Shown here in pieces: positions 1-28,416 of a stretch of DNA of 28,416 nucleotides. The DNA comes from a virus. The DNA lies in the IMG/VR virus record IMGVR_UViG_3300022690_000232, positions 1-28,416 of that record, one strand, 5' to 3'. The first letter of the stretch is position 1; each line of letters opens with the position of its first letter. A program made the position numbers and the translations under genes. Under the pieces are notes generated by a model. It saw nothing but the letters and a program-made list of their open reading frames with translations, did not search any database and had not been told where the DNA came from.

Positions 1-1743
1 GAGGTAACAGGAAGTCCAGCGATTGCAGCGGCATTTGAAACGGCCCCTGTTTTATTGGAAGAGGCTGTTGGCGGACTGATTGGCAGGACATTGGGCCAAG
101 CCAAAATAGCCAGCACAAAAGCGAGAACAGAAGATGCAAAAAGGGTTTTAGATGATTTAATATCCGGTGATGCAATCAAAGACTCAACAGTAATTGACGT
201 TGCCACCACAATACAAAAGGGTGACGCTGATGATATAGCGGCGATAGTAGATGCTGACCCTGAATTCTTTAGGGCATTAGATGAGCTAGGTATAAGCTCA
301 GAGCCTTTGGCTAGCTTCTCAAGTAAAAACCCACAGTTCCGAGATGTAGAGCAAGCGCTTGCCACTGTTCCAGGTAATGTACTTGACCCACAAGCAAAGG
401 CATTTATAAGTGAAACCTCGCAGGTTGCTGATAACTTAATACAGCAGTACGGGGGGACACTAGATAAGGCTCAGTTAGGGTTAGACTTTAAAGCCGACTC
501 ATTAAAAGCTGTTGATGATTTATTCCAGCAGGCGGATGATGCTTATGGATCTTTACGCGAGTTAATACCTGAACAGCAAAGATTTGCAACACCTAGCGCG
601 GTTTCCTTCTTGGAAGATTTAGCGAGTAAGGATAAATTGCCGCCTAAATTTGCAACTATATTAAAGCAATTAAAGCCGAAACAAGTTAAAACCAAAGGTC
701 GTACCGGTGTGAATCCTGCCACCGGACAAAGGTTTGATACGGGCACAACTGAAACTATAAACCCGAAGTTAGGACTTATTGATTTAAAAAGAAAGGAAAT
801 AGGGCAGGCGATAGGTAAAGGTAGTGGCCAGTTTAAAGACGTTGAAAGCGGATTGAATAAAGCTTTGTATGCAAGACTAACAAGAGATCAAGATGCTATC
901 GCTGAATCCGTTGGTGGTGCAGCTTTAGCCGTTAGTGATACGGGCAAGTCCCTAGTTAAACAAAGAAAGCAATTAGAAGATAATCTTCAAACCTTATTAG
1001 GTAAAGACTTAAACCAGGCGTTAAATGTAAATGTGTCTGGAGCTATAAAGAACTTACAAAAAGGTGAGATCGATAAATTCAACGAGGTTATGAGCGCTAT
1101 ACCTAAAGGAAAGAGAGGTGAGGTCGCTTTATCTGCAATGAATGACGTGTTTAAAGGTACTGGCGTGAATCAGCAATCACTCAACCCGACACAATTTGTC
1201 AAGTGGTATCAAACTATAAACAGATCACCAGCAGCTAAAAAAGCGTTATTTGATGTTTTACCTAAAGATAGTAAAAAAGCTATTGATAATCTTTTTGAAG
1301 TATCAAGAGGTATAAGTAGGGCTTTAGGGCAAAAGACACCAACAGGAAGAATTAACGCGTTATTTAATGAAGACACAGGGTTTATTAGAAAGATGGTCGG
1401 TCGAGCAGTTCCTACGGCAGTGGCATTTGCTACCGGTAGCCCGACAGCATCAGTTTTAGCTAGTGGGGCCGCAGAACAGTTTTTAAGGCAATCTTCTGAT
1501 GGTGCAAAAATAGCGGCTAATTTAATGGGTTCCGCTCAGTTTCAGGATATTATAAGAAAATCAGTCAGAGAGGGCGTTATTGATGGCAATAAAGCGTCAA
1601 AACTTCTTTTGGAAGCAGAAAGAAAACTAACTAAAACAAAAAAATATAAAGTGTGGGCCGAATCACTAGGTCAAGCCGACAGGGCTTTATTACAGGGCGG
1701 CTTACTAGGTTATTTATTTGGACAAGATCAGGAGAGTAATTAA
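1..1743 (+). CDS. Large internal virion / DNA-ejection protein candidate (5' end outside window)
   Basis: The frame is open from base 1 to the TAA at 1741-1743 (580 residues visible), so the true start lies upstream; a TTG at 55 is only an internal codon. The protein is mostly helical, rich in A, K, D and Q, without cysteine-rich or enzymatic motifs. Near its C-terminus, about 100 residues from the end, is an alanine/glycine-rich apolar segment (GRAVPTAVAFATGSPTAS) that could interact with membrane. It sits directly before the tailspike gene, where podoviruses often carry long helical ejection proteins delivered with the DNA. The role is inferred from position, size and composition; I do not recognise a named family. 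A tail or structural protein of another kind is possible. Confidence 0.55.
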   Translation, partial: EVTGSPAIAAAFETAPVLLEEAVGGLIGRTLGQAKIASTKARTEDAKRVLDDLISGDAIKDSTVIDVATTIQKGDADDIAAIVDADPEFFRALDELGISSEPLASFSSKNPQFRDVEQALATVPGNVLDPQAKAFISETSQVADNLIQQYGGTLDKAQLGLDFKADSLKAVDDLFQQADDAYGSLRELIPEQQRFATPSAVSFLEDLASKDKLPPKFATILKQLKPKQVKTKGRTGVNPATGQRFDTGTTETINPKLGLIDLKRKEIGQAIGKGSGQFKDVESGLNKALYARLTRDQDAIAESVGGAALAVSDTGKSLVKQRKQLEDNLQTLLGKDLNQALNVNVSGAIKNLQKGEIDKFNEVMSAIPKGKRGEVALSAMNDVFKGTGVNQQSLNPTQFVKWYQTINRSPAAKKALFDVLPKDSKKAIDNLFEVSRGISRALGQKTPTGRINALFNEDTGFIRKMVGRAVPTAVAFATGSPTASVLASGAAEQFLRQSSDGAKIAANLMGSAQFQDIIRKSVREGVIDGNKASKLLLEAERKLTKTKKYKVWAESLGQADRALLQGGLLGYLFGQDQESN

Positions 1744-3717
1744 ATGGCATACAAATCACTAGCAGGCATAATACCTAATTATGATGAGCTGCAAGGCTTT
1801 TTCTTAAAGTTCTACGAGCCAAACACCACAACACCTATCGCCATGGCAACAGATGTGACGGGCGGAACTTTATTGGCAAAAGCTGAGTTAGATATTAACG
1901 GATTCCCAGCAACCACTGGTAACGCTTTATTTATTCCGTTCATGAATGAAGCTTATGACGCTTATTTATTCCCAACAGAAGCAGAGGCAGACGCTAACGA
2001 TACTATTAACGCTTTTCGTGTGGCTCAAAATATAGACCCGCTTGAAAATGAGTTAGTTAATAGCTTTGAAAAATTTGGAGCGGTTGGTGATGGCGTAACA
2101 GATGACACTACAGCTATTTTAAACGCTGTTGCTGCGGAAGGTCACGCGGTTGGTACGATAGGTCAGACTTACGCGATAACTGCCGGCTCTTTAGATTATT
2201 CAACAGTCAGCGGCGATGGTAATTTTATTATAGGCACAAGTGTTTTTCCAGTCGGCGATATAATCACGGGTATTTCTTTGAATATTCCTGAAGCTTTTGG
2301 CTGGAAAGAAATATTTAACGGGTATTTAAGAACAAGAAGAGTATTTAACTTAACAGACATAGTCGTTGCTGCTGGTGTTCATGATGTTGATATGACATCA
2401 GGCCCCAATATAACTTATGAACATGTAGATGGTAATAATATAACTGTGACGGGTGCTAGTGCTGCTACTTGTACTGTTAAGTTTGACTTTACTGGCAGGT
2501 CTAACGAAAGAATTTACGGTATAGGCTTAAACGGAACTTATTCTATAAACTTGGTAAATGGTATAACTTTTGACGGTGATAATTATTCAGGTCATGCGCA
2601 AGGCTCTCCACTGTCAGGTGATGGTTTAGCCAACGATCCAATAGGTTGTAAGGTGCAAAACCAAGGTGCTATTGAATTTGGCTCAGATGTTATTTTTCAG
2701 TTCTTTGCCAGGAATGGCATTTTAACTAACGAAGGCGGTTATTGTTTAGCAGTAGGCGTTAACGTAAATAACTGTGGCTCAGATGCTTTCGTTGCATCTC
2801 TAGGGGCTGCATTATTAGCTGAGAATAGCTCCTGTGATACTATTTTTGGAGATGGTTATTTCTCTAATCGCGGCGGTGAATTGTTTTGCAATGGCGCGGT
2901 AATAACAAATATTTTAACTCGATTTGGTGGCTCTGCCGGCGATGCTATCGTATCAGTTGAAGGTGGTAAAATTTATTGTGATAACGCGCAGATAGATACC
3001 GTAGCTGATGAGGGCATCTTTGTTGGCACTGGTAGTATGCTAACCGGTAATAGTATCGATATAGGAAGTTCAGGAACAGGTTGCGGTGGCGTGTCGGTAG
3101 TTGTTGAGCGCGGCGGCGTAATGATTGCTAATAATCTTACGGTTGAAAACGGACTATCTGACGGTGTTCGAGTGATCGAAGGTGGTGAGCTATTCTCAAT
3201 AGGACTTACTGTTAACACAGTTACAGGTATTGGTTTATTCGTTGACCAAGGCGGAAAAGCTGTTATACCTGATGCAACAATCGGCGGCTCAGGAATTGGC
3301 ACCGGCGGGGTCGGAGTGCACTGTGTGGGCGGAGAGATTAACGGTGTTAGATTAGATGTATCCCATAGTACAGGGGATAACATTATAATAGAACAATGTG
3401 GCTCACTAGTTTCCAACGGATTAACTACTACTTTTGCTGGTGGCCATGGATTACTAGTAAGCTCAGCTAGTTTAGCTAGGTGTAGCACATCTACATTCAG
3501 TGATAATACTTTAGACGGCATAAACTGTGATAATGGTCGCATATCTGCTTCATCTGCTGCTGAGATAGATAGAAACGGCGGCTGGGGTATTATATCAAGG
3601 CGTTCAGGTATAGTTGATTCAGGTGGCACTACAATCGGTGGCTCTAACGGAAGCGGGACAGCAAGTCCGACAGCAGATGTTACAACGGGGATACTTGATA
3701 GCTTTATTTATGTTTAA
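1744..3717 (+). CDS. Tailspike protein, beta-helix with pectate-lyase-like entry motif
   Basis: 657 residues. Residues 1-105 look like a virion-attachment domain of the sort found at the N-terminus of podovirus tailspikes (IIPNYDELQGFFLKFYEPN near the start). Residues 111-122 carry FGAVGDGVTDDT, the hallmark at the start of pectate-lyase-superfamily right-handed beta-helices. From about 200 to 650 the sequence is a run of short G/N/V/I-rich strands typical of a parallel beta-helix. The protein should bind and probably cleave host surface polysaccharide during adsorption; no catalytic residues can be assigned by eye. The ATG follows the preceding stop directly, with AGGAG about 8 bases upstream, so the two genes are co-translated. 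A hairpin terminator follows. Confidence 0.85.
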   Translation: MAYKSLAGIIPNYDELQGFFLKFYEPNTTTPIAMATDVTGGTLLAKAELDINGFPATTGNALFIPFMNEAYDAYLFPTEAEADANDTINAFRVAQNIDPLENELVNSFEKFGAVGDGVTDDTTAILNAVAAEGHAVGTIGQTYAITAGSLDYSTVSGDGNFIIGTSVFPVGDIITGISLNIPEAFGWKEIFNGYLRTRRVFNLTDIVVAAGVHDVDMTSGPNITYEHVDGNNITVTGASAATCTVKFDFTGRSNERIYGIGLNGTYSINLVNGITFDGDNYSGHAQGSPLSGDGLANDPIGCKVQNQGAIEFGSDVIFQFFARNGILTNEGGYCLAVGVNVNNCGSDAFVASLGAALLAENSSCDTIFGDGYFSNRGGELFCNGAVITNILTRFGGSAGDAIVSVEGGKIYCDNAQIDTVADEGIFVGTGSMLTGNSIDIGSSGTGCGGVSVVVERGGVMIANNLTVENGLSDGVRVIEGGELFSIGLTVNTVTGIGLFVDQGGKAVIPDATIGGSGIGTGGVGVHCVGGEINGVRLDVSHSTGDNIIIEQCGSLVSNGLTTTFAGGHGLLVSSASLARCSTSTFSDNTLDGINCDNGRISASSAAEIDRNGGWGIISRRSGIVDSGGTTIGGSNGSGTASPTADVTTGILDSFIYV

Positions 3718-3721
3718 TAGT

Positions 3722-3750
3722 TTAGGGGCTTTAAATTAAGCCCCTAAGTC
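3722..3750 (+). terminator. Hairpin terminator closing the structural operon
   Basis: Perfect 10-bp stem (3722-3731 with 3738-3747, core AGGGGCTT/AAGCCCCT), 6-base loop, starting 5 bases after the tailspike stop. The following tract (GTCTTTCAT) is only weakly T-rich, so it may be leaky or act together with convergent transcription from the right. Confidence 0.65.
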
Positions 3751-3752
3751 TT

Positions 3753-3848
3753 TCATAAGTTAACCTCTAATATTTTGTTATTAATAATATCCTGTTTGAA
3801 TTTAGGCCAAGTACTAACCCCTGATGGAGTGTTGCAAATGCGCTTGTA
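3753..3848 (-). pseudogene. 3' remnant of a second endolysin gene
   Basis: Read on the minus strand, 3848-3753 encodes 31 residues and a TGA that align without gaps with the last 31 residues of the endolysin at 4199-4690: 26 of 31 are identical, sharing STWPKFKQ and IINNKILEV. By my count about eight of the remaining codons differ silently and five change the residue, so the fragment diverged as a working gene before being cut off. There is no start codon or upstream part: identity breaks off sharply at about 3849. It lies beyond the terminator of the intact endolysin/lipoprotein unit. It looks like a recombination scar left when a related lysis block replaced an older one. Confidence 0.85.
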
Positions 3849-3856
3849 AGGTAAAT

Positions 3857-3886
3857 AAAAAGCCGACCAAAAGGAATAAGGTCGGC
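3857..3886 (-). terminator. Rho-independent terminator of the leftward lysis operon
   Basis: On the minus strand GCCGACC (3886-3880) pairs with GGTCGGC (3868-3862) around an 11-base loop and is followed by TTTTTATTT (3861-3853). It starts 14 bases after the lipoprotein stop at 3900. Confidence 0.85.
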
Positions 3887-3899
3887 GAAATTTCGCGGG

Positions 3900-4202
3900 T
3901 TACTTTGAAAATACATACTTGTAACCGATAAAAGGATAAGTAACATTGTATTCTTTTTTGTTATTGAACGGCTTACCGACAAAGCATTGCGAGAGGTGTT
4001 TTACTCCATAACTCAACACCCCCGATAACACAGGCGCTTCAAGACCAAGCTCTACGCCGCAAGATATACGATAATCAGTGCTCCAAGCTTTTTCACCGCC
4101 GAATTTAAGATTTGTTTCATTTAGCTTATACCCCATTTCAAACTTGGTATAGGGCACTGATGAACAACCGAATAAAAATAAAGCTATTAGTATATATTTC
4201 AC
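3900..4202 (-). CDS. Small predicted lipoprotein
   Basis: 100 residues with a classic lipoprotein signal: MKY, a short apolar stretch (ILIALFLF), then GC at 12-13 followed by SS, so cleavage and lipidation at Cys13 are expected. The mature part has alternating aromatic/polar stretches and ends in a tyrosine- and phenylalanine-rich tail, which could be a small beta structure. The GTG start (4202) overlaps the endolysin stop by GTGA, so translation is coupled to the endolysin. Its place after the endolysin would suit an outer-membrane spanin, but it lacks the proline-rich character of Rz1 and has no inner-membrane partner beside it. A superinfection-exclusion lipoprotein is an equal possibility. 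No family recognised. Confidence 0.7.
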   Translation of the reverse strand: MKYILIALFLFGCSSVPYTKFEMGYKLNETNLKFGGEKAWSTDYRISCGVELGLEAPVLSGVLSYGVKHLSQCFVGKPFNNKKEYNVTYPFIGYKYVFSK

Positions 4203-4690
4203 AGAACCACCTCTAATATTTTGTTGTTGATAATTGCTTGTTTAAATTTAGGCCAAGTACTAGCACCTGCTGGAGTGTTATAAATCCTCTTGTAGTAATC
4301 ATAAACAGCACGAAGGTTGTTATGGTCTGGTAGTGCGGCAGTATCCATTGAATACTTTAATCTAGCCATTGCGCAAGCGTACATAGGTGCAACTATCAAG
4401 GCCTCACCCCATGCCCTATCGTGAGTTACAGGCATGGTTAATTCAATTAACTCCTTAAATTCTTCACCCTGCATAGCATCACAGTGATTGTATATATCCT
4501 CCTCTGTATCAGGCTCCATCTGCCAAATACCCAAAGCGGGCCCACCAATTTGCTTAATGTAATACCCACAATTACTTTCTATTGCTGCGGTACATAATAA
4601 TAAAAAGTTAGCGTTTTTACTTTCGTAATTACCTCTCATGTATTCATGTGTTGGTTTAATGATGTGATCGTAAAGCTGTTGTGCGTCCAT
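4199..4690 (-). CDS. Endolysin, lysozyme/transglycosylase-like
   Basis: 163 residues, no signal peptide. The segment LLCTAAIESNCGYYIKQIGG places a probable catalytic glutamate at Glu38 (IES), followed by PALGIWQMEP. Both resemble the lysozyme-like/lytic transglycosylase fold seen in a family of short phage lysins. The C-terminal part (YYKRIYNTPAGASTWPKF) is also typical of that family. It should cut cell-wall glycan strands at the end of infection and needs a holin for export. AAGGAT and AAAGGT lie just upstream of the ATG at 4690. It overlaps the lipoprotein gene by GTGA. A diverged copy of its 3' end survives at 3753-3848. Confidence 0.75.
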   Translation of the reverse strand: MDAQQLYDHIIKPTHEYMRGNYESKNANFLLLCTAAIESNCGYYIKQIGGPALGIWQMEPDTEEDIYNHCDAMQGEEFKELIELTMPVTHDRAWGEALIVAPMYACAMARLKYSMDTAALPDHNNLRAVYDYYKRIYNTPAGASTWPKFKQAIINNKILEVVL

Positions 4691-4739
4691 ACCTTTATCC
4701 TTTTTGATTCGTAAATTTTCAACGTTTGTAATAATTATT

Positions 4740-4880
4740 TTAATAATTTAATCCACTTAATGTAATTGACAACCAAACACCGCAAGCAATACCGCCAAAT
4801 AATAAACACCATAACAATCCAGTATTCCATGCATCAGCCATGTAAAATGTTTTGTTGTACCATTTAATCAGTCGATTCAT
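4740..4880 (-). CDS. 46-residue single-span membrane protein
   Basis: Starts MNRLIKWYNKTFYMADAWN and continues into an apolar span (GLLWCLLFGGIACGVWLSIT) with a positive N-terminus. The ATG at 4880 overlaps the upstream gene's stop as ATGA, strong evidence that this short frame is translated. It lies immediately before the endolysin gene, so a holin or pinholin role is possible, but size, context and one span are the only evidence. No family recognised. Confidence 0.65.
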   Translation of the reverse strand: MNRLIKWYNKTFYMADAWNTGLLWCLLFGGIACGVWLSITLSGLNY

Positions 4881-5230
4881 GCTCGTGCCTTCTTTCTATC
4901 ACGCTTAGCTTTGTTTTTATTAAAAGGCTTAGTTACTGTTACTTTTGTTTCAAAATCAAATCTTTTATCAGTTACCTCGTCAATATCAAGCAACTTAACA
5001 ATAAGCGCTGTATCTTCATCGCCTCTCGATTTCATGCGTAAACTTTCACTTTCGCCGACACATTCGCCGTTAACAACAAAGCCGCCTGATATTGGGTGCA
5101 TACCCCCGAACGATGAATTTTTAACATTATCAGCCATTACAGAATGCTGAATTATTTTAGGGAATATAATTATCTGCTCGCCTCTATGTCCGTCAAACAC
5201 TACATATTTCATTTTGCTTCTCACTTTCAC
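4877..5230 (-). CDS. Conserved-looking small phage protein, basic tail
   Basis: Up to 117 residues. The N-terminal third (MKYVVFDGHRGEQIIIFP, then HSVMADN) looks like a compact beta-rich domain, and GGFVVNGECVGESESL resembles a repeated strand-turn. The C-terminus is very basic (KPFNKNKAKRDRKKARA), suggesting nucleic-acid contact. Start choice: GTG at 5230 overlaps the previous stop as GTGA, but AGGAGA lies almost on top of it. GTG at 5224 or ATG at 5212 has better spacing, so the real protein may be 2-6 residues shorter. Function unknown. Confidence 0.65.
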   Translation of the reverse strand: MKVRSKMKYVVFDGHRGEQIIIFPKIIQHSVMADNVKNSSFGGMHPISGGFVVNGECVGESESLRMKSRGDEDTALIVKLLDIDEVTDKRFDFETKVTVTKPFNKNKAKRDRKKARA

Positions 5231-5385
5231 TCTCCTTTAAAGCAAGCAATACACTTGCAGTTATGTCGACCCATTGAATCCCAACCCATCAAATACACAG
5301 GAGTTATCGCAGGGAGTAATTTATTGCATTTGATACATTTTTCGTTAGCGTTCTTTGGTAATGGTTTAGCGTGTCGTACTTTCAT
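5227..5385 (-). CDS. 52-residue zinc-finger-like protein
   Basis: Starts MKVRHAKPLPKNANEKC. Cysteines are arranged as C17-x2-C20 and C43-x-C45-x2-C48, enough for one zinc site. The frame ends GTGA over the next gene's start and its 5' end overlaps the upstream gene by 20 bases, fitting the operon style. It could be a transcription or nuclease accessory factor; no function can be assigned. Confidence 0.65.
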   Translation of the reverse strand: MKVRHAKPLPKNANEKCIKCNKLLPAITPVYLMGWDSMGRHNCKCIACFKGE

Positions 5386-5551
5386 AGGTTACGTTCCTAA
5401 ATAAGTTTTTATTTTCTAGGTCGCAAGCGTTATATTTCAAGCTCTTTGAAGTGCCTAAATGAGTTATTACGTAGGCGTTGCTATCATAAAGACCTTGCGT
5501 AAAATACTTCTTGCCCGTAACTTTGTTAATGTATTCTTGGTGAGTAACCAT
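5366..5551 (-). CDS. Small hypothetical protein (61 aa)
   Basis: 61 residues starting MVTHQEYINKVTGKKYFTQG, polar, with a basic end. AGGATTAGG lies just upstream of the ATG and the start is 3 bases after the upstream gene's stop. No domain recognised. Confidence 0.6.
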   Translation of the reverse strand: MVTHQEYINKVTGKKYFTQGLYDSNAYVITHLGTSKSLKYNACDLENKNLFRNVTYESTTR

Positions 5552-5554
5552 AAC

Positions 5555-5992
5555 CTAATCCTTGTATTTAATCGGACAACCGATATCATTAAAATAATAA
5601 ATCATATCATCACAATACCGCTTGCTCTCTGCTGTGTTAAATAATGAAGTAACACTAATACATTGTATTAACTTCATTCTTCTTTCATGACTACCTTTGT
5701 AATAATCTAACCCTGCAGTAACGTATTCAATCGACTCACAACTATGTGAGCTGTTATGCAGGATAGGCAAGCCAAACATATCCTTACACGAATTCTTTAC
5801 ATCTAATGCCGACCTATCACCGTACCATTTAGCTATCTGACCATAGAATAGATGTTGCTGATTATTCATCGTAATACTACGCTTACCTTTCCACTCAACT
5901 ATAGTTAAACGCTTAGCCGTGGTTAAATCCATAGTCTCAAGCTGCTGCATAAACCATGACCTAGTGCCGACTGTTAGTTTAGTTTGCTTCAC
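5555..5992 (-). CDS. Hypothetical protein, distant NinB/Orf-like candidate
   Basis: 145 residues. The centre (RSITMNNQQHLFYGQIAKWY, then KNSCKDMFGLPIL) recalls the pattern of phage NinB/Orf recombination-mediator proteins: an N/Q-x-H/L segment, a helix, then a K-x-x-F-x-x-P-I-L segment. The rest has no motif I recognise. The lambda counterpart binds single-stranded DNA and SSB. The match is by eye only. The GTG at 5992 overlaps the preceding stop as GTGA, so it is coupled to the small gene before it. A recombination role would fit the ERF/SSB/NinG genes on the other arm. Confidence 0.45.
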   Translation of the reverse strand: MKQTKLTVGTRSWFMQQLETMDLTTAKRLTIVEWKGKRSITMNNQQHLFYGQIAKWYGDRSALDVKNSCKDMFGLPILHNSSHSCESIEYVTAGLDYYKGSHERRMKLIQCISVTSLFNTAESKRYCDDMIYYFNDIGCPIKYKD

Positions 5993-6180
5993 GCGACAAA
6001 CTTAAACGAGATACCCTGCAAATAGCATTTCTTCTCGACTGCATTCTTAGTCCTGCCGGCAAATTGTTTGGCTAAATCTGTACTACTCATAGTCCCAGCA
6101 AGCTTTAATAGCTTCCTCATATCGTCATGAGTCCAGTTCATTGCTTTACGTTTTGATGAGCTTATCTTTGGTAGATTCAT
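5989..6180 (-). CDS. Small helix-turn-helix (SANT/Myb-like) protein
   Basis: 63 residues from ATG 6180. The segment NWTHDDMRKLLKLA, then MSSTDLAKQFAGRTKNAVE, matches the three-helix pattern of SANT/Myb-like domains in phage proteins: tryptophan in helix 1 and RTKNAVEKK in the recognition helix. ATG 6180 overlaps the upstream stop as ATGA, better than the in-frame TTG at 6198. Probably a small DNA-binding protein. Confidence 0.65.
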   Translation of the reverse strand: MNLPKISSSKRKAMNWTHDDMRKLLKLAGTMSSTDLAKQFAGRTKNAVEKKCYLQGISFKFVA

Positions 6181-6281
6181 GACGTCACCATATAGCAAAT
6201 AATCAAACCAAGAATAACAACTGCTATCCCACCAATAACATTAGCTGTTTCCGCGTATAAATCATCGTGCCGCCTATTCAT
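6177..6281 (-). CDS. 34-residue membrane peptide
   Basis: MNRRHDDLYAETAN followed by one apolar span (VIGGIAVVILGLIICYMV). AAGGAG lies about 9 bases before the ATG, and it overlaps both neighbours by ATGA, so it is very probably translated. The basic N-terminus suggests the N-end stays in the cytoplasm. Function unknown. Confidence 0.65.
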   Translation of the reverse strand: MNRRHDDLYAETANVIGGIAVVILGLIICYMVTS

Positions 6282-6478
6282 TTCTCTAACTCCTTTAGTT
6301 GTAAATCAGCCACCAGCCCCGCCTCTTTAACTATTATTTGTTTCCAATCTTGTGTTATGTACCGAGGGTTTGCGCATAACCCCTGCATAGCTGCCATTGC
6401 GAAAACTTCACGTTTCGTTAACCCCTGATAGTGATCGCCTTGAGATGTTGGATAGGCTGGCTCATTTGAATTACTCAT
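6278..6478 (-). CDS. Small phage protein with LTKREVFAMAAMQGL motif
   Basis: 66 residues. The middle (GLTKREVFAMAAMQGLCAN) is a pattern I know from many phage and prophage early genes of unknown function, usually preceded by a P-rich, Q/G-containing N-terminus as here. Stop and start overlap with neighbours (ATGA and TAATG). No biochemical role is known to me. Confidence 0.7.
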   Translation of the reverse strand: MSNSNEPAYPTSQGDHYQGLTKREVFAMAAMQGLCANPRYITQDWKQIIVKEAGLVADLQLKELEK

Positions 6479-6681
6479 TAGTGCAGCTCCCCGTTAATAA
6501 TTGCATTAAGTCGTTTGACTTCTAATTCTAATTCTTTATTCGATTCACTTAGTGCAAACATCTGACCGCCAAGAAATTCAATATTCTCGTTTCTATCAGT
6601 TACAGCTTTTTGCACCATAAACTGACTAACCTTTAATTTTACTTCACACTCTTCCCATAGTTGCTTATGTAGCTTTGTCAT
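6478..6681 (-). CDS. Small coiled-coil protein
   Basis: 67 residues. The second half has heptad-like spacing of L/I residues (ALSESNKELELEVKRLNAI), predicting a coiled coil and probably dimerisation. It overlaps the next gene as TAATG and the 3' end of the gene before it by 17 bases. Function unknown. Confidence 0.6.
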   Translation of the reverse strand: MTKLHKQLWEECEVKLKVSQFMVQKAVTDRNENIEFLGGQMFALSESNKELELEVKRLNAIINGELH

Positions 6682-6808
6682 TAGATTTCTCCTTGTACGA
6701 TTTAGGCATTACGGACTTAGCCAATTCTAAATCCTTCACTCTGTCACCGGTTGGTTCAATGCCTTTTCTTTTTAATAGAGCGATTAACCCATCTGATGTA
6801 GTTGTCAT
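6665..6808 (-). CDS. 47-residue hypothetical protein
   Basis: Starts MTTTSDGLIALLKRKGIEP; basic and helical. It overlaps the following gene by 17 bases and begins 7 bases after the previous stop, matching the packed operon. The ribosome site is weak (TAGG). Confidence 0.5.
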   Translation of the reverse strand: MTTTSDGLIALLKRKGIEPTGDRVKDLELAKSVMPKSYKEKSNDKAT

Positions 6809-6815
6809 GATTAAC

Positions 6816-7301
6816 CTACTTATGTGCGTTTTTATCTACAATATGCTTGTTGAATTGCTTTTTCATTCTCAACACAAACCTAGACAAATAAACCACACCG
6901 ACAAATACCGCAATAGGCAAGGTTATGGTGTAAATAAGAATAAAGAGCGGCATTAGTGATACGGCAAACCCTATAATCCAATAACTACCACAAATATTGT
7001 GTGAATACTTATAATCAACGCCTTCAGATAATCCGTGACATGACTTATTGTGGTTCTTTTTATCTTTTGCGTAACCAAAAGGTTTGTGTGTTTTTGCGTA
7101 CTCCTCCACTCCACCCGTCCCTGTATTAAATACTGGATATTTCCACGGTGAAAAATTTAACTTCTCACTAATCCATACAGTAGACCATTCTGAATCATCA
7201 ATCCAAGCCCACACAGACTGAGCAACGGCGCACAACACATAGATAAGCAACCAAAGAGAAGCTATTGAAATACACATTTCAAATACATTTAATCCAAACA
7301 T
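6816..7301 (-). CDS. Membrane protein, first gene of the leftward lysis operon
   Basis: 161 residues. An N-terminal span (about 8-30, ISIASLWLLIYVLCAVAQSV) is followed by a loop of about 75 residues with several W, G, H and C residues. One or two C-terminal spans follow (about 105-145, including AVSLMPLFILIYTITLPIAV), and the end is basic. AAGGAAA precedes the ATG at 7301 and the divergent control region lies upstream. No family recognised; superinfection exclusion or a lysis accessory role are guesses. Confidence 0.6.
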   Translation of the reverse strand: MFGLNVFEMCISIASLWLLIYVLCAVAQSVWAWIDDSEWSTVWISEKLNFSPWKYPVFNTGTGGVEEYAKTHKPFGYAKDKKNHNKSCHGLSEGVDYKYSHNICGSYWIIGFAVSLMPLFILIYTITLPIAVFVGVVYLSRFVLRMKKQFNKHIVDKNAHK

Positions 7302-7357
7302 TCTTTATTTCCTTTTGTTTAAGTTGAACTAACTATAACCTATAAATATCGACTATG

Positions 7358-7368
7358 TGGTCTGACCA
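7358..7368. promoter_or_regulatory. Palindrome in the divergent control region, operator candidate
   Basis: TGGTC-T-GACCA is a perfect 5+1+5 palindrome between the leftward gene at 7301 and the rightward promoter near 7402. Its place suits an operator controlling both directions. Only one copy is seen. Confidence 0.4.
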
Positions 7369-7398
7369 GTGGCACATTCTGAAATTAAATATTGCTCG

Positions 7399-7407
7399 TG
7401 TTATAAT
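7399..7407 (+). promoter_or_regulatory. Extended -10 promoter for the holin unit
   Basis: TGTTATAAT is a consensus TATAAT with an upstream TG, 23 bases before the start of the 28-residue gene. The -35 region is poor, as expected for an extended -10 promoter. Confidence 0.65.
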
Positions 7408-7429
7408 CACCTTAACCAAGGAGTGATAT

Positions 7430-7516
7430 ATGAATGAAGCAGAAGATATTAAAGAAGAGGGTGCGATGGGTGATCAATGGCCTAGCGCAATATATAACGA
7501 AGCGGATGAAGATTAG
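7430..7516 (+). CDS. 28-residue acidic peptide
   Basis: MNEAEDIKEEGAMGDQWPSA and 8 more residues, ending ADED; strongly acidic. AAGGAG is well placed before the ATG and its TAG is directly followed by the holin ATG. It may be a leader peptide setting holin translation, or a small regulator. Confidence 0.55.
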   Translation: MNEAEDIKEEGAMGDQWPSAIYNEADED

Positions 7517-8080
7517 ATGAACCTATCCGACATATTAAAAACAGTTGGTAGCGGATTAATTAAAACATTAGTTCCTGGCGGTGGAATGTTATTAGATGTT
7601 GTTAACGGGTTTCTTCCTGATGACAAAAAACTACCTAACACCGCAACAGGTCAAGACGCTCAGAACGCTATAGACACGTTACCACCTGAACAAAAGGCAA
7701 TCATATTAGATAAACAGTTTGACGTTGAAATAGAGGAGATAAGAGGCTTTACCGATAGATTTAAGGCTATGGCAGATGTAGATGCTACTGGAAACACTAC
7801 TAGACCACAAATAGCCATGATGATGGCGCAAGTAATATGCTTTAGTGTGATTATCGTAATAAGTATATTTTCGTACGCTGTATCAGTTGGTAAGCATGAG
7901 ATGATAACTGAGATAGTTGATGGTTGGCCCTTCCTGTTAGCGATATTAGGAACACCAACAGCTTTACTAAGAAGTTATTTCGCATTACGAACAAAAGAAA
8001 AACAACACAAGTATGAAGCGACAACAGGCGTTAAACCTCAAGCGGGTTTATTAAGCGCTATAATTGGTCGTTTCAAGTAA
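7517..8080 (+). CDS. Holin, 3TM/GTA-type family candidate
   Basis: 187 residues. A polar N-terminal half carries an amphipathic segment (LIKTLVPGGGMLLDVVNGFL). RGFTDRFKAMADVDATGN comes before the first strong span (about 100-121), and a second span lies at about 136-152, followed by a basic tail. The R-x-x-x-P segment before the first span and the T-P in the second resemble the three-span holins of gene-transfer agents and many marine phages. The protein would open the inner membrane for the endolysin. It is read rightward from its own promoter, away from the endolysin operon. Confidence 0.65.
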   Translation: MNLSDILKTVGSGLIKTLVPGGGMLLDVVNGFLPDDKKLPNTATGQDAQNAIDTLPPEQKAIILDKQFDVEIEEIRGFTDRFKAMADVDATGNTTRPQIAMMMAQVICFSVIIVISIFSYAVSVGKHEMITEIVDGWPFLLAILGTPTALLRSYFALRTKEKQHKYEATTGVKPQAGLLSAIIGRFK

Positions 8081-8087
8081 ATGAATT

Positions 8088-8156
8088 ATGCAAGAAAAGA
8101 AAGCGGCTCGCCCTTTGTGGTTGCCGCCACTCCAAGAAAATCCGCCACCCGAGTAA
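8088..8156 (+). CDS. Possible 22-residue proline-rich micro-ORF
   Basis: MQEKKAARPLWLPPLQENPP plus PE. It begins 7 bases after the holin stop, with a weak ribosome site. An overlapping frame from ATG 8081 to 8164 would give 27 residues, so the choice is uncertain and the stretch may be untranslated. Confidence 0.3.
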   Translation: MQEKKAARPLWLPPLQENPPPE

Positions 8157-8177
8157 ATAGGTGATGCTGGATTAAAT

Positions 8178-8198
8178 AAGCCGATTAAGTTCGGCTTT
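8178..8198. terminator. Bidirectional terminator between converging units
   Basis: AAGCCGA (8178-8184) pairs with TCGGCTT (8191-8197) around TTAAGT. On the minus strand it is followed by ATTTAAT; on the plus strand by a shorter T tract. It lies between the holin unit and the leftward gene ending at 8219. Confidence 0.65.
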
Positions 8199-8218
8199 GC
8201 TCGTTCATCATCTTCCCC

Positions 8219-8353
8219 TTATTTAACCTTAACCATAAGTAAAAACCCAACGACAAGAACTAAACTACTCACGAAGCCAATACCAGGCGCCAATACAGAC
8301 GTTACCATTACAAATCCAATTGGAAATTTAAAATCTGACCATGTTAATTTCAT
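8219..8353 (-). CDS. 44-residue membrane protein
   Basis: MKLTWSDFKFPIGFVMVTSV, then a second apolar stretch (GFVSSLVLVVGFLLMV) and a KVK end, giving two short spans or one long one. AGGAGG lies 7 bases before the ATG, which overlaps the upstream stop by ATGA. A holin-like role is possible but unproven. Confidence 0.65.
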   Translation of the reverse strand: MKLTWSDFKFPIGFVMVTSVLAPGIGFVSSLVLVVGFLLMVKVK

Positions 8354-8559
8354 TCTATTCCTCCTCTAACAGCTCTCACCGTCATTTCTTCTAATGGGTA
8401 TATATGACACTCGGGGTCGTTAGTCTTAAAGAATACAATGCCCTCGTGTACCATGCCGTCTTTGCTAAATGTGGCGTGTTCGATAGTGTAAACATCATCT
8501 TTATTATCAGACTTAACCCTATCAGCCATTATTAATATTTGCTCTACTGTTATATCCAT
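8350..8559 (-). CDS. Hypothetical protein (69 aa)
   Basis: 69 residues starting MDITVEQILIMADRVKSDNK, acidic, probably mixed alpha/beta. TAGGTGA lies before the ATG, which follows the methyltransferase stop by 7 bases. No domain recognised. Confidence 0.6.
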   Translation of the reverse strand: MDITVEQILIMADRVKSDNKDDVYTIEHATFSKDGMVHEGIVFFKTNDPECHIYPLEEMTVRAVRGGIE

Positions 8560-8566
8560 AAGTCAC

Positions 8567-9313
8567 CTATAAAGAATTAATTCTATTTGTTGCCACATCA
8601 AAATAACCCTTGTCCAACTCTATCCCAATAAACTTTCGGTTTAGGTTTTTTGCTGCAACCCCTGTGGTACCGCTTCCCATTGTAAAATCAAGCACTGTAT
8701 CTCTTTCGTTAGTGTAAGTTTTAATTAAGTACTCCATTAACGCGACTGGCTTTTGAGTCGGATGTAAATTATTAAATCTTTTATCACTACTGAACCTCTG
8801 AATACTTCTCGGGTACCGCTCAGTACTATCATAATTTGGCAAAGATATATCCTTTCCGTAGCACTCAGATACAACAACTTTCTTTTTTGCTGTTTTTCTT
8901 TTATGACCCTTTGTTTTTTGTGGGTTGTATGTTGGTAGCTTATTATAAAAAACCAAAACACTCTCATGACTTCTTAGTGGCATTTTTTTAGCGTTGAAAA
9001 AGCCGGTACCTGCAGGCTTATCCCAAACCCAATCATATTTGAACATCGGTAAATTGCTACAAGCTAACACACTGGTAAAAGGCTGTGCTGCAGTTAGCAA
9101 TACAACTCCGTTAGGTTTTAATATTCTTTTTAATTGTTCCCACATTAAATCAAGATCAATTACAGAATCCCATTTACACATGGTTGTTCCGTAAGGAATA
9201 TCAGCAAGGATACAATCTGCACTTTTGCTATCTATCTCATTCATGCGCTGCAGGCAATCTCCATGCATCAACCAAGAGCTAAAGCGGTTACTAAAAACAC
9301 TATTCCCCCTCAT
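8567..9313 (-). CDS. DNA methyltransferase, beta-class N6-adenine/N4-cytosine
   Basis: 248 residues from ATG 9313. HGDCLQRM at 17-24, the catalytic motif IV as DIPYG (38-42, a DPPY variant), HPTQKP before the C-terminal part, and the S-adenosylmethionine motif DFTMGSGTTGV near 209-219. Motif IV before motif I defines the beta class. The target base cannot be read from this. No restriction gene is next to it, so it is an orphan enzyme that may shield phage DNA from host nucleases or affect gene control. A longer in-frame start at 9337 exists, but AGGAGAG sits about 6 bases before 9313, just past the previous gene's TAG. Confidence 0.9.
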   Translation of the reverse strand: MRGNSVFSNRFSSWLMHGDCLQRMNEIDSKSADCILADIPYGTTMCKWDSVIDLDLMWEQLKRILKPNGVVLLTAAQPFTSVLACSNLPMFKYDWVWDKPAGTGFFNAKKMPLRSHESVLVFYNKLPTYNPQKTKGHKRKTAKKKVVVSECYGKDISLPNYDSTERYPRSIQRFSSDKRFNNLHPTQKPVALMEYLIKTYTNERDTVLDFTMGSGTTGVAAKNLNRKFIGIELDKGYFDVATNRINSL

Positions 9314-9323
9314 CTTCACTCTC

Positions 9324-9788
9324 CTATAAAACATCATCTAGGTTATTTGCCCATGATGTATCATCTAAATTACTATCATGCTCAACCTGTTTACTCGAGC
9401 TGCTATTGTTTTTCAGTGGGAACAGTCCAGTGTATTGATTGCTGATAGAGTTAAATACTATTTGCGCCTGCTCCTCGTAATTACCAAGAGTAGCCAGTTC
9501 TATCTTTTTAAGATCTGTTACATACGCTTTAATTTTCGCTTTCTTTCTGTAAGCAATCCATTCACCCCAAGCCTTAACGTTTAACCCATCAACATCAACC
9601 GTAACTAATTCAGTTTTAGGTTTTCGTTTAACCTTCTGCTTAGTCCGTAAATGAGTTATTAAGTCATCCATATACATTGACCTACTATAGCGGGAGTTAG
9701 TCTTTTTACGTTGCTCTACTTGCTCCTCTATATAGGTATGGTTCTCTCTACACATTGAAAAACTAAGTGGTTTTCTTGCTGTACTCAT
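9324..9788 (-). CDS. Putative RHH / DnaT-like DNA-binding protein
   Basis: 154 residues. The N-terminal 50 (KPLSFSMCRENHTYIEEQVE to MYMDDLITHL) resemble a ribbon-helix-helix or similar small DNA-binding unit. Residues about 68-125 (VDGLNVKAWGEWIAYRKKAK, then LGNYEEQAQIVFNSI, then GLFPLK) match the C-terminal domain of phage replication and DnaT-like primosome proteins, which bind single-stranded DNA and help load helicase. The tail is acidic and serine-rich. As first gene behind a strong leftward promoter it could be an early replication-initiation or control protein. Family assignment is by eye. Confidence 0.5.
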   Translation of the reverse strand: MSTARKPLSFSMCRENHTYIEEQVEQRKKTNSRYSRSMYMDDLITHLRTKQKVKRKPKTELVTVDVDGLNVKAWGEWIAYRKKAKIKAYVTDLKKIELATLGNYEEQAQIVFNSISNQYTGLFPLKNNSSSSKQVEHDSNLDDTSWANNLDDVL

Positions 9789-9915
9789 ATTTGTTAAGTC
9801 CTTGTTTAGTTATCTGATGCAAATAATATAATTATTATATTGCTTTGTCAAATATTAATTGCTATTGTTAAATCTCAATAGGATGTGTACTTAAAACAAC
9901 TGAGGGTTAACAAAT
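9789..9915. repeat. 9-base inverted repeat framing a divergent control region
   Basis: ATTTGTTAA (9789-9797) and its reverse complement TTAACAAAT (9907-9915) lie at the two edges of the region. The left copy ends exactly at the leftward start codon; the right copy reads into ATGTAA, a start followed at once by a stop. Confidence 0.45.
9823..9851 (-). promoter_or_regulatory. Strong leftward sigma70-type promoter
   Basis: On the minus strand TTGACA (9851-9846), a 17-base spacer and TATTAT (9828-9823). It lies 35 bases before the ATG at 9788. Surrounding DNA is very AT-rich. The same TTTGTCAAA core could serve a rightward -35, but no good rightward -10 follows. Confidence 0.75.
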
Positions 9916-9944
9916 GTAATAACGCAAATTAAAGACTTGCCATA

Positions 9945-9966
9945 TAAACCGCTTAATTGCGGTTTA
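9945..9966. promoter_or_regulatory. 8-bp hairpin in the leader of the rightward early unit
   Basis: TAAACCGC (9945-9952) pairs with GCGGTTTA (9959-9966) around TTAATT. Neither side has a proper T tract, so an attenuator, RNA-processing or protein-binding hairpin is as likely as a terminator. Confidence 0.4.
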
Positions 9967-9998
9967 GTGGGTATCAACAACGCAACGGAATAAACGGA

Positions 9999-10217
9999 AT
10001 GAAATCAATAAGAGCTATTAACATCAAATTCACCGAAGCTGATAAAAATGCTGCACCATGGACTGATGAGCGATTAGGTAAAGGTGTATGCGTACCTCTA
10101 GCCGGTGATTGGTCTGCTGATGCATGTGCTAAGTTTGTTAAGGAAAATCACCCCGATGCAATTAGCTATGAACTTAATTATAACTACGAACAAAACACAA
10201 CTTGTGATAACGAATAA
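9999..10217 (+). CDS. Small hypothetical protein (72 aa)
   Basis: Begins MKSIRAINIKFTEADKNAA. The centre reads VPLAGDWSADACAKFVKENH, a strand-helix pattern. The leader AACGGAATAAACGGA before the ATG resembles that of the gene at 14665. Function unknown; probably early. Confidence 0.6.
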   Translation: MKSIRAINIKFTEADKNAAPWTDERLGKGVCVPLAGDWSADACAKFVKENHPDAISYELNYNYEQNTTCDNE

Positions 10218-10233
10218 TCAAAGGAGAATAAAA

Positions 10234-10479
10234 ATGAAATACCCAATAAACCTAAAGCTAGCTTATATATCTGATGAAAATTGCTTACCTATCGGTACAG
10301 TTGATTCAACACATTATATAAATAATTTTGACGATCTAAGTGTTTTAGCTAGCTATATCAATGTATTTTCTGAACATGAATGGGATAGCGAAGAATTACT
10401 TCTTACTATATCGTTGAGTAATCACAACTTTAAAACAAGAACAGAGCAAGATCCTTGCCTGCATTTGTACGTTATTTAA
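10234..10479 (+). CDS. Hypothetical protein (81 aa)
   Basis: 81 residues from the ATG at 10234, which has AAGGAG well placed; the frame opens earlier but no better start is seen. Starts MKYPINLKLAYISDENCLPI, acidic, alpha/beta. No domain recognised. Confidence 0.6.
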   Translation: MKYPINLKLAYISDENCLPIGTVDSTHYINNFDDLSVLASYINVFSEHEWDSEELLLTISLSNHNFKTRTEQDPCLHLYVI

Positions 10480-10504
10480 TTCAACAACGAGAGAGTAAAT
10501 AAAG

Positions 10505-10678
10505 ATGAAAATACCAACGATTGAATGTTCCAGGGTTAGAGCTTGTAAATGGAAAGGAAGACCAGAAGACCTTGTCAGCGTTAAAAACAAGAAAGATTCA
10601 TTTAAGCACGGGTTAGTTATTAGCGATTTGATTTGCCCTAAATGCGGATGTAAAACAACTTACGATATAGAGCAATAA
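10505..10678 (+). CDS. 57-residue zinc-ribbon-like protein
   Basis: Starts MKIPTIECSRVRACKWKG and ends with LICPKCGCKTTYD: paired cysteines at C8/C14 and C44-x2-C47-x-C49 can bind zinc. GAGAG lies before the ATG. A small nucleic-acid-binding or accessory protein is likely; no family recognised. Confidence 0.6.
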   Translation: MKIPTIECSRVRACKWKGRPEDLVSVKNKKDSFKHGLVISDLICPKCGCKTTYDIEQ

Positions 10679-10702
10679 ACAATTAACTAGGAGATAGAAA
10701 GA

Positions 10703-10984
10703 ATGCCAATATATAAAAACTACAAAATAGCAAAACTAAGAGAACTTGCTAATCATATCGGTCGTGAGGGAGTGTCAATCGAAGCTATTAAAGCTGTAAA
10801 GGATTTTGATGGCTCATATAAAGGTGTTATGGAATTAGCTGGTAAATTAACCGTTATAGCTGATATGAGTACATTTGATGATTATTGGCAGGAGCAAGTA
10901 AATAGAGGTGTTTATAAAATGACAGATAGGTGCTTGTCTATTATTGATAATCTGGATTCATGGGATAAAGGAGTAAGCAACTAA
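10703..10984 (+). CDS. Hypothetical protein (93 aa)
   Basis: 93 residues, helical, starting MPIYKNYKIAKLRELANHIG. AGGAGA lies before the ATG and its TAA overlaps the next ATG. No domain recognised. Confidence 0.6.
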   Translation: MPIYKNYKIAKLRELANHIGREGVSIEAIKAVKDFDGSYKGVMELAGKLTVIADMSTFDDYWQEQVNRGVYKMTDRCLSIIDNLDSWDKGVSN

Positions 10985-11157
10985 TGAGTATTGAATCAAT
11001 AGCATTCAAGCAAGGAAGAAAAGCGGCTAGCTTAGGTGTCGCTCTAGAAAGTAGCGGATTAGTTAACCTCAACCCTGACAGTGATCGTTACTGGGAATTT
11101 ATAGATGGCTACGACTCTTACAAGGCAGGTAAACTCACTAATAAGGACAGTAAATAA
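10984..11157 (+). CDS. 57-residue hypothetical protein
   Basis: MSIESIAFKQGRKAASLGVA, then YWEFIDGYDSYKAGK. The G-R-K-A-A and F-x-x-G-Y-x-x-Y patterns occur in short phage proteins of unknown role. It is linked at both ends by TAATG overlaps, so it is translated with its neighbours. Confidence 0.6.
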   Translation: MSIESIAFKQGRKAASLGVALESSGLVNLNPDSDRYWEFIDGYDSYKAGKLTNKDSK

Positions 11158-11423
11158 TGAGTGAATTAAAGGTTTGTCCGTTTTGTGGGTCAAATGATAT
11201 TGGCGGTGCTGGCGGTATTATTAGTTGCTATGAATGTGGTGCTGAGACTAGCAAACACCCAGATACAGAGCTTGCAGGGTTATCATGGAATAATAGGGTT
11301 AGATTCTCAACCGTTGAAGGTATGCAGCTCGTGAGTGAGGAGGCTATTAGTTACTTGCATGATCATTGGCCATCAGCATATAAAGAGTTTTATGCGAGAC
11401 TTGATAATAAGGAAGATAAATAA
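11157..11423 (+). CDS. Lar-like restriction-alleviation zinc-ribbon protein
   Basis: 88 residues. VCPFCGSNDI, then ISCYECGAET and a late WNNR: this is the C-P-x-C-G / C-x-x-C-G-A / W-N-x-R signature of the Lar family. Lar of the Rac prophage dampens host type I restriction by modulating the modification enzyme. The C-terminal half is unlike Lar, so the name is family-level only. With the methyltransferase it forms a candidate anti-restriction set. Confidence 0.65.
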   Translation: MSELKVCPFCGSNDIGGAGGIISCYECGAETSKHPDTELAGLSWNNRVRFSTVEGMQLVSEEAISYLHDHWPSAYKEFYARLDNKEDK

Positions 11424-11424
11424 T

Positions 11425-11604
11425 ATGGCACCTTTAGCGAATGAAGATCCTTCAGCGACTGGGTATGTAAAACCAAAGGAAAGAGAGGTTTTTTATATTT
11501 GTGCTGGTAAATATAGGGTCGTGCGCACTGTATTAAAGGCAGAACAAGAACCATCTTACCCAAAGGTCAGAAAAGATAAGCGCAAGAACTTTAATTTAAG
11601 TTAA
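11425..11604 (+). CDS. Hypothetical basic protein (59 aa)
   Basis: Starts MAPLANEDPSATGYVKPKER and ends KVRKDKRKNFNLS; the basic tail suggests RNA or DNA contact. GGAAG lies before the ATG and the start follows the preceding stop by one base. It is the last gene before a 536-base gap. Confidence 0.55.
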   Translation: MAPLANEDPSATGYVKPKEREVFYICAGKYRVVRTVLKAEQEPSYPKVRKDKRKNFNLS

Positions 11605-12140
11605 CATTGAAAAAGAAGTGAATAAATAATATAATAGTAAAGTAAATCGCAGTTTAGTAGCTGCTTAGAAAGTAAATTTTGGTAAAGGGTATTTTGAACT
11701 GTGATCTTTGATGGGTTTTTCCACCAAGATTTCACCCTCTACTAAACAGAGGTTACGGTTCCAAGTACCCTTTTTTGTGTTTGTTATTAATGTCGAAAGC
11801 CTACTTGGTTTCCTACGAGATAGATATTTAATAGCAGGCACAACCCCTTTCAAAGCCTCTTACCTACTGCCGATATTCTCGGTAACTATCGTAAAATAAT
11901 CCGCACCTGTAAAAATTAGTTTTATACATATAAACAGACTCCATGACGGTCTAAACAGCGTAAAAAGAAACATAGTTCTGCATAACTGAATATTTATATT
12001 TTAAATGTAGAGAGGATGAGAATAGCAACTCAATAAAATAGTTTGCTGATATTGTTTATTGTATTCGTGTAGATATTAGATTTATTAAATAGAGGTTTCT
12101 TTTAATAGTCATATAGATTTTATTGTCTAAAGGTTTATTT
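11605..12140. other. 536-base stretch without a convincing gene
   Basis: Everything around it is packed with genes. Short open frames exist on both strands (63 codons plus, 62 minus) but lack ribosome sites, start at TTG codons and share the same bases as a long hairpin at 11687-11770. Small hairpins also occur at 11649-11664 (GCAG/CTGC) and 11872-11884 (CCGA/TCGG). A possible promoter for the next gene is TTGTTT, 16 bases, TATTAG near 12052-12079. Confidence 0.55.
11687..11776 (+). ncRNA. Candidate structured small RNA ending in a T6 tract
   Basis: 11687-11702 (GGGTATTTTGAACTGT) pairs with 11755-11770 over 16 positions with one mismatch and two G-U pairs. Inside are two further stems: ATCTT 11704-11708 with AAGAT 11726-11730, and CCTCT 11735-11739 with AGAGG 11748-11752. 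TTTTTT follows at once (11771-11776). A three-stem RNA closed by a terminator is the simplest reading; a very long terminator hairpin is the alternative. It is not a tRNA, since no T-arm precedes the closing strand. Confidence 0.45.
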
Positions 12141-12365
12141 ATGAGCAAATCAAGTAATTTAAAGAGTTGGAATATTAAGTTAAACGATAAAAACTTTAGC
12201 TTAAAAGGCAAGATTAAAAAGATAGAGAAAAAACTATTATGGATTGATGATATATCTTTAATATGGAAGCTTAAGGATAAGGCTAAAGAGCTTAAACACA
12301 AGATCCTTATCAATGAGCAGCAAGTAAGATTTAACCTAATGACGATACTGTCAGGAAGTAATTAA
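12141..12365 (+). CDS. Basic helical hypothetical protein (74 aa)
   Basis: 74 residues, rich in K, L and I: MSKSSNLKSWNIKLNDKNFS, then KGKIKKIEKKLLW and KLKDKAKELKHK. The heptad-like spacing suggests a coiled coil. AAAGG is 7 bases before the ATG. It follows the gene-free stretch and is the first gene of the second half of the early unit. Function unknown. Confidence 0.55.
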   Translation: MSKSSNLKSWNIKLNDKNFSLKGKIKKIEKKLLWIDDISLIWKLKDKAKELKHKILINEQQVRFNLMTILSGSN

Positions 12366-12385
12366 ATTAACAATGGAGAGTAATA

Positions 12386-12646
12386 ATGAGTAATGTAACT
12401 GAGATGTTTAAAAAGAATGGTTATGAGGTAGAGTACATATTCAGCGGCGATAAAATAACTGGGATTACTCATCCTGACTGGCCTTACGCTATCGTAAGAA
12501 ATGGAGCGCAAAGAGCTTTAGTTTGCAAAGAAACAGATGAGCCATTTGGTAAATTAATGAAAGACGATTTTAATACGTTACTAATGTGTTGGTTGCTAAT
12601 TGATGATCCTGAATTGATTGATGCAGCAGCTAAAGATAGTAATTAA
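12386..12646 (+). CDS. Hypothetical protein (86 aa)
   Basis: 86 residues starting MSNVTEMFKKNGYEVEYIFS; an alpha/beta pattern with a W-P-Y segment and an acidic C-terminus. GGAGAG lies before the ATG. No domain recognised. Confidence 0.6.
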   Translation: MSNVTEMFKKNGYEVEYIFSGDKITGITHPDWPYAIVRNGAQRALVCKETDEPFGKLMKDDFNTLLMCWLLIDDPELIDAAAKDSN

Positions 12647-12667
12647 TCAACAACAAGGTATATGAAG

Positions 12668-12844
12668 ATGGAAGGATTTTTCACATGCCCGTTTTATTTT
12701 GAGGGCGCTAAGTATTATGATGAAGATTGTAATCTATACACAAACGAGCTACCTGATGGGTATAGCGTTATTGACGGGCATATAATGGTAGAAGGTACTG
12801 AGTCAGACGAGATAAGATTCGTTAATGACAACGATAAAGACTAA
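12668..12844 (+). CDS. Acidic hypothetical protein (58 aa)
   Basis: Starts MEGFFTCPFYFEGAKYYDED, acidic throughout. ATG 12668 is 9 bases from AAGG and is preferred over the in-frame ATG 12662, which is only 3 bases from it. Function unknown. Confidence 0.6.
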   Translation: MEGFFTCPFYFEGAKYYDEDCNLYTNELPDGYSVIDGHIMVEGTESDEIRFVNDNDKD

Positions 12845-12872
12845 CTCTATTAACAACAAGGGAGAAGATAAG

Positions 12873-13091
12873 ATGAAAAACGTTAAATGGTTTAATACAG
12901 AAAAAGGTGAATTCCCTGATATTGATCTTGGCATGGAGTATGTTGACGTATGGGTATATCAAGAAGGGGTTGTTCAACACGGGCAGTATGAAAACCCAGG
13001 AATGAATGAAAGTTATTTTCAGTTAGAACATGGTGAATGCATAGTTAACTCCATGTGGACTGAATATATAAAACCTGATGCGCCTGGTTAA
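12873..13091 (+). CDS. Hypothetical protein (72 aa)
   Basis: 72 residues from ATG 12873, with GGGAGAAG just upstream. Starts MKNVKWFNTEKGEFPDIDLG, followed by VDVWVYQEGVVQHGQYE; beta-rich and W/Y-rich. No domain recognised. Confidence 0.6.
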   Translation: MKNVKWFNTEKGEFPDIDLGMEYVDVWVYQEGVVQHGQYENPGMNESYFQLEHGECIVNSMWTEYIKPDAPG

Positions 13092-13118
13092 TTAAACATC
13101 AACAGTAAGGTAAACATA

Positions 13119-13247
13119 ATGAAATGGTTAATCAGGTTACTATGTAGGCATGAATATATATGCATGAATAACGGCTCAACCACAACAAAGTGTACTTGTA
13201 ATAAGTGTGGGAAAGTAGAGCATAGAGCGCTTAGTGATTATTATTAA
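13119..13247 (+). CDS. 42-residue zinc-finger-like protein
   Basis: MKWLIRLLCRHEYICM, then TKCTCNKCGKVEHR. C9-x-H11 early and C25-x-C27-x2-C30-G-K late make one zinc site, like short phage proteins with a C-x-H ... C-x-x-C-G-K layout. AAGG lies before the ATG. Role unknown. Confidence 0.6.
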   Translation: MKWLIRLLCRHEYICMNNGSTTTKCTCNKCGKVEHRALSDYY

Positions 13248-13270
13248 TAACATATATAAGGAGAGAAACA

Positions 13271-13435
13271 ATGAAAGTAACAAGCGATATGATCGAGGTG
13301 TTAATTGAAACGCTAAGTACATTACAAGATCAATTACTAAATGAATGCGAACCGGAAGATTTTGAGAGCAAGGATGATTTACTTAAGAGTACATTGAATA
13401 ATATTGAACATGATTTTAATGGATATGAATTTTAA
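13271..13435 (+). CDS. Acidic hypothetical protein (54 aa)
   Basis: MKVTSDMIEVLIETLSTLQD, then a D/E-rich helical tail; probably one helical hairpin. AAGGAGAG precedes the ATG. Last gene before the shared terminator at 13444. Confidence 0.6.
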   Translation: MKVTSDMIEVLIETLSTLQDQLLNECEPEDFESKDDLLKSTLNNIEHDFNGYEF

Positions 13436-13443
13436 ACACGCAA

Positions 13444-13470
13444 TAAAAAACCCTCTTAATCGAGGGTTTA
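13444..13470. terminator. Bidirectional terminator
   Basis: AAACCCTC (13448-13455) pairs with GAGGGTTT (13462-13469) around TTAATC. The minus strand continues as TTTTTTATTG, a strong terminator for the leftward unit; the plus strand has a shorter T tract. Confidence 0.8.
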
Positions 13471-13485
13471 TGTTATCTGCAACTG

Positions 13486-13716
13486 TTAACACTCAACACT
13501 ATCAAACAACTCTTCAAAGTATTCTGTATTACAAGGATACCTTAAACTAGCTAGTAACTTATCATCCTGGATGTTACGAACTGACTCATAAGCTTTACCA
13601 TTAGCACTAACAGCTTTAGTATCTTTAAAGTTTAACAAGTCAGTATCATTTTTAAAGTCAGATAATACTTTTCTATTATTAGCTATTTCATTTTTACCCA
13701 TTGCGTTAATACTCAT
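13486..13716 (-). CDS. Hypothetical protein (76 aa)
   Basis: 76 residues: MSINAMGKNEIANNRKVLSD, then KAVSANGKAYESVRNIQDDK, ending acidic. It overlaps the upstream gene by ATGA. No domain recognised; the last gene of the short leftward unit. Confidence 0.6.
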   Translation of the reverse strand: MSINAMGKNEIANNRKVLSDFKNDTDLLNFKDTKAVSANGKAYESVRNIQDDKLLASLRYPCNTEYFEELFDSVEC

Positions 13717-14303
13717 GATTTAACCTCTAGTAATTGAATGTCTTTAGGTTCAGTTTCGCCGCAAATTTTATTGCCGCCATACATATCTGTAAAGAACGAC
13801 TTTCTTGATTCACGGTAAAACCCTATCTTTTGCCCGTTAAGTTTAAATAGATAAGGTTTAAAGTCTATTAGCTCTATAGGTGATTCAGTTATCGTGCCAC
13901 AATCAATAGATACCTCTCTTATATCTGCGTACCATTCGCGCTTAACTCCGGTGTCAGACCTAAAGTTTTTACCGTCAATATCAACTAACCTGCCAAGCTC
14001 CCACGATGAATCAGCCTCATCTTTAAACTCATACAAACAGCCAGTGATATACATTTTATTATTTTGCTTGCATTTTACAGCTTGTGTATAGATGGGTTTA
14101 GATTCTGGCCTAGGTATTAGCTCGTTATCGTCAAAACTGGCTGCGAGCCACGGTGATTTTGGGTTGTTAAGGAATTCCAAGGTGGTTACAAACTGATATA
14201 AAATATCCTGATTTTTCATAACCCAACAAGAATTAAAGCTGTCATTTTCGGGCGAATAATGCGTTGCGCCTTCTGGCGCTTTACTCCAATCTATATCGTT
14301 CAT
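13713..14303 (-). CDS. Phage protein with WSKAPEGATHYSP motif
   Basis: 196 residues. The N-terminal WSKAPEGATHYSPE followed by a WVM segment is a motif I know from many phage early proteins of unknown role. The rest looks beta-rich, with C, W and Y spread evenly. CTGGAG lies before the ATG. It may be a DNA-mimic or host-takeover protein, but nothing here shows that. Confidence 0.65.
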   Translation of the reverse strand: MNDIDWSKAPEGATHYSPENDSFNSCWVMKNQDILYQFVTTLEFLNNPKSPWLAASFDDNELIPRPESKPIYTQAVKCKQNNKMYITGCLYEFKDEADSSWELGRLVDIDGKNFRSDTGVKREWYADIREVSIDCGTITESPIELIDFKPYLFKLNGQKIGFYRESRKSFFTDMYGGNKICGETEPKDIQLLEVKS

Positions 14304-14381
14304 CTATTTATACTCCAGCTCATTATCGTCACAACCAAGTAGCTGATTAAGTTTTTTAAGGAATGCCATGTAAGCTTTCAT
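14304..14381 (-). CDS. 25-residue peptide
   Basis: MKAYMAFLKKLNQLLGCDDN and five more residues ending EYK. AGGTGA precedes the ATG, which overlaps the previous TAA as TAATG, and the TAG directly precedes the next start codon. Likely translated; role unknown. Confidence 0.5.
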   Translation of the reverse strand: MKAYMAFLKKLNQLLGCDDNELEYK

Positions 14382-14539
14382 TATTTAGTCACCTTTTTAT
14401 ATTTAGCCATAATCATTTCGTTAACAACTGATTGCTTGTTAGCTGATAGGTTGCCGTTAGTTTTTTCATGCTTAACAATAATCTCTAGCATGTCGTTTAC
14501 ATTCTTTAATAATTTAATTTGCTTCAATGGTTCTTTCAT
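14381..14539 (-). CDS. Small helical protein, first gene of the leftward unit
   Basis: 52 residues: MKEPLKQIKLLKNVNDMLEI, then a basic C-terminus (MIMAKYKKVTK). It is directly behind the leftward promoter at 14571-14598. Small size, charge and position would suit a regulator, but no helix-turn-helix is clear. Confidence 0.55.
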   Translation of the reverse strand: MKEPLKQIKLLKNVNDMLEIIVKHEKTNGNLSANKQSVVNEMIMAKYKKVTK

Positions 14540-14570
14540 CTTATTGCCTTGTTATATTGTTGATGATTGA

Positions 14571-14598
14571 AGTTTACTTTATTTTGAATTAAAGTCAA
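14571..14598 (-). promoter_or_regulatory. Leftward promoter of a back-to-back pair
   Basis: Minus strand: TTGACT (14598-14593), 16-base spacer, TAAACT (14576-14571), 32 bases before the ATG at 14539. Confidence 0.6.
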
Positions 14599-14605
14599 AT
14601 TAAAG

Positions 14606-14633
14606 TTGACTACATCAATCACTGTGCTAAAGT
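14606..14633 (+). promoter_or_regulatory. Rightward promoter of a back-to-back pair
   Basis: TTGACT (14606-14611), 16-base spacer ending TGC, then TAAAGT (14628-14633), an extended -10 form. Its -35 lies 7 bases from the leftward -35, within two ATTAAAGT direct repeats, so polymerases cannot easily occupy both. It drives the recombination unit from 14665. Confidence 0.65.
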
Positions 14634-14664
14634 TACTACATCGAAACGAAACGGATTAAACGAA

Positions 14665-14868
14665 ATGATTACATGGTTAAGCACTGTTATAACTTCACCA
14701 GAAGCGGATAGGGAAATAATAGCTAGAAACCCACTTAAGCCAGTAGGTTTAAAATCAGCAGTTAAGCAATGTGTTGTTAAAAAGTTTCATCATTCATTTA
14801 GTGAGCAGCGAATAGTCGAAGATATGCTAGAAGATAACTTAACCTTATGGGCTTACTGTGATGTTTAA
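14665..14868 (+). CDS. Hypothetical protein (67 aa)
   Basis: 67 residues starting MITWLSTVITSPEADREIIA, helical. The leader ACGGATTAAACGAA echoes that of the gene at 9999. First gene of the recombination unit and overlaps the next gene. No domain recognised. Confidence 0.6.
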   Translation: MITWLSTVITSPEADREIIARNPLKPVGLKSAVKQCVVKKFHHSFSEQRIVEDMLEDNLTLWAYCDV

Positions 14869-15169
14869 ATTTAACTTAAGTGATCAATGGAAAGCTCCAT
14901 ATTTAAAATTACTTATTGATGATGAAGAAAGACTTTCTATAAGGGCAGAGGCATCAAAGCATTTAATCAGTGTTGGATTGTATTGTGTAGAGCTTAACGT
15001 GTTCTTAAAAGGCTACTCAGCTAGCTTAAGAGCTGTTATCAATTGCACAGACCAACTAAAGAATTTAATAGGTCAATGTGACTCAGCTATGAAGCCTGAA
15101 AGAACATTAAAAGATTCGGATGTCTATACAACGACCATGGCTCAAGAAACAAAACAAAGGAAAGCTTAA
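14861..15169 (+). CDS. Hypothetical helical protein (about 102 aa)
   Basis: Starts MFKFNLSDQWKAPYLKLLID. GTG 14858 is an alternative start one codon upstream. It reads as helices with a basic end (TKQRKA). It precedes the ERF gene by one small gene, so a recombination accessory role is possible. No family recognised. Confidence 0.6.
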   Translation: MFKFNLSDQWKAPYLKLLIDDEERLSIRAEASKHLISVGLYCVELNVFLKGYSASLRAVINCTDQLKNLIGQCDSAMKPERTLKDSDVYTTTMAQETKQRKA

Positions 15170-15170
15170 A

Positions 15171-15302
15171 ATGGACTCAGAAACAATTACAGTAACCGTA
15201 AAGGGTAAGCCTCATTATTTTAACGGGGATGAATTAACAAGCCCCGAACAGCAAGCGATATTATTTTTAAAAGAATTAGATAAAGAAAAGGAAAGTTTCT
15301 AG
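15171..15302 (+). CDS. 43-residue hypothetical protein
   Basis: MDSETITVTVKGKPHYFNGD, then a helical half ending KEKESF. AAAGG lies before the ATG and it overlaps the ERF start by one base. The small beta-then-helix layout is common in phage recombination units, but function is unknown. Confidence 0.6.
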   Translation: MDSETITVTVKGKPHYFNGDELTSPEQQAILFLKELDKEKESF

Positions 15303-15889
15303 TGAATAAATCAGATTCGATCAAAGAAATAGCTAAATCAATGTGTGAAGTTCAATCATCTATGGAAGTTGCCAATAAAAGCAAAGAGAATCCATTTTTT
15401 AATTCTAAGTATGCGGATTTATCAGAGGTTCTTAGGTGTATTAAAGGCGTATTACCAAGCCACAATTTAAGCTTTATGCAAATGCCAAGCTTTGAAAGTG
15501 GTGTCGTGTCTGTAGAAACTATTGTTATGCATTCTTCTGGTGAGTGGATATCATCTACAAGCGCGGCACCTATAGCTAAATCTAATCCTCAAGGTGTTGG
15601 TGATGCCATTACATACCTTAGACGTTATTCATTAGCTGCTATATTTGGGTTGGCTCAAAAAGACGATGATGGAAATAGCAATAGCGAGCAATCAAGCAAC
15701 AAGCCAAAAACAAAACAAGCAACAAAAGACGATGATAAGCCTTGGTATAGTGATTCGGTTTATCAATCAGAGATTGAAGGCATAACAACTGCAATTAGAG
15801 GTGGTATGCCAGCAGAGGACGTTATCAAGCAAGTAGCGCAAGCATACAAAGTAGCAAACAAGTATAGGGACTTAATTAAATCAATTTAA
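15302..15889 (+). CDS. erf: ERF-family single-strand annealing protein
   Basis: 195 residues from GTG 15302. NPFFNSKYADLSEVL near 31, then LPSHNLSFMQMP, SSGEWISSTSAAPIAKSNPQ and VGDAITYLRRYSLAAIFGL follow the ERF-superfamily domain in order. The conserved G-x-x-x-T-Y-x-R-R-Y-x-L core ends it at about residue 120. A polar N/S/K linker and a helical C-terminal domain follow. ERF of P22 anneals complementary single strands and helps circularise or recombine phage DNA. SSB-like and NinG genes downstream support the role. Confidence 0.88.
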   Translation: MNKSDSIKEIAKSMCEVQSSMEVANKSKENPFFNSKYADLSEVLRCIKGVLPSHNLSFMQMPSFESGVVSVETIVMHSSGEWISSTSAAPIAKSNPQGVGDAITYLRRYSLAAIFGLAQKDDDGNSNSEQSSNKPKTKQATKDDDKPWYSDSVYQSEIEGITTAIRGGMPAEDVIKQVAQAYKVANKYRDLIKSI

Positions 15890-15902
15890 ATAAGGGGTAT
15901 TT

Positions 15903-15971
15903 ATGATTAATTACGATAGAGATGATTATGGTGATGAGTTTTACACCAAAAATAAAAGACCAGCAAGTTAA
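15903..15971 (+). CDS. 22-residue peptide
   Basis: MINYDRDDYGDEFYTKNKRP plus AS. GGGG lies before the ATG. It is very tyrosine- and aspartate-rich and fills the gap between the ERF gene and the next. May be real; role unknown. Confidence 0.4.
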   Translation: MINYDRDDYGDEFYTKNKRPAS

Positions 15972-15990
15972 TAAATAAAGGAGAAAGAAG

Positions 15991-16248
15991 ATGACAATTC
16001 AATATGGACTAACAATTGATAACCAGAATTTCATTATTGAAAAAGCAAAAACAAAGAAAGATGGTATTTATACTATTAGAGGTGTTGCTTATAAAGTTGT
16101 TAATAATATGGTTGAATTCTTCGCGGCAGGTGGTGAAGTTATCCAAATATGCTACGGGTTTAATGTTGTCATAGGTAGTTACGATCATTTAAATATATGG
16201 AGCGATACAGCAAAGGGTGCGTTAAAAAAAATAGTCACCGTTAATTAA
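15991..16248 (+). CDS. Hypothetical beta-rich protein (85 aa)
   Basis: 85 residues starting MTIQYGLTIDNQNFIIEKAK, mostly predicted strands. AAGGAGA lies before the ATG. Sits between ERF and SSB. No domain recognised. Confidence 0.6.
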   Translation: MTIQYGLTIDNQNFIIEKAKTKKDGIYTIRGVAYKVVNNMVEFFAAGGEVIQICYGFNVVIGSYDHLNIWSDTAKGALKKIVTVN

Positions 16249-16268
16249 CAATAGAGAGAGTAAACAAA

Positions 16269-16643
16269 ATGAAAATAGGCGTAAGTTTAAAAATAAACGT
16301 AGATGCTCTGGATATGAATAGACTATTCGCAGGGCAAAAAGGTCGCTACCTGGATGCTACTGTTTTTATTGATATCGACCAAGTTGATCAATACGATAAT
16401 AACGGAATGATTACCCAGGACGTAACCAAGGAAGAAAAAGCGCAAGATGTTAAAGGCGCAATTCTTGGTAACTGTAAAGTGTTCTGGAATGATTCACAAG
16501 CACAACCAGCGCAACAGCAAGGCGGTGGGTTCCAGCAAGCGGCACAACAAAAGCCAGTACAACAACAGGCACAGAAAGCATTTGAGCAGAAGTTTGACAA
16601 TAACAATGCTAGTAGCTTTCAATCAGAGCCGCCACCTTTTTAA
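16269..16643 (+). CDS. Phage single-stranded DNA-binding protein, SSB-like
   Basis: 124 residues. An N-terminal OB-like domain (to about 78) with GQKGRYLDATVFIDIDQVDQ is followed by a Q/P/G-rich linker (about 80-108) and a short end, SEPPPF. This is the SSB plan: fold, flexible linker, C-terminal tip that recruits partner proteins. Bacterial SSB ends D-D-D-I-P-F; here the tip keeps P-F but has one acidic residue, so partner choice may differ. It sits between ERF and NinG, where it would coat strands for annealing. Confidence 0.75.
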   Translation: MKIGVSLKINVDALDMNRLFAGQKGRYLDATVFIDIDQVDQYDNNGMITQDVTKEEKAQDVKGAILGNCKVFWNDSQAQPAQQQGGGFQQAAQQKPVQQQAQKAFEQKFDNNNASSFQSEPPPF

Positions 16644-16653
16644 CTAACAACAC

Positions 16654-16669
16654 AGCTCACGGATGAGCT
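16654..16669 (+). promoter_or_regulatory. 6-bp hairpin just before a ribosome site
   Basis: AGCTCA pairs with TGAGCT around CGGA, and the next bases are AAAGGAG. It may protect the upstream SSB message end or tune the following gene. No T tract, so not a terminator. Confidence 0.4.
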
Positions 16670-16683
16670 AAAGGAGAATAATG

Positions 16684-16848
16684 ATGAGTATAGAGGAGCA
16701 TGAATTTAGTGACGGAGAGGTTTCTGCTGAAATAAATGAAGATGACTCAGTTTGGCTTATCGCCGCAGTTTATAGCGCATTAAGGAAACGTGACGTTATA
16801 GCACTAGCTAAGCACTTTAAGCTAACACCTAATGATATAGAGGACTGA
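16684..16848 (+). CDS. Acidic hypothetical protein (54 aa)
   Basis: Starts MSIEEHEFSDGEVSAEINED and then SVWLIAAVYSALRKRDVIAL. ATG 16681 is one codon upstream; 16684 has better spacing from AGGAG. An acidic N-terminus and a helical C-terminal half that could be a small helix-turn-helix. Between SSB and NinG; role unknown. Confidence 0.6.
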   Translation: MSIEEHEFSDGEVSAEINEDDSVWLIAAVYSALRKRDVIALAKHFKLTPNDIED

Positions 16849-16851
16849 ACG

Positions 16852-17016
16852 ATGTATAAAATTTTGGTTTGCGGAGCGTATATGTTAGAGCCTGCAATTT
16901 ATACTTTGCAAAATTATCACGACCTTAAAGTCAAGAAAAAAGACCATTCATTAGGGCGCGAACATGGTTGGTACAACAAGTTTAACAAGAAAAGTAAAAA
17001 GGCTAATTTCAAATAA
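16852..17016 (+). CDS. Basic 54-residue protein
   Basis: MYKILVCGAYMLEPAIYTLQ, then a very basic end (NKFNKKSKKANFK). Its TAA overlaps the NinG ATG as TAATG, so it is translationally coupled to NinG. Possibly nucleic-acid binding; no family recognised. Confidence 0.6.
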   Translation: MYKILVCGAYMLEPAIYTLQNYHDLKVKKKDHSLGREHGWYNKFNKKSKKANFK

Positions 17017-17603
17017 TGGCTAACAGTAAACGCAGATGCAGGAATTGCAAGAAATACAAGCGCATCGAAGATATGCTTCCCCCTATCAACGGTGCTTACT
17101 TCTGTAACTTTGAAGGAGCGGCAAGTTATGCAAACCAGAAAAAGAATATCGCTAAAGGTAAAAAGATTAAGCATGCAGCGCAAAAGAAGAGTTTCAAAGA
17201 TAATGATAGAAAAATTCGACTCCCAGCAGCGCAAAAAGCTTTTAACGCCTTTATAAGAATGAGAGACAAAGACCTACCTTGCATTAGTTGCGGTGAATTC
17301 GTGGTTAAGGATATGCCTTTCGGTCAATATGATTGCGGTCACTATAAGACCGTAGGAGGCTTTCCAGAGTTAAGGTTTGAAGAGCTTAACGCCAGCAAGC
17401 AATGTAAGTCATGTAACGGTGGCTCAGCTAACTTCTCACACAAGGACGCTACAGTTTCAAAAGAATATCGAATTAATTTAATTAAAAAAATAGGACTGGA
17501 TAAAGTCGAATGGCTGGAAGGGCCACACGAACCAAAGAAATATACTTGTGCGCAACTGCTAGAAATTGAACATAATTACAAACAAAAGTTAAAGGTGATA
17601 TAA
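17016..17603 (+). CDS. ninG: NinG-family recombination protein
   Basis: 195 residues. Zinc-type pairs C8/C11, then RLPAAQKAFNAFIRMRDKD, C89-x2-C92 (PCISCG), YDCGHYKTVGGFPELRF with C107/H109, and C130-x2-C133: the NinG (Rap) layout. Lambda NinG is a structure-specific nuclease that cuts recombination intermediates and pairs with the annealing pathway. ERF and SSB upstream place it in the same pathway. Confidence 0.88.
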   Translation: MANSKRRCRNCKKYKRIEDMLPPINGAYFCNFEGAASYANQKKNIAKGKKIKHAAQKKSFKDNDRKIRLPAAQKAFNAFIRMRDKDLPCISCGEFVVKDMPFGQYDCGHYKTVGGFPELRFEELNASKQCKSCNGGSANFSHKDATVSKEYRINLIKKIGLDKVEWLEGPHEPKKYTCAQLLEIEHNYKQKLKVI

Positions 17604-17634
17604 TGAAGAACACAGTAACAACTAAGGAAAGCTT

Positions 17635-17691
17635 ATGCCAGGCGGAAACCCCCCTACTAAGCCACCAGAAGAAGATGGCGACAAAGATTAG
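17635..17691 (+). CDS. Possible 18-residue proline/acid micro-ORF
   Basis: MPGGNPPTKPPEEDGDKD. AAGGAAA lies 5 bases before the ATG and the stop is 6 bases before the next start. An alternative frame from ATG 17603 to 17704 (33 residues) starts right on the NinG stop; only one is likely translated. Confidence 0.4.
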   Translation: MPGGNPPTKPPEEDGDKD

Positions 17692-17697
17692 CATCTT

Positions 17698-18177
17698 ATG
17701 TTAACTCTTCAAGAGTTTACGTATATCGGTTTATTCTCGATATTGTTGTGGAGCAAACACACTAGGCTAGCGTCTTGTGTGTTTCTTTTTGCGTACGCAG
17801 TGCAGCTTACATTATCTCAACTGTTACCTCCTAGTATGTACTTTTCTATCTCAGGAGGTGTTCACGCTTGCATATTCCTAGCTTTAATAAATTCAAAAAA
17901 AAGAACGTATGTTTTAGTGTCTTTTATATCAGTAGCTTTGGTTCTCGTTAATATACAAGGTTATTTTAATTACGAGCGACGACTACCTAATGACATGTAC
18001 ATTACTGCATACTACGCACTGTTAACAATTCAACTTGCGCTACTATATTTAAGGTGGTTAATAAATGGAATTATCGACAGCTTTAATTATAAACGTGATC
18101 TGGTTCAGTTTATTATTGACAGTAATCTGGAATCGTTTGATGAGTTTATTCAATCCGAAAAAAAAGAAACTAAATAA
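17698..18177 (+). CDS. Four-span membrane protein
   Basis: 159 residues with apolar spans at about 22-42, 52-65, 70-87 and 102-120 and a polar, acidic C-terminus of about 30 residues. It overlaps the holin-like gene after it by TAATG, so the two are made together; an antiholin or export partner is possible. No family recognised. Confidence 0.6.
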   Translation: MLTLQEFTYIGLFSILLWSKHTRLASCVFLFAYAVQLTLSQLLPPSMYFSISGGVHACIFLALINSKKRTYVLVSFISVALVLVNIQGYFNYERRLPNDMYITAYYALLTIQLALLYLRWLINGIIDSFNYKRDLVQFIIDSNLESFDEFIQSEKKETK

Positions 18178-18398
18178 TGAGCGAAGCAGTAAAACAGATA
18201 GTAGCGATAACGACTAGCACCAAGTCAGGGTTTGTAGGGCTATTTATAGCTAACGTATCGGCTTGGTGGATGGATTACGGAAGCGCATTAGTTGCTGCTG
18301 CTACGGGTTTATGTGGATTGGCTTACGGTGTTATAATGGTTATGCTAAAATGGCAAGAGTATAAAAAGACTAAGCGAGAAAACGAGAACATTAAATAG
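18177..18398 (+). CDS. Second holin candidate
   Basis: 73 residues: a polar N-terminus, then VGLFIANVSAWWMDYG and ALVAAATGLCGLAYGVIMVM (one or two spans) and a strongly charged tail (KWQEYKKTKRENENIK). Size, short spans and charged tail fit class II holins. It is well away from the endolysin, so its use in lysis is inferred from shape only. Confidence 0.6.
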   Translation: MSEAVKQIVAITTSTKSGFVGLFIANVSAWWMDYGSALVAAATGLCGLAYGVIMVMLKWQEYKKTKRENENIK

Positions 18399-18439
18399 GG
18401 TAATAATAAAAATAATGCCCCCTTAACCGGAGACATTAC

Positions 18440-18694
18440 ATGAAGCTAACAAAGAAGATAGGCGAGTGGGTATTTGAGATAAAGATGGTTCAGGCTAGAA
18501 GAGTTGGCTTAGATGGTGGTTTTGGCGATGATTTCGACGCTGTAACACAGATTCACCAAGTAAACCAAGAGGCTCATTTTGAAGCCCTACTTACTAGCGA
18601 AGAATTCACACGGTGCGATTATAAAACATTTGAACAATTCTGTGACACAATGGAATTAGAACCTAAATTCAAACGAGCAAGAGATATTGCATGA
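18440..18694 (+). CDS. Hypothetical protein (84 aa)
   Basis: 84 residues starting MKLTKKIGEWVFEIKMVQAR, acidic centre, helical end. GGAG is 8 bases before the ATG. It precedes the probable virion proteins. No domain recognised. Confidence 0.55.
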   Translation: MKLTKKIGEWVFEIKMVQARRVGLDGGFGDDFDAVTQIHQVNQEAHFEALLTSEEFTRCDYKTFEQFCDTMELEPKFKRARDIA

Positions 18695-18713
18695 TAAATA
18701 AGTTGGATAAATA

Positions 18714-20042
18714 ATGACTGATATTTCCGCAACGTTTATTGTTGACGAAGGCTTGACCGGCGTAAATACAACGGTATTCGAGCATAATCAGAACAGGCAT
18801 TCTTTTTACTCAACAACAATCGGTAAATGGTTTGTTGTTGCACCAAGAAATACAGCGGGCTGGTCAATCTGGCGCTTAGACTCTCAAGCAGATAATGGGT
18901 GGGCAGATATTGGAGTCGGTGGGGCCGTAATACACTCTGATTTAGCTTTTCACACATCTGTAGCGTGGGACGATACTAACGATAAGCTTTGGGTTGTTCG
19001 TAGCCAGATAAATAGTACAAAACCAAAACTACAAGCTTTCACTTTATCATCCGGCGTATTTTCTCAAGACTACGATTTTTTCATAGCAAACGATGTTAAC
19101 GCAATATTTACAGCGGGTGCAACTAATGCAACTGGCTGGTCAAATGCTCCTGTTATATCCCTGACTTTAGATAGTAATAATCTTCCTATGTGCGCAGCTC
19201 TTACCGGAAACGGAGCAAGAGAGGCTGGCATAGTTATGGGTTTTTGTACTGCTGCTAACTACGCATCAATTACAGATAGCACATGGGGAAACCATAGATT
19301 AGAAAATAACACAGAAACATCGTCTACAGATTCAGCAGTTGAGATACTAGCTTACACCAAAGGCGGGACAGACTTTGTAGGAATCAATGCAGCACAAGAG
19401 AATTTTGATGGGATTGGTGGGGATAGATGGGGCTTATTTTTCGTTGAAGAGGCGAACATAGCTACATTGGGCAACTGGTCAAATGAAACAGTTATACCAG
19501 GTGCAACGCTAAGCGTAGACAATCACATTAGTTGTGCGATAGATGGCGATACTTTTTACGTTATAGGAAAGTCAGGCGCTCCAGATAATAATGTAAATAT
19601 TTGGAAGTATGTACAAGGCGGCACAGTTACCGGCCCTTTCTTTGTTGATAATGGCGATGTAGCTCCTACAGTGCAAAGCTCAAGAGCAAATATTGTTATA
19701 GATACTGTAGCAAGAATTGGTTATGTATTTAAACAGGAAGAGGCTTCAGGCAATACAGGTAATACATTCTTAAAAGCTTTTGATTTAGATGCTGCTGATT
19801 TAGAGGCAGAGTTTGATCCTGATGTTAACGGTGAGTTGGCAATAGACGATCCCGCAGCAACTAATAATTTAAAAGATCCAGTTAGGCCAGCACATAATGT
19901 AGATAGCACGATGGGCGGCTTTCCTGTACTCGCATTTCAAAGCACAACCGATATAGTGTATAATTCATTTATAACGATAGAATCAGCAGGGGCTACAATA
20001 CCTGTTGTAATGAATCATTTAAGGAACCAAGGAATATCATGA
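18714..20042 (+). CDS. Large beta-rich virion protein, possible propeller
   Basis: 442 residues. Repeating blocks of about 50-60 residues contain W plus short strands and acidic turns (GKWFVVAPRNTAGWSIWRL, then VAWDDTNDKLWVVRS, HISCAIDGDTFYVIGKSG, ARIGYVF). This is the look of a propeller or sialidase-type fold. No catalytic set can be named. It is at the end of the middle operon before the terminase, and its last codons overlap the next gene by ATGA. A receptor-binding or capsid-decoration role is inferred. Confidence 0.5.
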   Translation: MTDISATFIVDEGLTGVNTTVFEHNQNRHSFYSTTIGKWFVVAPRNTAGWSIWRLDSQADNGWADIGVGGAVIHSDLAFHTSVAWDDTNDKLWVVRSQINSTKPKLQAFTLSSGVFSQDYDFFIANDVNAIFTAGATNATGWSNAPVISLTLDSNNLPMCAALTGNGAREAGIVMGFCTAANYASITDSTWGNHRLENNTETSSTDSAVEILAYTKGGTDFVGINAAQENFDGIGGDRWGLFFVEEANIATLGNWSNETVIPGATLSVDNHISCAIDGDTFYVIGKSGAPDNNVNIWKYVQGGTVTGPFFVDNGDVAPTVQSSRANIVIDTVARIGYVFKQEEASGNTGNTFLKAFDLDAADLEAEFDPDVNGELAIDDPAATNNLKDPVRPAHNVDSTMGGFPVLAFQSTTDIVYNSFITIESAGATIPVVMNHLRNQGIS

Positions 20043-20800
20043 GCGACTTAAGACAATCAACAGCAAGCCAAGAGATTAGTCTTGGCCAGTTTCTTGATGA
20101 TACAGATGGCAATACAGAAGAGAACGCTTTAACTATTGCGAATACTGATATTAAATTAAGGAAAGGCGGAACAATTACGCTTGCTAATAAAAACTCAGGC
20201 GGTGCAACCAATATATCTAACGGTGTATATCATGCAACGCTAGACGCTACAGACACAAATACTTTGGGACTTCTTGAAGTATATGTTCATGTTGCTGGTG
20301 CCTTGTCTGTCAAGTCTACTTTTGACGTCCTTACTGCCACTGCATACGATGCTTTATATTCCGGAACATTTAACAATTTAGCGGCTACGGATATTGTAAG
20401 CGCAGGAGCTATCACCACATTATCTGGTGCGGTTGTTAATGTAGATCTCGTTGATACGACCACAACAAATACTGACATGGCAGGAACTAATAACGCACTG
20501 CTAGCCGCAAGTTACACTGCGGCAGATAATGCAGGCATAGCATCTAACGGAGTGGCAATCGCAGCATTAAATGATATTAGCGTATCTCAAATATTAACAA
20601 CTCAAATGACAGAGAGCTATGCTGCGGATGGAGCAGAACCAACACTAGCACAAAGTTTATTTTTAACCATGCAAAACTTACAAGATTATACTTATGTAGG
20701 AACAACGCAAACAGTACGAAGAATAGACGGTAGTACAACGGCAGCAACTTATACTTTAGATGATGCTACAAATCCAACAGCTAAGACTAGAGCAACATAA
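20039..20800 (+). CDS. Probable virion protein with Thr/Ala-rich body
   Basis: 253 residues, rich in T, A, D and N with few charged residues. An N-terminal domain of about 110 residues looks beta-rich. A helical T/A-rich spacer follows, and the end (TVRRIDGSTTAATYTLDDAT, then NPTAKTRAT) is a short motif I know from the C-termini of phage structural proteins. It overlaps the preceding gene by ATGA and the next by TAATG. Function beyond virion protein is unknown. Confidence 0.6.
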   Translation: MSDLRQSTASQEISLGQFLDDTDGNTEENALTIANTDIKLRKGGTITLANKNSGGATNISNGVYHATLDATDTNTLGLLEVYVHVAGALSVKSTFDVLTATAYDALYSGTFNNLAATDIVSAGAITTLSGAVVNVDLVDTTTTNTDMAGTNNALLAASYTAADNAGIASNGVAIAALNDISVSQILTTQMTESYAADGAEPTLAQSLFLTMQNLQDYTYVGTTQTVRRIDGSTTAATYTLDDATNPTAKTRAT

Positions 20801-20958
20801 TGAGTATCGCTCTAGTAGTAACAAGAGGGTTTGGTAATGGCACTTTAATCGGTACTATCCCATTCGTGGTAACTGCTGGTTATGATGCTGGAGAAAAGAA
20901 AACAATATGGACAAATAAAGAACCTACTGTAACAATATGGACAGATAAAGAGACATAA
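20800..20958 (+). CDS. 52-residue small phage protein with repeated end
   Basis: MSIALVVTRGFGNGTLIGTI, then PFVVTAGYDAG: a V-V-T-R-G-[YF]-G-N-G-T pattern I recognise from short genes beside virion proteins in many phages. The end holds two near-copies, TIWTNKE and TIWTDKE. Function unknown. Confidence 0.6.
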   Translation: MSIALVVTRGFGNGTLIGTIPFVVTAGYDAGEKKTIWTNKEPTVTIWTDKET

Positions 20959-20975
20959 AATTAAAAGGATAAATC

Positions 20976-21068
20976 ATGGCACATAAAGAGAAACCAAAAA
21001 GAGGCCAGCGAGCTAAGACTAGTCACAATAAAGTAACTAAGAAAAAGCCGACCAAGAAAAAACGATAA
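20976..21068 (+). CDS. 30-residue lysine-rich peptide
   Basis: MAHKEKPKRGQRAKTSHNKV and TKKKPTKKKR: 14 of 30 residues are K or R. AAAGGAT lies before the ATG. It resembles a short basic tail that could bind DNA or RNA. Last gene before the terminator. Confidence 0.5.
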   Translation: MAHKEKPKRGQRAKTSHNKVTKKKPTKKKR

Positions 21069-21090
21069 TAAAAATTGCTACTTATAATTA

Positions 21091-21127
21091 CCCGATGTTT
21101 CCCCTTCGTTTCGTCGGGATTTTTTTA
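21091..21127 (+). terminator. Rho-independent terminator before the terminase genes
   Basis: CCCGATG (21091-21097) pairs with CGTCGGG (21112-21118, one T-G pair) around a 14-base loop, followed by ATTTTTTT. Confidence 0.8.
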
Positions 21128-21139
21128 TCTATCGGAAAA

Positions 21140-21148
21140 TGGTATAAT
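21140..21148 (+). promoter_or_regulatory. Extended -10 promoter for terminase genes
   Basis: TGGTATAAT: a consensus TATAAT with an upstream TG, 44 bases before the terminase small-subunit start and just past the terminator. No good -35; the T-run of the terminator lies in that place. Confidence 0.7.
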
Positions 21149-21191
21149 ACAATAAATTAACCAGCGAATAACCTTATAAGGACTCGTTAAA

Positions 21192-21563
21192 ATGACAAAA
21201 TCAAACGCAGGCAGGCCAACAGTAATGACGGAAGAAGTAATCCGCTTATTGGAGTCTGCCTTTTTAGTTGGAGCTACAGACCTAGAGGCTTGTGTGCATG
21301 CCGACATAAGTAAAACCTCGCTTTATGAATACTGTCAAAAAAATGACGAATTTGCGGAGCGAAAAGAGACATTAAAGAATCAGCCAACATTAAAAGCTAA
21401 ATTAATTGTAAGCACTGCGCTTGAGGACGGCGATTTAAATACAGCGCACAGGGTTATAGACCGTAAAGAAGGGTCAAAGGTTAAGCAAGAAATAACAGGT
21501 GCCAATGGCGGCGCTTTAGAGGTAATAACCTTTAACTTTATACCGGTCGGCGTAGATGACTAG
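21192..21563 (+). CDS. terS: Terminase small subunit
   Basis: 123 residues. N-terminal GRPTVMTEEVIRLLESAFLV, then DLEACVHADISKTSLYEYCQ form the helix-turn-helix that recognises packaging DNA, followed by a helical middle and a short beta end (EVITFNFIPVG). The G-R-P-T start and the A-x-x-A-D-I-S-x-x-S-L-Y recognition helix are typical of phage TerS. It overlaps terL by 8 bases, the usual order. The cutting and packaging partner is the large subunit. Confidence 0.85.
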   Translation: MTKSNAGRPTVMTEEVIRLLESAFLVGATDLEACVHADISKTSLYEYCQKNDEFAERKETLKNQPTLKAKLIVSTALEDGDLNTAHRVIDRKEGSKVKQEITGANGGALEVITFNFIPVGVDD

Positions 21564-23109
21564 TATTGATATTAAATACGTCAAAAACCTACATCCGATA
21601 TTCACCAAACCAAAAAGAATAAAAATAATAGTTGGAGGTCGTGGATCAACAAAGTCTACGGGCGTTGCTGATTTGGTCGCTGCTAAAATATCTAATGGCG
21701 AGCTTATATGTTGCGCAAGGGAGAATCAGAACTCCATTGAAGAGTCTGTTCATAGAACGATACTAGATGAAATAAGCCGGTTAAAAATGGCAGGCTTCGA
21801 AGATACCAAAACCTCAATTACTCACACTAGCGGAGGTAGAACATTCTATCGCGGACTAGCCAGGAATATAACCTCTTTAAAATCCACACTGTCAGGCGTC
21901 GATCTCCTTTGGATTGAAGAGGGTGAGGATATATCAGCCAATACATTAAGGGTATTAACTGCATCTGTTCGACTGAATGCAGAAGATACTGAAAAGCTTT
22001 TAAACGGTAATAAACTGGAATCACAAGCGCAACTAGATGAGTTGCTCGAGGAGTCTGGCTTTAAAATGCCTGAAATAATAATCACAATGAACAGGGGGCG
22101 AAGAGACGGAGCTGTTGCAAAGAAATGGCTAATCAGGGCAGAGAAAGAGCTTAAGCGTTGTGGCTACTATGAAGATGATAATATCATGGTTGTTGAGATG
22201 AACTATACCGACATGCCTAAGTCATGGTTTATTGCATCAGGGTTAGAAGTGGAACGACTTGATGATAAAGAAAGGTTATCTACAGCAGAGTACGATCACA
22301 AGTGGAAGGGTCATTATATGGACGAGGTAGAGAACTCTATAATTAAAGGCGAATGGTTTGATGCTTGTATTGATGCGCATAAACTCGAAAGATTAAAGAA
22401 AGCGTTTGAGCCTCACGGATGCAAGATAGCAGTACACGATCCCTTTAATGATGGTGATGATGCAGGTGGTTACGTATTAAAGCATGGCTCTATAATTAAA
22501 AAGGTTAGATCTAAAACCACAGGCGCGATAGATGAGACTTGTGATTGGGCAACTGACCACGCGATAAATGATGGTGCCGATTGGTTCGTTTGGGATGAGG
22601 ACGGAATGGGCACAGGTTTGAAGCGTCAAATTTCTGACAACTTCAAAGGAACTAAGATTAATTATCATGGATTTAGAGGCGGCCTATCTGGCAAAGGGCA
22701 AGATGATGCAGAAAAGATTTATCAAAAACTAGAAGATGATAAGGACAGGAAGCCTAAAACATACAAAGAAACGTTCCTTAACAACCGGTCACAATACTAT
22801 ATTAGGTTAGCTGACTTGATGTTCAATACTTACAAGTGCGTTGTCAGGGGTGATTATATAGACCCTGATGAAATGATCAGCTTTGACAGTGAAGGTATAG
22901 AAAATATATTAGATTTAAGGTCGCAGTTAACCAGAATACCAAGAGTTCCGAACGGTAAAGGTTTACAGCAGATAATGAATAAAAAGGAAATGAAATCAAA
23001 TAAGATAGATTCACCTAACGAGGGCGATTGTATAATGATGGCGCTATTTAAGCCGCCAATCAAAAAGAAACGCAAGGCTTTAACTTATGGGAAGTCTAAT
23101 ATTGTTTAA
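21556..23109 (+). CDS. terL: Terminase large subunit
   Basis: 517 residues. Walker A GGRGSTKS at 27-34, Walker B LLWIEEGE at 117-124, and a nuclease domain with acidic residues at HDP (Asp295) and WDEDGMG (about 346-352). It powers DNA translocation into the prohead and cuts the concatemer. Length is in the usual range for TerL. The stop shares TTAA (23106-23109) with the stop of a minus-strand gene running the other way. Confidence 0.9.
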   Translation: MTSIDIKYVKNLHPIFTKPKRIKIIVGGRGSTKSTGVADLVAAKISNGELICCARENQNSIEESVHRTILDEISRLKMAGFEDTKTSITHTSGGRTFYRGLARNITSLKSTLSGVDLLWIEEGEDISANTLRVLTASVRLNAEDTEKLLNGNKLESQAQLDELLEESGFKMPEIIITMNRGRRDGAVAKKWLIRAEKELKRCGYYEDDNIMVVEMNYTDMPKSWFIASGLEVERLDDKERLSTAEYDHKWKGHYMDEVENSIIKGEWFDACIDAHKLERLKKAFEPHGCKIAVHDPFNDGDDAGGYVLKHGSIIKKVRSKTTGAIDETCDWATDHAINDGADWFVWDEDGMGTGLKRQISDNFKGTKINYHGFRGGLSGKGQDDAEKIYQKLEDDKDRKPKTYKETFLNNRSQYYIRLADLMFNTYKCVVRGDYIDPDEMISFDSEGIENILDLRSQLTRIPRVPNGKGLQQIMNKKEMKSNKIDSPNEGDCIMMALFKPPIKKKRKALTYGKSNIV

Positions 23110-23216
23110 CTTACTATTACTAAGTACAATTCATAACAACTACCAGCAAGAAATAACAAGGCAGTTGCGCCCCATATAATGCATATTACCTTAAGTGAAT
23201 CTATGAGTTTAATCAT
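23106..23216 (-). CDS. 36-residue membrane peptide
   Basis: MIKLIDSLKVICIIWGATAL and LLFLAGSCYELYLVIVS: one strong span. GAGGT lies 7-8 bases before the ATG and the preceding gene's TGA ends one base before it. Last gene of the reverse cassette; its TAA overlaps that of terL. Role unknown. Confidence 0.6.
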   Translation of the reverse strand: MIKLIDSLKVICIIWGATALLFLAGSCYELYLVIVS

Positions 23217-23217
23217 A

Positions 23218-23391
23218 TCAATACCTCGTTGACGGACTCTTGCCCGTAGTGTTGCCAAAGCAGCGAGGAGCAGACAATTGCTTAACTGCCTTGCTACCAC
23301 ACTCGCAGTCTATTTGTTTAGTATCACGCTCTACTAGTGGCTGATATCTACGCTGACAAGAACCGCAACGGAAATTAAGCAGTATTTTCAT
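23218..23391 (-). CDS. FmdB-like zinc-ribbon protein (57 aa)
   Basis: Begins MKILLNFRCGSCQRRYQPLV. CGSC and CECG pairs, followed by K-A-V-K-Q-L-S-A-P, match the FmdB-type zinc ribbon in short phage and bacterial proteins. GGAGGGG is upstream of the ATG. Function of this family is not established; the phage forms are probably small regulators. It overlaps the upstream gene by 17 bases. Confidence 0.65.
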   Translation of the reverse strand: MKILLNFRCGSCQRRYQPLVERDTKQIDCECGSKAVKQLSAPRCFGNTTGKSPSTRY

Positions 23392-23548
23392 CACTAAGCC
23401 CCTCCCATTTAACCGATATAGCATTATAAAAAGAATAGAACATCTCTCCATATGAATAAAAACAAGCATACCCTTCGACTATTTCTTGTTGCTGAGCCTC
23501 GAATTCAAACTCATTACCATCAGATGAAATTACTTTGTATTTATTCAT
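23375..23548 (-). CDS. 57-residue acidic hypothetical protein
   Basis: MNKYKVISSDGNEFEFEAQQ, then aromatic-rich YACFYSYGEMFYSFY. It overlaps the upstream gene by ATGA and the zinc-ribbon gene at its 3' end. It looks beta-rich. No domain recognised. Confidence 0.6.
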   Translation of the reverse strand: MNKYKVISSDGNEFEFEAQQQEIVEGYACFYSYGEMFYSFYNAISVKWEGLSDENTA

Positions 23549-23985
23549 TTTAATTTATCCTTTCCTGTAAAAAGCATCATCTCTCTTAATTCGCCTTCTT
23601 GCTCTGTTGTAACGGAAATATCAGTACCTTTCCAGTTACCCATGAATATACTTTTCTTCTTAGTTAGTTTGTTAGCATCTTCAAGTAGCCCTGATACGAC
23701 TCTTTTTAGTCTAATACTCTCTTTATACAGCTCTTCGTTATATGTATTTGTTTCTTTTATGGTCTTATGTAGCCTCACAACCTCATCAGTATAATCATCT
23801 GACAATATATCAAAAGGCTTCTTGGTTACTTTGTAATCATTAATAACCTCTACGTCATCAATATTATCAACAGGAATTAAAGAGCTATCGCCTTTATATA
23901 AAACCCCTTTGATAAATACCTTTTGCGTTTCTTTAATGTCAAACCCCGAAGCCTCTATAAAAACTCTTAATAGTTTATCGTTCAT
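23545..23985 (-). CDS. Hypothetical protein with coiled-coil stretch (146 aa)
   Basis: 146 residues: a beta-leaning N-terminal half (MNDKLLRVFIEASGFDIKET to DVEVINDYKV) and a helical centre (VVRLHKTIKETNTYNEELYK, then ESIRLKRVVSGLLEDANKL). The latter could be a coiled coil. It ends with a basic tail. It overlaps the next gene by ATGA and follows the regulator gene. No family recognised. Confidence 0.6.
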   Translation of the reverse strand: MNDKLLRVFIEASGFDIKETQKVFIKGVLYKGDSSLIPVDNIDDVEVINDYKVTKKPFDILSDDYTDEVVRLHKTIKETNTYNEELYKESIRLKRVVSGLLEDANKLTKKKSIFMGNWKGTDISVTTEQEGELREMMLFTGKDKLK

Positions 23986-23986
23986 T

Positions 23987-24148
23987 TTATTTAGCCTCTA
24001 ATTCATTTATAAGCCTATTAAGCATGTCAGTAAGGTAGTTATCAGCTTTCTCATATCTGCGGTAAGTACTAAGGCTAATACCTATTTTTTTCAAGAACTC
24101 AGTTAGATTATAGCCTTTAGCTTTTATTCTTCGCGTTGTATCATTCAT
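23987..24148 (-). CDS. Small helix-turn-helix regulator, Cro/XRE-like
   Basis: 53 residues from ATG 24148, with AGGGG upstream; the frame continues to a more distant ATG at 24172 but this start has the ribosome site. MNDTTRRIKAKGYNLTEFLK, then KIGISLSTYRRYEK gives a turn and recognition helix, followed by a C-terminal helix. The size suits a Cro- or arbiter-type repressor of its own cassette and perhaps of the portal operon. Three half-site-like copies of TGACACTATA lie in the divergent region just upstream. Confidence 0.65.
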   Translation of the reverse strand: MNDTTRRIKAKGYNLTEFLKKIGISLSTYRRYEKADNYLTDMLNRLINELEAK

Positions 24149-24173
24149 ATAAACCCCTGTATTTGATATCATC

Positions 24174-24213
24174 TGACACTATATTAACATCGTTTGACAC
24201 TATAGCAATAGTG
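24174..24213. promoter_or_regulatory. Repeated operator sites in the regulator/portal divergent region
   Basis: TGACACTATA occurs at 24174-24183 and again at 24195-24204, 21 bases apart, which is two helical turns. The second copy is part of a 6+4+6 palindrome (CACTAT-AGCA-ATAGTG, 24198-24213). Likely binding sites for the HTH regulator at 23987-24148, covering promoters in both directions. Confidence 0.6.
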
Positions 24214-24216
24214 ATT

Positions 24217-24244
24217 TTGAATTAAGGTTAAACAGTGGTAAAAT
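24217..24244 (+). promoter_or_regulatory. Promoter for the portal operon
   Basis: TTGAAT (24217-24222), a 16-base spacer and TAAAAT (24239-24244) with TGG ahead, an extended -10. It lies 26 bases before the portal ATG at 24271 and next to the operator repeats. Confidence 0.65.
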
Positions 24245-24270
24245 ATGTAAATCAATTCAAAGGAATCCTT

Positions 24271-26346
24271 ATGGCAAAAATGACAGATAGTGAATTAGTA
24301 TCGTTGTTATCTGCTGCTGAAAATGACGCGGCAATATATAACGGTGAATTCATGGCTGAAAACACCAAGTATTTAAAAGGCTATCTAGCATTAAAGAGTG
24401 GTGACTTTGCCGCCGTTGCTGACCAATCAAGCGTAGTCTCAACAGACATAGCTGATGTGGTCGAGGCTGATATGCCGGCACTAGCTCGAATCTTCTTAGG
24501 TTCAGGCGATGTAGTTTCCTTTGTTCCTAATACTGATAATGATATCGAGATACAAGAAGCGGAAGAAAAAACCAAGTATGTAAATTGGATCATCCGTAAT
24601 CAGCCTGATTCATTCATGACCATACATAACTGGATGAAAGACGCTGAGATTCAAAAGAATGGAGTAGTTAAGTATTTCATTGAAGAACAAAAAGAAGTTG
24701 AAGAGGTTGAATATACCGGTGTTGATCGCAATGAACTCCAGGCAATAGTTGAAAGCTTGCAAGGTAGTGATGTCGATAAGATTAAGGTCGAAGCAACCGA
24801 GCGGTCAGAAGATAATGAAGATGGCTCAATTGATATTAAATTTCGCGTTACCAAGACAGAAAAGAAAGTCGTTATTGTTAACGTCCCCCCTGAAACATTC
24901 CTTATTACTAGAAACGCAACCAGTTTAAATGATGCTGAGTTAGTCGGTGATAGAGTTAGAAAAACACGTGGCGAGTTATTATCAGAGGGTTTTAGTAAAG
25001 ACTTAATTAATCAATTAGCCTCAGTAGATAGAGAAGATAACCGCAATTCTAATTTACAATCTGTTCGTGACCGTGACCAAGGCGGCGCAGATGTTGACAC
25101 ACATATTAATGAATGGGCGAGCGAGTTCGTAGATATATCCGACTTATACGTCAAGATTGATTATGATGGAGATGGCATCGCAGAGCGCAGGCACGTCATG
25201 ATATCTGGTAATAGGGTGTTGATTAACGAATCATTCAATCATGTTCCCTACGCCTCACTATCTGCAATCCTAATGCCTCATAAAGCCATTGGCCGTAGTC
25301 GTGCTGAAATAACTTACGAAACACAAAGGCAGCAAACGTTTTTAGCTCGTGGTATTAACGATAATATTCGTGCCGTATTACGCCCTAGACACATAGTGCA
25401 TCCTGATGTTGACCTAGATGATATGTTGACCATTAGAGATAATGGCATCATACGAATGGAGGATGATACTAAGATAGTTCCGCAGAACGCTGTCATGGCT
25501 TTGGTTACTCCTTATATTGGTGACAGGGCATTACAAGTTGTTCAGTATGTAGACCAAAAGAGAGCACAAACAACGGGCGCTTTACTTGCTAATCAGGGCT
25601 TAGATGCTGACAAGTTAATGCGTGAAACTGCTACTAGGTTTAACGGTGTTCAAGATGAAGGTGCGGCTAAGTTAGAATTAATCGCTCGTAACTATGCAGA
25701 GACAGGCTTCCGTAAATTATACGAAGGTATAGCGTGGTTAGTATCAAGGTTTCAAGATACTCAAACAGAGTTCAGAGTTTTAGGTAAGGCGTTAACCGTC
25801 AATCCTAAGTCATGGAAGTATAGCCACAATATCGAGTCTAAAGTTGGGTTAGGTGCTGGCAGTAACGAACAGTTGGTTGAAGCTCGCCAAGGCTTGTATC
25901 AAATACAGCAACAGCTTAAGGTTAGTGGCTCCAAAATAGTCGATGAAGAGGGTATCTATAACAACCTCACATCGTTAACTGATGGCCTTGGCTTTAGTCG
26001 TAGTGAGAGATTATTTAATAACCCTGCTGAGCCTGATGAAAACTTACGTTCAGACAATGAACAACTCAATCAAATGGTTCTACAGATGCAAGAAGCTATG
26101 CAAGCACAGTCTGAACAGATTAGACAGTTACAAGCATTGTCAGAAGTTGAGATAATCAAGGCTCAATCCAAAGGTCAAGCTGATGATAAGAAAGCGGCAT
26201 TAGGTATCGCACAGCTTAACGAGAAGGCGAGAGAATTTGATATAAGTACCGGCCAAGATGCTAATCAGAACCAGCAGAAGACAGCTTTAGAATTAACCAA
26301 GTTAGAAGTTGATAGCGGTCAAGACATCCCAGGAGCTTTAGTTTAA
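24271..26346 (+). CDS. Portal protein
   Basis: 691 residues from ATG 24271, with AAAGGA upstream; GTG 24235 in the same frame overlaps the promoter -10 and is rejected. The centre has the mixed alpha/beta pattern of podovirus-type portals (DIEIQEAEEKTKYVNWIIRN; VNVPPETFLITRNATSLNDA), then IDYDGDGIAERRHVMISGNR, and a long helical crown with Q/E-rich coiled coil at about 595-690. The large size is typical of portals with SU10-type capsids. It forms the ring through which DNA enters and leaves. It sits after the reverse cassette and before scaffold and capsid. Confidence 0.85.
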   Translation: MAKMTDSELVSLLSAAENDAAIYNGEFMAENTKYLKGYLALKSGDFAAVADQSSVVSTDIADVVEADMPALARIFLGSGDVVSFVPNTDNDIEIQEAEEKTKYVNWIIRNQPDSFMTIHNWMKDAEIQKNGVVKYFIEEQKEVEEVEYTGVDRNELQAIVESLQGSDVDKIKVEATERSEDNEDGSIDIKFRVTKTEKKVVIVNVPPETFLITRNATSLNDAELVGDRVRKTRGELLSEGFSKDLINQLASVDREDNRNSNLQSVRDRDQGGADVDTHINEWASEFVDISDLYVKIDYDGDGIAERRHVMISGNRVLINESFNHVPYASLSAILMPHKAIGRSRAEITYETQRQQTFLARGINDNIRAVLRPRHIVHPDVDLDDMLTIRDNGIIRMEDDTKIVPQNAVMALVTPYIGDRALQVVQYVDQKRAQTTGALLANQGLDADKLMRETATRFNGVQDEGAAKLELIARNYAETGFRKLYEGIAWLVSRFQDTQTEFRVLGKALTVNPKSWKYSHNIESKVGLGAGSNEQLVEARQGLYQIQQQLKVSGSKIVDEEGIYNNLTSLTDGLGFSRSERLFNNPAEPDENLRSDNEQLNQMVLQMQEAMQAQSEQIRQLQALSEVEIIKAQSKGQADDKKAALGIAQLNEKAREFDISTGQDANQNQQKTALELTKLEVDSGQDIPGALV

Positions 26347-26633
26347 TGCAAAGTGAAATTGATTTAAAAAATACAATCCAAAAAGCTCAACGTGCTGATC
26401 AGTTACTTAATGATCCACTTATCCAAGAGTTTATTATTTCTTTACGTGGAGACTTATTGAATAAGTTTGAAAGCACAGGCTTAGAAGATGAAAAAGAAAG
26501 ATTAGCAGCATGGCATCAATCACAAGTATTAAATAAGTTTTTAGAAAAGTTCACCAGAACGATTAGAGATGGTAAGAACGCTAAGCTTTCACTAATGGAA
26601 AAGGCAAAGATTAAACTAGCAAATGTAATTTAA
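26346..26633 (+). CDS. Small helical head-region protein
   Basis: 95 residues: MQSEIDLKNTIQKAQRADQL and LIQEFIISLRGDLLNKFEST, helical throughout. Start overlaps the portal stop as TAATG. A short helical gene between portal and scaffold is common in this phage type; the role is unknown, perhaps assembly. Confidence 0.65.
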   Translation: MQSEIDLKNTIQKAQRADQLLNDPLIQEFIISLRGDLLNKFESTGLEDEKERLAAWHQSQVLNKFLEKFTRTIRDGKNAKLSLMEKAKIKLANVI

Positions 26634-26659
26634 CCGTCAACAACCTTTAAGGACTGACA

Positions 26660-27619
26660 ATGCAAACAGCAGAGCAAGAATTTTTACAAAGAATTAGTAT
26701 TAGCCGAGGCAATGCGGAGCCTGAGAAATCAGCGCCAACCGAGAATACCGAAGCTGTTAATGTGTCGGAAGATGCACCAATTGAAGATGTAGTTGAAACA
26801 GGAGCGCAAGCAAGTGAAGAAGTTACAACGGAAGTTGAAGAATCAGCAACAGAAGAAGAAACTCAAAGCGAGGAAACAGAACTTTTTTACTACGATATTG
26901 ATGGTGAAGAAGTAAGCTCAGACCAGCTTAAGGAGTGGAAATCTAATGGCTTAATGCAAGCTGATTATACTCGTAAAACACAAGGTCACGCGGAAACCGT
27001 AAAAGCTTTCAACGTAAAGGAAGAGGCTTTTGATAAAGATGCATCTAAACTTTCAGGGCAACTACTAACACTAGAAGCAATGATTGCAGAGGATGAACTA
27101 TCTAGCGAGGCGCTTACTGAATTACGAGAGTGCGACCCAGAGCAGTACATTGAACATATTGAAAAGCAGAGCAAGCGAAAGGACTTCTTAAAAGAAGCTA
27201 AATCAAACGCCGCTCCCAAATCAACTGTTAATGTACAAGAAGAACAAGCCAAGTTAATCAAAGCCAATCCTGATTGGATAAGCAACGGCAAAGCAACGGC
27301 GGCATATACAAATGATATGAGTGCCCTCGATAGTTATTATACTGATAACGGCTTTACCCAGGCGCAAGTTGATGCGGTTAACGGCAACGCTTTAATAGCT
27401 CAAGCAGTCATACAGGCAGCAAGAGCTAGCAAGTTAGGTAAAACTAACGCAGCAATTGACAAGCGTGTTCGTAAAGCTCCGGTAAGTACAAGGCCAAAAG
27501 CGCAAGCAGGCAATAAGCAGCATGACGAAATTAAAAAACTTGAAGCAGAACTCAAAAGAACAGGTGATGCTCAGTTATTCGTCAAGCTACGAAAACTTAA
27601 ACGACAACTTAACAACTAA
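26660..27619 (+). CDS. Scaffolding protein
   Basis: 319 residues. Acidic N-terminal region (many E, T, S and V to about 75), then FYYDIDGEEVSSDQLKEW, a helical middle and a strongly basic helical end (KKLEAELKRTGDAQLFVKLR, then KLKRQLNN). Acidic body plus basic C-terminal helix is the usual scaffold plan. Directly before the major capsid gene. The Y-D-I-D-G-x-E motif is often seen at this point in phage scaffold genes. Confidence 0.75.
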   Translation: MQTAEQEFLQRISISRGNAEPEKSAPTENTEAVNVSEDAPIEDVVETGAQASEEVTTEVEESATEEETQSEETELFYYDIDGEEVSSDQLKEWKSNGLMQADYTRKTQGHAETVKAFNVKEEAFDKDASKLSGQLLTLEAMIAEDELSSEALTELRECDPEQYIEHIEKQSKRKDFLKEAKSNAAPKSTVNVQEEQAKLIKANPDWISNGKATAAYTNDMSALDSYYTDNGFTQAQVDAVNGNALIAQAVIQAARASKLGKTNAAIDKRVRKAPVSTRPKAQAGNKQHDEIKKLEAELKRTGDAQLFVKLRKLKRQLNN

Positions 27620-27630
27620 AGAGAATTATT

Positions 27631-28416
27631 ATGACTACACCTACAGATACGGTAAGCACATATGACGCGATCGGTAATCGCGAAGATTTATCAAATATTA
27701 TTTATGATATTTCACCCACACAAACCCCGTTTATTTCTATGATTTCACATGTAGAGGCAACAGCAACCAATCACGAATGGCAAACAGATAGCTTGGCAAC
27801 TGCTAGCGCATCTAATGCTGTGATTGAAGGTGAAGATGCAACAACTACCGCAGCAATCCCAACGGTGCGCTTAGGTAACATCACACAGATCAGCGACAAG
27901 GTTCCTCGTGTTACACGGACGCAGCGTCAAATTGATAGCGCTGGTCGTGGTGATGAAATGGATTATCAAATCATGAAGATGGCTAAAGAGCTTAAACGTG
28001 ATATGGAATCCGCTTTGCTTGCCAATAACGCTAAAGTAGTTGGCTCAGAGTCTACAGCTCGTGAGTTAGCAGGTATTGAATCATGGCTAGCTACTAACAC
28101 CGATTTAGGCGAAACTGGTACAGCCCCTACTGGTGATGGTACTGATGCACGTGGCACCGGAACGCCTCGTTCATTTGCTGAGTCTCAATTGCAAGGTGTA
28201 TTGGCATCTATTTGGGATGAGGGCGGAGAGCCTGATACTATTATGGTTGGCTCAACTATCAAGCAAGCAATGTCAGGTTTGGTTAACGGTGGCGCAACCG
28301 GTACAGCCCAACGTATTGTTGATGGTAGTGCCAAGACAGTTACAGCTGCAATTGATATTTATGTATCAGATTTTGGTTCGCTCGCTGTTATCCCTAACCG
28401 CTTTCAGGTTCAGGAT
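27631..28416 (+). CDS. Major capsid protein, SU10-type (3' end outside window)
   Basis: 262 codons are visible, open to the window end. MTTPTDTVSTYDAIGNREDL, then SPTQTPFISMI, EGEDATTTAAIPTVRLGNIT and SDKVPRVTRTQRQIDSAGRG match the SU10-like (DUF5309) major capsid family, an HK97-fold group found in many podoviruses and siphoviruses. GAGAA lies before the ATG and the scaffold is 11 bases upstream. Confidence 0.85.
   Translation, partial: MTTPTDTVSTYDAIGNREDLSNIIYDISPTQTPFISMISHVEATATNHEWQTDSLATASASNAVIEGEDATTTAAIPTVRLGNITQISDKVPRVTRTQRQIDSAGRGDEMDYQIMKMAKELKRDMESALLANNAKVVGSESTARELAGIESWLATNTDLGETGTAPTGDGTDARGTGTPRSFAESQLQGVLASIWDEGGEPDTIMVGSTIKQAMSGLVNGGATGTAQRIVDGSAKTVTAAIDIYVSDFGSLAVIPNRFQVQD

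Follow-up and report, generated by a model that had tools for sequence, protein, structure and literature searches.

Positions 11605-12140 of an uncultured phage genome read as a two-part RNA locus, in which a small RNA gene (A) is followed by a structured leader (B) of the gene for a 74-aa basic protein. The gene anatomy, conservation and helices of this locus are apparent from the aligned sequences of four phages, and as far as such an alignment can tell, the A/B locus constitutes a new family with four members. Taken whole, with the proposed actions of its parts, the explanation is tentative and falls only just short of probable. The original prediction had placed a phage small RNA in a gene-free stretch at this site. 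That stands for A, but it accounts for only half the content of the stretch, the promoter at 11607-11635 and the conserved block at 11917-12140 having been missed. The features of the locus are collected in Table 1.

Table 1. Predicted features of the A/B locus, in coordinates of the window
Feature	Position	Strand	Basis
Sigma70-type promoter of A, TTGAAA-17-TATAAT	11607-11635	+	11/12 match; immediately behind the preceding gene's stop codon
Predicted sRNA A, ~135 nt, from putative start to T6	11642-11777	+	Promoter, terminator, fold, homologous unit in L010
5' hairpin 1 of A, GCAGUU-UAGU-AGCUGC	11649-11664	+	Minimum-energy and centroid fold; retained in L010
Likely pseudoknot strand 1, GUUUAGUAG	11652-11660	+	9 Watson-Crick pairs with 11739-11747
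A-rich single-stranded linker of A	11665-11683	+	First half, UUAGAAAGUAA, invariant in L010
Long terminator hairpin with inner stem, bulge and T6 (11771-11776)	11684-11776	+	Sequence, fold, changes relative to L010
Likely pseudoknot strand 2, CUACUAAAC, mostly unpaired bulge of the terminator hairpin	11739-11747	+	Complementarity to the 5' loop
18-pair hairpin	11777-11841	+	z -3.55; L010 has a tRNA-His gene in this slot
Short hairpin ahead of block B, UGCCGA-UAUUC-UCGGUA	11868-11884	+	Present also in L010, with a similar one in L008
Block B core, multibranched structured RNA P1-P5	11917-12069	+	Conservation, common fold, compensatory changes
3' part of leader B	12070-12140	+	Hairpin at ~12079-12110; AAAGG Shine-Dalgarno sequence (12129-12133) next to a small hairpin
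74-aa basic two-helix protein, motif NEQQVRFNLM, after leader B	12141-12365	+	Homologs at the same place in L007, L010 and L008

The window, meaning the whole stretch of DNA that was analysed, is 28,416 bases long and comprises an entire IMG/VR virus record. Judged by its gene content (Erf, NinG, NinB, an O-like replication protein, large terminase, portal and scaffold proteins), it is a P22-like phage, with terminase relatives that all lie below 60% identity. An early gene at 10703-10984 reaches ~61% to its counterparts in Pseudoalteromonas phages, and on account of this shared gene the host may be a marine gammaproteobacterium. The stretch 11605-12140 is flanked on its left by a group of small rightward genes and on its right by the small gene at 12141. 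Two genes upstream of A, at 11157-11423, the window encodes a Lar-like restriction-alleviation protein; a Lar-like gene stands directly upstream of A in L010 as well. Elsewhere in the window, a second 11/12 promoter (TTGACA-17-TATTAT, 9823-9851, minus strand) points leftward just upstream of the O-like replication gene, and a 52-aa open reading frame with the intergenic piece upstream of it (14376-14650) is 73% identical at the DNA level in contig L016 and partly present in L010, possibly representing a control region of the phage.

Three further uncultured phage contigs, L007, L008 and L010, carry A, B and the small protein gene in the same order as the window. L007 was found through the downstream small protein, and L008 and L010 through the B motif; since the contigs were retrieved by protein or by B, and A was used in neither search, the presence of A in all three is unselected. 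At the position of A, each has a sigma70-like promoter (11/12 in L010, 10/12 in L007 and a weak 9/12 in L008), a 5' hairpin and a long terminator hairpin with T6. The unit in L010 is homologous to that of the window, with 79% identity over aligned positions, and L007 and L008 form a second pair of matching architecture that is barely alignable to the first.

The idea of a phage small RNA is borne out as the best supported reading of 11607-11777, given the near-consensus promoter, the 5' hairpin, the T6 terminator, the likeness of three phages and the compensatory changes, and there is little doubt that A is a real and independent sRNA gene. Within a non-coding stretch, the unit has its own promoter, a 5' hairpin, an A-rich linker and an intrinsic terminator made of a ~26-bp hairpin and T6. 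The promoter is the joint best on both strands of 9300-14700, and only 0.16% of the 60-nt segments of the window reach its score. On the minus strand, A folds more weakly than on the plus strand, and the hairpin is not accompanied by a T-run. The 63-codon (plus strand) and 62-codon (minus strand) open frames that overlap the hairpin had been dismissed as genes, rightly so, as they are unconserved and carry frameshifts and stops in L010.

The inverted repeat from which the small RNA was originally proposed, with one mismatch and a following TTTTTT, lies exactly as placed: 11687-11702 (GGGTATTTTGAACTGT) and 11755-11770 (ACGGTTCCAAGTACCC) pair over 16 positions, with a single U.C mismatch when G.U is scored as a pair. 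Two internal stems had been drawn inside it, and these do exist as an alternative fold. In the minimum-energy form, the helix is longer, at ~26 pairs, and encloses a GGGU/ACCC stem and a 9-nt bulge (UCUACUAAA); L010 folds into this extended form too. Folding is stronger than in shuffled sequences, with -36.5 kcal/mol and z = -3.9 for 11670-11780 (0/200 dinucleotide shuffles as good), z -4.5 for 11640-11780 and z = -3.7 for the entire 536 nt (0/100 shuffles as good). Covarying changes among relatives, which the original prediction had looked to for confirmation, are present in the stem of A. Between the window and L010, the upper stem shows 3 both-sided and 2 one-sided changes with 0 broken pairs; between L007 and L008, the long stem shows 5 both-sided changes and no stem is lost, one A.C mismatch in L007 being a pair in L008. 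The structure of A is thus kept by compensatory changes, in small counts, as the covariation of both A and B comes from four related contigs only.

A could also be viewed as a terminated leader, its hairpin acting as a conditional terminator (an attenuator or antitermination target) for B and the genes from 12141, with the small RNA as a by-product. Phage lambda pR' yields such a terminated RNA, which counts in favor of this arrangement, as do the placement of A ahead of the 12141 gene, in the same orientation, in 4/4 phages and a scan of both strands of 9300-14700 that found no good promoter between A and B. It is improbable nonetheless: there is no antiterminator, since the pairing of any part of A or the leader with the terminator strands is no better than in shuffles; the stem runs to ~26 pairs; and A is dissimilar in sequence between the two phage pairs, whereas B is similar.

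Within the small RNA, the bulge of the terminator hairpin and the loop of the 5' hairpin likely form a loop-bulge pseudoknot. While the window has 9 Watson-Crick pairs between the two, L010, L007 and L008 have 6, 7 and 6, respectively; the strands differ in these three relatives yet stay complementary, both varying together. Of 24 permutations, the pairing of each loop with its own bulge comes out best, and the combined Fisher p from shuffling is 2e-5 for a bulge region that was picked after inspection (post hoc). It is because of this post hoc choice, and because a broader duplex-energy test of the pseudoknot was not significant (combined p 0.076), that the pseudoknot is graded only as likely.

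The interval between A and B contains further hairpins in the window (Table 1). The outer 7 pairs of the hairpin at 11777-11841 are acceptor-stem-like, and this element is perhaps a tRNA relic. In L010, a tRNA-His (GTG) gene lies between A and block B (L010:11306-11381, minus strand), and between the tRNA-His gene and block B there is a long hairpin of ~20 pairs around the tRNA T-arm-like GGUUCGAAAC (L010:11190-11300, minus strand). L008 has a second promoter-like site (TTGCAA-17-TAAACT) with a T6 terminator hairpin, arranged in tandem just upstream of its A (L008:1665-1760, plus strand).

Block B is most probably a functional structured RNA. Conservation of the DNA is much higher between the small hairpin at 11868 and the start codon at 12141 than in the gene behind it. 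Compared to the window, the B core is 96.7% identical in L007, 89.6% in L010 and 73.5% in L008, the 3' part (12070-12140) 85%, 81% and 76%, and the following gene 73.6%, 56.7% and 56.8%. The minimum-energy folds of the four sequences share one common multibranched structure, so that a conserved RNA structure directly precedes the same gene in each phage. Its pairs are 98.5% standard with 3 both-sided changes; sliding the partners lowers this to 31-45% and leaves no both-sided change. Support from the shuffle control (22/500) is only moderate, there being just four sequences. A model of B (R1) has a single match per contig in all four, and no other place in the loci compared gives a significant one. 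The very high DNA conservation, together with a single-sequence folding energy that is ordinary for its composition, would also suit a conserved DNA site for replication, recombination or packaging in place of an RNA leader. Such a site is quite improbable here, as stems P4 and P5 are altered on both strands in L008 with the pairs preserved, B ends in every relative at the Shine-Dalgarno sequence and start codon of the same gene, and tandem repeats are absent.

As a leader, B would most likely control translation of the 74-aa basic protein, which perhaps binds its own leader beside the Shine-Dalgarno site in a form of autogenous control. Across the window and its relatives, this protein spans 74-78 aa with a pI of 10.1-10.6. 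AlphaFold2 predicts a two-helix hairpin for the product of 12141-12365 (pLDDT 93.5; helices 3-32 and 38-72). A structure search returned nothing below E 0.3, only generic helical hairpins, and the libraries searched hold no recognisable relatives of the protein.

Searches for known or additional members returned little. An Rfam search, as first proposed, did not name the stretch: in Rfam 15, nothing in the window or its relatives scored above the gathering threshold except the tRNA-His of L010. INPHARED phages and PLSDB gave no further members; neither did model R1 in 63 genomes of one order, and B DNA found only chance-level matches of 19-38 bases in 369 further genomes of the class. As the host may lie elsewhere, these empty searches of ~430 genomes are weak evidence. 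A match of L002 to an 18-base motif was rejected as chance, as were matches of L011-L013 to the B motif, around which neither B nor the small-protein gene is found. L003 and L006 have homologs of the gene at 12386-12646 but no significant B, and were not counted as members. L003 also holds three similar inverted-repeat intergenic pieces (3460-3560, 3955-4040 and 4425-4500, with ..GTGTTGTTAGTTT..) between small cassette-like genes, which recall integron attC sites.

How A may act can be proposed in outline. Host sigma70 polymerase would start at ~11642 and stop at T6 (11776), releasing an RNA of ~135 nt in which the terminator-hairpin bulge would pair back to the 5' hairpin loop. This RNA would most likely act in trans on a host or phage factor, either as a structured decoy or as an Hfq-type regulator; the original suggestion of a regulator or decoy is, as a role, a guess. 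Since the sequence of the exposed loop varies freely among relatives and the pairing inside the RNA is kept, a protein-binding decoy is slightly favored over an antisense mode. That A is a decoy rather than an antisense RNA is plausible, with the balance somewhat against it.

A hairpin, an A-rich linker and a U-tailed terminator make up the architecture of Hfq-bound sRNAs. A fits this architecture, and it could regulate a host or phage mRNA as an Hfq-dependent antisense RNA, with a 5' seed, the A-rich linker as Hfq site and a U6-tailed terminator, features of which the linker and U6 are compatible with Hfq binding and no more. Hfq-bound phage sRNAs, namely VpdS and PreS, are known (PMC12197685). 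Such a role is doubtful, as the would-be seed in the 5' loop is unconserved among relatives and kept complementary inside A, and no strikingly long complementarity to A occurs elsewhere within the window. AgvB, VpdS and PreS are phage-encoded trans-acting sRNAs, of which AgvB decoys a host sRNA (PMC12197685). A resembles them as a phage-encoded small RNA thought to act in trans, but no sequence match was found, its function is a prediction, and the loop-bulge pairing and linked structured leader are not reported for them in the literature surveyed.

The motif that follows hairpin 1 of A also brings to mind type I-F RNA anti-CRISPRs (Racrs), or solitary repeat units, in which case hairpin 1 and CUUAGAAA would mimic a CRISPR repeat and capture Cas6f. 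Like RacrIF1 (PMC10651486), A is a short promoter-driven phage RNA with a hairpin followed by CUUAGAAA and an anti-restriction-type gene nearby. The promoter lies right upstream, the nearby gene is Lar-like, and Racrs often adjoin anti-defence genes (PMC10651486). In the window and L010, CTGCTTAGAAA follows hairpin 1, and a closing C-G pair precedes CUUAGAAA, which is reminiscent of the 5' handle of type I-F crRNAs. This identity is very improbable, however. The handle is missing in L007 and L008, that is, in 2/4 phages, and the stem differs. The 28-nt site matches only 11-13 positions of I-F repeats, an identity no better than chance, whereas 36-72 other sites in the window match at least 15. 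The piece upstream of the cut would measure ~22 nt, compared to the 70-76 nt active in RacrIF1 (PMC10651486), and A carries a long terminator hairpin downstream of its hairpin where RacrIF1 has a long tail upstream. Rfam CRISPR families were not matched.

Other known phage RNAs offer partial parallels. The c4 antisense RNA (RF01695) and c4-a1b1 occur in P1/P7-type phages (PMC2864571) and, like A, c4 is a phage RNA just upstream of a same-strand gene; a c4 identity was rejected, as Rfam gave no RF01695 match and the complementarity of A to the leader is equalled or beaten by shuffles in 28-98% of cases. Phage PhiTE encodes ToxI-like RNA mimics of a type III antitoxin, ToxI-type RNAs consisting of tandem repeats of ~36 nt (PMC3475682). 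A pseudoknot in a phage RNA, a likely one in the case of A, is common to both, and ToxI acts by mimicry; a ToxI-like identity was likewise rejected, no tandem repeats being found in 11500-12200. A RalA-type antitoxin that pairs with the upstream Lar-like gene, an idea suggested by a weak RalR match, was also considered and set aside, as no such stretch is among the top complementarities of the window. Among leaders, the manA and wcaG motifs are structured 5' leaders in phages (PMC2864571). B resembles them in being a conserved, multibranched RNA that immediately precedes a phage gene, and differs in that the genes are others and B has no Rfam match.

A bolder and unlikely proposal is that A represents a new class of counter-defence or host-takeover RNA. 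Here, a pseudoknotted sRNA would capture a host RNA-binding or RNA-cutting protein. Its inheritance would be coupled to that of a small basic RNA-binding protein and of a structured leader distinct from it, and the site would be a variable slot for RNAs, occupied by tRNA-His in one relative and by a second sRNA-like unit in another.

Taken together, RNAs of both kinds, sRNAs and structured leaders, are already known from phages. In the libraries searched, there is no match to the pair of A and B, to their predicted structures or to their link with a conserved small protein. Non-coding RNAs of phages are seldom annotated, and the A/B locus supplies a concrete example, a family whose ends are defined, which shows compensatory changes and to which a conserved protein is linked. 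In these uncultured phages there had been no known RNA family, and the transcript, its partner and its effect on the phage are directly testable.
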